A stretch of DNA of 64,000 nt, taken from Natronospirales bacterium (GTDB lineage: Bacteria > Pseudomonadota > Gammaproteobacteria > Natronospirales > REEB76). Position 1 is the first letter of the stretch, and each line of letters opens with the position of its first letter. The stretch covers positions 1 to 64,000 of the forward strand of contig JAJYUH010000009.1 in assembly GCA_021792635.1 (NCBI GenBank), in the 5' to 3' direction. This document shows, piece after piece, positions 1-64,000 of this stretch. The notes beneath the pieces were generated by a model. That model had not been told where the DNA came from. It ran no database searches and saw only the letters and a program-made list of their open reading frames with translations. Position numbers and translations under genes: made by a program.

Positions 1-134
1 TCTCCGTCTGCAAATATCATCCGGGCCCGAGGCTTAAAGTGCCTCACTCAAGGCCGAATAACAGGCTGCAATCTGATCCTGCCAGCCATCATCAAAGAGA
101 ACGCTTGACTACGGGGGCGTCCATAGCGGACTTT
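1..134. other. Left-edge non-coding leader of rng
   Basis: No gene is recognised here. Frame 1 stays open from the edge to a TGA at 106-108, but its 35 codons (ending LPAIIKENA) do not look like the Maf protein that often precedes RNase G, so this is probably chance. The segment most likely carries the promoter and leader of the RNase G gene. Confidence 0.4.
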
Positions 135-1604
135 ATGAGCGAAGAGATTCTGATCAATGTGATACCCGGCGAAACGCGCGTGGCGTTGCTGGAGAATGGC
201 GTGTTGCAGGAGCTCCATATCGAGCGCACCCGGCGCCGCGGCCTGGTGGGCAACATCTATAAAGGCAGGATATCGCGGGTGCTGCCGGGCATGCAGGCGG
301 CGTTCATTGACATCGGCCTGGAGCGCAGTGCGTTTCTGCACGCCGCCGACATCGCCAAGGTGGCCTGCGGCGGGCACGACGGCGTGGATGACGCTCCCGC
401 GGACATCCGCGGGCTGCTGCACGAAGGCAGGGAAGTCCTGGTGCAGGTGCTGAAGGATCCGCTCGGCACCAAAGGCGCGCGCCTCACCACCCACATCAGT
501 ATTCCCTCCCGTTACCTGGTGTATCTGCCCGGCGGCAAAGGCTGCGCGCTCTCCACGCGCATCGAGGACGAGGCCGAACGCGCGCGGCTGCGGGAGCTGC
601 TGCAGGCTTTCGCGACTGCGGCGGGGAACGGGGGTTACATTGTGCGCACGGCCGCAGAAGGCGCTGCAGCGGAAGCATTACATGCCGATATGCTGTTTCT
701 CACCCGGCTGTGGGAAAACATTGGTGCACACGCCGCGGATACACTGCCCGGCAAGCTGGTGCATGAGGATCAGCCGCTCTCAATACGCATTCTGCGGGAT
801 CTGTGCAGCAGCGAAGTGGAGCGGGTACGGGTGGATGCGGCGGACACACATGCGCGCATCAGCGCTTTCACGACCATGTTCGTGCCGGAATTGGCGCCGC
901 GCATCGAGTACTACGCCGGCCCGCGGCCCATTTTCGATCTGTACGGCATCGAGGAGGAAATCTACCGGGCGCTGGAGCGCAAGGTGCAACTCAAGTCCGG
1001 CGGCCATCTTGTCATTGACCAGACGGAGGCCATGACCACCATAGACGTGAATACCGGCGCCTACGTGGGCCATCGCAACCTGGAAGAGACCGTTTTCAGG
1101 ACTAACTTGGAGGCGGCCCAGGCCATCGCCCGGCAACTGCGGCTGCGCAATCTGGGCGGTATCATCATCATTGACTTCATTGACATGGCCGAGGAGGAGC
1201 ACAGGCAGTTGGTGTTGCAGGCACTGCGGCAAGCACTTGCCCGGGATCATGCCAAAACCCAGGTCACCGGGGTTTCCATCCTGGGGATCGTGGAAATGAC
1301 GCGCAAGCGTATCCGCGAGAGTCTGGAACACGTCCTGTGCATGCCCTGTCCAACCTGTCAGGGGCGCAGCTCGCTCAAGACCCCGGAAACAGTGTGCTAC
1401 GACATCTTCCGCGAGATTCTGCGTGAAACCGGTCAGTTTGATGTGCGGGAATTGCGCGTGCTGGCTTCGCAGGAAGTGGTGGAGAGGCTGTTGGACGAAG
1501 AATCCGCCAGCCTTGCCGAGCTGGAAGGCCAGATCGGCAAGGCCATCCGCCCGCAGGCGGAAGCGCTCTATGGCCCGGAACAGTTCGACGTGGTGCCCAT
1601 GTGA
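135..1604 (+). CDS. rng: Ribonuclease G
   Basis: Endoribonuclease of the RNase E/G family; in known members it cuts single-stranded AU-rich RNA, matures the 16S rRNA 5' end and takes part in mRNA decay in the cytoplasm. The 489 residues match the length of the E. coli enzyme. An S1-type RNA-binding region is visible near residues 35-120 (NIYKGRISRVLPGMQAAFID). The catalytic DNase I-like core has the acidic metal site around residue 303 (TTIDVNTGAYVG) and around 345-350 (IIIIDFIDM). The zinc-link cysteines are in CPTCQGR near residue 405. The frame is open further upstream to 39, but MSEEILINV is the usual family N-terminus, so the start at 135 was chosen. It is followed in the same direction by yhdP. 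Confidence 0.97.
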   Translation: MSEEILINVIPGETRVALLENGVLQELHIERTRRRGLVGNIYKGRISRVLPGMQAAFIDIGLERSAFLHAADIAKVACGGHDGVDDAPADIRGLLHEGREVLVQVLKDPLGTKGARLTTHISIPSRYLVYLPGGKGCALSTRIEDEAERARLRELLQAFATAAGNGGYIVRTAAEGAAAEALHADMLFLTRLWENIGAHAADTLPGKLVHEDQPLSIRILRDLCSSEVERVRVDAADTHARISAFTTMFVPELAPRIEYYAGPRPIFDLYGIEEEIYRALERKVQLKSGGHLVIDQTEAMTTIDVNTGAYVGHRNLEETVFRTNLEAAQAIARQLRLRNLGGIIIIDFIDMAEEEHRQLVLQALRQALARDHAKTQVTGVSILGIVEMTRKRIRESLEHVLCMPCPTCQGRSSLKTPETVCYDIFREILRETGQFDVRELRVLASQEVVERLLDEESASLAELEGQIGKAIRPQAEALYGPEQFDVVPM

Positions 1605-1710
1605 ACCACGGTCTGCAAATTCACCGTGTCTGGCCTGACAGCATTGCCGCACGGCCGCATCTGCAGCGATCTGCAAACAATCTTATGATTACCCGGGAGG
1701 GAAGCGCCCT

Positions 1711-4700
1711 GTGAAACGCTGGCAGCACATCGTCTGGAAATGGTCCGCCGGTACCGTGGCGGCACTGGTGATTCTGTCTGCCACGCTGGCGGGCCTGTTT
1801 CGCCTGTTTGCGCCGCTGGTACCCGGCTACCGCGCGGAGGTGCAGACCTGGGCCAGTCGCACCCTGGGCCGGCCGGTGAGGATCACCGCCATGGGTGCCC
1901 AGTGGGGCCTCTACGGTCCGGAAATCACCCTGGAAAAAGTCGCACTCCTTTCCAAGAATCACCGGCGCATTATTCTGACGGCGCGTGAGCTGCGTATCGG
2001 CTTTACCCCGGGTGCGCTGTTGCATGGCCGGTTTTCCCGGCCCAACCGCATCATTCTGATTGAGCCGCAGGTGGTGCTGGAACGGGATACCGACGGCAGT
2101 TTCGAAGTGCGCGGCCTGGAAGGCAGTTTGAGTCCCGGCCAGGCACACACCGACTGGCGCGGGGTGCTGGCCGAGACCTTCGCGCAGAGCGCGCAGATCA
2201 TCATCAGCGGCGGTGCAGTCACGCTGTTCGATAGGCGTGCGCCGGCCGCACCGCTGGTTTTCAGCAACCTGAGTCTCAAGATAGATAACAGCGCCGGCAG
2301 CCATGAGATGTACGGACATGTGCATTTGCCGGCCGCCTTGGGCCGCAATCTGACTTTCACCGGCCGCATCCAGGGTGCGGGCATCAAACCACAAACCTGG
2401 CGCTGGCGCGGCGATGTGCAGGGCACGGCACTCAATATGCCGCGCCTGCTGTCTTATTGGCCCCGCTACAGCGGACGTTTTGCCAGCGGCCTTGTGGATT
2501 TGCGCGCCGCCGCATCCGGTGAGGGTGGCAGCCTGGATGAGGTGCGGGCCAGCATCAACGCTCATAATGTGTTTCCCACCGGTAACGGCGCTGTCAGGGC
2601 CGGATTTAGCACCCTGGCAGGCACCCTGAGCTGGATTCACAGCAGCGGCGGCTGGACGCTGAGCGGCCGCAATATGCAACTGCAAAGCGGTAATGACATC
2701 TGGCCGGCGAGTGACTTCGATCTTCGGTACGCGTACGCACAGAATGGTGCCGCCACCTGGTCAGGCGGGGCCACCTTCCTGCGCTTGCAGGACATCGTTA
2801 TTTTGACAGGCTGGTTACCGGAAAATTTTTCTTCCCCCGTCAGCACGCGGCTGTTGCGGCTGTCACCCACGGGGGACGTGACGGATGTCAATTTTCAGGC
2901 TCAATGGAGCGGCAAGGCCCTCGGGAACTGGTCCTTGCATGGCCGTTTCACCGGTCTCGGCCTGCGGGCGAACGGGAACATTCCCGGTTTCACGGGACTG
3001 GATGGCGGGCTTGACGCCGATCAGGACGGCGGCACGCTCAGGCTTGTCGCCAAAGATGCCTCGGCCACCTTCCCGCATCTTTTCCGCGCGCCGTTGCAAG
3101 CGGTCGCGCTTAGTACCGACGTGCAATTCCATCATGATGCCCGGGGTTGGCATATCGCGACGGGCGATCTTGCCATGGCGAATCCCGATGCGCAGGTGCA
3201 GGCAAAAGGGACATTGCTGTTACCCGCCGACGGTGGTTCGCCGCTGATTGATCTGCAGGCGACGGTGCAGAATGCCAGGGTAAAAAACAAATCCGCCTAT
3301 TTGCCCGCGAGAGTCATACCGAAGGCAGTGGTGAACTGGCTCGATACCTCCATCGTGAGCGGCCGGGTACCGGCCGGCAGTCTGATACTGCGGGGCAGGC
3401 TGGCTGATTTTCCCTTTGATAAGGGGCAGGGCCTGTTCGACATCCGTTTCCATATCACGCACGGCGTGCTGGATTACGCCAAAAACTGGCCGCGTGTGGA
3501 GCACTTGGATGCGGACGTGGAGTTCAAGAACCAGGGTATGAGCGTCGCGGTGCAGCATGGCAGCATGCTGGACGACGATATCAGCGGTACCACGGCGGAT
3601 TTTGCCGACCTGAGTAACGGGGTTTTGGATATCCGCGGCAGGGCGCGGGGCAGCGCCCGGACGACACTCGATTTTTTGCGCAGCGGGCCCCTGAAAAAGC
3701 GTTTTGGCCATTACCTCGACGGTCTCAGGGTAAGCGGCCGCAACGATATCAGTTTACATCTGCTTCTGCCGGTTACTGATCCTGCACGGTTCAAACTGAA
3801 CGGTCGTGACCAACTTGGCGACGTGAGCGTGGACCTGGCCAGGCGGCCGGAGTGGCGGCTGAGCCGATTGCGCGGCAGTGTGGCGTTCAGCGACGCGGGT
3901 ATCCGCACGGACAATTTGCGCGGCATGCTGTTGGGCGGAGCCGTGACGATCAGCCTGCATCCGCAAAAGCACGGCAAAGGAACCACTGTGGTGAGCGCCC
4001 GGGGCGGCGCCACTGCGGCAGCCCTGTCTGTGGCTTTGCCGGCACCGTTCAATAAAGTGCTGGCAGGAAATACAGTTTGGCAGCTGTCCGGCAGCCTGCC
4101 CAACGACCCCGCCGGAACCAACGGCGGCCTGTCACTGGAACTCCGTTCCAATCTGCGGGGATTGGGAGTGGATTTACCGGCGCCCTTCGGCAAATCGGCG
4201 GACGCCATCGCACCCCTGGATGCATCGCTGCGTTTGACGGGCGATGCGGGACTGCTGTTGCAGGTACGCTATGCGCATACCATGAACGGCGAGTACCGCT
4301 TCCTGGACGAAAACGGCAGTTGGCAATTTGATCGCGGCGCGCTGGTGTTCGGCACAGCCGAGCCCTCTCTGCCCGCTACGCAGGGGCTTGTGGTGAGCGG
4401 TGCGCTGGCGGAATTCTCGCTGGATGCGTGGAAGCCGTATGCCACCACATCCGGTTCGGAACTTTTACCGCCGTTCCTGCACAGCCTGGATGTCGGTGTG
4501 GGCCGGTTCTCCGGTTTCGGTCAGGATATCGTCAATCTGCACGTACAACTGGCGCGTGCCAGTCATGCCTGGCATGCGACGCTCGCAAGTATGCCCATCG
4601 CCGGCCGTGTCACCTGGCCTTACCTCGTGGACCCGGCTCATCCGATTGTTGCGGATATGCAGCGCGTGACATTCATGCACAGCCCGAACGGCAAGAAAAA

Positions 4701-5562
4701 CAGCGCATCCGCACTTAATCCACACGCAGTGCCGCCATTGCGTTTTACTGCCGGGCAATTTCGTTACAACGGTGTAATACTTGATAACGTGCATGCGGAT
4801 TTCACGCCACGCCCGGACGGTGTGGATCTCAAGGCATTTTCCGTTGCCGGTACCGGTTTCAGCATCACCGGCGGCGGTCAGTGGGTGGCCCGGAGCGGAG
4901 GTACGCAAGAGTGCAGTTTAAGCGCGCAGATGAAAAGCACGGATATCGGAAAAACCCTGCGGGCTTTCGGTTATGCGCCTGGTATTACCGGTGACAAGGG
5001 CGAGTTGCAGGCCAGCCTGCATTGGCAGGGGGGGCCGTTTGGTGACATCGTTACCACGCTGAACGGCAAGATGCATGTAAAACTGGAAAACGGGCATCTG
5101 CTGGAAGTCAAACCCGGTGCCGGCCGCATTTTCGGTCTGCTCAGCATCGGCGCACTGCCGCGCCACCTGCTGCTAAATTTCAGCGACGTGCTCGGCAAGG
5201 GGTTCTCCTACGATTCCATCGAGGCCGACTTCACTCTGCAGGATGGGGATGCCTATACCGGTGATCTTACGGTCGCGGGTTCCGCCGCGCAAATCCATGT
5301 GGTCGGCCGTACCGGTCTCGCGAAGCACGACTTCGATGAGGCGCTGATCGTCAATCCCAGTGTCGGTTCCACCCTGCCGCTGCTGAGCGCCCTGGCGGGG
5401 GGGGTGGGTGTGGGCGCGGTGGTGTATCTGCTCACGCGGATTTTCCGGAAACCGCTTAACGAGGTCGGTGAAATGCGCTACCGGCTTACGGGAACATGGG
5501 ATAATCCGATACTCACCCCGGTCGCCGAGCCCGAAGGTGCGACTCACGGCCAGCACGGATAA
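1711..5562 (+). CDS. yhdP: YhdP family AsmA-like phospholipid transport protein
   Basis: Very large envelope protein of the AsmA/TamB-like superfamily. YhdP of E. coli is anchored in the inner membrane and acts with TamB and YdbH in moving phospholipids to the outer membrane. The 1283 residues match the family (about 1270). There is one N-terminal membrane anchor at about residues 13-33, then a long beta-rich periplasmic region, and the family C-terminus ends in a hydrophobic Gly-rich patch followed by GEMRYRLTGTWDNP. The GTG start has a GGGAGGG ribosome site 8-9 bases upstream. A run of eight G residues lies inside the gene at 5397-5404. The rng-yhdP-nit-tldD neighbourhood is typical of gammaproteobacteria. 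Confidence 0.95.
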   Translation: MKRWQHIVWKWSAGTVAALVILSATLAGLFRLFAPLVPGYRAEVQTWASRTLGRPVRITAMGAQWGLYGPEITLEKVALLSKNHRRIILTARELRIGFTPGALLHGRFSRPNRIILIEPQVVLERDTDGSFEVRGLEGSLSPGQAHTDWRGVLAETFAQSAQIIISGGAVTLFDRRAPAAPLVFSNLSLKIDNSAGSHEMYGHVHLPAALGRNLTFTGRIQGAGIKPQTWRWRGDVQGTALNMPRLLSYWPRYSGRFASGLVDLRAAASGEGGSLDEVRASINAHNVFPTGNGAVRAGFSTLAGTLSWIHSSGGWTLSGRNMQLQSGNDIWPASDFDLRYAYAQNGAATWSGGATFLRLQDIVILTGWLPENFSSPVSTRLLRLSPTGDVTDVNFQAQWSGKALGNWSLHGRFTGLGLRANGNIPGFTGLDGGLDADQDGGTLRLVAKDASATFPHLFRAPLQAVALSTDVQFHHDARGWHIATGDLAMANPDAQVQAKGTLLLPADGGSPLIDLQATVQNARVKNKSAYLPARVIPKAVVNWLDTSIVSGRVPAGSLILRGRLADFPFDKGQGLFDIRFHITHGVLDYAKNWPRVEHLDADVEFKNQGMSVAVQHGSMLDDDISGTTADFADLSNGVLDIRGRARGSARTTLDFLRSGPLKKRFGHYLDGLRVSGRNDISLHLLLPVTDPARFKLNGRDQLGDVSVDLARRPEWRLSRLRGSVAFSDAGIRTDNLRGMLLGGAVTISLHPQKHGKGTTVVSARGGATAAALSVALPAPFNKVLAGNTVWQLSGSLPNDPAGTNGGLSLELRSNLRGLGVDLPAPFGKSADAIAPLDASLRLTGDAGLLLQVRYAHTMNGEYRFLDENGSWQFDRGALVFGTAEPSLPATQGLVVSGALAEFSLDAWKPYATTSGSELLPPFLHSLDVGVGRFSGFGQDIVNLHVQLARASHAWHATLASMPIAGRVTWPYLVDPAHPIVADMQRVTFMHSPNGKKNSASALNPHAVPPLRFTAGQFRYNGVILDNVHADFTPRPDGVDLKAFSVAGTGFSITGGGQWVARSGGTQECSLSAQMKSTDIGKTLRAFGYAPGITGDKGELQASLHWQGGPFGDIVTTLNGKMHVKLENGHLLEVKPGAGRIFGLLSIGALPRHLLLNFSDVLGKGFSYDSIEADFTLQDGDAYTGDLTVAGSAAQIHVVGRTGLAKHDFDEALIVNPSVGSTLPLLSALAGGVGVGAVVYLLTRIFRKPLNEVGEMRYRLTGTWDNPILTPVAEPEGATHGQHG

Positions 5563-5573
5563 TTCCAGCTCCC

Positions 5574-5909
5574 ATGAAGCCTATTGCTGTTCTATTGTTG
5601 CTCGTTGCCACCCTCGGCAGTGCCGCCGCTGCCCGCACCGGCAGTTACGTCATCACGGCCGAAATGTGGATGCGGCCGCGCAGCGGTCAAGTCATGCTGC
5701 AGATGCCACCGGTGCGCGCCGCGGTACACGACTGGATGCGGCATCCGGGGTCGCATATCGTGATTCTGCATTCCGGCGATGATATGGGCAGCCTGTGGTC
5801 GAGTGAAGTGCAGGACTGGCTGGTATCCCTGGGTATTCCCTCGGCTGATATTGAGAAACAGGTGAGCGGCCAGGATGAGAATTCCGTGACCTTGACAGTG
5901 GTGCCGTGA
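5574..5909 (+). CDS. Small exported protein, OmpA-C-like fold possible
   Basis: A 111-residue protein with a clear signal peptide (KPIAVLLLLVATLGSAAAA) and a short mature part. The segment HIVILHSGDDMGSLWSSEVQ followed by LVSLGIPSADIE resembles the OmpA/Pal peptidoglycan-binding pattern (a Gly/Asp turn, then a helix, then Gly-Ile), but the similarity is by eye only. It sits 11 bases after yhdP, and its stop overlaps the GTG start of the following amidase by four bases (GTGA), so the three genes are probably one transcript. Function unknown; an envelope location is the safe inference. Confidence 0.75.
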   Translation: MKPIAVLLLLVATLGSAAAARTGSYVITAEMWMRPRSGQVMLQMPPVRAAVHDWMRHPGSHIVILHSGDDMGSLWSSEVQDWLVSLGIPSADIEKQVSGQDENSVTLTVVP

Positions 5910-6721
5910 GTACGCACAAGGTCGCCGCCATCCAGATGAGTTCCGCCGCCGACGTGGTCACCAATCTGCGCGAGGCGGGCAAGCTCATGGCCAAGGCCGC
6001 GGCCCAGGGTGCGGAACTCATGGTTCTGCCGGAGAACTTCGCGCTCATGGCAAAGAGCGACGCCGAGCGGGTGGCGGCGGGCGAACTGGATGGCAGCGGC
6101 ACCATCCAGGATTTTCTCGCCGATAAGGCCAGACACTTGCGTACCTGGATCGTGGGCGGCACGCTGCCGGTGCTGGCCGGTAACGGCAAGGTGTATGCGC
6201 GCTCGCCGGTGTACAACCCGCAAGGCGAACGTGCGGGGTATTACGACAAAATCCATCTCTTCGATGTGCAGGTGAACACCGCGGGCGAAAGTTATCGCGA
6301 ATCCGCACGTACCGAGCCCGGCAGGCGTGCGGTGGTGGTGGATACCCCCCTGGGCAAGCTGGGGCTGAGCGTTTGTTACGACCTGCGCTTTCCGGAGCTG
6401 TTTCGCGCGCTGGCGGCGCAGGGGGCGACGTTGTTTGCCGTGCCGTCCGCTTTCACGCGCACCACGGGTGAAGTGCATTGGCAACTGCTCAATCGCGCAC
6501 GTGCCGTGGAGAATCTGGCCTTTGTCATCGCTGCCGCCCAAACCGGACACCACACCAATGGGCGTGAGACTTTTGGTCACAGCATGGTAGTGGATCCGTG
6601 GGGCGAGATACTGGCAGAGCGCGATGCGGAGCCCGGCGTGGTCACGGCCGTCATGGATACCGCGCAGCAAGCCCGCCTGCGGGCGCGCTTTCCGGTCCTG
6701 AGTCACCGGCAACTGGTCTAA
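5906..6721 (+). CDS. Carbon-nitrogen hydrolase, Nit-type (probable deaminated glutathione amidase)
   Basis: Nitrilase-superfamily amidase of 271 residues. The catalytic triad Glu-Lys-Cys is readable: Glu in LPENFALM near residue 42, Lys in YYDKIHLFD near 113 and Cys in SVCYDLRFPE near 156. The DLRFPELFR context and length fit the Nit1/Nit2 branch, in which characterised members hydrolyse deaminated glutathione as metabolite repair; omega-amidase activity is the alternative. The GTG start overlaps the stop of the upstream gene as GTGA, indicating translational coupling. In many gammaproteobacteria this gene sits directly between yhdP and tldD; here a toxin-antitoxin pair separates it from tldD. 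Confidence 0.92.
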   Translation: MSTHKVAAIQMSSAADVVTNLREAGKLMAKAAAQGAELMVLPENFALMAKSDAERVAAGELDGSGTIQDFLADKARHLRTWIVGGTLPVLAGNGKVYARSPVYNPQGERAGYYDKIHLFDVQVNTAGESYRESARTEPGRRAVVVDTPLGKLGLSVCYDLRFPELFRALAAQGATLFAVPSAFTRTTGEVHWQLLNRARAVENLAFVIAAAQTGHHTNGRETFGHSMVVDPWGEILAERDAEPGVVTAVMDTAQQARLRARFPVLSHRQLV

Positions 6722-6763
6722 CTCCGCCCGTGCGTCGGGTCAGCGCGGCCGATGCGATCCGCG

Positions 6764-6787
6764 TACAATTAAACTGGTTGACCAGTT
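6764..6787 (+). promoter_or_regulatory. Promoter -10 and operator of the phd-vapC pair
   Basis: A TACAAT -10-like box lies at 6764-6769. Directly after it is a perfect inverted repeat, AACTGGT (6772-6778), two bases TG, and ACCAGTT (6781-6787), ten bases before the antitoxin start. No good -35 box is visible. Phd antitoxins characteristically bind palindromes of this kind over their own start site, so autoregulation is inferred. Confidence 0.65.
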
Positions 6788-6796
6788 GGAGAATGC

Positions 6797-7051
6797 ATGA
6801 TTATCGTGGGAGCTTTCGAGGCCAAGACCCACCTGTCGCAGCTCCTCGACCAAGTGGCGCAGGGTGAGGAGATTACCATCACCCGCCACGGCGAACCCGT
6901 GGCCAAGCTCGTAGCCCCCCGGTCTTTGACGGACCGCCGGCAGGTGGCGCAGCAGATCGCGGAGACTCGCAAGAGCCGCAAGGGCCAGGACCGAGGCCGC
7001 AAACCCGGCACCGGCTTGCACGAGCTGATTGCAGCAGGGCGCAAATACTGA
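6797..7051 (+). CDS. Type II antitoxin, Phd/YefM family
   Basis: An 84-residue antitoxin. The N-terminal part (GAFEAKTHLSQLLDQVAQGE, then ITITRHGEPVAKLV) is the Phd/YefM dimerisation and DNA-binding fold. The basic, low-complexity tail (RKSRKGQDRGRK) is the sort of disordered segment that wraps the toxin. It has a GGAG ribosome site, and its TGA overlaps the toxin ATG (TGATG at 7049-7053). Known members neutralise the partner toxin and repress their own operon, matching the palindrome just upstream. Confidence 0.92.
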   Translation: MIIVGAFEAKTHLSQLLDQVAQGEEITITRHGEPVAKLVAPRSLTDRRQVAQQIAETRKSRKGQDRGRKPGTGLHELIAAGRKY

Positions 7052-7479
7052 TGGTGCAGGCGGCACGCGCTCTGGTGCTGGACTGTTCCCTCCCCCTGGC
7101 TTGGTATCTGGAGGACGAGCGTACCGATTTCACGGAATCGGTATTTGAAGAACTCACACGAGCAGAAGTCTGGGTGCCTGTGTTATGGATGCTGGAGTTT
7201 CCGAACGCATTGATCGTGGCGACCCAGCGCGTCCGCATCTCTGATGACTGGCGGCGAGAAGTCCTGCAACGTGCGGCCCTTTTGCCGTTGAGGATAGATG
7301 ACACGCACGTGCCGCTGGCGCAGATCGGCGATTTGGCGACACGCGTCAATCTGACAACCTATGATACCGCGTATCTGGAGCTGGCCATGCGTCGTGGTCT
7401 GAGGCTCGCCACCTTGGACAAGAAGCTCATCGCGGCGGCACGCAGTGTTGAGCATCCACTATTAACCGAAATCGGATAA
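7051..7479 (+). CDS. vapC: Type II toxin, VapC-like PIN domain ribonuclease
   Basis: A 142-residue PIN-domain protein. The conserved acidic residues are present in order: Asp in [11 protein letters not shown] (about residue 10), Glu in MLEFPNAL, Asp in [11 protein letters not shown] and Asp in LATLDKKL. They form the Mg2+ site that cleaves RNA (tRNA in many characterised VapCs). Coupled to the Phd-type antitoxin through a TGATG overlap. The pair is intact, so it is probably functional. The target RNA cannot be told from the sequence. Confidence 0.92.
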
Positions 7480-7493
7480 ACCGGATTCATACC

Positions 7494-8945
7494 ATGGACA
7501 GCAGTCACAATCCAATGCAGATGGCAAGACAAAGTCTTCTCACTGCTTCCGGCATGGACGAGCGGCACATCGAACGCGTGCTCGGTCGCATCCTGGATTA
7601 CGAGGTGGACAGTGCGGATCTTTATTTTCAGCTCTGCCGTCAGGAATCCTGGGCGCTGGAAGACGGCATCGTCAAGGAAGGTTCGCACAATATAGAGCAG
7701 GGTGTGGGCGTGCGCGCGATTTCCGGAGAAAAAACCGGCTTTGCCTATTCCGACGAAATTCTGCTGCCGGCGCTCACGCGTGCCGCCGACATGGCGCGCG
7801 CCATCGCCAAACAGGGCAGCGGCAATGCGCTGCGGGCCTGGAAAGGCGGGTCGGGCCGTCAACTGTATCCGCCCATGGATCCCATCACCACCCTCGATGA
7901 TGAGGACAAAGTGAAATTGCTCATGCGTGTGGACGCGGAGGCACGGCGTCTCGATGCGCGCATCAAACAGGTGATGGTAAGCCTCGCGGGCGTGCACGAA
8001 GTGGTGCTGATCGCCGCGAGTGACGGCACCTTCCGCGCCGATGTGCGGCCGCTGGTGCGCTTCAATGTAAGCGTCATCGCCGAACAGAACGGGCGTCGCG
8101 AACAGGGCTACGCCGGCGGCGGCGGCCGCTTCGGCTACGGATATTTCCTGGATGATTCACAGCGTGCATTGCAAATTGCGGGCGAGGCGGTGCGCAGCGC
8201 GCTCATCAACCTGGAGGCGGCACCGGCGCCGGCGGGCACCATGACCGTGGTGCTGGGCCCCGGCTGGCCGGGCATCCTGCTGCACGAGGCCATCGGTCAC
8301 GGTCTCGAGGGCGATTTCAACCGCAAGGGTACCTCGGCTTTCTCGGGGCGCGTGGGTGAGAAGGTAGCCTCCGCACTGTGCACGGTGGTGGACGACGGCA
8401 CCCTCATGAACCGCCGCGGCTCCCTCAATATGGATGACGAAGGTACGCCCACGCAGTGCACCACGCTTATCGAGAAGGGCGTGCTCAAGGGCTATATGCA
8501 GGACAAGCTCAATGCCCGCCTCACGGGTGCCGCCCCCACCGGCAATGGCCGGCGCGAATCTTTTGCGCACCTGCCCATGCCGCGCATGACCAACACCTAC
8601 ATGCTGCCGGGACCGCACACGCCGGAGGAAATCATCGCTTCGGTGGAGAAAGGTCTTTACGCCGTCAATTTCGGCGGCGGGCAGGTGGACATCACCAGCG
8701 GCAAGTTCGTGTTTTCCGCGAGTGAGGCGTATCGGATCGAGAAGGGCAAAATCACGCAACCGGTGCGCGGCGCCACCCTGATTGGCAACGGGCCCGACGT
8801 GCTCACGCGGGTTTCCATGGTCGGCAATGACCTGAAACTCGATGCCGGGGTCGGCACCTGCGGCAAGGAGGGACAGAGTGTGCCGGTGGGTGTCGGCCAG
8901 CCGACATTGCGGGTGGATGGACTCACCGTGGGCGGCACGTCCTGA
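7494..8945 (+). CDS. tldD: TldD metalloprotease subunit
   Basis: TldD forms a heterodimeric zinc protease with TldE/PmbA. The complex degrades unfolded peptides (for example the CcdA antitoxin) and trims modified peptides such as microcin B17. The 483 residues match E. coli (481). The metal motif HEAIGH is at about residue 263, and the N-terminal segment [20 protein letters not shown] is close to the family pattern. The partner PmbA is encoded at 19064-20416. The predicted start 14 bases after vapC lacks an obvious ribosome site; ATG codons at 7515 and 7521 are alternatives. A TldD/E role in digesting the neighbouring antitoxin is only a speculation from position. Confidence 0.96.
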
Positions 8946-9078
8946 GCTGACATAACATTACTCGCGCCTGGGAACCCCGCCAGCCGGTCGCAAATTTAGG
9001 CATACTCGGCTCATAATGCTGCTTGCGCCTGGAAACCTCCGTAATCCTCTGCTATACCTAAATGCACTCTGAAGCACC

Positions 9079-9122
9079 CCGCGCAACGTCCGTCTGATGC
9101 ACGGTCAGGCGCGGTTTGTTTT
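9079..9122 (+). terminator. Probable intrinsic terminator downstream of tldD
   Basis: Stem CCGCGC (9079-9084) pairs with GCGCGG (9109-9114), with an inner CCGT/ACGG pairing. It is followed directly by TTTGTTTT (9115-9122). It lies about 130 bases after the tldD stop and before the S53 peptidase gene, consistent with ending the tldD transcript. Confidence 0.6.
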
Positions 9123-9144
9123 ATGGGTACCAAGTCCAAAGGCA

Positions 9145-9175
9145 CTGTACCTTCCCCGCTGGGGGGAGAGTACAG
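9145..9175 (+). other. Hairpin in the S53 peptidase leader
   Basis: CTGTACCTTCCCC (9145-9157) pairs with GGGGAGAGTACAG (9163-9175), with one wobble and one mismatch and a five-base loop. There is no T tract. TTATACAAT follows at 9177-9185 and could hold a -10 box, so the hairpin is either leader RNA structure or a DNA palindrome at the promoter. The rest of the gap 8946-9251 shows no gene. Confidence 0.4.
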
Positions 9176-9251
9176 GTTATACAATGTGCATGCTGACAGC
9201 GTCGGCAGACGCGTGTTGTTGATGCCGCATGCCGCTATCGGGGGTAATCCA

Positions 9252-11216
9252 ATGTATAGCAAGAATAAATTTGTCTTATTTCTGAGCGCTACTGCGCTCG
9301 TAATATCGGCGGTGGGCATACCTCTTTCGGCCACGGCGGGTCCGGAACGGGCGCTCGACCTCAAGGCGCACATGACGCCGCAGGACACCGGTCCCGCGGC
9401 TCAGTCCAATCTCATCACCACCTCCATTATCCTGAAGGTCACGCATCCGCAGGAACTTGCGAATTTCATCCAGGCCACGGTCACCCCGGGAGATGAACAC
9501 TACCATCAGTTCCTGTCCGTGGAAGAGTTCAGTGAACGTTTTGCGCCGTCGGAGCGCAACATCCGGCAACTGGTGCGCTATCTGCAATCGTTCGGCATCC
9601 GCGTGACAAAAATCTATCGGGACCATCTGGATATCACCGCCAGTGGCACGGTCGCTGAGTTCAATGCCGCCTTCTCGACCAGCATTCATGAGTATGTGAA
9701 GAACGGCGAACACTTCCACCGGCCTGACCGGGAACCCACAGTACCCGCCACGCTGGCGCACCTGGTTCTGGCGGTGACCGGGCTCAGCAACGAAGCGCGT
9801 TTCCACCCCATGAATATGCGTCTCGGCCGGGGGGCCTATGCGCAGATCACTCCGCCCGCTGTCGCCTGGCCCCGGAACAGTACCGCGACCGGTGTACCGC
9901 AGGAGTACACCGTGGGGGATGTGGCCAACATGTACAATGTGAACCCGCTGTACCAAGCGGGGCTCGAGGGCCAGGGGGAAACCGTCGGCATCATGACCCT
10001 GGCCGACTTCAACGAAGCCGATGTCTATGCCTATTGGCGGGACATCGGCCTCAAGGTGAAACCCAACCGCATCAAGAAGGTGCTGGTGGACGGGGGCACA
10101 CCGGTGGCAGCCGGTGTCGGTGACGACGAAACCTCGCTGGACGTGGAACAGTCCGGCGGACTGGCACCGCAGGCGGATATCCGGGTGTATATCGCCCCGA
10201 ACACCAACGATGGCTTCCTGGATGTGTTCTATACGGCGATGTCGCAGAATAAGGCAGACACGCTGTCCATCAGCTGGGGTCAGGCGGAAGAGCTGTATTT
10301 CGCCGCACTTAACAATGGCGTTGACTTTACGGACCAGCTCCGGGCCATCAACCAGGCCCTGATGGAAGGCGCGGCCCAGGGCCAATCCATCTTCGCCGCC
10401 GCCGGCGATGCCGGAGCCTACGATGTCAATCGTGTCGCGCCGTTTCCCCAGTTCTCCATGCAGTTGACGGTGGATGCGCCGGCTTCCGCGCCCTATATCA
10501 CGGCGGCGGGTGGTACCACGGCCGCGGCCACCATCCCGGGTATTCCGCAATTGGGTTGCCCGAATATCGTCATATCGCCGGAGCAGGTGTGGGGGTGGGA
10601 TTATCTCAATAATGATTGGGCCAGTTGCCTCGGTCTGCCGCCGGACGCCTTGTTTCCTGTGGGGGGCGGCGGCGGCGTCAGCTCCTTCTGGCCGGTGCCC
10701 TATTACCAGCAGTCGGTGGCAGGCATGCAGCAGACCCAGCCGGGTCAGAGCCTGATCTACTACCCCAACTATCCCAGCAACAGCGGCGCGCAGGATCTGA
10801 TTGATCTGCCGGCGAACTTTGCCGGACGCAATCTGCCGGACCTATCGCTGAACGCAGATCCGGAAACCGGCTTTATCGTGGTGGACTGCACGGATTTCCC
10901 GGCGCCGGCCAATCCGTTTTGTGCAGCGACCGGATTCGGAGGTACCAGCTTCGTGGCGCCGCAGTTGAACGGCATCACCGCGCTGATTGACCAGGCTTCC
11001 GGCGGGCGCGTGGGCTTTCTGAATCCGGTACTGTACACGGTGCAGCAGGCGTTCGGTTACGGCCGGCACGCACCTTTCCGTGACATCATCGCCGGGGACA
11101 ACTGGTTTTACCCGGGCGTTCCCGGGTATGACGATGGCTCCGGCATCGGCACCATCAACGCCACCAACTTGGCGCTCACCTATGTGTTCCTGAATTCTCT
11201 GGGCTTCAACGACTGA
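9252..11216 (+). CDS. Secreted S53 family peptidase (pro-kumamolisin/sedolisin)
   Basis: Exported serine-carboxyl peptidase of 654 residues; characterised S53 enzymes are active at acid pH. A signal peptide (FVLFLSATALVISAVGIPLSATA) is followed by a pro-domain at about 45-190. The catalytic set is intact: Glu293 and Asp297 in DDETSLDVE, the oxyanion Asp386 in AAAGDAGAYD and Ser566 in GGTSFVAPQ. The C-terminal calcium site is recognisable (FRDIIAGDN, then GYDDGSGIG). The frame extends upstream to 9123, but that start lies in a terminator tail, so MYSKNK at 9252, directly before the signal peptide, was chosen. A strong terminator follows. A second, divergent S53 peptidase lies at 29347-31278. 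Confidence 0.93.
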   Translation: MYSKNKFVLFLSATALVISAVGIPLSATAGPERALDLKAHMTPQDTGPAAQSNLITTSIILKVTHPQELANFIQATVTPGDEHYHQFLSVEEFSERFAPSERNIRQLVRYLQSFGIRVTKIYRDHLDITASGTVAEFNAAFSTSIHEYVKNGEHFHRPDREPTVPATLAHLVLAVTGLSNEARFHPMNMRLGRGAYAQITPPAVAWPRNSTATGVPQEYTVGDVANMYNVNPLYQAGLEGQGETVGIMTLADFNEADVYAYWRDIGLKVKPNRIKKVLVDGGTPVAAGVGDDETSLDVEQSGGLAPQADIRVYIAPNTNDGFLDVFYTAMSQNKADTLSISWGQAEELYFAALNNGVDFTDQLRAINQALMEGAAQGQSIFAAAGDAGAYDVNRVAPFPQFSMQLTVDAPASAPYITAAGGTTAAATIPGIPQLGCPNIVISPEQVWGWDYLNNDWASCLGLPPDALFPVGGGGGVSSFWPVPYYQQSVAGMQQTQPGQSLIYYPNYPSNSGAQDLIDLPANFAGRNLPDLSLNADPETGFIVVDCTDFPAPANPFCAATGFGGTSFVAPQLNGITALIDQASGGRVGFLNPVLYTVQQAFGYGRHAPFRDIIAGDNWFYPGVPGYDDGSGIGTINATNLALTYVFLNSLGFND

Positions 11217-11241
11217 GATTCAGGATAACAGCCGCAGCATT

Positions 11242-11278
11242 GGCCTCTTCCCGAGAAACCGGGAAGAGGCCTTTTCTT
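11242..11278 (+). terminator. Intrinsic terminator of the S53 peptidase gene
   Basis: Perfect 12-base stem GGCCTCTTCCCG (11242-11253) with CGGGAAGAGGCC (11260-11271), a six-base loop, then TTTTCTT. It begins 25 bases after the peptidase stop. The rest of the gap to 11494 has no recognisable gene. Confidence 0.92.
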
Positions 11279-11494
11279 AAAACACTGTCGTCCGCCACGG
11301 TGATGGCCAAGTCCTCGGCTGCCGGCGAGTGTTGGCACGGTGAAATGACCACGGATGTAGTCATTTTTGCAGTCTTGGAAACTCCGTTCAGAGCGGGCAT
11401 CCCGTTGCGGATTTCCGCAAGCATGGGGCAGGACGGTTGCCGCACAACGAAACTGCCTGTGGCGTTGTGGATGGGGAATTTGATGAATGGATGG

Positions 11495-12112
11495 TTACGG
11501 GCCGAGGCCGGATACGATGGCTTCAAATACCGCGCGGATCTGTGATTCGGGAAACGGCGGCGGTTGCCCTTGCTGCGTCGCCAGCAGACGATCACGGACC
11601 ATGCCTTCGGCGGCCCCCAGCAGAGCCGAGCATACTGCAGGGGGCTGCAAGGTCTTGCTGAAACCACCATCTTTTTGACCACGTTCTATCAGATGCACGA
11701 CAAGTTTGGCGAAATCCAGGAAACCCTGGGAAAGCTGGATCTCGGCGGTGTCGCCTCGCGGGCGGCGGCTTTCGAAAAACAGCAGCCTGGCCAAGTCCGG
11801 GTCGCGATCGAATACATTGATCATGGCCGACAGGATCGCGATGGTGGCTTCCCGTGCCGTGGTGGACGCGGCCACAAGCTGCACGAGTTCGGGGTTCAGC
11901 GGTGCCCAGCTCTCGTTGAAAATGGTTTCCAGAAGTCCGGCCTTGGTGCCGAAATAGCGCACCAGCTGCGACTCGGAGGTACCCGCCTCGCGCGCGATGG
12001 CGGCGGTGGAGACCCGTTCGTAACCTTCCTCGGCCATGAGATGTTTGGCGGCGGCGAGCAGGCGGTCCCGACTGCTGCCGGCGCTGGGGGTATCGGTGTG
12101 CGGCGTTGTCAT
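11495..12112 (-). CDS. TetR/AcrR family transcriptional regulator
   Basis: A 205-residue one-component regulator. The N-terminal helix-turn-helix is typical (RLLAAAKHLMAEEGYERVST, then IAREAGTSESQLVRYFGTKAGLL). The C-terminal ligand domain resembles TetR_C-type regions but gives no ligand. It is divergent from the 1138-residue exported protein. Near-identical 15-base operator candidates lie in both promoter regions, so autorepression and control of the neighbour are likely. Ligand and signal are unknown. Confidence 0.9.
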   Translation of the reverse strand: MTTPHTDTPSAGSSRDRLLAAAKHLMAEEGYERVSTAAIAREAGTSESQLVRYFGTKAGLLETIFNESWAPLNPELVQLVAASTTAREATIAILSAMINVFDRDPDLARLLFFESRRPRGDTAEIQLSQGFLDFAKLVVHLIERGQKDGGFSKTLQPPAVCSALLGAAEGMVRDRLLATQQGQPPPFPESQIRAVFEAIVSGLGP

Positions 12113-12154
12113 AATGGGGTTTGGTCCCTGGCTGACGGTATCAATTCTGCTCGG

Positions 12155-12189
12155 AGAATGGTAGTAGCACTATCACTGCCAGTAAAGAG
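12155..12189 (-). promoter_or_regulatory. Candidate promoter and operator of the tetR-type gene
   Basis: Read on the minus strand, a TTTACT -35-like box and a TACCAT -10-like box are separated by 17 bases. The spacer contains TGATAGTGCTACTAC (complement of 12161-12175). The same 15-mer with one substitution lies in the opposite promoter. This is the layout expected for steric repression by a TetR dimer. Confidence 0.6.
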
Positions 12190-12243
12190 GCAGCGCTAAC
12201 CTCATGTTTGAAAAGAGGTAATAAAAAAATACCAGTGTTACTA

Positions 12244-12272
12244 TTGACAAATGATAGTGGTACTACTACTTT
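12244..12272 (+). promoter_or_regulatory. Promoter and TetR operator of the exported mosaic protein gene
   Basis: Perfect -35 TTGACA at 12244-12249, a 17-base spacer, then TACTTT at 12267-12272. The spacer holds TGATAGTGGTACTAC (12252-12266), an inverted copy (14 of 15 bases) of the site in front of the TetR gene. Inside it, TAGTGGTACTACTA is palindromic with one mismatched pair. The -10 is weak (3 of 6), but the spacing is ideal. Confidence 0.7.
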
Positions 12273-12334
12273 CTTTTAGGTTAGGGACAACCAGCTCAGG
12301 GAGGGGCATCCACTACACCATCTGGGGGTCCGTC

Positions 12335-15300
12335 ATGCGTCGGTCAATCTTGATACTGTCCAGCATTTTGCTGGCAAGCCTGACAGTTGTAAGCGCCTTA
12401 TCCGCGCCCACCACGCCGCCGAGCGGCACGCTGTCCACCAGCAGTCCGACCGTCACCTTCACCGGGGGGCCGGATATCATTTCCAACCCGACGCCGGATC
12501 CGGCGGGCGCCACCGGCGGACCGGTGTGCAATACGGCGGCGGGGGAGCCGCCTTGCGATAACTACACCCTTAACGTGAACCTGCCTGTGGATTACCAGCA
12601 GACCAATCCGCACGCGCTGATTACCATCAGCCTCGGCTGGAACGGCGGCGATGACTATGACCTGTACGCCTATAACAGCACGGGTTCGCTGGTGGCGTCC
12701 TCGGCCACCTCCAATGACCCGGAGGTGATCCGGCTGCCAGCCTGCCAGGGTAGTTATGCGCTCAACCTCTCGATCGTGCCTTACACGGCCGAAGGCGATG
12801 CCTATACGGGCACCATCACCCTGAACCCGGATGCGGGCAACAGCGTGACCTGTGGAGGCAATCCGCCGGCGCCCGGCGCCAGCGGCCCCGGCGTGCCGCG
12901 CTTCCAGAACTACCCGGCACCCTCGCAGTTCGACGGCTTTGAAAACGAGCCATCGGTGGGCGTGGACTGGAAGACCGGTAACGTGATGTTCTCCAATATC
13001 GGCATCCGCAACGTGGGTGGTATTGCGGGCCTCGCCCAGCCCGATACGCTGCGTATCGGTTTTGATTTCTCCACCTCGCCTGCGCGTACCACCTGGAGCA
13101 GCGTTGGTTTTGTTACCACCAGCCAGTTTAGTCTCGACCCGATTTTGTTCACCGACTCGAGCACCAATCGCACCTTTGTCACCGAGCTCAGCGGCGCCTG
13201 CAGTTTCGCCGCCTTCACCGATGACGACGGCAGCAGCTGGACGCCGAGCCAGGGCTGCGGCATTCCCGCCGGTGCGGATCACCCCTCGGTGGGCGGCGGT
13301 CCGTATGCGGGCGGTGTGCTGCCCGTCGGCGTGCAGGCGCAAGGCCTGTATCCGGACGCGGTATATTACTGCTCCCAGGACATCTTCACCGCCTTCTGTG
13401 CGCGCAGTGACGACGGCGGCCTGACATATGGCCCCGGGGTACCAATCTATTTCGGCACCGCCGGACTGCTGCCGGTCGGCGATTACAACCTGGTGCAGTG
13501 CCAAGGCCTGCATGGACACATCAAGGTCGGGCCCGACGGCACGGTGTATGTGCCGAACGCCGACTGCTCGGGACATCCGGCCCTTGCGGTGAGCGAGGAC
13601 AACGGCCTCACCTGGAACGTGCGGCCGGATTACAATGCGGCGAGTCCCGCGTTTTCCGGTTCTGATCCTTCGGCCGCGGTGGCGAGCGACGGCACGCTGT
13701 ATTTCTGCTACCAGGGCGCCGATGCGCACGCGCATGTGGCGGTCTCCACCAACCACGGTCTCACCTGGACCTATGACCAGGATGTATCCGGTCCCATCGG
13801 GGTGGTGAACACGGTATTCCCCACGGCGGTGGCGGGCGACCCAAACCGGGCGGCGTGCGCTTTCCTCGGTTCCACCACCGCGGGTGACTACCAGGCGGCG
13901 GGCTTCGCCGGCACCTGGCAACTGTATGTCGCCTATACCTATGACGGCGGTGCGAGCTGGAAGGTAGTGGATGCGACGCCCAACGACCCGGTACAGGGCC
14001 CCGGCGGCATCTGCACGGGCGGCACCACCTGCCCGGGCAACAACCGCAATCTACTCGATTTCATTGATTCGCATCTGGATGCCCACGGTAACGTGGTGAT
14101 CGGCTATGCGGACGGTTGCACCGGAAGCTGTGCCAGCGGCGGGCCCAACCCCTTCGATTCGCTGCCCACGGTGGCCTACCAGTCGGGCGGCGATCCGCTG
14201 TTCGCCCAGTATGATCCGGTGGAACCAGCGGCGCCCAAAGCCCCGCTGCTGGATTCCGCCAGCCAGGATGCGAGCGGTGCGGTGCAACTCGCGTGGCAGA
14301 CGCCGGATGATGGCGGCGCGGCTATCAGCGGTTACCGCGTTTATCGTGGCACGGCGAGCGGAGCGGAAACACTCTTGGCGACGCTGAGCAGTCCCAAGAC
14401 CACCTACACGGACGCGAGCGCGCTGCCGCCCTCAACCGGCGCGGTCTATTATTACGAAATCAGCGCCTTGAACAGCGTCGGCGAAGGCTCGCGCGGCAAC
14501 GAGTTGGCGGCCGCGCCACCGGTTCTGCCACCGAGTCCCTGCCGGCTGCCGGGCCTGACGGTGGTTACCGATCCGAGCGGTGACCAGACAGGCGCGCCGG
14601 CGAACACCGAGATGGACATCCAGTCCTTGGCGATTGCCGAGCCGTATTTCACCGATGGTTCGCAACGGCTGGTGTTCACGCTCAAGGTCCAGGATCTCAA
14701 CACCTTGCCGGCCAATGCCTACTGGAAGGCGTATTTCGAGGCGCCGGACGGCACCACTTATTTTGTGGACATGAATACCACCAATGCCCAGGGTGCGCCG
14801 AGCTTCGAGTACGGACACGTGGCGGTGGGACCCTCGGGCTCCGATGATGTGGTGGATGGTGTCCTGGATTCCGACAGCGGGTACAGTGCTGACGGTACCA
14901 TCCGCCTGGTGGCAGAGGACGCCGATATCGGAGGGCTTGCGGCGGGTAATGTGCTGCAGCAGGTGCATGCCACCACCCAGTTGCTTGCCGGCGGTTCCGG
15001 TACGGGAGTGCTGCAGACGATGGATACGACCGTGAACGGCAGCTATACGCTGGTCGGCAATGCCAGCTGCCAGCCGAACAACCCGCCGGTCGCTGCGCTC
15101 GCCGCCAGCCCGGTTTCCGGAACCGCGCCGCTCACGGTGCAGTTCAGCGGTTCCGGTTCCTATGATCCGGACGGCGACAGCGTCAGCCAGTACGCCTTTG
15201 ACTTCGGCGATGGCAGCACTCCGGTAACTCAGTCAAGCCCCGTTATCTCGCACACCTATCCGCAGAGCGGTGAATACGAGGCAACGCTGACCGTCACGGA

Positions 15301-15751
15301 CAGCAAGGGTCTGGCGAGCAAAAATACCGCGAGCCTGCGTATCAATGTGGAACAGGCACCCGCCGGTGCGCAGGAGATGCGCGGCAGCGGCACCATCCCG
15401 GTGGATGCAGCCGGCGACACCGGGCGCTTCGATCTTGACGTGACTTCGGTCAACACCGGACGTTTCCACTGGCAAGACAAGACCCATGGCATTGAGTTCG
15501 AGACCAAGAACATCTCGGGCTTCAGCCGCCTCGGCAATTGCGTGAGCTTCTCCGGCATCGGAATGCTGGAGGAACAGGGCGGCAGCGTGTCGTTCACAGC
15601 CACCGGCTGCGATAACGGCCCGGCCGGATCGGGACTGGATACTTTTTCCATTCAACTTTCCGGTGCAGCCACGGGTGACTACAGCGGTGCGCTGCAGCGC
15701 GGCGATTTGGTGCTGTTCGTACGCGGCGCTTCCTCGGGGGATAACGACTGA
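12335..15751 (+). CDS. Large exported mosaic protein: sialidase-like propeller, FN3 and PKD domains
   Basis: An exported protein of 1138 residues with a signal peptide (SILILSSILLASLTVVSALSA). Order of parts: a beta-sandwich like a pre-peptidase domain at about 60-170; a sialidase/BNR-like propeller at about 200-640 (Asp-box-like SNDDG/SEDNGLTWN and YDGGASWK turns); an FN3 domain at about 640-725 (GYRVYRGTASG); a beta domain with SYSADGTIRL; a PKD domain at about 920-1010 (SYDPDGDSVSQYAFDFGDGS); and a C-terminal all-beta domain. Substrate is unknown; PKD and FN3 usually position secreted enzymes or adhesins on polymers. MRRSIL at 12335 was chosen over the upstream in-frame 12251 start, which lies inside the promoter spacer. 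Transcription is probably TetR-controlled and ends at the hairpin at 15778. Confidence 0.82.
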   Translation: MRRSILILSSILLASLTVVSALSAPTTPPSGTLSTSSPTVTFTGGPDIISNPTPDPAGATGGPVCNTAAGEPPCDNYTLNVNLPVDYQQTNPHALITISLGWNGGDDYDLYAYNSTGSLVASSATSNDPEVIRLPACQGSYALNLSIVPYTAEGDAYTGTITLNPDAGNSVTCGGNPPAPGASGPGVPRFQNYPAPSQFDGFENEPSVGVDWKTGNVMFSNIGIRNVGGIAGLAQPDTLRIGFDFSTSPARTTWSSVGFVTTSQFSLDPILFTDSSTNRTFVTELSGACSFAAFTDDDGSSWTPSQGCGIPAGADHPSVGGGPYAGGVLPVGVQAQGLYPDAVYYCSQDIFTAFCARSDDGGLTYGPGVPIYFGTAGLLPVGDYNLVQCQGLHGHIKVGPDGTVYVPNADCSGHPALAVSEDNGLTWNVRPDYNAASPAFSGSDPSAAVASDGTLYFCYQGADAHAHVAVSTNHGLTWTYDQDVSGPIGVVNTVFPTAVAGDPNRAACAFLGSTTAGDYQAAGFAGTWQLYVAYTYDGGASWKVVDATPNDPVQGPGGICTGGTTCPGNNRNLLDFIDSHLDAHGNVVIGYADGCTGSCASGGPNPFDSLPTVAYQSGGDPLFAQYDPVEPAAPKAPLLDSASQDASGAVQLAWQTPDDGGAAISGYRVYRGTASGAETLLATLSSPKTTYTDASALPPSTGAVYYYEISALNSVGEGSRGNELAAAPPVLPPSPCRLPGLTVVTDPSGDQTGAPANTEMDIQSLAIAEPYFTDGSQRLVFTLKVQDLNTLPANAYWKAYFEAPDGTTYFVDMNTTNAQGAPSFEYGHVAVGPSGSDDVVDGVLDSDSGYSADGTIRLVAEDADIGGLAAGNVLQQVHATTQLLAGGSGTGVLQTMDTTVNGSYTLVGNASCQPNNPPVAALAASPVSGTAPLTVQFSGSGSYDPDGDSVSQYAFDFGDGSTPVTQSSPVISHTYPQSGEYEATLTVTDSKGLASKNTASLRINVEQAPAGAQEMRGSGTIPVDAAGDTGRFDLDVTSVNTGRFHWQDKTHGIEFETKNISGFSRLGNCVSFSGIGMLEEQGGSVSFTATGCDNGPAGSGLDTFSIQLSGAATGDYSGALQRGDLVLFVRGASSGDND

Positions 15752-15777
15752 GCTGCGCCGAAGTTTAAGGGATCATT

Positions 15778-15812
15778 CACTCCCCTCTTCCCAGAATGGG
15801 AAGAGGGGAGTG
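15778..15812 (+). terminator. Strong hairpin after the mosaic protein gene
   Basis: Perfect 15-base stem CACTCCCCTCTTCCC (15778-15792) with GGGAAGAGGGGAGTG (15798-15812) and a five-base loop. There is no T tract, so it may act as an mRNA 3' end stabiliser or a factor-assisted terminator. The core CCTCTTCCC/GGGAAGAGG is the same as in the terminator at 11242-11271. Confidence 0.7.
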
Positions 15813-15889
15813 AAGACGCGGCCTGAGGCAACAGACGGCTGAAACCCGTTTTCAGCGGACTGGCAAGTGCGACATGGATGTGCCGCAGC

Positions 15890-15918
15890 GAAAATCAAAC
15901 ACGAAGTGTTTGGTTTTC
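15890..15918 (-). terminator. Probable terminator of the XRE regulator gene
   Basis: On the minus strand, CAAACAC and GTGTTTG form a stem with a TTC loop, followed by ATTTTC. The pairing can extend to 13 bases with one mismatch (15890-15902 with 15906-15918). It lies 45 bases after the stop of the regulator gene. Confidence 0.6.
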
Positions 15919-15962
15919 GGAGCAAGGCGCGAATTCACTTCCTGGGCGGTGTGCTACTGCGC

Positions 15963-16310
15963 TCAGCGCAGCGCGCGCAGAAAGCCGAGCAGCGCATTGC
16001 GCCGCTTCGGCGTCATGGCGCGATAAATTTCCAGCAATTCCTGTTGATCGGGTGATAATACCGGCGCGTAATGCCCGCGGCTTTCCTGGACGGCCGAGGG
16101 TTGCACGGGGCCGGCGCCGGTGGCGAGCCATTCGTACTGCACGCTCAGCAGTTGCGCAAGCCGCGCAAGCCTCTCGCGGCGCGGAGCCGGACCCGCACCG
16201 GATTCCCACTGGTTGCAGGCACTGCGCGATACGCCCATCAGTCGTGCGAGCTGGCTTTGAGACAAGCCCGCCTGAACGCGCGCCTGCCGGATACGCAGAT
16301 GAATACTCAT
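15963..16310 (-). CDS. XRE family HTH transcriptional regulator
   Basis: A 115-residue protein with an N-terminal helix-turn-helix (RIRQARVQAGLSQSQLARLM followed by GVSRSACNQWESG) and a short C-terminal part (LSPDQQELLEIYRAMTPKRR) like that of Cro/CI-type regulators in integrated elements. It is divergent from a second small HTH-like gene at 16429, with an AT-rich shared control region of about 118 bases. The DNA target is probably that region. No other phage genes are seen nearby, so it may be a stand-alone regulator or a relic of a mobile element. Confidence 0.85.
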   Translation of the reverse strand: MSIHLRIRQARVQAGLSQSQLARLMGVSRSACNQWESGAGPAPRRERLARLAQLLSVQYEWLATGAGPVQPSAVQESRGHYAPVLSPDQQELLEIYRAMTPKRRNALLGFLRALR

Positions 16311-16359
16311 GGCAGGCTAGTTTAGGGAGGCTTGACAAGCGCCGGAAGGAAAGAAAGAA

Positions 16360-16389
16360 TTGACAGCGAGTGTTCAATTATTCTAAACA
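16360..16389 (+). promoter_or_regulatory. Candidate promoter between the two small HTH-like genes
   Basis: TTGACA at 16360-16365, then an AT-rich stretch with TCTAAA (16 bases on) or TAAACA (18 bases on) as -10 candidates. The element TGTTCAATTATTCTAAACA (16371-16389) has TGTT/AACA arms and could be an operator for the XRE protein. The -10 call is weak. Confidence 0.4.
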
Positions 16390-16428
16390 TCCCGTTGCGG
16401 CACGTTGCGACGGGGCCGGTGCCGGGTG

Positions 16429-16746
16429 ATGCCTGCGGAAATCACGCCTTTGCCGGCGACCGACGTCCCGGCGACGAAGTTCAGGGATATTCTGGCGCAA
16501 TACCACGTCACGGCGGATGAGGTGGCGGGCCAGACCGGCTATGCCGGAACCGAAGTGCAATGCGCCCTGGACATTGATCGTTTTGACACCTGTCCCGTCA
16601 TCGTGCTGGTGCAGATCCGGGTGGCAATCGAAAAACTGCTGCGTCACCGCGGCTGGCGGGGGGAAGGGCGCGCGCTTTGGCGGCAATTCGATGAGCGTTT
16701 ACTGGCTCTGCTTGCGGAGCACCGTGGCCGTGACCACCACAGTTGA
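16429..16746 (+). CDS. Small hypothetical protein with an HTH-like segment
   Basis: A 105-residue protein with no firm family. The middle part (HVTADEVAGQTGYAGTEVQ) reads like a helix-turn-helix, followed by QIRVAIEKLLRHRGW, a pattern seen at the end of small DNA-binding domains. The start MPAEI at 16429 was preferred to the in-frame 16405 because it leaves a normal 5' leader after the candidate promoter. Divergent from the XRE gene, it may be the opposing half of a two-regulator switch. Its stop is 13 bases from that of convergent purK. Confidence 0.55.
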   Translation: MPAEITPLPATDVPATKFRDILAQYHVTADEVAGQTGYAGTEVQCALDIDRFDTCPVIVLVQIRVAIEKLLRHRGWRGEGRALWRQFDERLLALLAEHRGRDHHS

Positions 16747-16759
16747 AAGCGTGCGTCGT

Positions 16760-17887
16760 TCAGCGGAGCGCAATACCGGGGAAAATTTTCAGGCGTGACA
16801 TCAGCTCCCGGCGCGTGTCACATACCAGCGTCGCATGGCCCAGCTTGCGGCCGGGCCGCGGCTGTTTTCCGTAGTCATGGTAGTGCGCACCGGAAATCTC
16901 CAGCACACTTTCCATCGGCGGCATGCTGCCGATGAAATTCACCATGGCGGCGCAGCCCCGCGCCGAGGTATCTCCCAGCGGCAGCCCGAGAATGGCGCGC
17001 AGGTGGTTTTCAAACTGGCTGGTGACTGCGCCCTCGATGGTCCAGTGGCCGGAGTTGTGCACCCGTGGTGCAGTTTCGTTGGCGATGAGGCGGCCTTGTT
17101 TGACAAAAAATTCAATGGTGAGCACACCGGCGTAATCAAAGTGGCGCATCATCCGCCGCGCGTAATTCTCGGCGGGTTTCTGCAGTTTCCCGTCGGCACA
17201 GGGGGCGATGGAATAGCGCAGGATGCCGTCGCTATGCACATTTTCGACGATGGGATAAAAAGCCGTGTCACCGCGGCGGTTGCGCACGCCGATGACGGAG
17301 ACTTCGCGTTCAAACCCGATGAATTCCTCCAGGATCATCTCCACGCCGCCCAGGGCGTTGCAGGCGCTGCCAAGCTCCGCGGAACTGTAGATTACGCGCT
17401 GGCCGCGACCGTCGTAGCCGAGGCGGCGGGTCTTGAGCACCGCCGGGTAGCCGATCTCCTGAATGGCCTGTTCCAGGTCCGGCATGCCGTGTACAGCACG
17501 GAATTTTGCGGTGGGAATCCTGAGTGTACGGAACAGGGTTTTTTCCAAAAGGCGGTCCTGTCCGGTAGCGAGCGCCGTAACCGGCGGCAGGAAGGCTTTG
17601 TGCCTGGGAATATCGCCCAGCGCTTCCACCGGTACGTTTTCCACGTCGTAGGTGAGCAGGTCCACCTGTGCGGCGAGTTGCGCAAGTTTTTCCGGGTTGC
17701 CGAATTCGCCGACCAGAATTTTGCCCACCTGAGCGCCGGGCGCATCGGCGCTCTGGTCGAGGAATACGAATTGCAGGCCCAATGGATAACCGGCGAGCGC
17801 CAGCATGCGCCCCAGTTGGCCGGCACCCACGATGCCCACTCTTTTCACGTTCGCAGCTGCAACGGTTTGTTTTATGGTTTCTGTCAT
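16760..17887 (-). CDS. purK: N5-carboxyaminoimidazole ribonucleotide synthase
   Basis: PurK converts AIR, ATP and bicarbonate to N5-CAIR in purine biosynthesis. The 375-residue ATP-grasp enzyme has the family N-terminus GIVGAGQLGRMLALAGYPLG. The central grasp segment contains RLGYDGRGQRVI and EEFIGFEREVSVI, and the late catalytic part has NETAPRVHNSGHWTIEG. It lies 70 bases downstream of purE on the same strand, so the two successive steps are likely co-expressed. Confidence 0.97.
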   Translation of the reverse strand: MTETIKQTVAAANVKRVGIVGAGQLGRMLALAGYPLGLQFVFLDQSADAPGAQVGKILVGEFGNPEKLAQLAAQVDLLTYDVENVPVEALGDIPRHKAFLPPVTALATGQDRLLEKTLFRTLRIPTAKFRAVHGMPDLEQAIQEIGYPAVLKTRRLGYDGRGQRVIYSSAELGSACNALGGVEMILEEFIGFEREVSVIGVRNRRGDTAFYPIVENVHSDGILRYSIAPCADGKLQKPAENYARRMMRHFDYAGVLTIEFFVKQGRLIANETAPRVHNSGHWTIEGAVTSQFENHLRAILGLPLGDTSARGCAAMVNFIGSMPPMESVLEISGAHYHDYGKQPRPGRKLGHATLVCDTRRELMSRLKIFPGIALR

Positions 17888-17957
17888 GTCGGGTTGGTTT
17901 TGAATGTATCAAAATTCCTGCCAGGCACGATGGCGCCGGCCTGCGTGGGCATTGAAA

Positions 17958-18446
17958 TTATTTGGCGGGATCGGAATCCCGGAGTACCGCTTCGGTCTGG
18001 GCGCGACGAAAATCATCCAGGCGCTTGCGGATATCGGCATACTTGTTGCCGAGTATGGCGGCGGCGAGCAACGCGGCGTTCACCGCGCCCGCTTCACCGA
18101 TGGCGAGCGTGCCCACGGGCACCCCGGCCGGCATCTGCACCATGGACAGCAGCGAATCAATGCCTTTGAGCGACCTGGACATCACCGGCACGCCGAGTAC
18201 CGGCAGCGGGGTTTTGGCGGCGGCCATGCCGGGCAGGTGCGCGGCACCCCCGGCACCGGCAATGATGACCTCCAGGCCGCGGGCGGCTGCGGAAGTGCAG
18301 TAGTCGAACAGGAGGTCCGGGGTGCGATGGGCCGAAACCACGCGCTGCTCGTGGGGAATACCCAACTGATCGAGGGTTTTGGCCGTGTGTTCCAGGGTAT
18401 CCCAGTCGGACTTGGAACCCATGATGACGCCGACGAGTGCTTTCAT
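17958..18446 (-). CDS. purE: N5-CAIR mutase
   Basis: PurE rearranges N5-CAIR to CAIR. The 162 residues match class I PurE. The family signature [20 protein letters not shown] is at the N-terminus, with SAHRTPD and the [11 protein letters not shown] loop after it. Order on the minus strand is darP, purE, purK. A palindrome with a PurR-like core precedes the gene. Confidence 0.97.
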
Positions 18447-18478
18447 CGGGACATTTTACCCGTTGCCGGTTGGCACAT

Positions 18479-18488
18479 AAACCGGTTT
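18479..18488. promoter_or_regulatory. Ten-base palindrome upstream of purE
   Basis: AAACCGGTTT is perfectly palindromic, 33 bases before the purE start. It matches the invariant centre of the enterobacterial PurR box (AAnCGnTT) but not the outer bases. No PurR gene is in the window. Confidence 0.3.
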
Positions 18489-18519
18489 GCCGGCGAGGGC
18501 CTGGATATATCCGGTGTGC

Positions 18520-19020
18520 TCAGGTCAGAGTTTGGAGATAGCGGAACAGTTCCCGGGCGCGGCGCGGGGGACGGCCTGCGGCCGCATCCCGGGCGGCCCC
18601 GCGCATCAGGCGGCGCAGATGCTGGTGGTCCGCCCGTGGATTCTGCGTGAGGAATTCACCCAGGGCAGCATCTCCCTCGGCGATGAGCCGGTCGCGCCAG
18701 CGTTCCAGTTGGCGGAAACGCGCCTGGGCCGCCTTGTCGGCGCCCCGCAACTCGTCGAGTTTGAGACGGATGGATTGGGTGTCAGTCTCGCGCATCAGCC
18801 GGCCGATGTACTGGCGCTGGCGTTTCAACGCGCCGTGACTGCCGATACGCCGCGCCTGCTCGACGGCATCCCGCAATTGCTCCGGCAGCGGCAGCGCCGC
18901 GAGCTGGCTTTCCGGCAGCCGCACCAGTTCCTCGCCGAGCTTCTGCAGCGCTTCCACTTCGCGCTTGCGCTGCGATTTGCTGGGCACGCCTGCGCGCGGA
19001 ATGTCGTCATTCAGGTCCAT
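18520..19020 (-). CDS. darP: Ribosome-associated assembly protein DarP (YjgA)
   Basis: A 166-residue basic, helical protein of the DUF615 family. In E. coli, DarP/YjgA associates with 50S precursors and helps late large-subunit assembly. Family features include SKSQRKREVEALQKLGEELV at the N-terminus, RRQ/KRQRQYIGRLMRE in the middle and a C-terminal helical segment with RRARELFRYL. The start at MDLNDDIP (19020) was chosen over an upstream in-frame ATG at 19065, which would overlap the divergent pmbA. Divergence from pmbA is the normal gammaproteobacterial arrangement. Confidence 0.93.
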   Translation of the reverse strand: MDLNDDIPRAGVPSKSQRKREVEALQKLGEELVRLPESQLAALPLPEQLRDAVEQARRIGSHGALKRQRQYIGRLMRETDTQSIRLKLDELRGADKAAQARFRQLERWRDRLIAEGDAALGEFLTQNPRADHQHLRRLMRGAARDAAAGRPPRRARELFRYLQTLT

Positions 19021-19063
19021 GGGTTTACAATGCCCAACCTTTGCCGTTATCTCCCGGAACACC

Positions 19064-20416
19064 ATGCATATCCGTGCCGACCATGATACTACGGGCTATT
19101 CACAAGCCGACCTCGATGGGCTGGTGGAGCATATACTCAAGGAAGCACGCACCCGGGGCGCGAGTCAGGCGGAGGCGGGTGCAAGCATCGAATCGGGCCT
19201 CACGCTGACGGTACGCATGGGTGAGGTGGAGACGCTGGAATACCAGCGCGACCGCGGTCTGGGGGTTACGGTGTACTTCGGTACGCGCAAAGGTTCCGCC
19301 AGCAGCTCGGATCTGTCGCCGGCGGCGATTGCGGAAACGGTGCGTGCCGCCTGCAGCCTTGCACGCTATACCGCGGAGGACAGTTGCGCCGGGCTCGCGG
19401 ATGCCGCGCTCATGGCCAAAGACATTCCTGATCTGGACCTGTGTCACCCCTGGGCGCTGGAACCGGAAGACGCCATTGCCATCGCCAAGAAATGCGAAGA
19501 CACGGCACGCGGCTTCGACAAGCGCATCCGGAACTCCGAGGGGGCGACCGTTACTTCTCATCAGGGACTGCGCGTGTACGGCAACACGCATGGGTTTGTT
19601 GGCGGGTATGCCAGCACCAGCCACAGTCTCGCCTGCGCGGTGGTGGGCCGGGACGACAATGGCATGCAACGCGACTACTGGTACACCACCGCCCGTGATG
19701 CCACGCAACTGGAATCGGCGGAGGCCGTGGGCCGCAGGGCGGCGGAGCGCACCCTGGCGCGTCTCGGCGCCCGCAAGCTCAGTACCCGTCAGGCGCCGGT
19801 GTTGTTCACGCCGGACGTGGCGCGCGGACTGATCGGCCATTTCCTCGGCGCCATCCGCGGCGGCGCCCAATACCGCGAGGCTTCATTCCTGCTGCATGCG
19901 GCGGGCGAAAAACTGTTTCCTGATTTTCTACGGCTCTCCGAGCGGCCGTATATTCCCGGGGCGCTGGGAAGTGCCGCTTTCGACAGTGAGGGCGTGGCCA
20001 CTCGCGACCGCGAACTGGTGGATGGGGGCGTACTGCAGCATTATTTGCTGGATAGCTATTCCGCGCGCAAACTCGGGTTGCAGACCACCGGCCACGCCGG
20101 CGGCGTGCATAACCTCATCGTGGAACCCGGAGAACTGGATTTCACCGGCTTGCTGAAACTGATGCATACCGGCCTCGTGGTCACCGAGCTTATGGGCCAG
20201 GGCGTGAATGGCGTTACCGGCGATTACTCGCGCGGCGCCGCGGGTTTCTGGCTGGAAAAGGGCGAAATCGTCTGCCCCGTGGAAGAGGTAACGATTGCCG
20301 GAAATCTGCGTGCCATGTATCGTGATGTGGCTGCTGTCGGCAAGGATGTGGATCTTCGCGGCAGCGTACGCACCGGATCAATACTGATGGGGCCGATGAC
20401 CATCGCAGGTCAGTGA
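19064..20416 (+). CDS. pmbA: PmbA/TldE metalloprotease subunit
   Basis: Partner of TldD in the TldD/E peptidase. The 450 residues match PmbA. Readable family segments are EVETLEYQRDRGLGVTVYFG and SVRTGSILMGPMTI at the end. It lacks the HExxH-type zinc motif, as expected for TldE, since zinc is held by TldD. MHIRADHD at 19064 was chosen over 18965 because the upstream extension overlaps darP. Lies 43 bases from divergent darP. Confidence 0.96.
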   Translation: MHIRADHDTTGYSQADLDGLVEHILKEARTRGASQAEAGASIESGLTLTVRMGEVETLEYQRDRGLGVTVYFGTRKGSASSSDLSPAAIAETVRAACSLARYTAEDSCAGLADAALMAKDIPDLDLCHPWALEPEDAIAIAKKCEDTARGFDKRIRNSEGATVTSHQGLRVYGNTHGFVGGYASTSHSLACAVVGRDDNGMQRDYWYTTARDATQLESAEAVGRRAAERTLARLGARKLSTRQAPVLFTPDVARGLIGHFLGAIRGGAQYREASFLLHAAGEKLFPDFLRLSERPYIPGALGSAAFDSEGVATRDRELVDGGVLQHYLLDSYSARKLGLQTTGHAGGVHNLIVEPGELDFTGLLKLMHTGLVVTELMGQGVNGVTGDYSRGAAGFWLEKGEIVCPVEEVTIAGNLRAMYRDVAAVGKDVDLRGSVRTGSILMGPMTIAGQ

Positions 20417-20480
20417 ACAATAGGGTGTTTTGTCTGAACCCGTCTGACGCGGCGCCTGAACGTTTTCACGGGGAGTCCGT

Positions 20481-21329
20481 ATGACATTCGCCATCATCGT
20501 GCACGGCGGTGCGGGGGCGGTCGCGCCCCAGAGCCTGGATGCGCGCAAGCAAGGCTGCCGTGCGGCCGCGGAAGCGGGTCATGTCATTCTCAAAAGAGGC
20601 GGCAACGCGCTGGACGCGGTGGAAGCGGCGGCGGTGGTGCTGGAAAACAACCCGCTATTCAATGCCGGCAAGGGTTCCACATTGAACTGCGAAGGCCGGG
20701 TGGAAACCGATGCGGCCGTCATGGACGGCGCCACATTACGGGCCGGCGCGGTCGCGGCGGTGAGCGGCATCCGCAATCCCATCCGGCTGGCGCGCAAAGT
20801 GATGGAAGCGAGCCCGCACATCCTGCTGGCGGGTGCGGGCGCGGCGCGCTTCGCCCGGGAACAGGGGATCGAACTCTGCGATCCCGCGGAGCTTGTGGTT
20901 CCCGCGCAGCAGCAGCACTGGCAGCGCGAGCATGGCACCGTGGGTGCGGTGGCGCTGGATGCGCACGGTCATCTTGCGGCCGCCACCTCCACCGGCGGTA
21001 TTTTCAACAAGCTGCCGGGCCGCGTGGGCGACACGCCGCTCATCGGTTGCGGCACCTATGCCGACGGCTGTGCCGCCGTGTCCTGCACCGGCAAGGGCGA
21101 GGACATTATCCGTGTGACCCTCGCCCGTCATGCGGCCTGGCTGCTGGAGCAGGGTGTCGAAGCCGGGGCCGCGGCGGAACAGGCCATGCGGCATTTTGCC
21201 AAGCGCACGCACAGTCAGGCCGGCATCATTCTGGTGGACCGTGGCGGTCATGTGGGGTATGCACACAACACGCCAAATATGCCCATCTGTGGCCTGACCC
21301 CCGAGGGCCGGCTGCTTTGGGAAGCTTGA
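20481..21329 (+). CDS. iaaA: Isoaspartyl peptidase / L-asparaginase (Ntn hydrolase)
   Basis: Plant-type asparaginase of 282 residues, made as a precursor that cleaves itself. The N-terminus IIVHGGAGAV and the nucleophile site HGTVGAVALD (Thr near residue 155) are clear, followed by AATSTGGIFNKLPGRVGD and the substrate loop GCGTYADG. It removes isoaspartyl residues from dipeptides and can hydrolyse asparagine. A GGGAG ribosome site precedes the ATG. It is somewhat shorter than E. coli IaaA (321), mostly in the linker before the Thr. Confidence 0.93.
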   Translation: MTFAIIVHGGAGAVAPQSLDARKQGCRAAAEAGHVILKRGGNALDAVEAAAVVLENNPLFNAGKGSTLNCEGRVETDAAVMDGATLRAGAVAAVSGIRNPIRLARKVMEASPHILLAGAGAARFAREQGIELCDPAELVVPAQQQHWQREHGTVGAVALDAHGHLAAATSTGGIFNKLPGRVGDTPLIGCGTYADGCAAVSCTGKGEDIIRVTLARHAAWLLEQGVEAGAAAEQAMRHFAKRTHSQAGIILVDRGGHVGYAHNTPNMPICGLTPEGRLLWEA

Positions 21330-21493
21330 GGGCGCCCGTTACCGCGGCAGGTGTACCGGGGGCTGCAATTCTCGCAGAATTCACTACACTGAGCAGGCTT
21401 TCCCGGAGCGCCGCCGCTGGAATTTCCCGCCACGACGCCGGTTAAACGCACTTACATAATCCCGCCCCGCCCACCCGGTCCGGAGGAATAAAC

Positions 21494-24400
21494 ATGCGTC
21501 ACACCCGTCATTTCCTGATTCTGGCGTTTGTCCTGGCGCTGCTGGTGCCGGGTTTTGCCGCCGCCGGCAAGTCCCACGGCGATCCGTATTTCCGTGCGCT
21601 CCACTGGCGGCTCATCGGTCCGTTCCGTGGCGGCCGCTCCGTTGCTGTGGCCGGGGTGGCGAGTGAGCCGCGCACCTTCTATTTCGGCGGGGCCGCCGGC
21701 GGGGTATGGAAGAGCACCGACGGCGGTATTTCCTGGCGCAACGTTTCCGACAAGTTCTTCAAGACCGCGCCGGTGGGGGCGCTGGCGGTGGCGCCCTCGG
21801 ATCCCAACGTGATCTATGCCGGCATGGGCGAGTCTTTCATCCGCGGCGACATGATGACCGGCGACGGCATCTACAAATCCACCGACGCGGGCAAGACTTG
21901 GCAGCACATGGGCCTCTCCGATACCCATGTAATCAGCGAAATCGCGGTGGACCCGCGCAATGCGGAGGTGGTGTACGTGGCGGCGCTGGGCCATGTTTTC
22001 GGTCCCAACCCCGAGCGCGGCGTGTACAAATCCAGCGACGGCGGGCGCACCTGGAAGCGGGTGTTGTACCGGGATGAAAACACCGGCGCGGTGGATATCA
22101 GCATTGATCCGCACAACCCGCGCATCCTGTTCGCCTCCCTGTGGCAGGCGTACCGCAAACCCTGGGTCATGTCGAGCGGCGGACCGGGCAGCGGTCTGTA
22201 CCGATCCACCGACGGCGGCGACACTTGGACCAACATCTCCGATCATCCGGGTCTGCCCGCGGGTATCCTCGGCAAGATCGGCGTGTCCGTGTCCGGCGCC
22301 GATCCGAACCGTGTGTATGCCATCATCGAGGCGAAGAACGGCGGCGTGTTCCGCTCCGACGATGACGGCGCCACCTGGCAGCGCTTGTACCACCAATCGG
22401 AGCTGACGCAGCGCGCCTGGTACTACATGCGCATCTACGCCGATCCCCGGAACAAGGATGTGGTGTACGCGCCGGAAGTGGACGGGCTGTTCAAGTCCGT
22501 GGACGGCGGCAAAACCTTCAAGCCGCTCGCGACTCCCCACGGCGACAACCACGTGCTGTGGATCAATCCCGAGCATCCCGGGATCATGGTGGAGGGCAAC
22601 GACGGTGGCGCCACCGTCAGCTATGACGGCGGACATACCTGGAGCAGCGAGAACAACCAGCCCACCGCGCAGATCTACCACGTGACTGTGGATAACCAAT
22701 TCCCGTATCACATCTACGGCGCCCAGCAGGACAACTCCACCATTGATATTGCGAGCCGCAGCGACGGCCCGGGTATCGGTGTGCGCGACTGGCAGCCGTC
22801 CGCGGGCGGCGAGAGCGGCTGGGTGGTGCCGAGCCCGTCGAATCCCTGCGTGGTGTACGGCGGCGGCTACAGCGGACTGCTGGAGCGGCTCAACCACTGC
22901 ACCCATCAGGTGCGGCTGCTGGATCCCTGGCCGGACAATCCCATGGGCCACGGCGCGGCGCACCTCAAGGAGCGTTTCCAGTGGACCTATCCGATCCTGG
23001 TTCCCGCCGACCAGCCGCACACGATTTATGTCGGTTCGCAATACGTGCTCAAGAGTACCAACGACGGCATGAGCTGGCAGCGCGTGAGTCCCGATCTAAC
23101 ACGTAACGACAAGGCGAAGCAGGCTCCCTCCGGCGGGCCCATCACCAAGGACAATACTGCCGTCGAATACTACGACACGGTGTTCGCACTGGCGGAGTCC
23201 CCGGTGAAGGCGGGCGTACTGTGGGCAGGCTCCGACGACGGCCTGGTGCATGTGTCGCGCGATGACGGTATTCACTGGGAGAATGTCACGCCCAGGGGTC
23301 TGCCCGAGTGGGCCACCGTTGCCATCATCGAACCCTCGCACTTTGCGGCCGGGGCGGCGTATCTCGCGGCCTACAACTACCGGCTGGATGATTTCCATCC
23401 CTATCTGTTCAAGACCGGCAATTACGGCCGCAGCTGGCAGGCCATAGACAACGGCATCCCGGCGGACGAGCCCAGCTTCGTAATCCGCGAGGATACGCAG
23501 GATCCCAATCTATTGTTCGCCGGCACCCAGCGCAGCGTGTATGTATCCTTCGATGACGGCGCGCACTGGCAGTCACTGGCCTTGAACCTGCCGGCGGTAC
23601 CGGTGTTCGACATGGCGATCCAGCCGCAGGCGGATGACCTGGTGCTTGCCACCCACGGCCGTGCCTTCTGGGCGCTGGACGATCTGGGCTTCCTGCGTCA
23701 GCTCACGGCAGCCGTGCGTCGCGGCGGCACGCATCTCTTCCGGCCCGAGCACACTTATCTGTTGCCGGGCTTCGACTTCGGCGGCCATCCGGCGAACGAG
23801 GGTCAGAATCCGCCGGACGGTGCGGTGATCTATTACCACCTCCAGTCGGCACCGGCCAAGGATGCGGCGATCACCCTCAGCATTCTGGGAGCAGATGGCA
23901 AAGTGATCCGCAGCTTCAGCAGCCGACCCAAGAAACCGGCCGAAGCCAAAGCAGGCTTCCACGGCAAGGCCAAGCCGGCGCCCGACCAGTTGTCGGCCAA
24001 GGCCGGAATGAACCGCTTCGTGTGGAACCTGCGCTATGCGGACGCGACGAAAGTGCCGGGCGCGGTGCTGTGGTTCGGCAACATGCAGGGTGCGAAGGTG
24101 CTGCCCGGCACGTACACCCTGAAGCTCACGGCCGACGCTCACAGTTACCGCCAGCCGCTCATGGTGCTGAATGATCCGCGTTCGAAACTCAGTGCGGCGG
24201 ATCTGGCGGCCCGCGAAACTCTGCTGCACAGGATACACGCGAAGCTCGATGCCACCGATAAGGCCATCAACAGCCTGCGCAGCCTGCGTGCGCAGATCAA
24301 CGGGCTCAAGAAGCGCTACGCCTCCGCGTCGCGGGGCAAGGCACTCGCCGAAGACACCAAGCCGCTGCTGGCGGAGCTCGACGATATCGAGGCGGCGCTG

Positions 24401-24658
24401 ATCCAAAGCAAGGCACATGCCAGCGAGGATGTGCTGAATTACCCGATCCGCCTCAACAACAAGCTGGCGGCCCTGTTCACCACCGTGGAAGTGAGCAATT
24501 CGCGGCCCACCGCGCAGGACTACGGGGTGTTCCGGGAACTCTCGACGCAAGTGGACGCCCAGCTTGCCCGCTGGCAGCGGGTGCAGGGCAGCGCGCTGCC
24601 GGGACTGAATGCAAAGATCAAGGCACTGGATTTGCCGGCGCTGTATGTGGAGCCGTGA
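21494..24658 (+). CDS. Exported sortilin/VPS10-like beta-propeller protein
   Basis: A 1054-residue exported protein with a signal peptide (FLILAFVLALLVPGFAAA). Around eleven Asp-box turns of the SxDxGxTW type are visible, for example STDGGISW, STDAGKTW, SSDGGRTW, SYDGGHTW and SFDDGAHW. They make two sortilin-like propellers over about residues 30-730. The opening WRLIGPFRGGRSVAVAGV is characteristic of a large family annotated as VPS10-domain or glycosyl hydrolase. A beta domain follows, then a helical C-terminal part (LRSLRAQINGLKKRYASAS). No catalytic residue can be named. An ideal GGAGGAATAAAC ribosome site precedes the ATG. Confidence 0.85.
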   Translation: MRHTRHFLILAFVLALLVPGFAAAGKSHGDPYFRALHWRLIGPFRGGRSVAVAGVASEPRTFYFGGAAGGVWKSTDGGISWRNVSDKFFKTAPVGALAVAPSDPNVIYAGMGESFIRGDMMTGDGIYKSTDAGKTWQHMGLSDTHVISEIAVDPRNAEVVYVAALGHVFGPNPERGVYKSSDGGRTWKRVLYRDENTGAVDISIDPHNPRILFASLWQAYRKPWVMSSGGPGSGLYRSTDGGDTWTNISDHPGLPAGILGKIGVSVSGADPNRVYAIIEAKNGGVFRSDDDGATWQRLYHQSELTQRAWYYMRIYADPRNKDVVYAPEVDGLFKSVDGGKTFKPLATPHGDNHVLWINPEHPGIMVEGNDGGATVSYDGGHTWSSENNQPTAQIYHVTVDNQFPYHIYGAQQDNSTIDIASRSDGPGIGVRDWQPSAGGESGWVVPSPSNPCVVYGGGYSGLLERLNHCTHQVRLLDPWPDNPMGHGAAHLKERFQWTYPILVPADQPHTIYVGSQYVLKSTNDGMSWQRVSPDLTRNDKAKQAPSGGPITKDNTAVEYYDTVFALAESPVKAGVLWAGSDDGLVHVSRDDGIHWENVTPRGLPEWATVAIIEPSHFAAGAAYLAAYNYRLDDFHPYLFKTGNYGRSWQAIDNGIPADEPSFVIREDTQDPNLLFAGTQRSVYVSFDDGAHWQSLALNLPAVPVFDMAIQPQADDLVLATHGRAFWALDDLGFLRQLTAAVRRGGTHLFRPEHTYLLPGFDFGGHPANEGQNPPDGAVIYYHLQSAPAKDAAITLSILGADGKVIRSFSSRPKKPAEAKAGFHGKAKPAPDQLSAKAGMNRFVWNLRYADATKVPGAVLWFGNMQGAKVLPGTYTLKLTADAHSYRQPLMVLNDPRSKLSAADLAARETLLHRIHAKLDATDKAINSLRSLRAQINGLKKRYASASRGKALAEDTKPLLAELDDIEAALIQSKAHASEDVLNYPIRLNNKLAALFTTVEVSNSRPTAQDYGVFRELSTQVDAQLARWQRVQGSALPGLNAKIKALDLPALYVEP

Positions 24659-24768
24659 ACGACATATGCCGCTGCCGTCACCGGCTGCCGGATAATTGAG
24701 GTGGGCTCGAACCTGGCTTTTGTGCGGGAGCCGGAGTAACGATGCGCGCTCCTGTGGCTACGTCAGGA

Positions 24769-25224
24769 TCAATAGGGTGTGCCGTCCTTGTGAACGTAGC
24801 CGGGTGAACCACTGCGGATCGCAAGATCAATGTCCGGATAGTCAACGGCACTGCCCGCTGGATCGCGCGTGCCGATTTCGAGAATGACTGCTTCGGTTTT
24901 GCCGCGATTCTGCAGGTGATGACCATCGGCATCTCCTGCCTTGAAGCCGGCGCAGTCCCCGGCATGCAGCACCTCTTCACCGGCGCCGGTGACGAGTGCC
25001 ACTTCACCCTCGAGCACATAGATGAACTCATCTTCGCTGGCATGCCAGTGGCGCTGGCTGGACCAGCCGCCGGTGGGCAGGCGCAGCAGATTGACGCCGA
25101 ACTGCGTGAGTCCCGCCGCATCCCCCAGTCGCCAGCGCCGCCGCCCGCGACAGGGCTCATCGTAGGGTGCCGGATAGCGGCTGCCGTGCCGGGCGGGTGC
25201 GATTTCGGTCGTGATCTTTTTCAT
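24769..25224 (-). CDS. Cupin domain protein
   Basis: A 151-residue single-domain cupin. The two metal motifs are present: HWHASEDEFIYVLEGEVAL (His, His, Glu) and, after DCAGFKAGDAD, GHHLQN with the late His. Members bind Fe, Mn or Zn and include sugar isomerases, dioxygenases and storage proteins; the substrate here is unknown. The ATG at 25224 has GAGGAG six bases upstream and was chosen over a GTG two codons earlier. Convergent with the propeller gene. Confidence 0.85.
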   Translation of the reverse strand: MKKITTEIAPARHGSRYPAPYDEPCRGRRRWRLGDAAGLTQFGVNLLRLPTGGWSSQRHWHASEDEFIYVLEGEVALVTGAGEEVLHAGDCAGFKAGDADGHHLQNRGKTEAVILEIGTRDPAGSAVDYPDIDLAIRSGSPGYVHKDGTPY

Positions 25225-25335
25225 GCGCACTCCTCAAGATATGGAACTGACCAATAGGCATTTCAGGCGACGAGACCGTTACACATATCAGCATATCCCC
25301 CGTACCGTTTATGGGTTCCTGAACGGAAATTTGCA

Positions 25336-27246
25336 TTATATCCGGCTGCATCCGGGTTGCCCCAATTTGCGTGTCAGATTCCGGAAAGCCGTACTCTTGC
25401 ACAACGGATGCAGACTCGGCCAGACACTGATGAAGGGTATCAGGATACTGATACTCCGGCTGTTCACGGCGGCTGACAGCGTGGCGATGGCTTTATCCTG
25501 GTCACCCAGGTGCATGTAGGCATCGGCCATCAATACCGGTGTCAGTCCGTTTGCCGGGGCCTGGGCCGCCTGCCGGAGGTACCAATGGAAATAATTCACC
25601 AGTGCCGAACGGCTCCTGGCCCGCACGCTGGCGATCTCTGCCGCGTTGGCATGCAGGTAGCGCATCTCCGCAGCTGCCTTGTGCACCGCTTCCGCATAAC
25701 TGCCCCCACCCAGCAGGCTGAGTACCAGAATATGCAGCGGCAGCGGGTTGGGTCCGTTCAACATCATGTTCGATTCGGCGTAGCGCACCGCCTGGCGGTA
25801 GCGGCGTGCCAGATAGAAGTACAGCGCGGATTTGCGCGACAGGCGCACCGCCACAGGGTCGAGCTTGCCCGCAAGTTCCAGTGCGCTCTTTGTTTCCCGC
25901 ATTCGGTCACTGGCGGCCAGATAGCCGGCATAAGCCTGCCAGGCACGGCCGTTACCGGGGTTGAGGCGCAGTGCCTGGTTGAGCTCGGAACGCGCGGTGC
26001 TCAGGTTCCAGTCGTAGAACAGCGCCAGTTGTCCACGAGCCAGGTGGGCCTGGGCCGAGTATTGATTCAGGCCGGCTCCCCGCTGGAGCAGCCGGCGCGC
26101 TTGTGCCAAATGCTGCGGGGTGAGGCCGGGGGTGGCCAGCAGCGCTTCGGCCGTGCACACGTACGCGGCCGCGAATTCCGGGTCCAGCGAAAATGCCTGA
26201 CGGCAGTAGTCGTAGGCCTGCCCGGGCCTGCGCTGTGAGAGCTGGTAGCGTCCAAGCTCGAAGGCCAGTGCCGCCTTGCCGCTGACGGTGAAATCCGCCG
26301 GTTTGATGCTGGCGCCCGGGCTGAGCCGGCCTGCCACGTGGGTGGCGATGCGGATGAGGAGTGCCTGGTAAGCGGGTCTGCTGAAATCGGCGCCCAGCCG
26401 GTATTCCTGGCCCCACACATAGCTCTGGTCCGACACACGGATGAGTCGCGCGGAGATGTGCAGGCTCTGTCGGTTCTCTCCGACCGAGCCTTCCAGCACG
26501 TAATCAGCCCCCAGGGCGTGGCCGATACGCTTGATGGTGTAGGCGTCACCGGCGTAATGCATGGCTGAGGTGTTGGCGATTACCGCCAGCCGGCCGGGGG
26601 AGATGGGTCCGAGCAGGTCCAGGATGCGGTTGGCGATGGAAATGCCGAATACCCCGAGGTCCCGGTGGGTGGAGACATTGGTGAATGGCAGTACGGCGAT
26701 AGTGATGCGTCGCGGCGTGTGACCGGTCGCGGCCCACGGATGGAAGCGCGATACCAGCAGAACGGATACCAGCACCACGATCAGGACTGCTGCGGCACCG
26801 GCCGGCACGGCCCGGAGGAGTCTCGCACGCCGCCCGGCGGCGGGCATCGCCGTGTTCTGATTGGGAACCGCAGTGACAGTGGGCAGGGAGGTACGGCTGG
26901 ATTCCACCGGGCTCACAGGATGCACAAACTTGTAGCCGCGCCGTGCAATGGTCTGGACGTAGCGCGTGCCGTCCGCCCCGTCATTCAACGCCATGCGCAA
27001 CTGCCGCACGCAGGCGCTGATACCCTCTTCGAACTCGACGACGATATTGTCTTTCCACAGGTGGGCGCGGATCTCCTCGCGCGACACGGTGGTGCCCGCA
27101 TGACGCAGCAGCAGGTCCAGCAGTTTTGCCACCTGCGGACGCAACTGCACCGTTTTGTGTCCGTCAAAGAGCTCACCGCTGTCCGGTGAGAACCGGAACG
27201 CGCCAAACAAATAGCCGGTGTGCGGACTGTCAGCTGCGGAATTCAT
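25336..27246 (-). CDS. CadC-like membrane-anchored winged-helix regulator with TPRs
   Basis: A 636-residue one-component regulator. Residues 12-110 form an OmpR-type winged helix (LRPQVAKLLDLLLRHAGTTV, then VQTIARRGYKFVHP). One membrane span lies at about 147-167 (VPAGAAAVLIVVLVSVLLV). The outer part begins with a TolB-N/FlgO-like domain (IAVLPFTNVS, ADYVLEGSV, YVWGQEYR) and continues as TPR helices. In CadC-type proteins the periplasmic part senses a signal and the cytoplasmic head binds DNA directly. Target and signal are unknown; the Sel1-repeat gene upstream on the same strand is the nearest candidate. Confidence 0.85.
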   Translation of the reverse strand: MNSAADSPHTGYLFGAFRFSPDSGELFDGHKTVQLRPQVAKLLDLLLRHAGTTVSREEIRAHLWKDNIVVEFEEGISACVRQLRMALNDGADGTRYVQTIARRGYKFVHPVSPVESSRTSLPTVTAVPNQNTAMPAAGRRARLLRAVPAGAAAVLIVVLVSVLLVSRFHPWAATGHTPRRITIAVLPFTNVSTHRDLGVFGISIANRILDLLGPISPGRLAVIANTSAMHYAGDAYTIKRIGHALGADYVLEGSVGENRQSLHISARLIRVSDQSYVWGQEYRLGADFSRPAYQALLIRIATHVAGRLSPGASIKPADFTVSGKAALAFELGRYQLSQRRPGQAYDYCRQAFSLDPEFAAAYVCTAEALLATPGLTPQHLAQARRLLQRGAGLNQYSAQAHLARGQLALFYDWNLSTARSELNQALRLNPGNGRAWQAYAGYLAASDRMRETKSALELAGKLDPVAVRLSRKSALYFYLARRYRQAVRYAESNMMLNGPNPLPLHILVLSLLGGGSYAEAVHKAAAEMRYLHANAAEIASVRARSRSALVNYFHWYLRQAAQAPANGLTPVLMADAYMHLGDQDKAIATLSAAVNSRSISILIPFISVWPSLHPLCKSTAFRNLTRKLGQPGCSRI

Positions 27247-27430
27247 GATGGCGCACAGGCGGTAGTGGATGCGCGGGGACGGCTGGAGGCGGGGGGTTCA
27301 TCAAGTGCATCATGGCCCTACCTGGGCGGGATTGCGCCGCGATGCCGGGGCCGTATCCGGCCGCCGGCAAGCGATCCCGCTGGTATGGACGGAGCCGCGT
27401 CACGGCGGCGTTGCCGCCCACCGCAACCGA

Positions 27431-28195
27431 TCAGCGGCCGAATACCCTGAGCGTGGGCACGAGCCTGCGACTTAATGCATGCGCCGACTCGATCTGTGCC
27501 GCAGACAGTTTCTTACCCAGAATTGTAAGTCCCTTGGCGGCGATATCCAGCCCGCCTTTCCGGGCAAGCAGCATCCAGGCGTAGGCCTGTACGTTGTCCT
27601 TGGGAACGCCTTCGCCTGCATGATACATGACGGCGATGTTGTATTGAGCCGCGGGCAACCCATGGCTCGCCGCACGGCGGTACCACATCAACTCCCTGAC
27701 CGGATCCATCGCCACCCCCTGACCGGTGTCATGCATTAACCCCAGCTGGAATTCCGCGTACGGATTGCCGCGACGTGCGGCATCCCGGAACCAGTAGTCC
27801 GCCTTGGTATAGTTCCGCGGGAAGCCGCTACCGTTGAAATACAGGGTGCCGAGATTATAGGCGGCGTCGTCCATGCCCGCATAGGCCGCGAGCCGGTACC
27901 AGTAGGCGGCCTGCTGGTATCGCCCGCGACTTGCCAGCATGACGCCGAGGTTAACCTGTGCTTCCGCATCGCCGATCTTGGCGAGTTCGGTAGCCTGGGC
28001 GATATCCTCCTGGGTGTAGCGGGTGGTGCCGGCAGGCTTGGAGAGGTAGGCCGGTTGCCGCAGCCATATAACCTGAACGCCGGGCGGCAGGCGGTCCGCC
28101 AGGGCCGGCGAGACCGACAGTATCGCACTCAGGGTCAGCAGCAGGGCGAGCAGTGCCTGGTACGCGCAAGGCGCAGGTAAGCGGTGGTGAATCAT
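27431..28195 (-). CDS. Exported Sel1-repeat protein
   Basis: A 254-residue periplasmic protein with a signal peptide (YQALLALLLTLSAILSVSPALA) and about four Sel1-like repeats, for example AQVNLGVMLASRGRYQQAAY, AAYNLGTLYFNGSGFPRNYT and AQYNIAVMYHAGEGVPKDNV. Such solenoids mediate protein contacts. The ATG at 28195 has GGAGGG seven bases upstream and was preferred to an in-frame ATG at 28225. It precedes the CadC-like gene on the same strand with a gap of about 184 bases that shows no terminator. Confidence 0.85.
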   Translation of the reverse strand: MIHHRLPAPCAYQALLALLLTLSAILSVSPALADRLPPGVQVIWLRQPAYLSKPAGTTRYTQEDIAQATELAKIGDAEAQVNLGVMLASRGRYQQAAYWYRLAAYAGMDDAAYNLGTLYFNGSGFPRNYTKADYWFRDAARRGNPYAEFQLGLMHDTGQGVAMDPVRELMWYRRAASHGLPAAQYNIAVMYHAGEGVPKDNVQAYAWMLLARKGGLDIAAKGLTILGKKLSAAQIESAHALSRRLVPTLRVFGR

Positions 28196-28688
28196 GGTCT
28201 TTCCCTCCATATCGCTGCGTAGCAAGAGCCGTGGAGCAGGCCGCGGCCATGCCGGGCCGCCCTGCTAAAGGTATAGCAGCTTCATGGCGGCGGGGTGCGT
28301 AAGCAGGGCTGAAACATACCTGATTCATTTCTTGGCTTGACGCCGCATAAGTCCGGCGGACCGGCACGGTAGCGTGCCAAGCCCGGCCCATGCAATCTCA
28401 AAAAGCGGAACCGGCACCATTATCCACCGGATGTGACCACGGTTTTGTCCGCAATACCGGCATGCGGGTCTCACGCGGTGCGGACGAATGCAGAAATTCA
28501 GAATAGGTCGTTGAAAACTCGCTGCATCGTTGAAAGCCCGTATCCGGCGGCCGGTGTCTCTGGATATTTTTCATCTCTATATAGCAGTGATTATGTTTGA
28601 CATCCGCGGCGCTCTGCGCCGGTGAGCTGATTCGCAGGCACTGCGTGGTTACGACGATCAGGCCGGGACCACGCAATGTCGGCATCTG
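28196..28688. other. Non-coding gap upstream of the Sel1 gene
   Basis: No gene is recognised. A hairpin at 28236-28265 pairs GCAGG and GCGGCC with GGCCGC and CCTGC around an ATGCCG loop, leaving two bulged bases; it would lie in the Sel1 gene leader. A second weak pairing joins TGCGTGGT (28642-28649) to ACCACGCA (28668-28675). An AT-rich patch around 28560-28600 could hold promoters. Confidence 0.4.
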
Positions 28689-28913
28689 TCATTTCGCGAC
28701 CGGCGGATGACGAACCTGCATACGCTTGTTGAGGAGCACGAGATTCTCATCCAGACTCTTGCGCAGGGTGGCGAGTGCCGCGTGACTATTGCTCACATGC
28801 AATTGCAGGCGTGCCAGGTGCAGATAGGCGTAATTGCGCAGTATGGGGTTCAGAGTACTCGCGAGAATGTGCTGGCAGGCAGCCACCAGCTCGGCGCGAC
28901 CGCCGCCCAGCAT
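28689..28913 (-). pseudogene. Possible TPR-protein remnant
   Basis: A 74-codon frame with readable TPR-like helices (LRNYAYLHLARLQLHVSNSHAALATLRKSLDE). The open frame continues upstream of the ATG to a TAA near 28971 with no further start and no ribosome site. It looks like the 3' end of a larger TPR or CadC-like gene whose front is lost. A genuine small gene cannot be excluded. Confidence 0.35.
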
Positions 28914-29168
28914 CGATAATTTACGGATGGCGCGCAGGCTGATTCGTGCTATGAGCCGGCTCGGGCGCGGTTACCTCTTCGAGGTGCTGCGGGCGAAGAT
29001 GCTCTTTACTCAGGGGTTCCATGTCACCAGACGTCCCGCGTTCGCGTGCGAAAACAGGGACATGTTTTATCGGATGACGGTGGCTGAGCCGGAACCGCTC
29101 AATTACGGCTCTGATCTAGACGAGCCCATCCGGTGGCTGGCCAAACTATCGCTGTCCCAGCCGGGGAC

Positions 29169-29201
29169 TTGACATCGTCTGGGGGGGGGGGGGTATGTAA
29201 T
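29169..29201 (+). promoter_or_regulatory. Candidate promoter with a 13-G spacer tract
   Basis: A perfect TTGACA (29169-29174) is followed by TCGTCT, thirteen G residues (29181-29193) and TATGTAAT. Two -10 options exist: TATGTA with a 19-base spacer or TGTAAT (5 of 6 bases) with a 21-base spacer. Loss of two or four G residues would bring one or the other to the optimal 17 bases. The S53 peptidase start is 145 bases downstream. Confidence 0.6.
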
Positions 29202-29290
29202 TGTCACATCGGCATGGCGGCGTGATACGCGCTGGCTCGCGAGAACAAAACGTTGCCACGCCCACGCGCCACACTACGGCAGACAAGGGA

Positions 29291-29326
29291 GGTGTGTCCA
29301 GGCTTTTGTGCTTCTGGACCAACACC
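29291..29326 (+). other. Leader hairpin before the second S53 peptidase
   Basis: GGTGT plus GTCCAG (29291-29301) pairs with CTGGAC (29314-29319) and ACACC (29322-29326), leaving a two-base bulge and a 12-base loop. It ends just before the ribosome site (GAGAGGACA), so it could affect translation initiation or mRNA stability. Confidence 0.45.
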
Positions 29327-29346
29327 ATCCCGAGAGGACAGCCATT

Positions 29347-31278
29347 ATGCGTACTGCCGCATTAAAACTCGCGACATTTCCTATGGTTTTGTACCTGCTT
29401 TCGGGCGCAGTCTATGCGCAAAGTAACCCGAGCGGGTTTACCGCCCTGAGCCCGGCAACCACCCTGAACATTGGCGATACGATTACGGGTCCACTGCCTA
29501 CTTCTCAGCCAATGCACATTGTGGTTGCGCTCAAACTCGACAACCTAACCCAACTCCAAACATTTCTGGCCGATCCGCGCCACGCAGAACTTACCCCGGC
29601 TCAGTTCACAGCGCTGTACTCACCGACGGCCGCCCAGGCCCAAGCTGTCGCTGACTATCTTACGCAGAGCGGCTACCAGAACGTGACCATATCCTCAAAC
29701 CGCTTGCTGGTGTCGGGTGACGGTACCGCGGGCATTACCGAGACAGCGTTTCAGACAGCCTTGGTTAGTGTCCATACACACGATGGCCGGTCTGCCTATG
29801 CGAATTCCACCGCCATTGTTATCCCGACGTCACTGCAGCCTATCGTTGTTGCAGTTCTCGGCCTTCAGAACGTACATATCTACCATTCGTTCATTCGGTC
29901 AACGCAATCGAGCAGCCAGACACTACCCGCCGTGAGTGGAGGTGGATCTGAAGTGCTGCACGATCCAACCGATTTTCCATTGATCTACGATGCCAGCAGC
30001 TTAGCAACGGCATCCAGCATCCCGGTGGGTATCGTCGCCGTATGCAAGTTGAACAAGACTCTCAGTGATCTGACGGATTTTACTAACCGCGAAAAATTAC
30101 CGTCGGTGACCACGCGGGTTATCGACGGTAACGACTGTACCCAAACTGGTCAGATTGAATGGGACCTGGACAGCCAGGATATCGTCGCCATGGCGGGCGC
30201 CGTTTCAAGTTTAACCTTCTTTGACGCAGCTTCATATGACGATTCGGATATCACGACTGCGTATAACAGCGCCGTGACCGATGATGTGGCCAGGATCATC
30301 AATGTCTCGCTCGGCGAGTGTGAAAATACGGCCCAAAGCGATGGCGCCGCGGCCGCCGATGACCAGATTTTCATGGAGGCGCTGGCCGATGACCAGACTT
30401 TTTCAGCCGCGGCGGGCGACAATGGGGCGGATGAGTGCCCTGGCGTCCTTTCCGACTCCTACCCGGCCAGCTCCCCCTACGTGGTTTCGGTGGGCGGCAC
30501 CGAACTGTACACTGTCGGGACTACCACCTGGGCGAATGAGACGGTGTGGAACGATAACAAGGGCGCCACCGGTGGCGCTCCCAGCACCTTCGAGCCGCAG
30601 CCCAGTTGGCAGAACGGCGTGGGTCAGAACGCCGGCCATACCACCCGGGGTGTCGCAGACGTGGCATTTGATGCCTCCCCTTATTCCGGTGCCTACCATT
30701 TATGGATCAGTGGTGCAGAGGACTTTACCACTGGATACGGCGGTACCAGCTTGGCGTCACCGCTTTTCGTTGGCATGTGGGCCCGCATCCGGCAGGCGGG
30801 AGGCAGCGCTTCCGGGACGCTGCTCACGGAGCCGACTGGGTTCGGTGCGGAGTATTTGGGCTGTACAAATAACATGGACAGGTATCGGCTGAGCTGGGGA
30901 AACGCGATCTACGGCTTCGCGGCACCCATGCTCTACCAAGTGGCCCAAGCCAACTACGCCGCCACATTTCATGACGTAACATCGGGAAATAATGATGGCG
31001 AGAATGCCGCACCCGGTTGGGATTATCCCACTGGCTTCGGCAGCCTGATTGGAAACCAGATCGTCGCCACCATCGCAACCCCCGCCCTATACGTAGCCCA
31101 ACAACAGACAGGTGGCGGCGGCTGGGTACAGTTCTACAGCGGGGGCGGGCATGTTACCGGCGCCCGCGTCACGGGCGGCTATGCATGGGAATTCCGGGTG
31201 CAGGCCCAAAACGGTAACTTGACCAGCCCTTGGGCTTATGTTTACGTGAGCGCACCAAAGTGCAGTGGTTTAAATTGA
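29347..31278 (+). CDS. Secreted S53 family peptidase, second copy
   Basis: A 643-residue sedolisin-type serine-carboxyl peptidase with a signal peptide (ATFPMVLYLLSGAVYA) and a pro-domain at about 30-180. The catalytic set is intact: Glu271 and Asp275 in IEWDLDSQD, the oxyanion Asp358 in AAAGDNGADE and Ser468 in GGTSLASPLF. The C-terminal calcium region is readable (FHDVTSGNND, then GWDYPTGFG). It is clearly diverged from the copy at 9252 and by eye is less GC-rich than its surroundings. ATG 29347 was chosen over 29308 because it directly starts the signal peptide after a GAGAGGACA ribosome site. Expression is predicted to depend on the poly-G promoter. The SBBP gene follows after 37 bases. 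Confidence 0.92.
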   Translation: MRTAALKLATFPMVLYLLSGAVYAQSNPSGFTALSPATTLNIGDTITGPLPTSQPMHIVVALKLDNLTQLQTFLADPRHAELTPAQFTALYSPTAAQAQAVADYLTQSGYQNVTISSNRLLVSGDGTAGITETAFQTALVSVHTHDGRSAYANSTAIVIPTSLQPIVVAVLGLQNVHIYHSFIRSTQSSSQTLPAVSGGGSEVLHDPTDFPLIYDASSLATASSIPVGIVAVCKLNKTLSDLTDFTNREKLPSVTTRVIDGNDCTQTGQIEWDLDSQDIVAMAGAVSSLTFFDAASYDDSDITTAYNSAVTDDVARIINVSLGECENTAQSDGAAAADDQIFMEALADDQTFSAAAGDNGADECPGVLSDSYPASSPYVVSVGGTELYTVGTTTWANETVWNDNKGATGGAPSTFEPQPSWQNGVGQNAGHTTRGVADVAFDASPYSGAYHLWISGAEDFTTGYGGTSLASPLFVGMWARIRQAGGSASGTLLTEPTGFGAEYLGCTNNMDRYRLSWGNAIYGFAAPMLYQVAQANYAATFHDVTSGNNDGENAAPGWDYPTGFGSLIGNQIVATIATPALYVAQQQTGGGGWVQFYSGGGHVTGARVTGGYAWEFRVQAQNGNLTSPWAYVYVSAPKCSGLN

Positions 31279-31315
31279 AACCTGTGCAAGGATTAGGATT
31301 ACCTATAGGCTGAAC

Positions 31316-33766
31316 ATGGCTTTTTTGCGCCGCCGCAGACCTCCATTCGGGATTACCGTGGCGCCGGCTGTCCGCATCGCCGTCTTGGTCCTGACGGCGA
31401 TGCTGGTCGCGGCGGCCCCGGTCAGGGGCTCCCGTACGCGTGTGGCTATTCCCCCATCCACGGCCCCTGGGTTTCTGGCGCATAATCCTTTCGCAGTCCG
31501 ACTCGGCAAACTGCCTATTCCCTTCGAACCCAACGTGGGCCAGGCCGCACCGCGCATCCGGTACCTGGCCAGGGCCAATGGCTTTGGGGTCGCGCTGACC
31601 GAACGGGGCATGATTCTGAGAGTGAACAGGCCCATAGCGCCTCGGCCGGTAGAATTCCTGCGAGACCCCGTATCCCGGCTTGTTGCACACCCCGCGTTTG
31701 TTTATTTGTACCCGGTCGGTGCCGGTACCCACCCAAAGATGCAGACTGAGCACCGGCTGGCGAGCATCAGCAACTACTTTATCGGCAACCATCCGAAAGC
31801 GTGGCATACCAACGTGCCCAATTATGCCGCCGTTCGCTACCTGAACCTCTACCCCGGCGTGGACTGGGTCGTCTACGGCAACCCGAACCGGTTGGAATAC
31901 GACTTGGTGGTGGCGCCGCAGGCGAATCCGCAGCGGATCAAGTTCCGTATCCAAGGCGCGAACCGCCTGGCGTTGGACCCACACGGCAATCTGGTAATCA
32001 CGGTGGATGGCCGGCGCTTGCGCGAACTCAAGCCAGTGGTTTATCAGATTACCGCCGACGGCCGGCGACGAGTAGTTGACGGCCGCTATGTCCTCGATGG
32101 CCGGCAAGTGGCTTTCGCTTTGGGGCCGTATGATCACGCCCGCCGGCTCATCATTGATCCGGCCGTGGTGTATTCCACCTACCTCGGCGGCAGCTACAGC
32201 GATGGGGCCGCGGCCGTGGCGGTGGACAGCGCCGGCAATGCCTACGTTACGGGGCAAGTCGGTTCAAACGATTTCCCCACGACCAATCTCCTGCAGCCGC
32301 CGAGTCCGTCGCCGACGAACCATGGGGGTGATGTCTTTATCAGCAAATTCAGTGCGGGTGGCCGCGCTCTGGTGTATTCCACTTATCTGGGCGGCAGTAA
32401 CCCGGATGAACCCCGCAGTATCGCAGTGGACAGTGCGGGCAATGCCTATGTGACCGGTAACACATTTTCAACCGATTTCCCCACCGTCAATGCGTTCCAG
32501 TCGACAAACCGGTCAACGAGCACCATGACTCCTGAGCAGGCGTTCGTCACCAAGCTCAATGCCCAGGGCAATGCGCTGGTGTATTCCACCTACCTCGGCG
32601 GCAGCGGTGAGGACGCTGGCTTCGGTATCGCGGTGGACAGTGCGGGCGAAGCCTATGTCGTGGGTGATACGAACTCGGTAGATTTCCCCACGGTCAACCC
32701 GTACCAGGGATCTCTCCAGGGCATCCATGACGCCTTTGTCGCCAAGTTCGATGCCGCCGGCAACGCACTGGTGTATTCCACCTACCTGGGCGGCAGTGGC
32801 TTTCAACAGGGCTATGCCATCGCCATTGATGGCACCGGGAGTGCGTACGTTACCGGGATAACCGACTCAACCAATTTTCCTGTGGTGAATGCCTACCAAA
32901 CCACCAACCCGTCCGCAGCCGGTAGCGGCACTAACCCCGGCTTTGTCAGCAAATTCAGCCCGGCCGGCAATGTATTGGATTACTCCACGTACCTGGGTGG
33001 TAGCGCCGATTCGTTTCCCTATGCCATTGCAGTGGACAGCAGCGGCGAGGCCTATGTCACCGGAGCGACTGACTCGACGGATTTCCCGACCGTCAATCCC
33101 TATCAGAGCCAGCTCAAGGGCTTCGACAATGTATTCGTCACGAAGTTGAATGCTCAAGGGAACGCGCTGGTCTATTCCACTTATCTGGGCGGAAGTACGG
33201 GCGAACAGGGGAATGGTATCGCCTTGGACAGCGCCGGTGATGCTTACATCGTTGGGAGCACGTTCTCAACCGATTTCCCCACTGTGAACCCCCTGCAGGC
33301 GCAGAACAACGGAGCAGACCTCGGGACATCCAACGCCTTCATCTCCGAGTTAAGCCCCAGCGGCAATGGGCTGCTTTTTTCCACCTACTGGGGTGGGAGT
33401 GGTTCCTGGGGACCCTACTCAAACCACACCACCATTCCGGGTGGCGATTCAGCCGCCGGCGTCGCCTTGGATAACGCTGGTAACGTGTATGTCGTCGGTT
33501 CGACGTCGTCGTGTAATTTCCCCACGTATCGGCCCTTCCAAGCGACCAACAGAACCACCACGATCTACGGCACCGGTGAAAATGCCTTTGTCACGAAGTT
33601 CTCGATTGCGCAAACGGCCCCATACACGCCGCCCGTATGTCCCAGCGTGGGCGGCGGGAGCACGGGTGGCAGCGGCAGCGGAGGTGGCACAACGGACGGG
33701 CTGTCCCTTGTAGCACTGGGACTTCTGGTGCTACTGCGGTTGCGCTCATCCCGAAGCAGGCTCTGA
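31316..33766 (+). CDS. Exported SBBP-repeat beta-propeller protein with GlyGly-CTERM-like tail
   Basis: An 816-residue exported protein. After a signal peptide (VAPAVRIAVLVLTAMLVAAA) comes a domain with PFEPNVGQAAPRIRYLARAN of the type usually found before SBBP propellers. Seven repeats of the form YSTYLGGSxxD...AVDSAGNAYVTG follow, from about residue 283 to 735. The end is a Ser/Gly-rich linker (GGGSTGGSGSGGG), a hydrophobic helix (LSLVALGLLVLL) and a basic tail (RLRSSRSRL), like the GlyGly-CTERM signal that rhombosortase processes during type II export. It is probably surface-attached after sorting. It may share a transcript with the S53 peptidase 37 bases upstream. No rhombosortase gene is in the window. 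Confidence 0.88.
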   Translation: MAFLRRRRPPFGITVAPAVRIAVLVLTAMLVAAAPVRGSRTRVAIPPSTAPGFLAHNPFAVRLGKLPIPFEPNVGQAAPRIRYLARANGFGVALTERGMILRVNRPIAPRPVEFLRDPVSRLVAHPAFVYLYPVGAGTHPKMQTEHRLASISNYFIGNHPKAWHTNVPNYAAVRYLNLYPGVDWVVYGNPNRLEYDLVVAPQANPQRIKFRIQGANRLALDPHGNLVITVDGRRLRELKPVVYQITADGRRRVVDGRYVLDGRQVAFALGPYDHARRLIIDPAVVYSTYLGGSYSDGAAAVAVDSAGNAYVTGQVGSNDFPTTNLLQPPSPSPTNHGGDVFISKFSAGGRALVYSTYLGGSNPDEPRSIAVDSAGNAYVTGNTFSTDFPTVNAFQSTNRSTSTMTPEQAFVTKLNAQGNALVYSTYLGGSGEDAGFGIAVDSAGEAYVVGDTNSVDFPTVNPYQGSLQGIHDAFVAKFDAAGNALVYSTYLGGSGFQQGYAIAIDGTGSAYVTGITDSTNFPVVNAYQTTNPSAAGSGTNPGFVSKFSPAGNVLDYSTYLGGSADSFPYAIAVDSSGEAYVTGATDSTDFPTVNPYQSQLKGFDNVFVTKLNAQGNALVYSTYLGGSTGEQGNGIALDSAGDAYIVGSTFSTDFPTVNPLQAQNNGADLGTSNAFISELSPSGNGLLFSTYWGGSGSWGPYSNHTTIPGGDSAAGVALDNAGNVYVVGSTSSCNFPTYRPFQATNRTTTIYGTGENAFVTKFSIAQTAPYTPPVCPSVGGGSTGGSGSGGGTTDGLSLVALGLLVLLRLRSSRSRL
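32164..33526 (+). repeat. Tandem SBBP-coding repeats
   Basis: Seven imperfect units of roughly 170-210 bases share DNA blocks such as GTGTATTCCAC and TACCTGGGCGGCAG, encoding the YSTYLGGS turn. The nucleotide similarity between units is high enough to permit recombination between blades. Confidence 0.75.
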
Positions 33767-34239
33767 TTCGCGAACGCAGCTCAGCGATGCCACGCTAAAT
33801 CCGCCCAAGGGTTCAACAGTGTGAATACGTAATCTTACCCGTCGTGGCCATCAATCACGGAATCCGAATCTATACTCCCCGGTACCAAGTGCCAACGGAA
33901 CCAAATCAATCATAGAATCCGAATACCCAGAAAAAGAAAGCCGGTGCAGCGCAGCCCGGGAGGCGCGAGGCACCGGCAGGATCCAGGGTGCGGGGAAAGC
34001 GCCCGGCAGACCCCGGTGGGGAGACCGGAGCTCGGTTTGCGCAGGCAGACCTGCGCACCAGGGCCGCTTGATCGGTTCCAGACCAGAATGCTCCGGCCGT
34101 TTGCGCGTGTTCACCGCCGCGCGGGAAGGCCCCGCTGCCCGGGCCGGGCTTGCCGCTAACTGTTTCCCCCGGTGTCCGGGGGACAGGCATCGCCGGATGC
34201 AGTGTCGCCAGAGCGTGGCTCGCTCCATCGGGATACGAT
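33767..34239. other. Intergenic region with an imperfect repeat and a possible 3' UTR RNA
   Basis: It lies between the convergent SBBP and envZ genes. The part 33978-34239 is GC-rich and well able to fold, with no convincing protein, and lies downstream of envZ. The direct repeat ATCAATCACGGAATCCGAAT (33850-33869) recurs with two changes at 33905-33924. A terminator at 33930-33977 ends minus-strand transcripts. Comparison by eye with RNase P RNA, tmRNA, SRP RNA and 6S RNA found no match. Confidence 0.45.
33930..33977 (-). terminator. Intrinsic terminator, minus strand
   Basis: On the minus strand, GCCGGTGC (33977-33970) pairs perfectly with GCACCGGC (33947-33940), followed by TTTCTTTTTC. It is about 260 bases after the envZ stop, so it would define either a long envZ 3' UTR or a separate small RNA. 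Confidence 0.8.
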
Positions 34240-35541
34240 TCAATCACCGGGAATCTCGACACATACCAGCAATCCGCCACCCTCGCGATTGCGGATCGTT
34301 AATTCCCCGCCGTGCACTCGCACGATGCGTTCGGTGATGGCAAGGCCGAGCCCTGCGCCGTGCTGCTCGCTGCGGGAAGCATTTTCCCGTGCGAACGGCT
34401 GCAACAGGCTCTGGGGTTCGACGCTCTGGATTCCTGGGCCGCGGTCTGCCACGGTGAGGCGCACACCGTGACCGGCGGGTTCGGTATGTATTTCCACATC
34501 CTTGCCGCCGTAGCGTACGGCGTTGTCCACCAGATTGGTCACGAGCCGCCGGATGGCGAGTTTACGGCAGCGCAGCAACGGCAGGATACCGGTTTCCTGA
34601 CGCACGGCAGCGCCGGTATCCGTATAGCGCTGGCAGACGTCGAACACAATCTGGTTGAAGTCGGCCAATTCGGGGGATTCCTCACTGCCGTCCCGGGCGT
34701 AATCCAGGAACTGGGTGAGGATGGTATCCATGTCTTCCACATCCCGAACCATGCCGATGGATAGCGCGGGTGCAATGTTCTTGCCGGCGAGTTCGATGCC
34801 GATGCGCAGGCGCGTGAGCGGGGTGCGCAGATCGTGGGAGATACCGGCCAGCATCAGCCGGCGTTCGGCATCGAGCTTCTTCAGATCCTCAACCATCTGG
34901 TTGAAACCGCGGCCCAGATCGCGGATCTCCTGCGGACCCGTTTCCTCAAGTAGATGCGGTATGCGACCGCTGCCCATGGTGCGAGCGGCCTGCAGTACCG
35001 CATCAAGCTGGCGGTTCAAGCGGAAGATAATCAGATAGGCACCAACGATCGCGATCAGCAGGCCGATGGCAACCCAGAGGAGCAAGTCAACCGGGAACGC
35101 TTTCCACAAGCGATTGTGGGGAATGGCAAGCCAGTAGAATTGGCCGCCGACCGGAAACCGGATCCAGAGATTGTCTGAAGAAGGTTCGGTTCTTACCAGA
35201 ATCCCGGGGCCGAAGCTCTTTCTGAGTCGCGCCTCAAGATCCTTGAACGGCGTATTGTCCAGCCGGCGCAACACGGGGTGTGCCGCGGAATCCTTCACGA
35301 TCCGGAGACCGTATTGAGTGGAGGCCTGGGCGAGGAAAGAGGATACGCGGTCCGCCGGCAGCGTGTTGAGCGCCGCCTGCGCGAGGATGATATCTCTGGT
35401 AAGAGGATACGCGTGATTGTTGCGGGAGTTCTCCAGAAAGAATAACCGCACAATCCCAAACCACGCCACCTGGCTCAGGATGATGAGCAGGGCGATCATC
35501 AGCGCCGTGCGCCCCAGCAGACTGTTGGGCAACAGCTTCAC
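34240..35541 (-). CDS. envZ: Sensor histidine kinase EnvZ
   Basis: A 433-residue inner-membrane kinase. It has two spans (about 9-32 and 150-172) around a periplasmic sensor, a HAMP region, a dimerisation box AGISHDLRTPLTRLR with phospho-acceptor His236 (E. coli EnvZ His243), an N box LVTNLVDNAVRYG and a Gly box HGAGLGLAI. EnvZ phosphorylates OmpR in response to osmolarity and pH. The GTG at 35541 overlaps the ompR stop as GTGA, which rules out the longer in-frame start at 35583. It forms an operon with ompR. It is followed by a long, structured 3' region. Confidence 0.94.
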   Translation of the reverse strand: MKLLPNSLLGRTALMIALLIILSQVAWFGIVRLFFLENSRNNHAYPLTRDIILAQAALNTLPADRVSSFLAQASTQYGLRIVKDSAAHPVLRRLDNTPFKDLEARLRKSFGPGILVRTEPSSDNLWIRFPVGGQFYWLAIPHNRLWKAFPVDLLLWVAIGLLIAIVGAYLIIFRLNRQLDAVLQAARTMGSGRIPHLLEETGPQEIRDLGRGFNQMVEDLKKLDAERRLMLAGISHDLRTPLTRLRIGIELAGKNIAPALSIGMVRDVEDMDTILTQFLDYARDGSEESPELADFNQIVFDVCQRYTDTGAAVRQETGILPLLRCRKLAIRRLVTNLVDNAVRYGGKDVEIHTEPAGHGVRLTVADRGPGIQSVEPQSLLQPFARENASRSEQHGAGLGLAITERIVRVHGGELTIRNREGGGLLVCVEIPGD

Positions 35542-36263
35542 TTTTCGGATTCCTTCGGGACGAAGACATAGCCGTAACCCCAAACAGTCTGGAGGTAGCG
35601 CGGACGGGCGGGTTCGTCCTCGATCAGGCGCCGCAGGCGCGATATCTGCACGTCCATGCTGCGGTCATAGGCGCCGTGCTCCCGGCCGCGGCTCAATTCC
35701 ATGAGCTTCTCGCGTGACAGCGGTTGGCGCGGGCGGTTGACCAGCGCTTCCAGCACCGCAAATTCTCCGGTGGTGAGCGGGAGTGTCTCACCGGCTTTGC
35801 TCAGTGTGCGGGTGCCGAGGTTGAATTCGCAGGGGCCGAAGCGCACCACGGTTTCTGCGGAGGCGGGAGTACCGGGGGGCATCACGGGCTGGCGGCGTCT
35901 CAGCACCGCCTTGATGCGCGCCACCAGTTCGCGGGGATTGAACGGCTTGGGCAGGTAGTCGTCGGCGCCCACTTCGAGGCCGACGATGCGGTCCACCTCG
36001 TCACCCTTGGCGGTGAGCATGATAACGGGCAATTCCATGCCGGCGCTGCGCAAACGGCGGCAGAGCGTCAGACCGTCTTCTCCGGGAAGCATGAGATCCA
36101 GCACCAGCAGATCCACCGTATGCCGGGCGAGCGTCTGTTCGAGTTCCCGGCCATTGCTGGCGCTGAATACGGCAAATCCCTGCTCCTGCAGATACTGTTC
36201 CAGCAGCGCACGGATGCGCAGGTCATCATCAATGACCAGAATTCTCGCCGGAGTTGCTTTCAT
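35538..36263 (-). CDS. ompR: Response regulator OmpR
   Basis: A 241-residue response regulator whose sequence is close to enteric OmpR: ILVIDDDLRIRALLEQYLQE, phospho-acceptor Asp56 in VLDLMLPGEDG, KPFNPREL in the receiver, and the winged helix DVQISRLRRLIEDEPARPRY, then QTVWGYGYVFVP. OmpR binds tandem sites spaced ten bases apart to control porins and envelope genes. It is divergent from a tolC-macA-macB operon, and a tandem ten-base repeat lies in the shared region. Confidence 0.96.
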   Translation of the reverse strand: MKATPARILVIDDDLRIRALLEQYLQEQGFAVFSASNGRELEQTLARHTVDLLVLDLMLPGEDGLTLCRRLRSAGMELPVIMLTAKGDEVDRIVGLEVGADDYLPKPFNPRELVARIKAVLRRRQPVMPPGTPASAETVVRFGPCEFNLGTRTLSKAGETLPLTTGEFAVLEALVNRPRQPLSREKLMELSRGREHGAYDRSMDVQISRLRRLIEDEPARPRYLQTVWGYGYVFVPKESEK

Positions 36264-36273
36264 GGCGAGCTAG

Positions 36274-36353
36274 TGTAACGGCGATTACAACAATCCGGTA
36301 TGCCGAAGTATTACGAAGTATTTCGCCTGTCTTCCCGGAAACAAGTTGTTACA
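36274..36353. promoter_or_regulatory. Candidate OmpR-type sites between ompR and tolC
   Basis: Three elements lie in the 144-base divergent region: an inverted repeat TGTAA-N6-TTACA (36274-36289), two adjacent ten-mers GAAGTATTAC and GAAGTATTTC (36305-36324), and GTTGTTACA (36345-36353). Tandem ten-base spacing is how OmpR-family dimers bind. The last motif also occurs in the control region of the second efflux system. Confidence 0.5.
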
Positions 36354-36407
36354 GAAACCTCTGCGGCGGACACAGTTTCGATACATCTCGGGTCTATCCT
36401 GCCCGTC

Positions 36408-37862
36408 ATGCAAACTCGTCGCCTGCCGTTCAGCGCGCCCACGCCCCGCAGGAGGCGGGCGATGATGGCCGCCGTGATCCTGCTGGGGTGTCTCACGGCC
36501 GCCATGGTCAGGGCGGCGGATATGGATCCCCTGGATACCGGCCGCTATGTGAGTGCCGGGCCAGCCAATGGCATCGGCAGCCCGGCAGCGTTGTGCGCGC
36601 CGATCACGAGCCCGCTCGGTACGCTGACACTCCTCACCGCGGCGGAGATTGCGCTTTGCAATAATCCGCAGACCCGTGCGGCCTGGATCAACACCCGGAT
36701 TGCGGCGGCGCAGCTCGGCATCAGTCGGGCGAGTTACCTGCCGAGTGTGAGCCTGTCGGCCACGCGCCAATGGAACCGGAGCGGTAGCGCGGGTATTGCG
36801 GGCAGCGGCGCATCTGCCGCGGAAACCAATATTGCGCTTTCCCTGCAATACCTGTTGTTTGACTTTGGCGGCCGCAGTGCCCAGGTCGAGAGCGACCGTG
36901 AGGCGCTGATCGCCGCAGATCTCAGCCAGGATGCCGAGATTCAAAGCGTGTTGTTTTCAACCATACAGGATTATTACGACCTGCTGGCGACGACAGAGTC
37001 CGTGAATGCGGCACGGGCAACATTGCATTCCGGCCAGGTGGCTTATGCGGCCGCCGTGGCACAGCATCAGGCTGGCACGGTCACCCTCAGCGACGTACTG
37101 CAGGCACAAACGGCACTGTCCCAGGCGCGTTTTACGCTCACCCAGATTCTCGGCGCCATGCGCACCGCCCGCGGTACGCTCGCCAACATCATGGGGTTGC
37201 CCGCCGACACCCCCTTTGCCGTAACAACGCCCGCGCCGGCGCCCGCGAACCCCGATATGCAGGCTACGCTCAAGGAACTGGTCGCGCGGGCAGCACGTAC
37301 TCGTCCGGATCTGGCGGCGGCGCGCGCCGAGGTGCAATCCGCGAAAGCCGGCATCACGGTCGTGAAATCGAGCGGACTGCCGACGCTGTCGGCGTTTACC
37401 ACGCCGCAATACGTGGACTCCAACGTGTTCGGCGGCGAGCACCAGACCGTGTTTGGCCTGAGCCTCAGCGTCCCGCTGTTCAGCGGCTTCAGCACCACCT
37501 ACCAGATTCACAAGGCACGGGCGGAGCTCGATTCCGCCAAAGCCGCACGCGACCAGTTGGCCAATCAGGTGTCACTGCAGGTGTTTGATGCCTATACCGC
37601 TTACCTTACCGACCGGCAGGCGCTCGCCGCCTCCAGCGATCTGGTCGCAAGCGCCAAGTCTTCGGCGCAGCTGGCGCTGGGACGCTATCAGGCGGGCGTC
37701 GGCAACATTCTTGATGTGCTCAGCGCCAACGCGGCGCTCGCCGCCGCCCGCAGCGAAGACATCCAGACTCGCTACGACCTGCATATCACGCAAGCCTCGC
37801 TGGCGGAAGCCGTGGGAAATCTTAACCTGGGAGACTTCGGCCAGAGCCGGGGGAATCAGTGA
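36408..37862 (+). CDS. TolC family outer membrane efflux protein
   Basis: A 484-residue outer membrane factor. The signal region (MMAAVILLGCLTAAMVRA) follows a basic start. Two repeated OEP halves of long helices and strands are readable, with LTAAEIALCNNPQTRAAWIN at the front and NQVSLQVFDAYTAYLTDRQA in the second half. It forms the outer channel for the MacAB-type pump encoded next. ATG 36408 was preferred to the in-frame 36300, which would place the control region inside the gene. The stop overlaps the macA start as GTGA. Confidence 0.9.
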   Translation: MQTRRLPFSAPTPRRRRAMMAAVILLGCLTAAMVRAADMDPLDTGRYVSAGPANGIGSPAALCAPITSPLGTLTLLTAAEIALCNNPQTRAAWINTRIAAAQLGISRASYLPSVSLSATRQWNRSGSAGIAGSGASAAETNIALSLQYLLFDFGGRSAQVESDREALIAADLSQDAEIQSVLFSTIQDYYDLLATTESVNAARATLHSGQVAYAAAVAQHQAGTVTLSDVLQAQTALSQARFTLTQILGAMRTARGTLANIMGLPADTPFAVTTPAPAPANPDMQATLKELVARAARTRPDLAAARAEVQSAKAGITVVKSSGLPTLSAFTTPQYVDSNVFGGEHQTVFGLSLSVPLFSGFSTTYQIHKARAELDSAKAARDQLANQVSLQVFDAYTAYLTDRQALAASSDLVASAKSSAQLALGRYQAGVGNILDVLSANAALAAARSEDIQTRYDLHITQASLAEAVGNLNLGDFGQSRGNQ

Positions 37863-39012
37863 TCATCATGATGTCGCGCAATGTCCGACTGAAATTTCTT
37901 TTCCCCGTTGCGGCACTGGTCATTGCCGGCCTGCTGGCTGCGCTCTGGTGGCAGGTGCATTCCGGCCACAGGGGCGGCGCGTTGCAGGCTGCAACGGTGC
38001 GATACGGGGATATCCGCCAGACGGTGTCCACCAGCGGCACACTGGATCCGGTGGTGCTGGTCAATGTGGGAACCCAGGTGTCGGGTACGGTCAACCGGTT
38101 GTATGTGAACTTCAACGATCATGTGCGCAAGGGCGAGGTGCTGCTCACGCTGGATCCGACACTGTTCAAGGCCCAGATGGAGGTGGACCGCGCCAATCTG
38201 AAGAGCGACGAGGCCAACCTGCATCTGGCGCAGGTAACCGAAGTGCGTATCCGGCGGCTCTACAACGAGAATTATGAAACCCGGCAGGATCTCGACCAGG
38301 CCATCGAGGCGCGGCAGGCGGCGGAGGATGCCGTGAAAGCGGTGCAGGCGCAGTTGCTGCGCGATGCGACTAACTTGTCCTATACGGTGATCCGCTCACC
38401 GGTCAACGGCACGGTGATTGACCGCGAGGTGGAGCTTGGGCAGACGGTGGCCGCAAGCCTGCAGACCCCGACCCTGTTCCTGATCGGCGAGAATCTCGCG
38501 CAGATGCAGGTTGACACCTATGTCAGCGAGGCGGATATCGGCCAGATCCGGCCGGGGGATCCCGCCACTTTCACCGTCTATGCCTACCCGGGACGCGAAT
38601 TCCACGGCCAAGTAGTTCAGATCCGCGAAGCACCGATCACGGTGCAGAATGTCGTCACCTATGACGTCATCGTATCCGCCCCGAATCCCAAGGGGCTGCT
38701 CTTGCCCGGCATGACCGCCGACGTCACTCTCACCACCGCAGACCTCAAGCACATGCTGCGGGTGCCGCGGGCGGCCTTCGCCTTCGCGCCGCCCTCCGCG
38801 AGGATAGCGCGTGCAGCACCGCTCCCGCCCAAGGGCCGCAAGCGACTCTGGGTGCTGCGCCAGGGGCAGCTTGTGCCGGTGACGGTTACCGTGGGTATTG
38901 CCAACGATGAATACGTGGAAATCACCGGCGGGAATCTCGCGGCCGGTGAGCGGGTGGCGGTGGGCGAGACCCGTCCGATGGCGAGTGCGTCGCAATTGCC
39001 GGGGCGGCGTCC

Positions 39013-39016
<4 letters not shown>
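37859..39016 (+). CDS. macA: MacA-like periplasmic adaptor
   Basis: A 385-residue membrane fusion protein with one N-terminal span (KFLFPVAALVIAGLLAALWW). The lipoyl half-motifs flank a coiled-coil hairpin at about 95-165 (VEVDRANLKSDEANLHLAQV-like helices). A beta-barrel (VQIREAPITVQNVVTYDVIV) and a C-terminal membrane-proximal domain follow. The adaptor links MacB to the TolC-like channel. The GTG start overlaps the channel gene stop by GTGA; ATG codons at 37868 and 37871 are alternatives. The stop overlaps macB the same way. Confidence 0.92.
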
Positions 39017-41211
<2,195 letters not shown>

Positions 41212-41282
41212 CTGAGCGGGCATGAGGCAAGCCGCTTGATATATCGGCGTGGGCTGATCGGTGCCGGAGCAGCCTCTGACGT

Positions 41283-42026
41283 CTATGCGAGCGTGCTTTG
41301 CAGAAAACCGATGGCTTCTTTCCAGGCGATATCCGCCATTGCCGGCGCATAGCTGGCGCGCTCCTCGCACAGGAAACCGTGACCGGCCCCGGGATAGACT
41401 GCGAGCGTATAGCGTTTTTTCAAGCTGGACAGCTTCTCCGCCACACGCGCGTGTTCTGTCGGTGTAATACTGCTGTCTTCGGCGCCATAGCCGAGAAAGA
41501 CCGGTACGCGCGTTTTTTCCGCCTCGCCGATGGGCGGAATACGGCCGAAGCGATCCGGGCTGTCCGGTGCAATGCCGCCGCCGTAGAAGCTCACCGCCGC
41601 CTGCAGCCGGTCCGGGAACCGGCAATGGGCCAGAAATGCCAGCCGCCCACCCATGCAGAAGCCGATGATGCCGAGACGCTCCCTGTTGACATTGTGCTGC
41701 GTCTCCAGCCAATCAAGGGATTCGGCCATCTCCCCCATGACCTGGTCATCGCGGATGGTTTGGATCTTCGGCCGCACTTTGTCCGTGTCGGTATAGGCGA
41801 AAACATCGCCGTGGAAAATATCCGGCGCCACTGCCGCAAAACCGGCGTTGGCAAGGCGCTCGCACACGCCCTGGATGTGAGCGGTGATGCCGAAGGCCTC
41901 CATCAGCACCACCATGCCCGGGAAGGATCCCTTGCCGGCAGGCTGGACCGCATAGCCATGCAGCGTATGGCTGATCTGAATGTTGGTCGCATTACTCAAT
42001 GTGAAATGCCTCACGGTGCGTTGCAA
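41283..42026 (-). CDS. Dienelactone hydrolase family protein
   Basis: An alpha/beta hydrolase of 247 residues. The triad is readable: Cys in LGIIGFCMGGRLAF (near 125), Asp in FLGYGAEDSSIT and His in GAGHGFLCEE. The oxyanion/Glu region is VVLMEAFGITAHIQG. Carboxymethylenebutenolidase is the founding activity, but most chromosomal members have unknown esters or lactones as substrates. It is convergent with macB and probably transcribed alone. Confidence 0.9.
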   Translation of the reverse strand: MQRTVRHFTLSNATNIQISHTLHGYAVQPAGKGSFPGMVVLMEAFGITAHIQGVCERLANAGFAAVAPDIFHGDVFAYTDTDKVRPKIQTIRDDQVMGEMAESLDWLETQHNVNRERLGIIGFCMGGRLAFLAHCRFPDRLQAAVSFYGGGIAPDSPDRFGRIPPIGEAEKTRVPVFLGYGAEDSSITPTEHARVAEKLSSLKKRYTLAVYPGAGHGFLCEERASYAPAMADIAWKEAIGFLQSTLA

Positions 42027-42162
42027 AAAATCGTCAGGGATTTCGTACCTGAGATACAGTCGGGTAAAAACAGTTTATCCTGCACCCAACCCGCGCGCTG
42101 GACAGGCAGGAGACGGTCCGGCGTGGTTATGCATTTAGACGCGGTGTCTGACCAGGGTTACC

Positions 42163-42639
42163 TCAGCGCGGTGGCGGCGGGGGAGGCGGCGGCAGGTAGC
42201 GCGGTGCGGCGTAACCGGGAACCTGGTTACCCTTCGCATACATGCATTGCGCAAACGCGATGTTATAGCGCCGCTGCAAGGACATATCCGCCCAGCCTGC
42301 CGCATTCGCACCCTGGGCCGTGCCGAACAGCAGGCCGGTCGCGGCACCGGCCTGAGTGGGGGCCGCATGACCGCCCCCCAGCAGGGCGCCGGCGGCGGCA
42401 CCGATGACGGTGCCGGCCACCGCTCCGGCGATGACTTTGTTATTGGCGCGTTCCCCGGCACGCGCACCGATCTGGGCGCGTGCATACTCCTGGCACACGG
42501 CGTTATCCTGCTGAAATACGCTGAACGGCATTCCGGGCGCCGGCATGACTGCGATCGTCGGTGCGCTGGGAGTGTCGGCACATCCGGCAAGCATCGCGGC
42601 CAGTACCGCTATGCCGGGTAAATATCTATATATACGCAT
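42163..42639 (-). CDS. Glycine-zipper lipoprotein
   Basis: A 158-residue putative lipoprotein with the lipobox LAAMLAGC. A glycine-zipper stretch lies at about 70-110 (VIAGAVAGTVIGAAAGALLGGG), a form that inserts in or associates with membranes. The YNIAFAQCMYAKGNQVPGY segment is common in small proteobacterial envelope proteins, and the end is a Pro run. The ATG at 42639 has an AAGGAGAG ribosome site located in the 13-base gap after the upstream gene, so the two are an operon. Confidence 0.82.
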   Translation of the reverse strand: MRIYRYLPGIAVLAAMLAGCADTPSAPTIAVMPAPGMPFSVFQQDNAVCQEYARAQIGARAGERANNKVIAGAVAGTVIGAAAGALLGGGHAAPTQAGAATGLLFGTAQGANAAGWADMSLQRRYNIAFAQCMYAKGNQVPGYAAPRYLPPPPPPPPR

Positions 42640-42652
42640 GACTCTCTCCTTA

Positions 42653-43132
42653 TCAGCCGGGCGGCGGGGTGGCGGGAACTTTTTCCCATCCTCCCGGGCA
42701 GGATGGTACATACGGGTAATAGCCCTTGGCGGCGGCGCAGTAATACCAGTATTGAGTGGGAGGCGGCCCGGGTGTCGCAGCCGGCGCCGGATAAGGCTGC
42801 GTGATCACGATCTGCGACGGCACGTAGGGGTTGGGATAGGGATACACCGGTGCGGGATAGGAATACCAGATGCCGGCGTTGATCCACCACCAACCGAACC
42901 GTTGTCCGTACCAGCCATGCCACCAGCGGCCCTCGCGCCAGCCGTCGAAGTCGCGACGGCCAAAATCGCCGATATCGCCACGGTCCCACGCGTGCCACTC
43001 ATCACCACGCCGGTAATCTCCTTCACGACGATCACCGCGGTCATGGTCGGCCAGAGCGCGCAGGGGCAAGAGCACACTGAGGGAAAACAGGGGCAGCGCC
43101 AGCAGCAGTGCGAGAGTCCTGGTTCTGCTCAT
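42653..43132 (-). CDS. Small exported Trp/Tyr/Pro-rich protein
   Basis: A 159-residue exported protein with a signal peptide (LALLLALPLFSLSVLLPLRALA). It has an Asp/Arg-rich part (DHDRGDRREGDYRRGDEW), an aromatic stretch (RWWHGWYGQRFGWWWINAG), and the C-terminal motif YWYYCAAAKGYYPYVPSCPG, followed by WEKVP, which recurs in unrelated small proteobacterial proteins, often beside glycine-zipper proteins. Function unknown; probably an outer envelope component. GGAGG precedes the ATG. Confidence 0.8.
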   Translation of the reverse strand: MSRTRTLALLLALPLFSLSVLLPLRALADHDRGDRREGDYRRGDEWHAWDRGDIGDFGRRDFDGWREGRWWHGWYGQRFGWWWINAGIWYSYPAPVYPYPNPYVPSQIVITQPYPAPAATPGPPPTQYWYYCAAAKGYYPYVPSCPGGWEKVPATPPPG

Positions 43133-43437
43133 AGTGCCTCCAATTTGTTACCGGATATTTCCACAATGATAGCCAGCCTCATGCCGAAGCTTATGGATAA
43201 AACGCCAGCGCAGAGCAGGGGTTGACGACATGAATCTATTGTAACCCGCGGGGGGGTGGTGCCGGGGGAACGGGCACGGTGCTCTCTCCGCCGGGTCTGA
43301 GCGGTACGGTGTCGCATCATGGGCTGGCATCGCCGCACCAGGGCGTGCCACGATTCCTGAAAATGCCCGGGCAACGGATTGCATGCGCATGAAGTGATTC
43401 ATTACCGCGCGTCTGCCGGTAAAACCGGGTTTTGGCC
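43133..43437. other. Intergenic gap after the RND operon
   Basis: No gene recognised. It contains a run of seven G residues near 43250 and a short palindromic patch near 43410-43430 that might help to end the RND transcript, but no clear T-tailed terminator. The left part is the promoter region of the small operon at 42163-43132. Confidence 0.4.
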
Positions 43438-46400
43438 TCAACTTCTCTCGGCGGGTTCTGGCAACGTCGCCCGTGCATGGGACGGGCCACGCAATTTTTC
43501 GCTCAGGTGGTCCATGGCCACGTAGAACGCCGGCGTGATGTAGAGGGTGAGCGCCTGCGAGAAGATCAAGCCGCCTACCACCGCGATGCCGAGCGGGCGG
43601 CGGGATTCCGCACCCATGCCGCTGCCGAGCGCGATGGGCAGCGTGCCGCAAATAGCCGCCAGTGTGGTCATCATGATGGGACGGAAGCGTACCAGGCAGG
43701 CTTCGATTACCGCATCCCGTGCGCCGACATTTCTTTCACGCTTTATCTGGATGGCGAAGTCCACCATGATGATGCCGTTCTTCTTCACCAGTCCCACCAG
43801 CATGATGAGTCCGACGAAACTGTAGATGTTGAGGTGCTGATTGAAGAGGATCAGGCTGAGCAGCGCCCCCACCATGGCGAGTGGCAGCGCCGTCAGGATG
43901 GTGATGGGATGGATGAAATGCTCATAGAGGATCGCGAGCACCATGTAGATCACCAGGATAGTGATGATCAGCAGCAGCGGCAGGTCCACCAGGGATTGCT
44001 GGAAGGTCGCGGCATTGCCGGCGAACACCCCGGTGATGTCGGCCGGAAGCCTGGCGCTCGCCAGCGCTTGAATCCGCCGCGTGACATCGCCCAGTGATAC
44101 GCCCGGTGCCAGGTTGAACGAGAAGGTTACCGACGGCAGCTGCTCGTAATGATCCACCTGCAGCGGGCCCACGCCCTGTGTGATTCGGGCGACGCTGGTG
44201 AGCGGCACAACAGTGTTATTGGATCCCTGCACATAGAGGGCGTCGAGCGCTGCCATATTGGCCTGGAACTGCGGAGCGAGCTGCAGGATGACGTAATACT
44301 CGTTCGTGGACCCGAAGATCCTGCTGATCTGGTTGCCGCCGTATGCGTCATAAAGCGCCGCCTGGATTTCGGTGGCAGTCACTCCGAGTGCGGATGCCTT
44401 ATTGCGCAAAATGTGCACATTGATTTGCGGGTTGTTGAGCTCCAGATCCGTGTTGACATCCTGGATGCCGGGTACCTGCTTGAGTTCCGGCAGGAACTTG
44501 ACCGCAGCCCGGTCCAGAGTATCCACATCCAGCCCCTGCAGTACGTACTGATAGGTGCCGGTGCCGCCCATGCTGCCGATGTTGATGGCCGGGGGATTAC
44601 GGAAATACACCTGCATGTCATGCACATGCGCGACCGCCTTGCGCAGTTGCTGAATAACCTCGTCGGCGCTCGCGCTGCGCTTGTCCATGGATTTGAGCAT
44701 GATGAAAATCCGTCCGATATTGCCGCTGGCGGTGCCGCCCTGGCCCTGGCCGACGCTGGAGATGGCGCGCGCCACATTGGGGTTTTCCCGCACGATGCGC
44801 GCCACCCGCTGCTGGAGTTTCTGCAGCTCATCGAAAGTGACCCCCTCTGGCGCCTGGGTGCTGCCAATGATGAGTCCGGTGTCCTCCGTGGGGATGAATC
44901 CCTTGGGCACCGCCAAGAAAAAATAAAAGGTCAGCAGCAGCATCAACCCGGCCACCACCAGCATGGTGCGCCGGTGATCCACCGACCAGGTGAGGGTTTT
45001 TCCGTACCAGTCGCGGGAACGGTCAAAGGCCTTTTCCAGGGCGCCGTACAACCGGCCGTGCCGCCTACTGTCCTTGAGGAAGCGGCTGCACAGCATGGGC
45101 GTCAGTGTCAGCGAGATGATGCCCGAGATGAGGATCGCGATGGCCACGGTGATGGCGAATTCGCGGAACAGCCGCCCCAGGATGCCGCCCATGAGCAGGA
45201 TGGGCAGAAATACCGCCACCAGCGACAGGGTCATGGACACCACGGTGAAACCGATCTCCTTGCTGCCGATCAGCGCTGCGCGCAGCGAGGACTCGCCCTT
45301 CTCCCGGTAGCGGACGATGTTCTCCAGCACCACGATGGCGTCGTCCACCACGAAACCTACCGCCAGCGTGAGCGCCATGAGCGAGAGATTGTCGAGGCTG
45401 AAGCCAATAAGCCTCATGATCGCGAATGTGCCAATGATGGAAGTGGGCAGTGCCAGCGCCGAAATGACAGTGGCGCGGATGTTGCGCAGGAACAGGAAGA
45501 TCACGCATACCACCATGCCGATGGCGAGCAGCAGCGTGAACTTCACGTCGTTGATGGAACCGGCGACAAATTCCGCGTGATCGTGAAAGATCTGCAGTTG
45601 TGCGTCGCCCGGCGCCTCGCTGGTGAGCTGCGGCAGGAGCGCGTGCACTGCTTTGGAGATGGCCACCGCGTTCGATCCCGGCTGGCGCTGCACCGCCAGC
45701 AGGATCGCAGGCTGCATACGGCCGCCGTCCTCGGCTTTGTTGAAAAACCTGGTGATCTGCTTGTTTGCCTCGACGCTGTTCACAGCCGTGCCGATATCCG
45801 AGAGATGCACCGGCGCGCCGTTCTGGTAGGCCACCACCAGATTGTTGTATCCGGCGGCATTGCTGAGCTGGCCGTTGGCCTGCACCGTGTAGGTGCGGGT
45901 CGAGCCATATAAAATGCCGGAGGGGAGGTTGGTGTTGCCGCTCTGCACCGCCTGTGCCACCTGCGTGATGGTCAGGTTGCGTGCGGCGAGTGCATACGGG
46001 TTGATATAAATGCGCACCGCGTATTTCTGGGCGCCAAAGACATTGACCTGGGCCACCCCCGGAATCATGGATATCTGTTCGGCCACACGCGTTTCGGCGT
46101 ATTCATCCAACTGGGTGAGAGGAATGTGGTTGGCGGTCATGCCGAGAAAAATGATGGGTGACGCCGTCGGATTGACCTTGTACAGGTGCGGCGGCGCCGG
46201 CATGTCGGTGGGCAGCTCGCGGATCGCCTGGGAAATGGCGGTCTGCACGTCCATGGCCGCGTCGTCAATATTCCGGGACAGGTCAAACTGCAGTGTGATG
46301 GAAGTGTTGCCGGTGGTGCTCACCGAACTCATGGAGGAGAGCCCGGCGATGGTGGAGAACTGTCGCTCCAGGGGCGTGGCTACGGAGGCCGCCATGGTCT

Positions 46401-46575
46401 CGGGATCGGCTCCCGGCAGACTGGCATTCACGTTGATGGTGGGGAAGTCCACGTTCGGCAGTTCGCTCACCGGCAGGGTGAAATACGCCACCAGGCCGAA
46501 GATGAGCAATGCAGCCATTACCACCGTGGTCATCACCGGGCGGTGGATGAACGGCGCGGAAGGATTGAGCTTCAT
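43438..46575 (-). CDS. RND multidrug efflux permease (HAE1, AcrB/MdtB-like)
   Basis: A 1045-residue inner membrane pump. It starts with a span (PVMTTVVMAALLIFGLVAYF) and has two large periplasmic loops. The proton-relay Asp pair sits in LAVGFVVDDAIVVLENI, and GGILGRLFREFAITVAIAIL is nearby. ADPETMAASVATPLERQFST and NTSITLQFDLSRNIDDAAMD are typical of the MdtB/MuxB-like branch. It exports hydrophobic drugs, bile-type compounds or organic acids by proton antiport; the substrate cannot be told. The ATG overlaps the adaptor stop as ATGA. It is last in the operon of outer membrane factor, adaptor and pump. Confidence 0.95.
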   Translation of the reverse strand: MKLNPSAPFIHRPVMTTVVMAALLIFGLVAYFTLPVSELPNVDFPTINVNASLPGADPETMAASVATPLERQFSTIAGLSSMSSVSTTGNTSITLQFDLSRNIDDAAMDVQTAISQAIRELPTDMPAPPHLYKVNPTASPIIFLGMTANHIPLTQLDEYAETRVAEQISMIPGVAQVNVFGAQKYAVRIYINPYALAARNLTITQVAQAVQSGNTNLPSGILYGSTRTYTVQANGQLSNAAGYNNLVVAYQNGAPVHLSDIGTAVNSVEANKQITRFFNKAEDGGRMQPAILLAVQRQPGSNAVAISKAVHALLPQLTSEAPGDAQLQIFHDHAEFVAGSINDVKFTLLLAIGMVVCVIFLFLRNIRATVISALALPTSIIGTFAIMRLIGFSLDNLSLMALTLAVGFVVDDAIVVLENIVRYREKGESSLRAALIGSKEIGFTVVSMTLSLVAVFLPILLMGGILGRLFREFAITVAIAILISGIISLTLTPMLCSRFLKDSRRHGRLYGALEKAFDRSRDWYGKTLTWSVDHRRTMLVVAGLMLLLTFYFFLAVPKGFIPTEDTGLIIGSTQAPEGVTFDELQKLQQRVARIVRENPNVARAISSVGQGQGGTASGNIGRIFIMLKSMDKRSASADEVIQQLRKAVAHVHDMQVYFRNPPAINIGSMGGTGTYQYVLQGLDVDTLDRAAVKFLPELKQVPGIQDVNTDLELNNPQINVHILRNKASALGVTATEIQAALYDAYGGNQISRIFGSTNEYYVILQLAPQFQANMAALDALYVQGSNNTVVPLTSVARITQGVGPLQVDHYEQLPSVTFSFNLAPGVSLGDVTRRIQALASARLPADITGVFAGNAATFQQSLVDLPLLLIITILVIYMVLAILYEHFIHPITILTALPLAMVGALLSLILFNQHLNIYSFVGLIMLVGLVKKNGIIMVDFAIQIKRERNVGARDAVIEACLVRFRPIMMTTLAAICGTLPIALGSGMGAESRRPLGIAVVGGLIFSQALTLYITPAFYVAMDHLSEKLRGPSHARATLPEPAERS

Positions 46576-47681
46576 GGGGAGGTGGGCGAGCCTGGTGCTG
46601 ACGTAGTGCGGTTCACGCTCACGGGCATGTTGTTCCGCAGGGTGCGCGGCACGCGCGTGATGACTGTTTCTCCGGCTTTCAGACCCTTGGCGATGACCGC
46701 TTCATCCCCCACTTGACGGTCTTCGGTCACCGCTTCGATCACTGCCCGCTGGTTTACGATGGTATACACGAAATTGCCGTTCTGACCGGTTTGCACCGCC
46801 GTCTGCGGCACCACCACGGCATCGGGCTGAATGGCGAGCCGCATATTCACGTTTACATATTGACCCGGCCAGAGCTGCGTGGCCTGGTTGGGAATGCGCG
46901 CCTTGAGCATTACCGTGCCGGTGCTGTTGTTGACGCTGTTGTCAATGAATACCAGATCGCCCTCGCCCAAATCACCGCTGCCGTCCTCACGGCTGACAAA
47001 TACGCGGATACTGTGTTGCGCGTCATAGCGCAGCACCCGCGGCAGGAACTGCTGCGGGATATCGAACTGCACCAGGATCGGTTGCATCTGATTGATGGTG
47101 ACCAGCGGCGTCGCCGCAGTCGGGGACACCAGATTGCCCGCGCGTACCGTGAGACTGCCGGTCAAGCCGTTGATGGGAGAACGGATGGTGGTGTAGGAGA
47201 GATTGATCTCGGCCTGCTGCAATGCCGCCTTGGCCTGGGTGGCGGCGGCGGCGGCGCTTTCGTAGGCCTGGGGAGCGACGTAATCCTTGGCGGCGAGCGG
47301 CGCTTCGCGGTCGGCTTGGGCCTTGGCGGTCAGATACGCCGCCTTGGCGGAAGCGAGCGCGGCCTGAAATGGAGCGGGATCGATCAGGAACAGCCGCTGG
47401 CCCGCATGCACATACTGGCCCTCATGGAAATACACCCGTTGCAGCATGCCGCTCACCTGCGGCTGCACCAGCACCGTGTGTTCCGATTGCACCTGCCCCA
47501 CGGCCGTAAGTTGGATTGGCATGGGCTTGATGACGGCGAGCGTGGTGTCAACCGGCAACGGCGGCATGACGTGCCTGGCATCCGCAAGGCGCGCGTTGCT
47601 GATGATGCGCCAGGCCACGAGGCTGCCCAGTACAGCGACGATCAGGCTCACGACCGACAGGTATTTGATCTTGGTGCTCAC
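46572..47681 (-). CDS. RND periplasmic adaptor subunit
   Basis: A 369-residue membrane fusion protein with one N-terminal span (YLSVVSLIVAVLGSLVAW). The lipoyl, coiled-coil and barrel order is readable: QTAVGQV-type strand, VQPQVSGMLQRVYFHEGQYV, hairpin AKAAYLTAKAQADREAPLAA and YTTIRSPINGLTGSLTVRAG. The frame is open to 47951, but the GTG at 47681 overlaps the upstream outer membrane gene stop (GTGA) and starts right before the membrane anchor, so it was chosen. The stop overlaps the pump start. Confidence 0.93.
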   Translation of the reverse strand: MSTKIKYLSVVSLIVAVLGSLVAWRIISNARLADARHVMPPLPVDTTLAVIKPMPIQLTAVGQVQSEHTVLVQPQVSGMLQRVYFHEGQYVHAGQRLFLIDPAPFQAALASAKAAYLTAKAQADREAPLAAKDYVAPQAYESAAAAATQAKAALQQAEINLSYTTIRSPINGLTGSLTVRAGNLVSPTAATPLVTINQMQPILVQFDIPQQFLPRVLRYDAQHSIRVFVSREDGSGDLGEGDLVFIDNSVNNSTGTVMLKARIPNQATQLWPGQYVNVNMRLAIQPDAVVVPQTAVQTGQNGNFVYTIVNQRAVIEAVTEDRQVGDEAVIAKGLKAGETVITRVPRTLRNNMPVSVNRTTSAPGSPTSP

Positions 47682-49015
47682 GGCAGGGTGGGTTCCTTTG
47701 CGGGGGAAGTGAGTCCTCCGACCGCATGGCCGAGGGCCGCGAGCGCGGTAAACCAGTTCAGCCGCGCCTGCACCTGCTGCACGCGTGCGCTGGCGAGGGT
47801 TTCCTCTGCGATCAGAAGACTGAGAATGGTGTCGAGACCGATGCGATAGCGCGCCCTGGATACTTTTTCGGCCTGCTGCGCGCTTTTGAGTTGCAAACCA
47901 CTGGTACGCAGCGTCACGGCGGCGGTATGCAGGTTCTGGTAGGCCTGCCAAACCTCCAGTTCCACCTGTTGCCGCAGTTGCGTGGTAGTGGCCTGGCTCA
48001 CGTCCACGGCGGCCTGCGCCTGGCGGTTGGCGGCCTGATCGCTGAACCCGGTGAACAGCGGAACGCTCAGGGTCAATCCCGCACTGTAGTTTTTTGTGGA
48101 CTGGCTGATGCCGCCGCTCAGCGTGCGCGTGCTGCCGGCGCTGGCACTCAAAGTCAGCGTGGGCAAACCACGGCCCTTGGTGGCTTCGAGATTGGCTATG
48201 GCTTGCTGTTCACCTGCTTTGGCGGCCAGCAGCTCCGGCCGGGCATGACGTGCCTCGTCCAGGAGCGCCGCAACCGTCTGCTTCGGCATTACCGGCTTCA
48301 CATGCGCATTCCAGGGGGCGAGCGCCAAGTGTGTGTTGGCGGGCAATCCCACTTCGACCGCCAGGGTGCCCTGGGCAACGGCCAACTGACCCTGAGCCTG
48401 CTGCAGAGCGAGCTGCGTACCGGCCAGCGCAGCCTCGGCTTGGTAAACGTCGCCGATGGTGGCGAGCCCGGATTTCTGGTTCTCGCGCACCGAGTCCAGA
48501 TTGGTTGCCGCGTTCTGCACGCTCAGCTCGTCGGCCTGATCGAGAGCCTGCAGGCCCAGCACCTGATAGTAATCCTGTTCCACGGCGAGGATGACATCCT
48601 GCAGTGTCTGGCTGTTGGCAAGTTCCGCCGAGGTCAGGGCGAACTTGGCGGCATTGAGGGTTCCGGAACGGGTGCCGAAATCCCACAACAGGTAGCTCAG
48701 GCTGATGGCGGGTCCGTAACGGGTCTGGGCGCCGGTACCTTGGCCGGAGAAACTGACCAGGTCATTGCGGGAATAGGAGTAGGCAAGACTCACCTGTGGC
48801 CAGTAGCCGGCGCGGGCCAGTTCCACGCCCGCCTGGCTTTCGCGGATCGCATCCCAGGCGAGCCGCGTCTGCGGATTATTCGTCAGCGCCATGTCGGTGA
48901 GTTCCACCAGCGTGAAGGGATGCACAAACCGCAGCGCGGGGGCGGCTGCGGCGACGCTGAGTGCGCTCAGCAAGACAGCCGCAGAAACGCGGCGCATGGT
49001 ATGGGATAACAACAT
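47678..49015 (-). CDS. Outer membrane efflux protein (TolC family)
   Basis: A 445-residue channel protein with a signal peptide (RRVSAAVLLSALSVAAAAPA). Two OEP domains are present: LVELTDMALTNNPQTRLAWD opens the first, and QQVELEVWQAYQNLHTAAVT is in the second. It is first in the efflux operon and divergent from the second OmpR-type regulator. It differs clearly from the TolC-like protein at 36408, so each pump has its own channel. Confidence 0.92.
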   Translation of the reverse strand: MLLSHTMRRVSAAVLLSALSVAAAAPALRFVHPFTLVELTDMALTNNPQTRLAWDAIRESQAGVELARAGYWPQVSLAYSYSRNDLVSFSGQGTGAQTRYGPAISLSYLLWDFGTRSGTLNAAKFALTSAELANSQTLQDVILAVEQDYYQVLGLQALDQADELSVQNAATNLDSVRENQKSGLATIGDVYQAEAALAGTQLALQQAQGQLAVAQGTLAVEVGLPANTHLALAPWNAHVKPVMPKQTVAALLDEARHARPELLAAKAGEQQAIANLEATKGRGLPTLTLSASAGSTRTLSGGISQSTKNYSAGLTLSVPLFTGFSDQAANRQAQAAVDVSQATTTQLRQQVELEVWQAYQNLHTAAVTLRTSGLQLKSAQQAEKVSRARYRIGLDTILSLLIAEETLASARVQQVQARLNWFTALAALGHAVGGLTSPAKEPTLP

Positions 49016-49150
49016 GGCGGCGATGGCTATCCTTGAACAACGGAATCCAGACTCACAGGCGGCGATGCTGAGACGCGTCGCCGCCTGATAAGTTCATCAC
49101 CGGACACCCGACTGCCGGCTATTTTCCCATTGCGGCATGGCCTAAAACGG

Positions 49151-49170
49151 GTTGTTACACTTTGATACAA
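49151..49170. promoter_or_regulatory. Candidate response-regulator site between the efflux operon and its regulator
   Basis: GTTGTTACAC followed by TTTGATACAA gives two G(T/A)TACA half-sites ten bases apart (GTTACA and GATACA). It lies 101 bases before the regulator start and 136 bases from the efflux operon start. The 9-mer GTTGTTACA is shared with 36345-36353. Confidence 0.45.
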
Positions 49171-49251
49171 ATCCGCCGGCAAGCGATTCGTCGGCATAAC
49201 GGCCAGGGGATAGAATTCCGGTATGGGGATCTTCTCGGATAAGCGCAGGCC

Positions 49252-49977
49252 ATGACCGCAGCCGACCATATTCTGGTGGTGGATGACGACGCGGAGATCC
49301 GTGCGCTGCTTGAGGAGTACCTGACGCGTCATGGGTACCGGGTGACGGCTGTGGCGGACGGCTCCTCCATGGAACAGGCCATGGAGGACGCACGATTCGA
49401 CTTGGTGGTGCTGGACCTGATGCTCCCCGGCGAAGATGGTGTCAGCGTGTGCCGGAGGTTGCGCAGCCGTTCCACCCTGCCGGTCATTATGCTGACGGCA
49501 CGCGGTGAAGAGGCCGACAGGATTGGCGGCCTGGAAACCGGTGCTGATGATTACCTGTCCAAGCCGTTCAACCCGCGTGAATTGCTGGCGCGCATAAAAA
49601 GTGTGCTCAGGCGCGCGCGCAGCCTGCCCGAGAATCTGTTGCCAGAGGATGTGCGCAGCTTCCATTTCGGCGAGTGGCAGCTCAAAACCACAACCCGTCA
49701 ATTGCGGTCGGGGGACGGAGTGGTAGTACCGCTGTCCGGAGCGGAGTACCGGTTGCTGTGCATTTTTCTGCAATACGCCAATACGGTGCTTACGCGTGAC
49801 CGGCTGATGGAGCTGGCGCGCGGACGTGAAAACAATATCCCGTTCGATCGCAGTATTGATGTGCAGGTAAGCCGCCTGCGCCAGCGCCTGCGGGATGATG
49901 GCCGCGAACCCGGCATCATCCGCACGGTGCGCGGCGAAGGCTATGTGTTCGCGTTGCCGGTGGAGCGGGAAGAATGA
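49252..49977 (+). CDS. OmpR family response regulator
   Basis: A 241-residue regulator: receiver with HILVVDDDAEIRALLEEYLT, phospho-acceptor Asp55 in VVLDLMLPGEDG and KPFNPREL; winged helix with DVQVSRLRQRLRDDGREPG and IRTVRGEGYVFALP. It resembles OmpR closely enough in the receiver that the two were probably derived from one ancestor. Divergent from the RND operon, which it probably controls. The stop overlaps the kinase start (ATGA). Confidence 0.93.
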   Translation: MTAADHILVVDDDAEIRALLEEYLTRHGYRVTAVADGSSMEQAMEDARFDLVVLDLMLPGEDGVSVCRRLRSRSTLPVIMLTARGEEADRIGGLETGADDYLSKPFNPRELLARIKSVLRRARSLPENLLPEDVRSFHFGEWQLKTTTRQLRSGDGVVVPLSGAEYRLLCIFLQYANTVLTRDRLMELARGRENNIPFDRSIDVQVSRLRQRLRDDGREPGIIRTVRGEGYVFALPVEREE

Positions 49978-51341
49978 TGCACCTCTGGCCGCGTTCACTT
50001 TTCGGTCGCCTGGTGCTGGTACTGATTGCAGGTCTCATCCTGGCACAGATCGCCGCCACGCTGCTGAGCCTACATGAGCGGGATCAGGCGCTGGTGCATT
50101 TCAGCGACCAGCAATGGGTGCAGCGCGATGCCGATGCCGTGCGACTCATGGATACGCTGCCCGCCGCAGAACGCGTACGGGTTGCGGAGATTTTGACATC
50201 GCCCCGCCTCAGCGTGACGCTGACGGCCAAACCCGGTGAGGCGAAGATGGCGGGGAATCTGGCGCCGGATGCGGACGCCGCGGCATTTCAGGCGCAACTG
50301 CGCAGGCTGCTGCCTGGCCATGCGGTACGCGGCTATATGCTGCGTGTGCCGGTACCACGGGTGCAGCAAAGCGCGCCTTTTGATCTGGGTTACCGTACCC
50401 GCAGCGTCACCGAGGTGCAGCTTAAGGATGGCATGTGGGTGCGCCTGGACTATCTGCGGCCACTACAACTGGCCGGCTGGCCTTATCCGTTGCTGGTGGA
50501 TATCGCGGTGCTGCTGATCGCGGTGATCGTGCTGTCGCTCATCGCGGTACGCTGGGTGACACGGCCGCTCTCCGCACTGTCGGTGGCGGCCGATGAATTG
50601 GGCCGCGACATCCGCCGCCCGCCGGTGCCTGAAATAGGTCCCGCTGAAGTGCGCCGTGCGGCGCGTGCCTTCAATGAAATGCAGACACGACTGGTGCGCT
50701 ATGTGGAAGACCGTACACGCCTGCTTACCGCCATCTCCCACGATCTCAAGACGCCCATCACGCGCATGCGTCTGCGCGCGGAACTGCTGGATGACGAGAT
50801 CCTCAAGGCCAAGCTGATCCGCGACCTGCAGGATATGGAGAATATGACCAACGCCACGCTGGGGTTTCTGCGCGGGCTTGAGACCAATGAAGCGCCCCAG
50901 CCCGTGGATTTGATGGCGTTACTGGAGAGTGTGCAGGCGGATGCGGCGGAAATGGGCCAGGATGTGAGCCTGCAGGGGTGTATCGCAGGCACTTTCGCCG
51001 GCCGGCCGCAGGCGTTGCGACGGTGTCTCGAGAATCTCGTCGGTAATGCGGTACGTTACGGCAAATGCGCCGTGCTGGTGGTGGAGGACAACACCACGGC
51101 GGTGACGATCCGCGTGCGCGATGCGGGTCCGGGAATTCCGGAAAATCTGCTGGAAAAGGTTTTTGAAGCGTATTACCGGCTGGAAACCGCCCGCAGTCAG
51201 GCAGGCGGTGGTACCGGTCTCGGCCTCGGCATCGCACGCAATATCGCCACACTGCATGGCGGCAGTCTCACGCTGCGTAATCATTCCGAAGGCGGACTGG
51301 AAGCGGTGCTGAAACTGCCGCGCGACCAGGCGGGTACATGA
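49974..51341 (+). CDS. Sensor histidine kinase
   Basis: A 455-residue membrane kinase. It has spans at about 9-31 (LVLVLIAGLILAQIAATLLS) and 165-187 (LVDIAVLLIAVIVLSLIAVR), a periplasmic sensor of about 130 residues, HAMP, a phospho-acceptor His256 in AISHDLKTPITRMR, an N box LENLVGNAVRYG and GTGLGLGIARNIA. It pairs with the regulator just upstream through an ATGA overlap. The signal is unknown; a link to envelope or drug stress is inferred from the divergent efflux operon. Confidence 0.93.
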   Translation: MMHLWPRSLFGRLVLVLIAGLILAQIAATLLSLHERDQALVHFSDQQWVQRDADAVRLMDTLPAAERVRVAEILTSPRLSVTLTAKPGEAKMAGNLAPDADAAAFQAQLRRLLPGHAVRGYMLRVPVPRVQQSAPFDLGYRTRSVTEVQLKDGMWVRLDYLRPLQLAGWPYPLLVDIAVLLIAVIVLSLIAVRWVTRPLSALSVAADELGRDIRRPPVPEIGPAEVRRAARAFNEMQTRLVRYVEDRTRLLTAISHDLKTPITRMRLRAELLDDEILKAKLIRDLQDMENMTNATLGFLRGLETNEAPQPVDLMALLESVQADAAEMGQDVSLQGCIAGTFAGRPQALRRCLENLVGNAVRYGKCAVLVVEDNTTAVTIRVRDAGPGIPENLLEKVFEAYYRLETARSQAGGGTGLGLGIARNIATLHGGSLTLRNHSEGGLEAVLKLPRDQAGT

Positions 51342-51573
51342 AGAACACGCTGGCGGCTGGAATTTTCGTGCTGCGTGCCGCGATTCCTGAAATTCCATCG
51401 CGGCGAATAGCGCGGCTCCCGCCCACAATCAGCGTGGCGCGGACTTCTGCGCCGGCCTTCACCACATGCCGTACCGCGGCACTCACCGGCCTGCGGGTAG
51501 GTTTGCAGATTGATGGCCACGGTGCTGACGGCACCCTCGCGGAAATCGTTTCCTGTCCCGGCAGTATTTCCCG

Positions 51574-52860
51574 CTACTGCAACCTGCGATGTATTGAACC
51601 CGGCCCGCCTACCGCGATGGCCCGCAGCGCCGAATAGGCCGGCTTGCGCGTGCGCAGGTCCTCGGTGACGAGCCCCAACCCGGCGCCATCCTGCGCGGGA
51701 TTGCCGCGGTAAGGCGAATCCACGATGAAGGTCCAGTTGATGCCCATGACGTCGGGATCTGCCGCGAGCGCCCGGTAGGTCGCGGTCAGGAAGCGCGCCT
51801 GGGAGGCGGGGCCCTGGTCGTAGCCGGGTCCAAGTTCCGCCTCGTGCTCGGGCGGGAGACCCGGCTTGGGCCGGTAATCCTGAACCACACGCAGGGACGA
51901 GTAACCGGACTCGGTGATCCACACGGGTACGCGCCGCCCGCCATTGCAGCGCATCAGTGCATGCTCCGAGGCGTCCACGATGCGCGGCGACCAGCGTGGC
52001 CCGTGGGAGCCCACGTGCACATCGAGCACATCGATGCTGCGGCAGAAGCGGGGATTACGGTAGAGATCCCGCGTGAAGCGCAGAGAGGCCCGCGCCAGCC
52101 GCGGATAGCGCACGTATCGGGCGAGGATGTCCAAAAGCCCGCGCGGCAGGATCTCGGTACCGCCGTTGAGGATGCGGATGCCGGGATCCACCGCGTGGGC
52201 GTTGATGTAGGCCTGGTGCAGCAGCCGCGCATAGGCCGCGGCGTTCTGGTCCACCGTCTCGCCGTGGCTCGGGATCCAGTTCTTGGGGAAGTTCTGGGGC
52301 TCGTTCCAGACGATGAGATAACGCACCCCCAGCGGAGCCACGTTGGCGGTGAGCCGGCGGATATAGCGCCCGAAGGCCGCGCAGTCGGTCTCGCCGCTGA
52401 TGCTGCCATCGCCGTTGGCCGCCCCGGTGCAGTCGGCGGGTGCATAGGTAACGAAGCCATGCCGGGGGTTGGCCCCGGCGGGCAGGTCCCAGGCCGGCAC
52501 GTTCCCGCCCACCTCCAGCAACACATCGAGGCCCCGCGACCGGGTGGCGCGGATCAGGCGGTCCACGGGACGGAAATCGTACACACCCGGCTCGGGCTCC
52601 GCCCGCCCCCATCCCCCGGTCCCCACCCGCACGTAGCGCGCGCCGGTGCCGCGGATCAGCGCGAAGGCCCGCATGATATGGCGCACGCCGATATTGCGGT
52701 CGTGGATGTTCACGTCCACGCCGTGGCGGATCGAGTGCCGCTGGGTATGACCCGTGTCACCGGGATGGGCCTGAGACCATTGTGCGGGCGTGGCCGCCGT
52801 CCGCGAAAGCGTAGCCGGCAGCATCATGGCCACCATGCTGGCAAATAGAATACATTTCAT
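51574..52860 (-). CDS. Exported glycosidase-like protein, clan GH-A fold
   Basis: A 428-residue exported protein with a signal peptide (ILFASMVAMMLPATLS). The TIM-barrel pattern of clan GH-A is visible: RYVRVGTGGWGRAEPEPGVY on the early strands, acid/base Glu187 in LIVWNEPQNF, and probable nucleophile Glu317 in VWITESGYSS. It is closest in look to the GH39/PslG-type enzymes that cut exopolysaccharides, but family and substrate are not fixed. The start at MKCILF was chosen because it begins the signal peptide. The paralogue at 53585 shares the same catalytic segments and the CTGAANG/ETDC motif. Confidence 0.8.
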   Translation of the reverse strand: MKCILFASMVAMMLPATLSRTAATPAQWSQAHPGDTGHTQRHSIRHGVDVNIHDRNIGVRHIMRAFALIRGTGARYVRVGTGGWGRAEPEPGVYDFRPVDRLIRATRSRGLDVLLEVGGNVPAWDLPAGANPRHGFVTYAPADCTGAANGDGSISGETDCAAFGRYIRRLTANVAPLGVRYLIVWNEPQNFPKNWIPSHGETVDQNAAAYARLLHQAYINAHAVDPGIRILNGGTEILPRGLLDILARYVRYPRLARASLRFTRDLYRNPRFCRSIDVLDVHVGSHGPRWSPRIVDASEHALMRCNGGRRVPVWITESGYSSLRVVQDYRPKPGLPPEHEAELGPGYDQGPASQARFLTATYRALAADPDVMGINWTFIVDSPYRGNPAQDGAGLGLVTEDLRTRKPAYSALRAIAVGGPGSIHRRLQ

Positions 52861-52935
52861 GCCGGTATATATTGCGTGTACTCCCGTAGCAGACATTCGT
52901 CCATCATTCACGGCGGATACTTTCCCGCGTCGTCG

Positions 52936-53472
52936 TCAGCCGCGGATCCGGGTCGCCTCACCGCGGCTCATTACTTCCCAATGGTGACCGCTGTCATGGG
53001 ATGCTTCCGCCTCGAAGGTATAGTGGGTGGCGGAATCAAATCGGTTCCAGGTGCGCGTCATCAGCGGCTTTCCCTTATATTTGAAGGCACTCTCATAAAT
53101 CCAGGTGTTGCCCTTGATGGTGAAGTGATCCGCACAATAGGCCCGCATGGTGGTATCCACCTCACAGTAGAAATACGTGTTTTTCTTGTCCGCGACGGCG
53201 TAGACCGCAAGATCGTGCCGATCACCGGGTTCAACGGTCTGGTCGCAGGCCACAAAACGGTGCGAGGCGGTCCACCGGCAGACATTGACGGCCGTACTGT
53301 GACCCGGCTGGGTCAAGGGCGAGGCGAAGGTTTCGCTGCGTCCCCGCCAGGTGCCGATCAGGCGCGCAAGCGGCACGGGGGGCGAAGCCGGACCCGCCGC
53401 CCATGCGGCAGCGGCCGCGGCGCTGATCCCTACCAGAACAATGCAACCCGCGAGAGATGAGAATGTTTTCAT
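52936..53472 (-). CDS. Exported hypothetical protein, DUF1579-like
   Basis: A 178-residue exported protein with a signal peptide (AGCIVLVGISAAAAAAWA). The mature part reads as an antiparallel barrel: LIGTWRGRSETF, HRFVACDQTVEP, KNTYFYCEVDTT and RFDSATHYTFEAEAS. This pattern resembles DUF1579-like or lipocalin-like proteins. The frame continues upstream into the neighbouring gene on a different phase, so ATG 53472 is taken. It sits between two glycosidase-like paralogues and may serve the same extracellular process. Confidence 0.75.
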   Translation of the reverse strand: MKTFSSLAGCIVLVGISAAAAAAWAAGPASPPVPLARLIGTWRGRSETFASPLTQPGHSTAVNVCRWTASHRFVACDQTVEPGDRHDLAVYAVADKKNTYFYCEVDTTMRAYCADHFTIKGNTWIYESAFKYKGKPLMTRTWNRFDSATHYTFEAEASHDSGHHWEVMSRGEATRIRG

Positions 53473-53584
53473 GGCCGTTCCTCCGAAAGTAAATGATGTT
53501 GCGTCGCGTCGCTTTCCCATTCCACGACCACCCCCACCCGCAGCCGTAAAGCCGCGGTTTTGGATGATCCAATCCCGGCAATGC

Positions 53585-55216
53585 TCAGGGATAGCCGGTG
53601 ATCTGCTGCATCGCGGTGTAGGAAGGCTTGAGGGGCGGCGGGTTCGTGTTCCAATTTTGCTCCACCAGTCCCGCACCCGCGCCGTCCTGCGCCGGGTTGC
53701 CGTTATAGGTCGGATCCACGATGAAGGTCCAGTCCATGCCGACGACGTTCGCATCCTTGGCGAGCGCACCCCAGGTATTGGTCAAGAATTGTGCCTGCGA
53801 GCCGGCTCCGTTCAGGTAACCCGGGCCGAGTTCGGCCTCAGTCTCCGGTTCACCTGGACACTGGTTATTGGGCTGAGTGGGACAACTCGCCGGGATATAG
53901 GACTGCACTGCCTGGATCGAGGAATAACCGGATTCCGTGACCCAGACGGGCAGCCATTTATCCCCGTCGCATTGTTCAATGGTCTGCTCCGAATCGTCCA
54001 CAATCTCCGGCGACCATACCGGACCGTGGTAATCCACGTGCACATCGAGCACATCCATGCTGTCGCAGAAGTCTGGACTCGCGTACAGATCATTGACAAA
54101 CTGCCCTTCCTGCTGAGCCAGTGCCGGATCTTGCACGTACTGTTCGCGTATCTGCTGCAGCCCCGCCGGCAGGATTTCCGTGCCGCCGTTGAGAATCCGG
54201 ATGTTGGGATCCGCGGCGTGCGCATTGACGTAAGCCACGTGTAAAAGTGTGGCGAAGGCAGCGGCATTCTGGTCCACCGTTTCGTTGTTGCTGGCGATCC
54301 AGTTCTTGGGAAAGTTCTGCGGCTCATTCCAGACGATGAGATATTTCACGCCGATGGGTGCCACGTCCTGCACCAAGGCGTAGATATACGCGCCAAAATA
54401 GGCACAATCGGTTTCCCCCGAGATCGAACCATTGCCGTTCGCCGCGCCGGTGCAGTCGGCCGGCGCGTAGGTTACCAATCTGCCCTGGGTGTTGGCGCCC
54501 GCCGGCAAATCCCAGCTCGGTACGTTGTCGCCCACGTTCAAAAGCACTTGCAGTCCATCCTGCTGCGCCGCGCTGAGAAGCTGGTTGAGGCCGCTGAAGC
54601 TGAAGAAGGAAGCGGGCTGGCGTCCGTTGTTCGGAGGTTGATTGGGCTCGGCTCCCGCCCAGCCTCCGAGCCCCACGCGCACGTATTTGGCTCCCGTGCC
54701 CTGGATGAGCGAAAACACCCCTGCCGCGTTCTGCGGTCCGATATTGGAGTCGTAGAGGTTCACATCCACGCCGTAGCCGAGCGCGGCGGTGGCGAGCACC
54801 GTCAGGCTGAGATTGCCCGTGTGCTGCAGGGTGCCGCTCACCCCGGTGACGGTCACCGTGTAATTGCCCGGCGGGACATTGCTGCCAAGCGCCAGGGCAA
54901 GACTGGCGCTGCCCGTGGCGGGATTCGGCGTGAAGCTCGCGGTGGCGCCCGCAGGCAGACCGCCCGCGCTCAGCGTCACCGCGCCGTTGAATCCGCCCTG
55001 GGGCTGAATGCTGACGGGGACGCTGCCGTTGGCGCCCTCGGCGAGGGACAGGGAGGCACTGCCGAGGCTCAGGGAAAAATCCGCCGCGCCACCGCCTCCG
55101 GAAGTTGAGGACGAGCCGCCTCCGCCGCAGGCGGCAAGACCCAGAAGTGCCGCCAACGCCAGCGCCGCTCCCGCGGGAAGGATTGGCGGATTTACCAAGC
55201 GTTTCGATCTGGCCAT
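53585..55216 (-). CDS. Lipoprotein glycosidase-like protein with Ig-like domain
   Basis: A 543-residue putative lipoprotein. The lipobox is LLGLAACGGGG and is followed by a Ser/Gly linker. An Ig-like domain lies at about 45-140 (SLSLAEGANGSVPVSIQPQG, AGATASFTPNPATG, GNYTVTVTG). The clan GH-A catalytic barrel has Glu298 in LIVWNEPQNF and Glu428 in VWVTESGYSS. The catalytic part is a clear paralogue of 51574-52860. ATG 55216 has AAGGAATCC just upstream. Likely acts on a polysaccharide at the cell surface. Confidence 0.82.
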   Translation of the reverse strand: MARSKRLVNPPILPAGAALALAALLGLAACGGGGSSSTSGGGGAADFSLSLGSASLSLAEGANGSVPVSIQPQGGFNGAVTLSAGGLPAGATASFTPNPATGSASLALALGSNVPPGNYTVTVTGVSGTLQHTGNLSLTVLATAALGYGVDVNLYDSNIGPQNAAGVFSLIQGTGAKYVRVGLGGWAGAEPNQPPNNGRQPASFFSFSGLNQLLSAAQQDGLQVLLNVGDNVPSWDLPAGANTQGRLVTYAPADCTGAANGNGSISGETDCAYFGAYIYALVQDVAPIGVKYLIVWNEPQNFPKNWIASNNETVDQNAAAFATLLHVAYVNAHAADPNIRILNGGTEILPAGLQQIREQYVQDPALAQQEGQFVNDLYASPDFCDSMDVLDVHVDYHGPVWSPEIVDDSEQTIEQCDGDKWLPVWVTESGYSSIQAVQSYIPASCPTQPNNQCPGEPETEAELGPGYLNGAGSQAQFLTNTWGALAKDANVVGMDWTFIVDPTYNGNPAQDGAGAGLVEQNWNTNPPPLKPSYTAMQQITGYP

Positions 55217-55485
55217 GGATTCCTTACCTCGCACGCTGGAAAATGATTGCTCTGATGAGCCAAAATCGCCGTATCCTGCTCACCGTTGACTGTTCGCTCG
55301 TTTAGATTGGGACAACCGCTCCCGGTCAATGCATTCACTATGGTTGTAATACCAGCGAGGCGATGCGGGGCTCGATGAGCGCGTTGGATGTCCCTAGCCC
55401 AACGCGCTCTCATCCTCGCGGCGAGTATTCCTTTCTCTTCGGGTTTCGCCCCTTGCTCGTCATGCGCATACAAATTCCAATGACT
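55217..55485. other. Intergenic gap with strong hairpin
   Basis: AGCGCGTTGG (55378-55387) pairs perfectly with CCAACGCGCT (55399-55408), with further pairing outside (GAT and ATC, then CGAGG and CCTCG). There is no T tract on either strand. It may end or stabilise the transcript of the gene at 55486. No gene is seen. Confidence 0.5.
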
Positions 55486-56388
55486 TTACCAAGTACCCGT
55501 CCAAGGTAAGGCGACGCGTTTCCAAGTGTGTCCATCATCCCCTGATCGCCACAGATAGGGACGCAAGTTGTCATACCCAGCTGCATACAGAGTATTCTCG
55601 CTTATCGGTCCGGCAACCAGCGCTCCAAGGGGCAACGGATAGTTTTTCCAAGTGTGTCCGCCGTCGGCGGACACGAACATTCCGGTCTCCGGCATTCCGG
55701 AAAGCACAAACTGCCGTGAATTGTCCGGCGAGGCATGCAAATTCATGCCGATTACATGCGTGTCTTCTATTTGCCACGTTTTCCCGTCATCCATGGAAAC
55801 GTAAATACCCATCGCCATGCTTGGAAACATGATGCGATTTCCCTGGACCATGATGTCTCCCATCGGCATGGCCATCATCGCCATTGGATTCGCGCCGGGA
55901 AGAGGGGCCAGGGCAGTCCAATGACTGCCGCCATCGCGGCTTTCATAAACACCGCGGCCGTTCACATAGGCCACAAGACGTTGCGGGTTCTTCAGGTCAA
56001 AGCCAAAACCATGTACATCGTTTGCAGGCAGGGTCCGCGACACGTTTTTCCAAGTCGCGCCGCCGTTAAAGCTCATGCGGGCCCCGACGTGGCCGGCAAC
56101 ACCGATGATCCGGCCATTGGGGGACATGGTAGCCTCCATGGCATCAATGCCGTTCAACGCCGGAATCCGCGACCACGTACGCCCGCAGTTGTGACTGATG
56201 GCCGAGGCTCCGTGAGTGCCCAGGAAGAGCACACATGGATTCAAACCCATGGTCAGTTCGTGTAGATGTTTCCCCAGGCGTGGATGCGCGTATGCCTCGG
56301 AGGAAGCCGAGGCCGCAGCGCTAAAGGGCACGGTGAAAGAAGTTAAGCAAATAAAACCCACAAACATTCGATACATGCGTGATTTCAT
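55486..56388 (-). CDS. Exported Asp-box beta-propeller protein with Met-rich segment
   Basis: A 300-residue exported protein with a signal peptide (FVGFICLTSFTVPFSAAASA). Six Asp-box turns are readable (HNCGRTWS, FNGGATWK, RDGGSHWT, MDDGKTWQ, ADGGHTWK, GDDGHTWK), so it is a small sortilin-like propeller. Between blades 3 and 4 lies a Met-rich stretch (NPMAMMAMPMGDIM, then MFPSMAMG), a composition known from copper-handling proteins. ATG 56388 has AAGGAG at ideal distance. The role in metal binding is an inference. Confidence 0.82.
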   Translation of the reverse strand: MKSRMYRMFVGFICLTSFTVPFSAAASASSEAYAHPRLGKHLHELTMGLNPCVLFLGTHGASAISHNCGRTWSRIPALNGIDAMEATMSPNGRIIGVAGHVGARMSFNGGATWKNVSRTLPANDVHGFGFDLKNPQRLVAYVNGRGVYESRDGGSHWTALAPLPGANPMAMMAMPMGDIMVQGNRIMFPSMAMGIYVSMDDGKTWQIEDTHVIGMNLHASPDNSRQFVLSGMPETGMFVSADGGHTWKNYPLPLGALVAGPISENTLYAAGYDNLRPYLWRSGDDGHTWKRVALPWTGTW

Positions 56389-56526
56389 GGAATTTCTCCT
56401 TACGGGCAAAGTGAGATTGCGCATTAACAAGTCCCCAGAACTTGGCATGACATCAGCAACACCCCGCACAAAAGCTCCTCTGCATGAGGAGTGGTCCAAG
56501 TGAACAATGCTGGTTCCACGTCACGC

Positions 56527-57009
56527 TTACGGTGTCGGCTTGAAGCGTTCAATGTTGCTGTGTCCGTCATAGATGATTAAGCCCCTGTCAGCAAGACCGT
56601 TCGCAGCACGGCTCATGTTAACAAGCTGATACCGATACTCAGCGCGGTCGGTTCGTGGGCAAAAATACCCGCTTCCGGAGAAGCGCACCGTACCGACGGT
56701 GCCCATCAGTCGGCCGCGGGTCGTGGCGGGAATGCAGTGAGGCGGCACGGTAACGGCAGAATTACCTCCCACAATGGCAAGACGATCGAGCCTGCGCCAA
56801 TGCGCACGACTTACTCCGATTGCCGGACCGGTGATGCGGAAACAATGGGCTGTTCGTGACGTACCTGCTGGGCACGCCGCAGGTTGAACCCGCGTTACGA
56901 ATCGCACACCCACCCAGGGAGCGGCAAAACCCGTATTCGATAGCAGCAGGGTCAATCCCGCCACCATCCCTGTCAGCCCAATTGCACATGTGCGATGGAA
57001 CAGCGACAT
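56527..57009 (-). CDS. Small exported hypothetical protein
   Basis: A 160-residue exported protein with a signal peptide (IGLTGMVAGLTLLLSNTGFA). The mature part has four cysteines (QPAACPAG, TAHCFRIT, VPPHCIPA, GYFCPRTD), likely forming two disulfides in the periplasm. No family recognised. ATG 57009 follows a GAGAGG ribosome site and was preferred to an in-frame start at 57039. Same strand as its neighbours with a 37-base gap to the upstream membrane protein gene, so co-transcription is likely. Confidence 0.65.
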   Translation of the reverse strand: MSLFHRTCAIGLTGMVAGLTLLLSNTGFAAPWVGVRFVTRVQPAACPAGTSRTAHCFRITGPAIGVSRAHWRRLDRLAIVGGNSAVTVPPHCIPATTRGRLMGTVGTVRFSGSGYFCPRTDRAEYRYQLVNMSRAANGLADRGLIIYDGHSNIERFKPTP

Positions 57010-57046
57010 GACAAACGCCTCTCGTGTGAAACAGAACACCTTAAAG

Positions 57047-57460
57047 TCAGGCCTTCGGCGACAGGGTCTCCAAGCGAATGGCTCTCGCGAACAGGATCAG
57101 CAGCACCGCCACCCAAAGTATCGCGGCCAGCAGCCAATCCAGCCGCTGCCTGGCATTCACCAACCACACGGCCGCCATGACAAAGACCAACTCGCCCAGG
57201 GTGACATAGCGCCAACCACGGCGTTCACGGTGCCAGCGTAAGGCTTCGGGTGATCTGTCGCTTTCATCGTCCGGGACCTCCATCCACAACAGATCCTTAC
57301 GATTGTAAAAAACGAACAAGAGCACGACGGCAATGACTACGGCCAGCGCGTAAGCCCACAAGGGATGAGTGGGTGCAAGTAACAGTCCTGCTACCATCCA
57401 TACCAGCCCCATGACGATCAAAAACAAACTAACCCGCAATGGAATGTTGGATTTCTTCAT
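57047..57460 (-). CDS. Small membrane protein, four spans
   Basis: A 137-residue integral membrane protein with two pairs of spans, about 10-30 and 36-56, then 90-107 and 110-128. They are separated by a charged cytoplasmic loop (NRKDLLWMEVPDDESDRSPE). No family recognised. ATG 57460 (MKKSNIPL) was preferred to a GTG six codons upstream. It lies 23 bases after the glycosidase-like gene at 57484, in the same direction. Confidence 0.65.
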   Translation of the reverse strand: MKKSNIPLRVSLFLIVMGLVWMVAGLLLAPTHPLWAYALAVVIAVVLLFVFYNRKDLLWMEVPDDESDRSPEALRWHRERRGWRYVTLGELVFVMAAVWLVNARQRLDWLLAAILWVAVLLILFARAIRLETLSPKA

Positions 57461-57483
57461 GACGCCACTTCGGGTCACGAGAG

Positions 57484-59403
57484 TTACGGACCCGCGCCGG
57501 TCAGGTGCTGGAATGCGAGGAACGCGGGTTCCAGCGTGCCCGTGTCATCCACCAGGCCGAAGCCGTTGCCGCTGGAGAAACACGGGTCCCCTTGCGTTTG
57601 CACGGGAGTCGAATCCTGCAGCTCGAAGTAGGTGAAGGAATCCACCACGGGGCTGGTGAGGGCGGCCATGCGGTTGTAGTCTTCGGCCAGGAAATACCCC
57701 TTGGTGGTCTCATCCACACCGTCCGGGCAGGCGGGGTTGGATTGAAATGCGCCCTCCGTCACCCAGAAATGCTTGGCTCCCTGCCCGGCCTGGCTGGCAA
57801 GCGTGCCATCATCGGGCAGCACCTGGAACGACTCCCATGAGCGCGATGGATACGGGGAATTCGGATCCGCCCAGGCATAGAGATGGATCGCAAAGGCGTC
57901 CTCATAATTGCCGGCCTGTGCAATCTGCTGGAAGTAGGATTCGTCATACGCATTGCTGGCCACCCCGGCATTCAGAAACAGTAAATTCTGATAGCCGTCG
58001 GTGTTGGCCTCGGTCTTGCCCGCCGCGTAGGCTTGCTGCAGATAGGGAATATATTTCGAGGCGTCGCTTGAGGGGTTGGGCGTGGCGTTCGGTGCGCATT
58101 GGGGATTGTTGGTGTCCACGTTCCAGAAGCTCGGCGTGTCGGGTTCATTCCCAAGTTCGATGGCAGCCACTTCGGATCCCGGATACGCCGGATTGTGGGT
58201 TTGCACCAGGATATGGTGGACCACCGCCTGGACGAAGGCGGCATAAATCTGCGGAGTGCAGGCAATGTAACCGGACCCCGGCGGCGGGCTGCCGCTGCCG
58301 AGACCATTCGCCCAGGCAGGGGCGTTGTACTGGACGATCAGGACATCCGCCGGCACGTGGATGGCGTTCATGGCAGACAGCCATTGATCGAGCGTGCTCC
58401 AGTTGAAGTTGCCCTGGGTCGGCTCATCGGTGGTCATATCGGTGCCGATACGCACCACTTGGGCGCCGAGTTGCTGCACCCAGCCATAGACTTGGGTGTT
58501 GTTATTGAAATGCACCTGTGGAATGACGCCGTAGAAATAGCCCAGCGTCGAGACTGGTTTCACCGGCGCGGGCAACGGCGGAGTCGCTGGTAGCGTGACG
58601 TTGAATACCGCCGGTCCGCTGAAGGCGCTGCCATCGGCTGCCTTGGCCGAAGAGGCAACGCTGATCTGGTAGGTGGCGCCGGCAACCGCGAAGAATTTCA
58701 CACCCAGGGCATCGGGACCGAGGTTCGGCGAGTTCACGGAATAGATAAAGCGCACCGCCAGGGGCGTTGGCACGTTGCCGCTGATGGGCGTGACGGTGAC
58801 GGCGCTGACTGTGGTCCCCTGGGGATTGCCCTGGGAGTTGATCGTCACATCCGGTGCCTTGCTGAAATAGAGCACGAAGGGATCGGAGATGTACTGCGGC
58901 CCGCTGCCGGCCGCCGGGTAGGTGCTGCTCACGTAGTAACTGGTGGAGGGTGTATTCGCCGTAACAGAGAGCGTCAGGGTGGTGGACGCCTGTACTCCGC
59001 CACCGCTGCCGCTGAGCGTAACCGTGGCATTACCGGTGGTGGCGTTACTGATGGCCGTTAAGGTCAGCGTCGCGGTGACGGGCGAGGAGCCGGTGACGTT
59101 CACGGAAGTCGGAGCAAATGTGACACCCGTTGGCAACCCGGTGGCGGTGAGGGACACCGTTCCGGTCATTCCTCCCGAGGGGGTCACCGTGAGCGTGGTG
59201 GACGCCGCACTGCCCTGTGCCACGCTCAGTGTGGTTGGGGACACCGCCAGGCTGAAGCTGGGCGTGCCGCTGCCAGAACCGGAGGAGGAACCGCCGCCTC
59301 CGCAAGCGGACAGACCCGCTACCACGGCAGCGAGCAACAGATAGATCACCCGCCGTGACATGGAAGTTAAGCCTGCATCCAGAATCGAAATTCCGACCGA
59401 CAT
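57484..59403 (-). CDS. Lipoprotein glycosidase-like protein with Ig-like N-terminal domains
   Basis: A 639-residue putative lipoprotein with the lipobox VVAGLSACGGGG. A BACON/Ig-like domain follows (SPTTLSVAQGSAASTTLTVT), then a second beta domain (SDPFVLYFSKAPDVTI, typical of Big_5-like folds), and a TIM barrel of clan GH-A with Glu420 in AIELGNEPD and Glu550 in FWVTEGAF. It is more distant from the two other glycosidase-like proteins than they are from each other. ATG 59403 follows GGAAGGAGGG; MSRRVIY at 59361 gives a more normal signal peptide, so the start is open. Substrate unknown. Confidence 0.8.
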   Translation of the reverse strand: MSVGISILDAGLTSMSRRVIYLLLAAVVAGLSACGGGGSSSGSGSGTPSFSLAVSPTTLSVAQGSAASTTLTVTPSGGMTGTVSLTATGLPTGVTFAPTSVNVTGSSPVTATLTLTAISNATTGNATVTLSGSGGGVQASTTLTLSVTANTPSTSYYVSSTYPAAGSGPQYISDPFVLYFSKAPDVTINSQGNPQGTTVSAVTVTPISGNVPTPLAVRFIYSVNSPNLGPDALGVKFFAVAGATYQISVASSAKAADGSAFSGPAVFNVTLPATPPLPAPVKPVSTLGYFYGVIPQVHFNNNTQVYGWVQQLGAQVVRIGTDMTTDEPTQGNFNWSTLDQWLSAMNAIHVPADVLIVQYNAPAWANGLGSGSPPPGSGYIACTPQIYAAFVQAVVHHILVQTHNPAYPGSEVAAIELGNEPDTPSFWNVDTNNPQCAPNATPNPSSDASKYIPYLQQAYAAGKTEANTDGYQNLLFLNAGVASNAYDESYFQQIAQAGNYEDAFAIHLYAWADPNSPYPSRSWESFQVLPDDGTLASQAGQGAKHFWVTEGAFQSNPACPDGVDETTKGYFLAEDYNRMAALTSPVVDSFTYFELQDSTPVQTQGDPCFSSGNGFGLVDDTGTLEPAFLAFQHLTGAGP

Positions 59404-59552
59404 GATCCCTCCTTCCACAAATCACTCGTAACCTGAAGCAACGGACTGTGTACGTTGCGTATAACGCTATCCACCTGTCTGATGTTGACGGTCATTCACC
59501 GCAAACTCCAAATGGGAGTACTCTTTTGGTCCACATATTCCTACAATACCCT

Positions 59553-60302
59553 TTACGCCCCCACGAAGCTCCACACGGCCACCACGCCGTTCGCCAGATT
59601 GTGAGCGACGGTGCAGGGCCAAAGGCTCGCGGTGCGCTCGCGCAGCCACCCGAGTATCAACCCCTGCATGAGGGCATAGAGCGCTATCGGGATTGACCAT
59701 TCCACACGGAAATGTCTGCCGACCATGCTCATGTGTACCATGGCAAAAGCTATCGCAGTCAAGGGAAGGCCCCAGCCCATTTGTGCACCGAGTACGTTCC
59801 AGGGTTTGTGGAACACCGCATTCAGTCGCGTCTGGAAATAGCCTCTGAATAGCAACTCTTCGTCAACGCCGGGCATGATGAGCTGAAAGGCCAGCGTTTC
59901 CCGGGTCGCCGGCATCATGGCGCGCCCGTGTGCCAGCGCGATGATGGCAAACGGCAAGGCAATCATGGCACCGATCCCGGCAAGCAGCGCCCATTGGGAG
60001 CCAGTGGCAATCCTCCATCTGAGACCAAAATCCGCGGGTTTGAGTGCGCGGGTGAAGAGAATGGCGAGCAAAGCCACTATTGCCGTCAGGATTTTCCCCT
60101 GCCAATTCCACTGCAGAATCCTGAAAAAACCTACGGCTGGAGCAAGCAGGCAGGCATAGGCCAGCAGATATACCACGGCCAGTACCCAGAGCGTGGCGAG
60201 ATTGCGCACGGAAGCCAGCCTGCCAACGATGATAATCAGCACCATCATGACGGTGAGTCCCGGCAATGCATTCAGGGCAACGAGTTCAAGATACTGCAGC
60301 AT
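59553..60302 (-). CDS. CPBP family intramembrane metalloprotease
   Basis: A 249-residue polytopic protein of the CAAX-protease/bacteriocin-processing (Abi) family. The motif DEELLFRG gives Glu148, Glu149 and Arg153, and His190 lies in FAMVHMSM. Around seven spans are predicted by eye. Members cleave within membranes and can process prenylated proteins, bacteriocins or anti-sigma factors. It lies 116 bases downstream of the metal-sensor gene on the same strand and may be part of the sigma-factor operon. Confidence 0.9.
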   Translation of the reverse strand: MLQYLELVALNALPGLTVMMVLIIIVGRLASVRNLATLWVLAVVYLLAYACLLAPAVGFFRILQWNWQGKILTAIVALLAILFTRALKPADFGLRWRIATGSQWALLAGIGAMIALPFAIIALAHGRAMMPATRETLAFQLIMPGVDEELLFRGYFQTRLNAVFHKPWNVLGAQMGWGLPLTAIAFAMVHMSMVGRHFRVEWSIPIALYALMQGLILGWLRERTASLWPCTVAHNLANGVVAVWSFVGA

Positions 60303-60418
60303 TATTCAAAACTCTTTCCGGGATAGGTTTGCCCGAACGGGCTTTCATCGTTGTATCTAAGTTGTACCGGTCAGCATGAGTAATCGTCATCGGCATTGTC
60401 CCATCCTGCTGTCGGAAA

Positions 60419-60877
60419 TTACCGGTTGTTTTCCGTGGAGTTGGGCGAGGCAAAGGCCAGGCGGCCGGCCGGTGACATCTGTTCCAGGGACTGTTCAAAC
60501 GTCGCGGCCACCAGCGACTGCAGTTGGCCCTGCAACTCGTTATAGAGGGCGATTTGCTCAGAGAGTTTCTGTTTATCCAGGGGCTCGATCTTGAGAACTT
60601 TATGGATACTGTCCATAGCCCTCCCGATCTTCCGCTGCAGCGCGACAAAGTCCTGGCGCCGCACCGCGAAGTTCCGCTGGAGTATGGCGGCGTCCGCCGC
60701 CGGCAGCCGCTGGCTGATGTGATAGACCAGCGAGTACGGGTAGGGCCGGGGAGGCTGCGAATGTATCCGGTACAGATAGTGACCCAGAAACAGCCCGATG
60801 AAAAACACGTTCAGGCTGAAACACACCGCCGCGATCACCGCAAGCCTCGAGGGCGAGAACAGCGTTTTACTGTCCAT
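60419..60877 (-). CDS. CnrX/Metal_resist-like periplasmic sensor protein
   Basis: A 152-residue protein with an N-terminal membrane anchor (LAVIAAVCFSLNVFFIGLFL) and a helical hairpin domain (RLPAADAAILQRNFAVRRQD, KIGRAMDSIHKVLKIEPLD). It looks like the metal-resistance/CpxP-Spy group to which CnrX belongs. In the CnrYXH system the X protein senses Ni or Co and holds the anti-sigma Y. It overlaps the anti-sigma gene by 11 bases. The metal-binding His/Met residues of CnrX are not obvious here, so the signal could be another stress. Confidence 0.75.
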   Translation of the reverse strand: MDSKTLFSPSRLAVIAAVCFSLNVFFIGLFLGHYLYRIHSQPPRPYPYSLVYHISQRLPAADAAILQRNFAVRRQDFVALQRKIGRAMDSIHKVLKIEPLDKQKLSEQIALYNELQGQLQSLVAATFEQSLEQMSPAGRLAFASPNSTENNR

Positions 60878-61268
60878 TCTGACCTCCCGTCATGAAGGAC
60901 GTCGCTCCGAGGCTGGCGACGGTCTCGCTTTGCCGGCCCATTTGCTGCGCCCCGATGACATAGCCGATCACGATGCCGGCAATCAGCCCCGTGGCGGCGA
61001 GCACCAGGGCCGATTTCCAGAGGACGTCCATATCGACAGGCGCGCGCGTTTCCCTCGCCGCCGCCAGTATGGCGTGCTCCAACCGTCGCAGTCTTGCTTC
61101 GGTGGGTTCGGTTACGCGATGAGCTCCCAGCCAAGCGTCGAGCTGCTCCAGCTCAGCGGGACGGACCTCCGCGCCGCGGCGACGGCGGAGTACGGCTCCC
61201 CACCGGGAGCACCCTGCACCAGGCCGGGGCTTGGAGTTACCGGACGGCGGCGGGTCGCGCTTGATCAT
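60867..61268 (-). CDS. Probable anti-sigma factor (single-span membrane protein)
   Basis: A 133-residue protein with a basic N-terminal region, a helical segment (RPAELEQLDAWLGAHRVTEP, LRRLEHAILAAARE) and one span at about 83-107 (LVLAATGLIAGIVIGYVIGA). Position between an ECF sigma gene (ATGA overlap) and a CnrX-like sensor makes it a CnrY/NccY-type anti-sigma candidate. The sequence itself is not diagnostic. Confidence 0.65.
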   Translation of the reverse strand: MIKRDPPPSGNSKPRPGAGCSRWGAVLRRRRGAEVRPAELEQLDAWLGAHRVTEPTEARLRRLEHAILAAARETRAPVDMDVLWKSALVLAATGLIAGIVIGYVIGAQQMGRQSETVASLGATSFMTGGQNGQ

Positions 61269-61849
61269 AGATGCTCCCGCCTATAACCAAGGCATTGGAG
61301 TTTTTGCAGCAATGCGCGCCGTGCCCGCACCAGCAGCGCCTCAAAGGCGTTAACCTTGAGCGACAAGGCTTGCGCGGCCTGCTCGGCCGGCAGCCCGTTG
61401 AAATAAAAGAGCGCGAGCGCTGCGTGCTGCCGCGGGGGGAGGAGCGACAGTGCTTGGTCGAGCGCCCGCGCCCGGTCCCTCGCGCAGAGGGATTCGAACG
61501 CCGTGATGGAATCGGCCTCCAATTCGATGCCTTCCGCGGAAGCCGCCGGACGCGCGGCGCGCATCTTGTCAATGGCGAGATGCATCACGATGCGATGCAG
61601 CCAGGTGCGGACACCGGCCTTGCGGCGATCCCAGCGACCGGCATGCTTCCACACGCGCAGAAACGCCTCCTGCGCAATCTCGTCCGCATCGGCGCGATTT
61701 CTGACGATGGATTGAGCCAAGCTGACCACCTCCCGCAGATAACGGGCCACCAATGCGGCATACGCCGGCCGATCACCCGCCGCCACGGCCGCCATCAGCA
61801 CCGCCTCGTCAGCATCCGACGGCAGACCCTCTCCCGCCCTCACGGACAC
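61265..61849 (-). CDS. ECF RNA polymerase sigma factor
   Basis: A 194-residue group 4 sigma factor. Region 2 is clear (SLAQSIVRNRADADEIAQEA, FLRVWKHAGRWD, RTWLHRIVMHLAIDKMR) and region 4 has LSLLPPRQHAALALFYFNGL and PAEQAAQALSLKVNAFEAL. It is coupled to the anti-sigma by an ATGA overlap. The GTG start follows a G-rich ribosome site (GGGGG). A perfect hairpin lies 12 bases upstream. The cluster resembles CnrH-type regulation of metal efflux, but no efflux genes are attached. Confidence 0.93.
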   Translation of the reverse strand: MSVRAGEGLPSDADEAVLMAAVAAGDRPAYAALVARYLREVVSLAQSIVRNRADADEIAQEAFLRVWKHAGRWDRRKAGVRTWLHRIVMHLAIDKMRAARPAASAEGIELEADSITAFESLCARDRARALDQALSLLPPRQHAALALFYFNGLPAEQAAQALSLKVNAFEALLVRARRALLQKLQCLGYRREHL

Positions 61850-62372
61850 CCCCCGGTATCTGCCGTCTGATCCAGACGGCGGTCATGCTGCCATATACGT
61901 TTCAAGTCGGTCTGGCCTGACGGGGAATCGTGGAAATCATTGGCCCCCGTATCACCTGCCCATCGGAGACACACTGTGCCTATTCTGCTTTGGAACCTGG
62001 CTTCAGGCGGTTCGCGGGTATTTGGCCGAGTGGCGCCGGGGCCAGCACCAACGTCAGGGCGCGCAGTGCCTTGCGCCGGTCCGACCCCGGGCTGGTTGAG
62101 GAGTCTGGTAAGCCGTCTCAGCAGGCGATGGCTTTTCCCCAAGGTGAGGGCCGAACTGCGTAACGATTCTGCTGACGCGCGTATCGGCCTGACGATACGC
62201 ACGCGGACCGGAACACGTCACGTGGCAGGGATTCTTAGAAATCTCTTGTCTGAGCACCCCCGGAATGGGAACCGGTGATGTTGGTGCCAGCGTCCCGGCA
62301 GCTCCGCCTGCTGTATTGATTGGTCAACTCAGGCGCCATTTGCCGCGACGTGCGTTGACGAATCTGTGATGC
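61850..62372. other. Non-coding region upstream of the sigma gene
   Basis: GCCGTCTG (61862-61869) and CAGACGGC (61873-61880) make a perfect inverted repeat with a three-base loop, directly before the sigma gene ribosome site. A minus-strand frame at 61840-62202 has no recognisable family and overlaps the sigma start; it was not accepted. Nothing else is seen. Confidence 0.45.
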
Positions 62373-64000
62373 TCAGAGTGCGGCTGCCCGCGAGGCAAAC
62401 AACTGCTGGGCCTGTGCTCGCGCAGTCACGGGGTCGAGGGTACCCTCTGCCAACGCCTCCAGCAGCCGCTCGCCCTCGCGGGCGCGCAGCGCGGCGAGCG
62501 CCGCACCCACCTCGTGGGCCACGTGCTGCAGCAGTTCGCGCTCTTCGGCGGTGTACTGCTCCGCGGGGCGCGGACCGCACACCAGCGCGCCGATCAGCTT
62601 GCCGCGCACCGCCATGGAAAACACATAACCATCCGGTCCCAGCGCGCTTTCTACCGTGTGCAGGTCGGCTTCATGGTCGCCGGCCCGCAAACCCACGAAC
62701 ACCAAGTCATCCGCCTCGACGCGTTCGGGGAACTCCCCGGTTCCACTCTGACGTACTCGTGTATAGCCGTCGCTATCGCATTCATACACCGCCACGCTTT
62801 GGACGCCACTGTGCCGAAACACCTGTTCTGCGGCGAGATCCAGCAGCCGGCTGGGCTGCTGGATGAAGCCGCAGGTACGCGCGAAGTTGTTGAGTGCGGT
62901 TTCCGCACGGTACTGGCGACGGAACAGGAAGCGGTTGATATAACCGTCAATTTGCTTGCGCAAGGTGCTGAGCACGATGCCGAGTGCCAGTGGCACAATC
63001 AGCTCCAGCAGCAGGCCGGCGCCACGACCGAGGGCCGCGCGCTCGACCAGGGTACTGATGGTGGCAAAAATGCCAACCACGATGGCGGTGATGGCGCCGT
63101 ACACCAGCGTGCGGTTGATGACGATGCGCACGTCCACCAGCCGCTGGCGCAGCACCGCATAGGTGTAACCGGCAAACATAATGGTGATCAGCAACAGCGT
63201 TGCTTCGCTGGCGACTTGCACGGTGTAGCGGCCGCTCACCCAGTGCGCGCTGGTAGCCATACTGATGGCCACCACCGGCAGGATCAGGGCCGTGCTCCAC
63301 AGAATCCAACGGATGCGCAACCGCTGTTCCGGACCCGTGCGGTAATAACCCAGCAGCAGTATTAAGGGGGGTAAAATAACCAAGAAAACAAGAATGTCGG
63401 TCAACACGTCCGGTCGGGTATCGCCGAAACCCACAAAACCCACCATGCCCGCGATGAGGCCAAGGAGATTCAGGCCGGATGCAACCATCGCGAACGCGAC
63501 CAGCCACCGCGCCACATGGCGTTCCAGGTCCCTGGCCACCAGGGCGAACGCGGTGATGAGCAGTCCGATCATTGCTCCGGGACCTGTAAGAATCTCCGTC
63601 AGCAAATCGATCGCCGCCCTGCCGAGCGGCGGCGCCGGTACAAGTGTCAGCTGGTTGCCGATCAGGACACTAAAAGCAAAGAAACCCAGTCCCCAAGCAG
63701 CCCAATTCGTCCCTCGCCAGAGGGTCAACAGCCCGAGAGTTAGCGTCAGCAATCCGGTCGCGAATTCAAGTAAGCGAAACGACAGCGAGGCACGGGGCAG
63801 GGGAACCGCGACCGTATGGACGCGCACGGTGACCGGGTGACCCTCACGCAGCACGGTCAGCGCATAGGTCCGGCTGGGCAGGACATCGCGCACCCTGAGC
63901 AGAACGCGACCGGTGAAATCCAGCCGGTGCAGATCCAGAATGTCACCCGTCTGCCAACCGGTGGGAAGCGGCATATCCCGGCGCGCCGCCACCACAAAAG
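62373..64000 (-). CDS. Membrane sensor protein with PDZ-like and GAF domains (5' end missing)
   Basis: At least 540 residues; the frame is still open at the window edge, so the N-terminus is missing. The visible front reads as a degenerate PDZ (GWQTGDILDLHRLDF, TYALTVLREGHPVTVRV). About ten membrane spans follow at residues 70-330 (LLEFATGLLTLTLGLLTLW, IPVLILLLGYY-like, LLLELIVPLALGIVL), then a GAF-like domain at about 375-500 (VQSVAVYECDSDGYTRV, VFSMAVRGKLIGALVCG). No histidine-kinase, GGDEF or phosphatase domain follows; it ends 40 residues later. It probably senses a small ligand and signals by contact. Confidence 0.7.
   Translation of the reverse strand, partial: FVVAARRDMPLPTGWQTGDILDLHRLDFTGRVLLRVRDVLPSRTYALTVLREGHPVTVRVHTVAVPLPRASLSFRLLEFATGLLTLTLGLLTLWRGTNWAAWGLGFFAFSVLIGNQLTLVPAPPLGRAAIDLLTEILTGPGAMIGLLITAFALVARDLERHVARWLVAFAMVASGLNLLGLIAGMVGFVGFGDTRPDVLTDILVFLVILPPLILLLGYYRTGPEQRLRIRWILWSTALILPVVAISMATSAHWVSGRYTVQVASEATLLLITIMFAGYTYAVLRQRLVDVRIVINRTLVYGAITAIVVGIFATISTLVERAALGRGAGLLLELIVPLALGIVLSTLRKQIDGYINRFLFRRQYRAETALNNFARTCGFIQQPSRLLDLAAEQVFRHSGVQSVAVYECDSDGYTRVRQSGTGEFPERVEADDLVFVGLRAGDHEADLHTVESALGPDGYVFSMAVRGKLIGALVCGPRPAEQYTAEERELLQHVAHEVGAALAALRAREGERLLEALAEGTLDPVTARAQAQQLFASRAAAL

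Follow-up and report, generated by a model that had tools for sequence, protein, structure and literature searches.

The window analyzed here, a stretch of 64,000 nucleotides from a Natronospirales draft genome, differs from the syntenic locus of the congener G008 by a segment encoding a secreted S53 peptidase and an SBBP beta-propeller protein (Table 1). In blastn comparisons, homology to G008 stops at position 28938 and resumes at 33930, and G008 has about 220 bp where the window has about 4990 bp. The flanking genes are kept in G008 without peptidase and propeller at the same place, and G008 has a longer version of a small minus-strand gene that the insert cuts short. The insert also contains the relic of an ISL3-family transposase. 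An ISL3 end of the ATACCC type found in relatives was found neither near this relic nor, as a right end, at the G tract described below, and the tract was rejected as such an end. Near-direct repeats of the form ATCAATCA(C/T)(G/A)GAATCCGAAT lie at the right edge of the insert (window 33850-33932), and since C73 of congener G007 also contains a 33-bp match and the C14 relic has a similar motif nearby, they suggest a dispersed repeat. The exact downstream sequence was found in no viral contig.

Table 1. Features of the insert and its candidate promoter, by position in the window.
Feature	Position	Strand	Evidence and remarks
Insert of ~4990 bp relative to congener G008	28939..33929		blastn of the syntenic G008 locus
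ISL3-family transposase, C-terminal relic	28951..29172	+	47-51% identity to class members; plasmid relatives annotated ISL3 family transposase
-35 element TTGACA	29169-29174	+	Sequence
G13 tract in spacer	29181-29193	+	Sequence, homopolymer count
Candidate -10 TATGTA	29194-29199	+	Spacer 19; weak TATAAT match; placed directly after the tract, like sibling promoters
Alternative -10 TGTAAT	29196-29201	+	Spacer 21; weak TATAAT match
Secreted S53 (sedolisin) peptidase, 643 aa, signal peptide	29347..31278	+	GAGAGGACA before ATG; domain and structure-homologue matches
SBBP beta-propeller protein	31316..33766	+	DUF7948; GlyGly-CTERM-like tail (tail by inspection)

The S53 start codon is preceded by the Shine-Dalgarno-like GAGAGGACAGCC, and a signal peptide, called by inspection, begins at this ATG, marking the product as an exported or surface protein. 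The product contains a pro-kumamolisin domain (PF09286, E 6.7e-20), aligns with sedolisin 1nlu (E 3.5e-66), the Ca-loop region included, and has the catalytic Glu, Asp, and Ser motifs (EWDLD at 271, GTSLASP at 466). It resembles sedolisin and kumamolisin (S53; 1nlu, 1t1g) in prodomain, catalytic motifs, and Ca-loop region, but differs from them in an extra C-terminal region and in an insertion of about 35 residues (487-521; window 30800-30915) that, placed between the catalytic Ser and the Ca loop, splits the alignment. Since part of this insertion (GAEYLGCTNNMDRYRLSW) resembles, by eye, the C-terminal domain of the relative in congener G003, the gene may be internally rearranged; the insertion is possibly such a rearrangement or a misassembly, and the gene with this odd insertion may be impaired. 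At another place the source genome also carries a 78-bp piece that shares 94% identity with the S53 gene (the GENAAPGWDYPTGFGS region) and is joined to an RHS-like frame (L062 ~4468-4546, G000:C14:104968-105045). The propeller gene starts 38 bp past the S53 stop. This gene content agrees with the original prediction, which placed a secreted S53 peptidase and then a propeller downstream of a switch and knew of no S53 peptidase under such control; a literature search linking sedolisins with phase-variable promoters gave one unrelated match and no paper tying the two together.

The nearest named relatives found for the peptidase are those of Dyella and Rhodanobacter. Congener G003 has a related S53-SBBP pair at a different locus, beside a duplicated PagP-like gene, with 55% protein identity for S53 and 66% DNA identity for SBBP over the matched stretches. 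This pair is flanked by the PagP-like gene and its truncated copy, as if independently inserted, and its S53 gene (L061 7126-9083, G003:C38) is seemingly frameshifted near the N-terminus. A G tract is absent upstream of the S53 relatives in G003, Dyella, and Rhodanobacter, and homology of the S53 upstream region to that of G003 was rejected because the alignment was no better than shuffles. None of the congeners, each represented by one genome per species, carries the promoter site. With no conserved orthologue of the promoter, conservation cannot back it.

The site itself reads TTGACATCGTCTGGGGGGGGGGGGGTATGTAAT (29169-29201). Six bases, TCGTCT, separate TTGACA from the G13 tract, TATGTAAT follows the tract directly (29194-29201), and the stretch from TTGACA to TATGTAAT lies 153 bp upstream of the S53 start codon. 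The layout originally described here, TTGACA and G13 with spacers of 19 to TATGTA or 21 to TGTAAT, is confirmed by the sequence, and so is the statement that no other homopolymer in the window exceeds eight, the next longest being a single G8. The genome (2,710,172 bases in 30 contigs) contains 29 G/C runs of at least 8 (21 of 8, 4 of 9, 2 of 10, 1 of 11, and 1 of 13). G13 is the longest G run in these 2.71 Mb, and a geometric tail extrapolated from the other 28 runs gives an expectation of 0.05 for runs of at least 13. The other runs of 10-11 lie within a 5-formyltetrahydrofolate-cyclo-ligase-like gene, at an IS end, and in the intergenic region before a ribosomal-protein-S6-like gene, these genes being named by inspecting translations. 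The TTGACA-Gn-TA layout is absent from all of these runs, and a genome-wide search found no further promoter of this layout in the source genome. The IS end (G10 at L064 3259-3268, G000:C19:56758-56767) has two TGGACATCTTCGGGGG repeats and lies beside a transposase that is IS1595-like by inspection. A reading of the G13 tract as an IS terminal repeat was rejected since TGGACATCTTCGGGGG resembles TTGACATCGTCTGGGG only at 3 mismatches, a level reached by most of the 37 listed genome sites. From TTGACA and TA frequencies in the window, the chance of TTGACA 3-11 nt before a given G run is about 0.0015, falling to about 7e-5 per run when TA is also required 0-1 nt after it, both values being after-the-fact estimates for a site already chosen.

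TATGTA matches TATAAT at 3 of 6 positions and keeps only TAT, while TGTAAT matches at 5 of 6 without the A at position 2. The prediction that G11 or G9 would restore a spacer of 17 nt holds by arithmetic, to TATGTA and TGTAAT, respectively, both of them imperfect -10s. A consensus promoter scan found no promoter at the G13 site. The tract between TTGACA and TATGTA is longer than the cut-off of at least 9 for G/C tracts (PMC5953494). TTGACA overlaps the stop codon (29170-29172) of the transposase relic frame and could be fortuitous.

These features bear on a competing explanation that we regard as unlikely but worth serious weight, namely that the tract is a passive, slippage-prone run in intergenic DNA that has decayed, that TTGACA is a hexamer present by chance where the transposase relic ends, and that the S53 gene is silent or transcribed from elsewhere. 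The relic directly upstream, the recent insertion, the weak -10, and the lack of conservation of the site are all consistent with such decay. However, decay would have had to leave a perfect TTGACA at promoter distance and a TA immediately behind the genome's longest G run, at the low chance per run estimated above, and relatives repeat this layout with promoter-like spacing.

This recurrence emerged from a search for the TTGACA-Gn-TA architecture, with TA starting 0-1 base after the run, rather than for homology to the locus. In the genus, the order, and the class, the layout recurs upstream of microcin-like, amidase-like, trypsin-like, and other signal-peptide genes. Within the genus, G007 has TTGACA-AAATCGCGC-G10-TAGGGT with a spacer of 19 (L082 1486-1515, G007:C26), 77 bp upstream of a gene for a 66-aa peptide with a weak microcin V match. 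Within the order, G013 has TTGACA-N9-G8-TAATAC, spacer 17, ahead of a signal-peptide protein. Examples from the class set include G12-CTATCTT and G9-CTAATCT in G055, ahead of a short signal-peptide protein and a trypsin-like secreted protein, respectively; G9 and G11 in G092 and G228, ahead of a pair of related proteins, of which one is weakly amidase-like; and G13, G9, and G8 in G346 and G250, ahead of members of one exported family. In family f121 (L131-L154) that exported protein family, which has no Pfam match, is multicopy, and many of its members lie behind TTGACAAATCTC-Gn-TAGGGT and its variants, with n = 6, 8, 9, 9, 10, 10, 12, 13, 14, and 14; two further tracts of this family abut scaffold gaps. 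Such a family is possibly a large set of switchable genes. The remark in the original prediction that secreted and surface products are the usual cargo of such switches fits these siblings, most of which lie ahead of genes for a microcin-like peptide or for proteins with a signal peptide; behind one weaker match lies a prenyl-synthase-like gene.

An excess of TTGACA plus G8 alone was rejected as not clearly above the reversed control: without a -10 requirement there were about 22 distinct matches versus 14-17 in that control, which is not significant. The signal lies in what follows the run. TA occurs within 0-1 base of it in 10 of about 21 class matches, the window left out, versus 12% expected from the TA rate after G runs of at least 5 in the window (p ~5e-5). 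With TANNNT required, 56 genomes of relatives gave 11 forward matches and 2 control matches (p = 0.011), although not all of the 11 are good examples and one precedes the prenyl-synthase-like gene. Among 18 sibling promoters, window excluded, n ranges from 6 to 14 and the spacer from 15 to 21 (mean 17.6); longer tracts pair with shorter pre-tract stretches, and the spacer variance is below that in 99.7% of permutations (p = 0.003), several of the 18 being paralogues and so not fully independent. The picture is one of real promoters whose spacer would wander near the optimum through the number of G residues, a behavior expected of a slippage switch but not of a fixed operator.

That the site is a real promoter whose G tract serves as a regulator's operator or a structural element, with no contingency switch, appears improbable. 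The f121 promoters do share sequence on either side of the tract (TTGACAAATCTC-Gn-TAGGGT), as an operator might, but the length of a recognition site should stay constant, and the homologous promoters of this one family run from G6 to G14. More improbable still is an assembly or sequencing error that lengthened a shorter, fixed run. Short-read sequencing is prone to errors at long G runs, the assembly is a draft of 30 contigs, and two sibling tracts abut scaffold gaps; against this, the contig extends past the tract in either direction, and tracts of comparable length occur in independent genomes. A translational switch, in which slippage shifts the frame of an S53 N-terminal extension, was rejected as scarcely credible since the tract ends before the start codon (ATG 29347, with its Shine-Dalgarno-like sequence and signal peptide), which can be used whatever the tract length, and since at G13 no in-frame ATG, GTG, or TTG lies upstream of the tract, even though the S53 frame stays open across the tract as far upstream as 29173 and G12 or G15 would link it to upstream GTG/TTG codons.

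The phase-variable promoter that was originally predicted therefore stands in part. Support for the G tract as a promoter spacer comes from the independent TTGACA-Gn-TA promoters with variable n in the genus, order, and class, while the case for a promoter at this particular site is weakened by the poor -10, the negative scan, and the absence of the site in congeners. On balance we lean, by a little, toward the G13 tract being the spacer of a phase-variable promoter.

Homopolymers that set promoter spacing and phase are familiar from the poly-C tract of the Bordetella fim promoters, which differ in having C on the coding strand and in being activator-dependent. Closer in layout are Neisseria meningitidis porA and Treponema pallidum tp0126 (an OmpW homologue), in which poly-G between -35 and -10 acts by spacing with an optimum of 17 (PMC7864442). 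As in porA, where the number of G residues inside the spacer sets the -35/-10 distance and the product is exported, the sibling spacer pattern fits a slippage-controlled promoter. The differences are that variation and expression have been demonstrated for porA while both are predicted for the window site, and that the window has a weak -10 and a sedolisin peptidase gene in a 5-kb insert. The tp0126 case, also shown experimentally, concerns an outer-membrane protein of a host-adapted spirochaete.

By analogy with these two systems, G13 would be the variable spacer of a sigma-70-type promoter driving the S53 gene and perhaps also the downstream propeller gene. By slipped-strand mispairing the tract would gain or lose G residues and thereby toggle the S53 promoter between weak and strong states. 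It would be strongest at G11, with 17 nt between TTGACA and TATGTA, and the assembled G13, with its spacer of 19, would have caught the genome in a weak or off state. Slippage at the S53 promoter, transcription from this site, and length-dependent expression are all steps that we infer.

The recurrent sibling promoters are a more valuable lead than the window site. We offer tentatively, and with less confidence than the reading of the tract itself, the broader proposal that several lineages of the class share a recurrent kind of switch not described before, the poly-G spacer promoter, which would control secreted proteases, microcin-like peptides, wall amidases, and expanded families of exported proteins, and that the window holds a recent instance, formed where an inserted peptidase cassette has its edge. 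Metagenome reads that already exist would allow a test on the sibling set, which has one protein family under promoters of G6 to G14, with no need for culturing. If true, slippage-controlled promoters would be used beyond the host-adapted bacteria that supply their best-documented cases, and extracellular enzymes and antagonistic peptides would be varied in populations known mainly from draft genomes.
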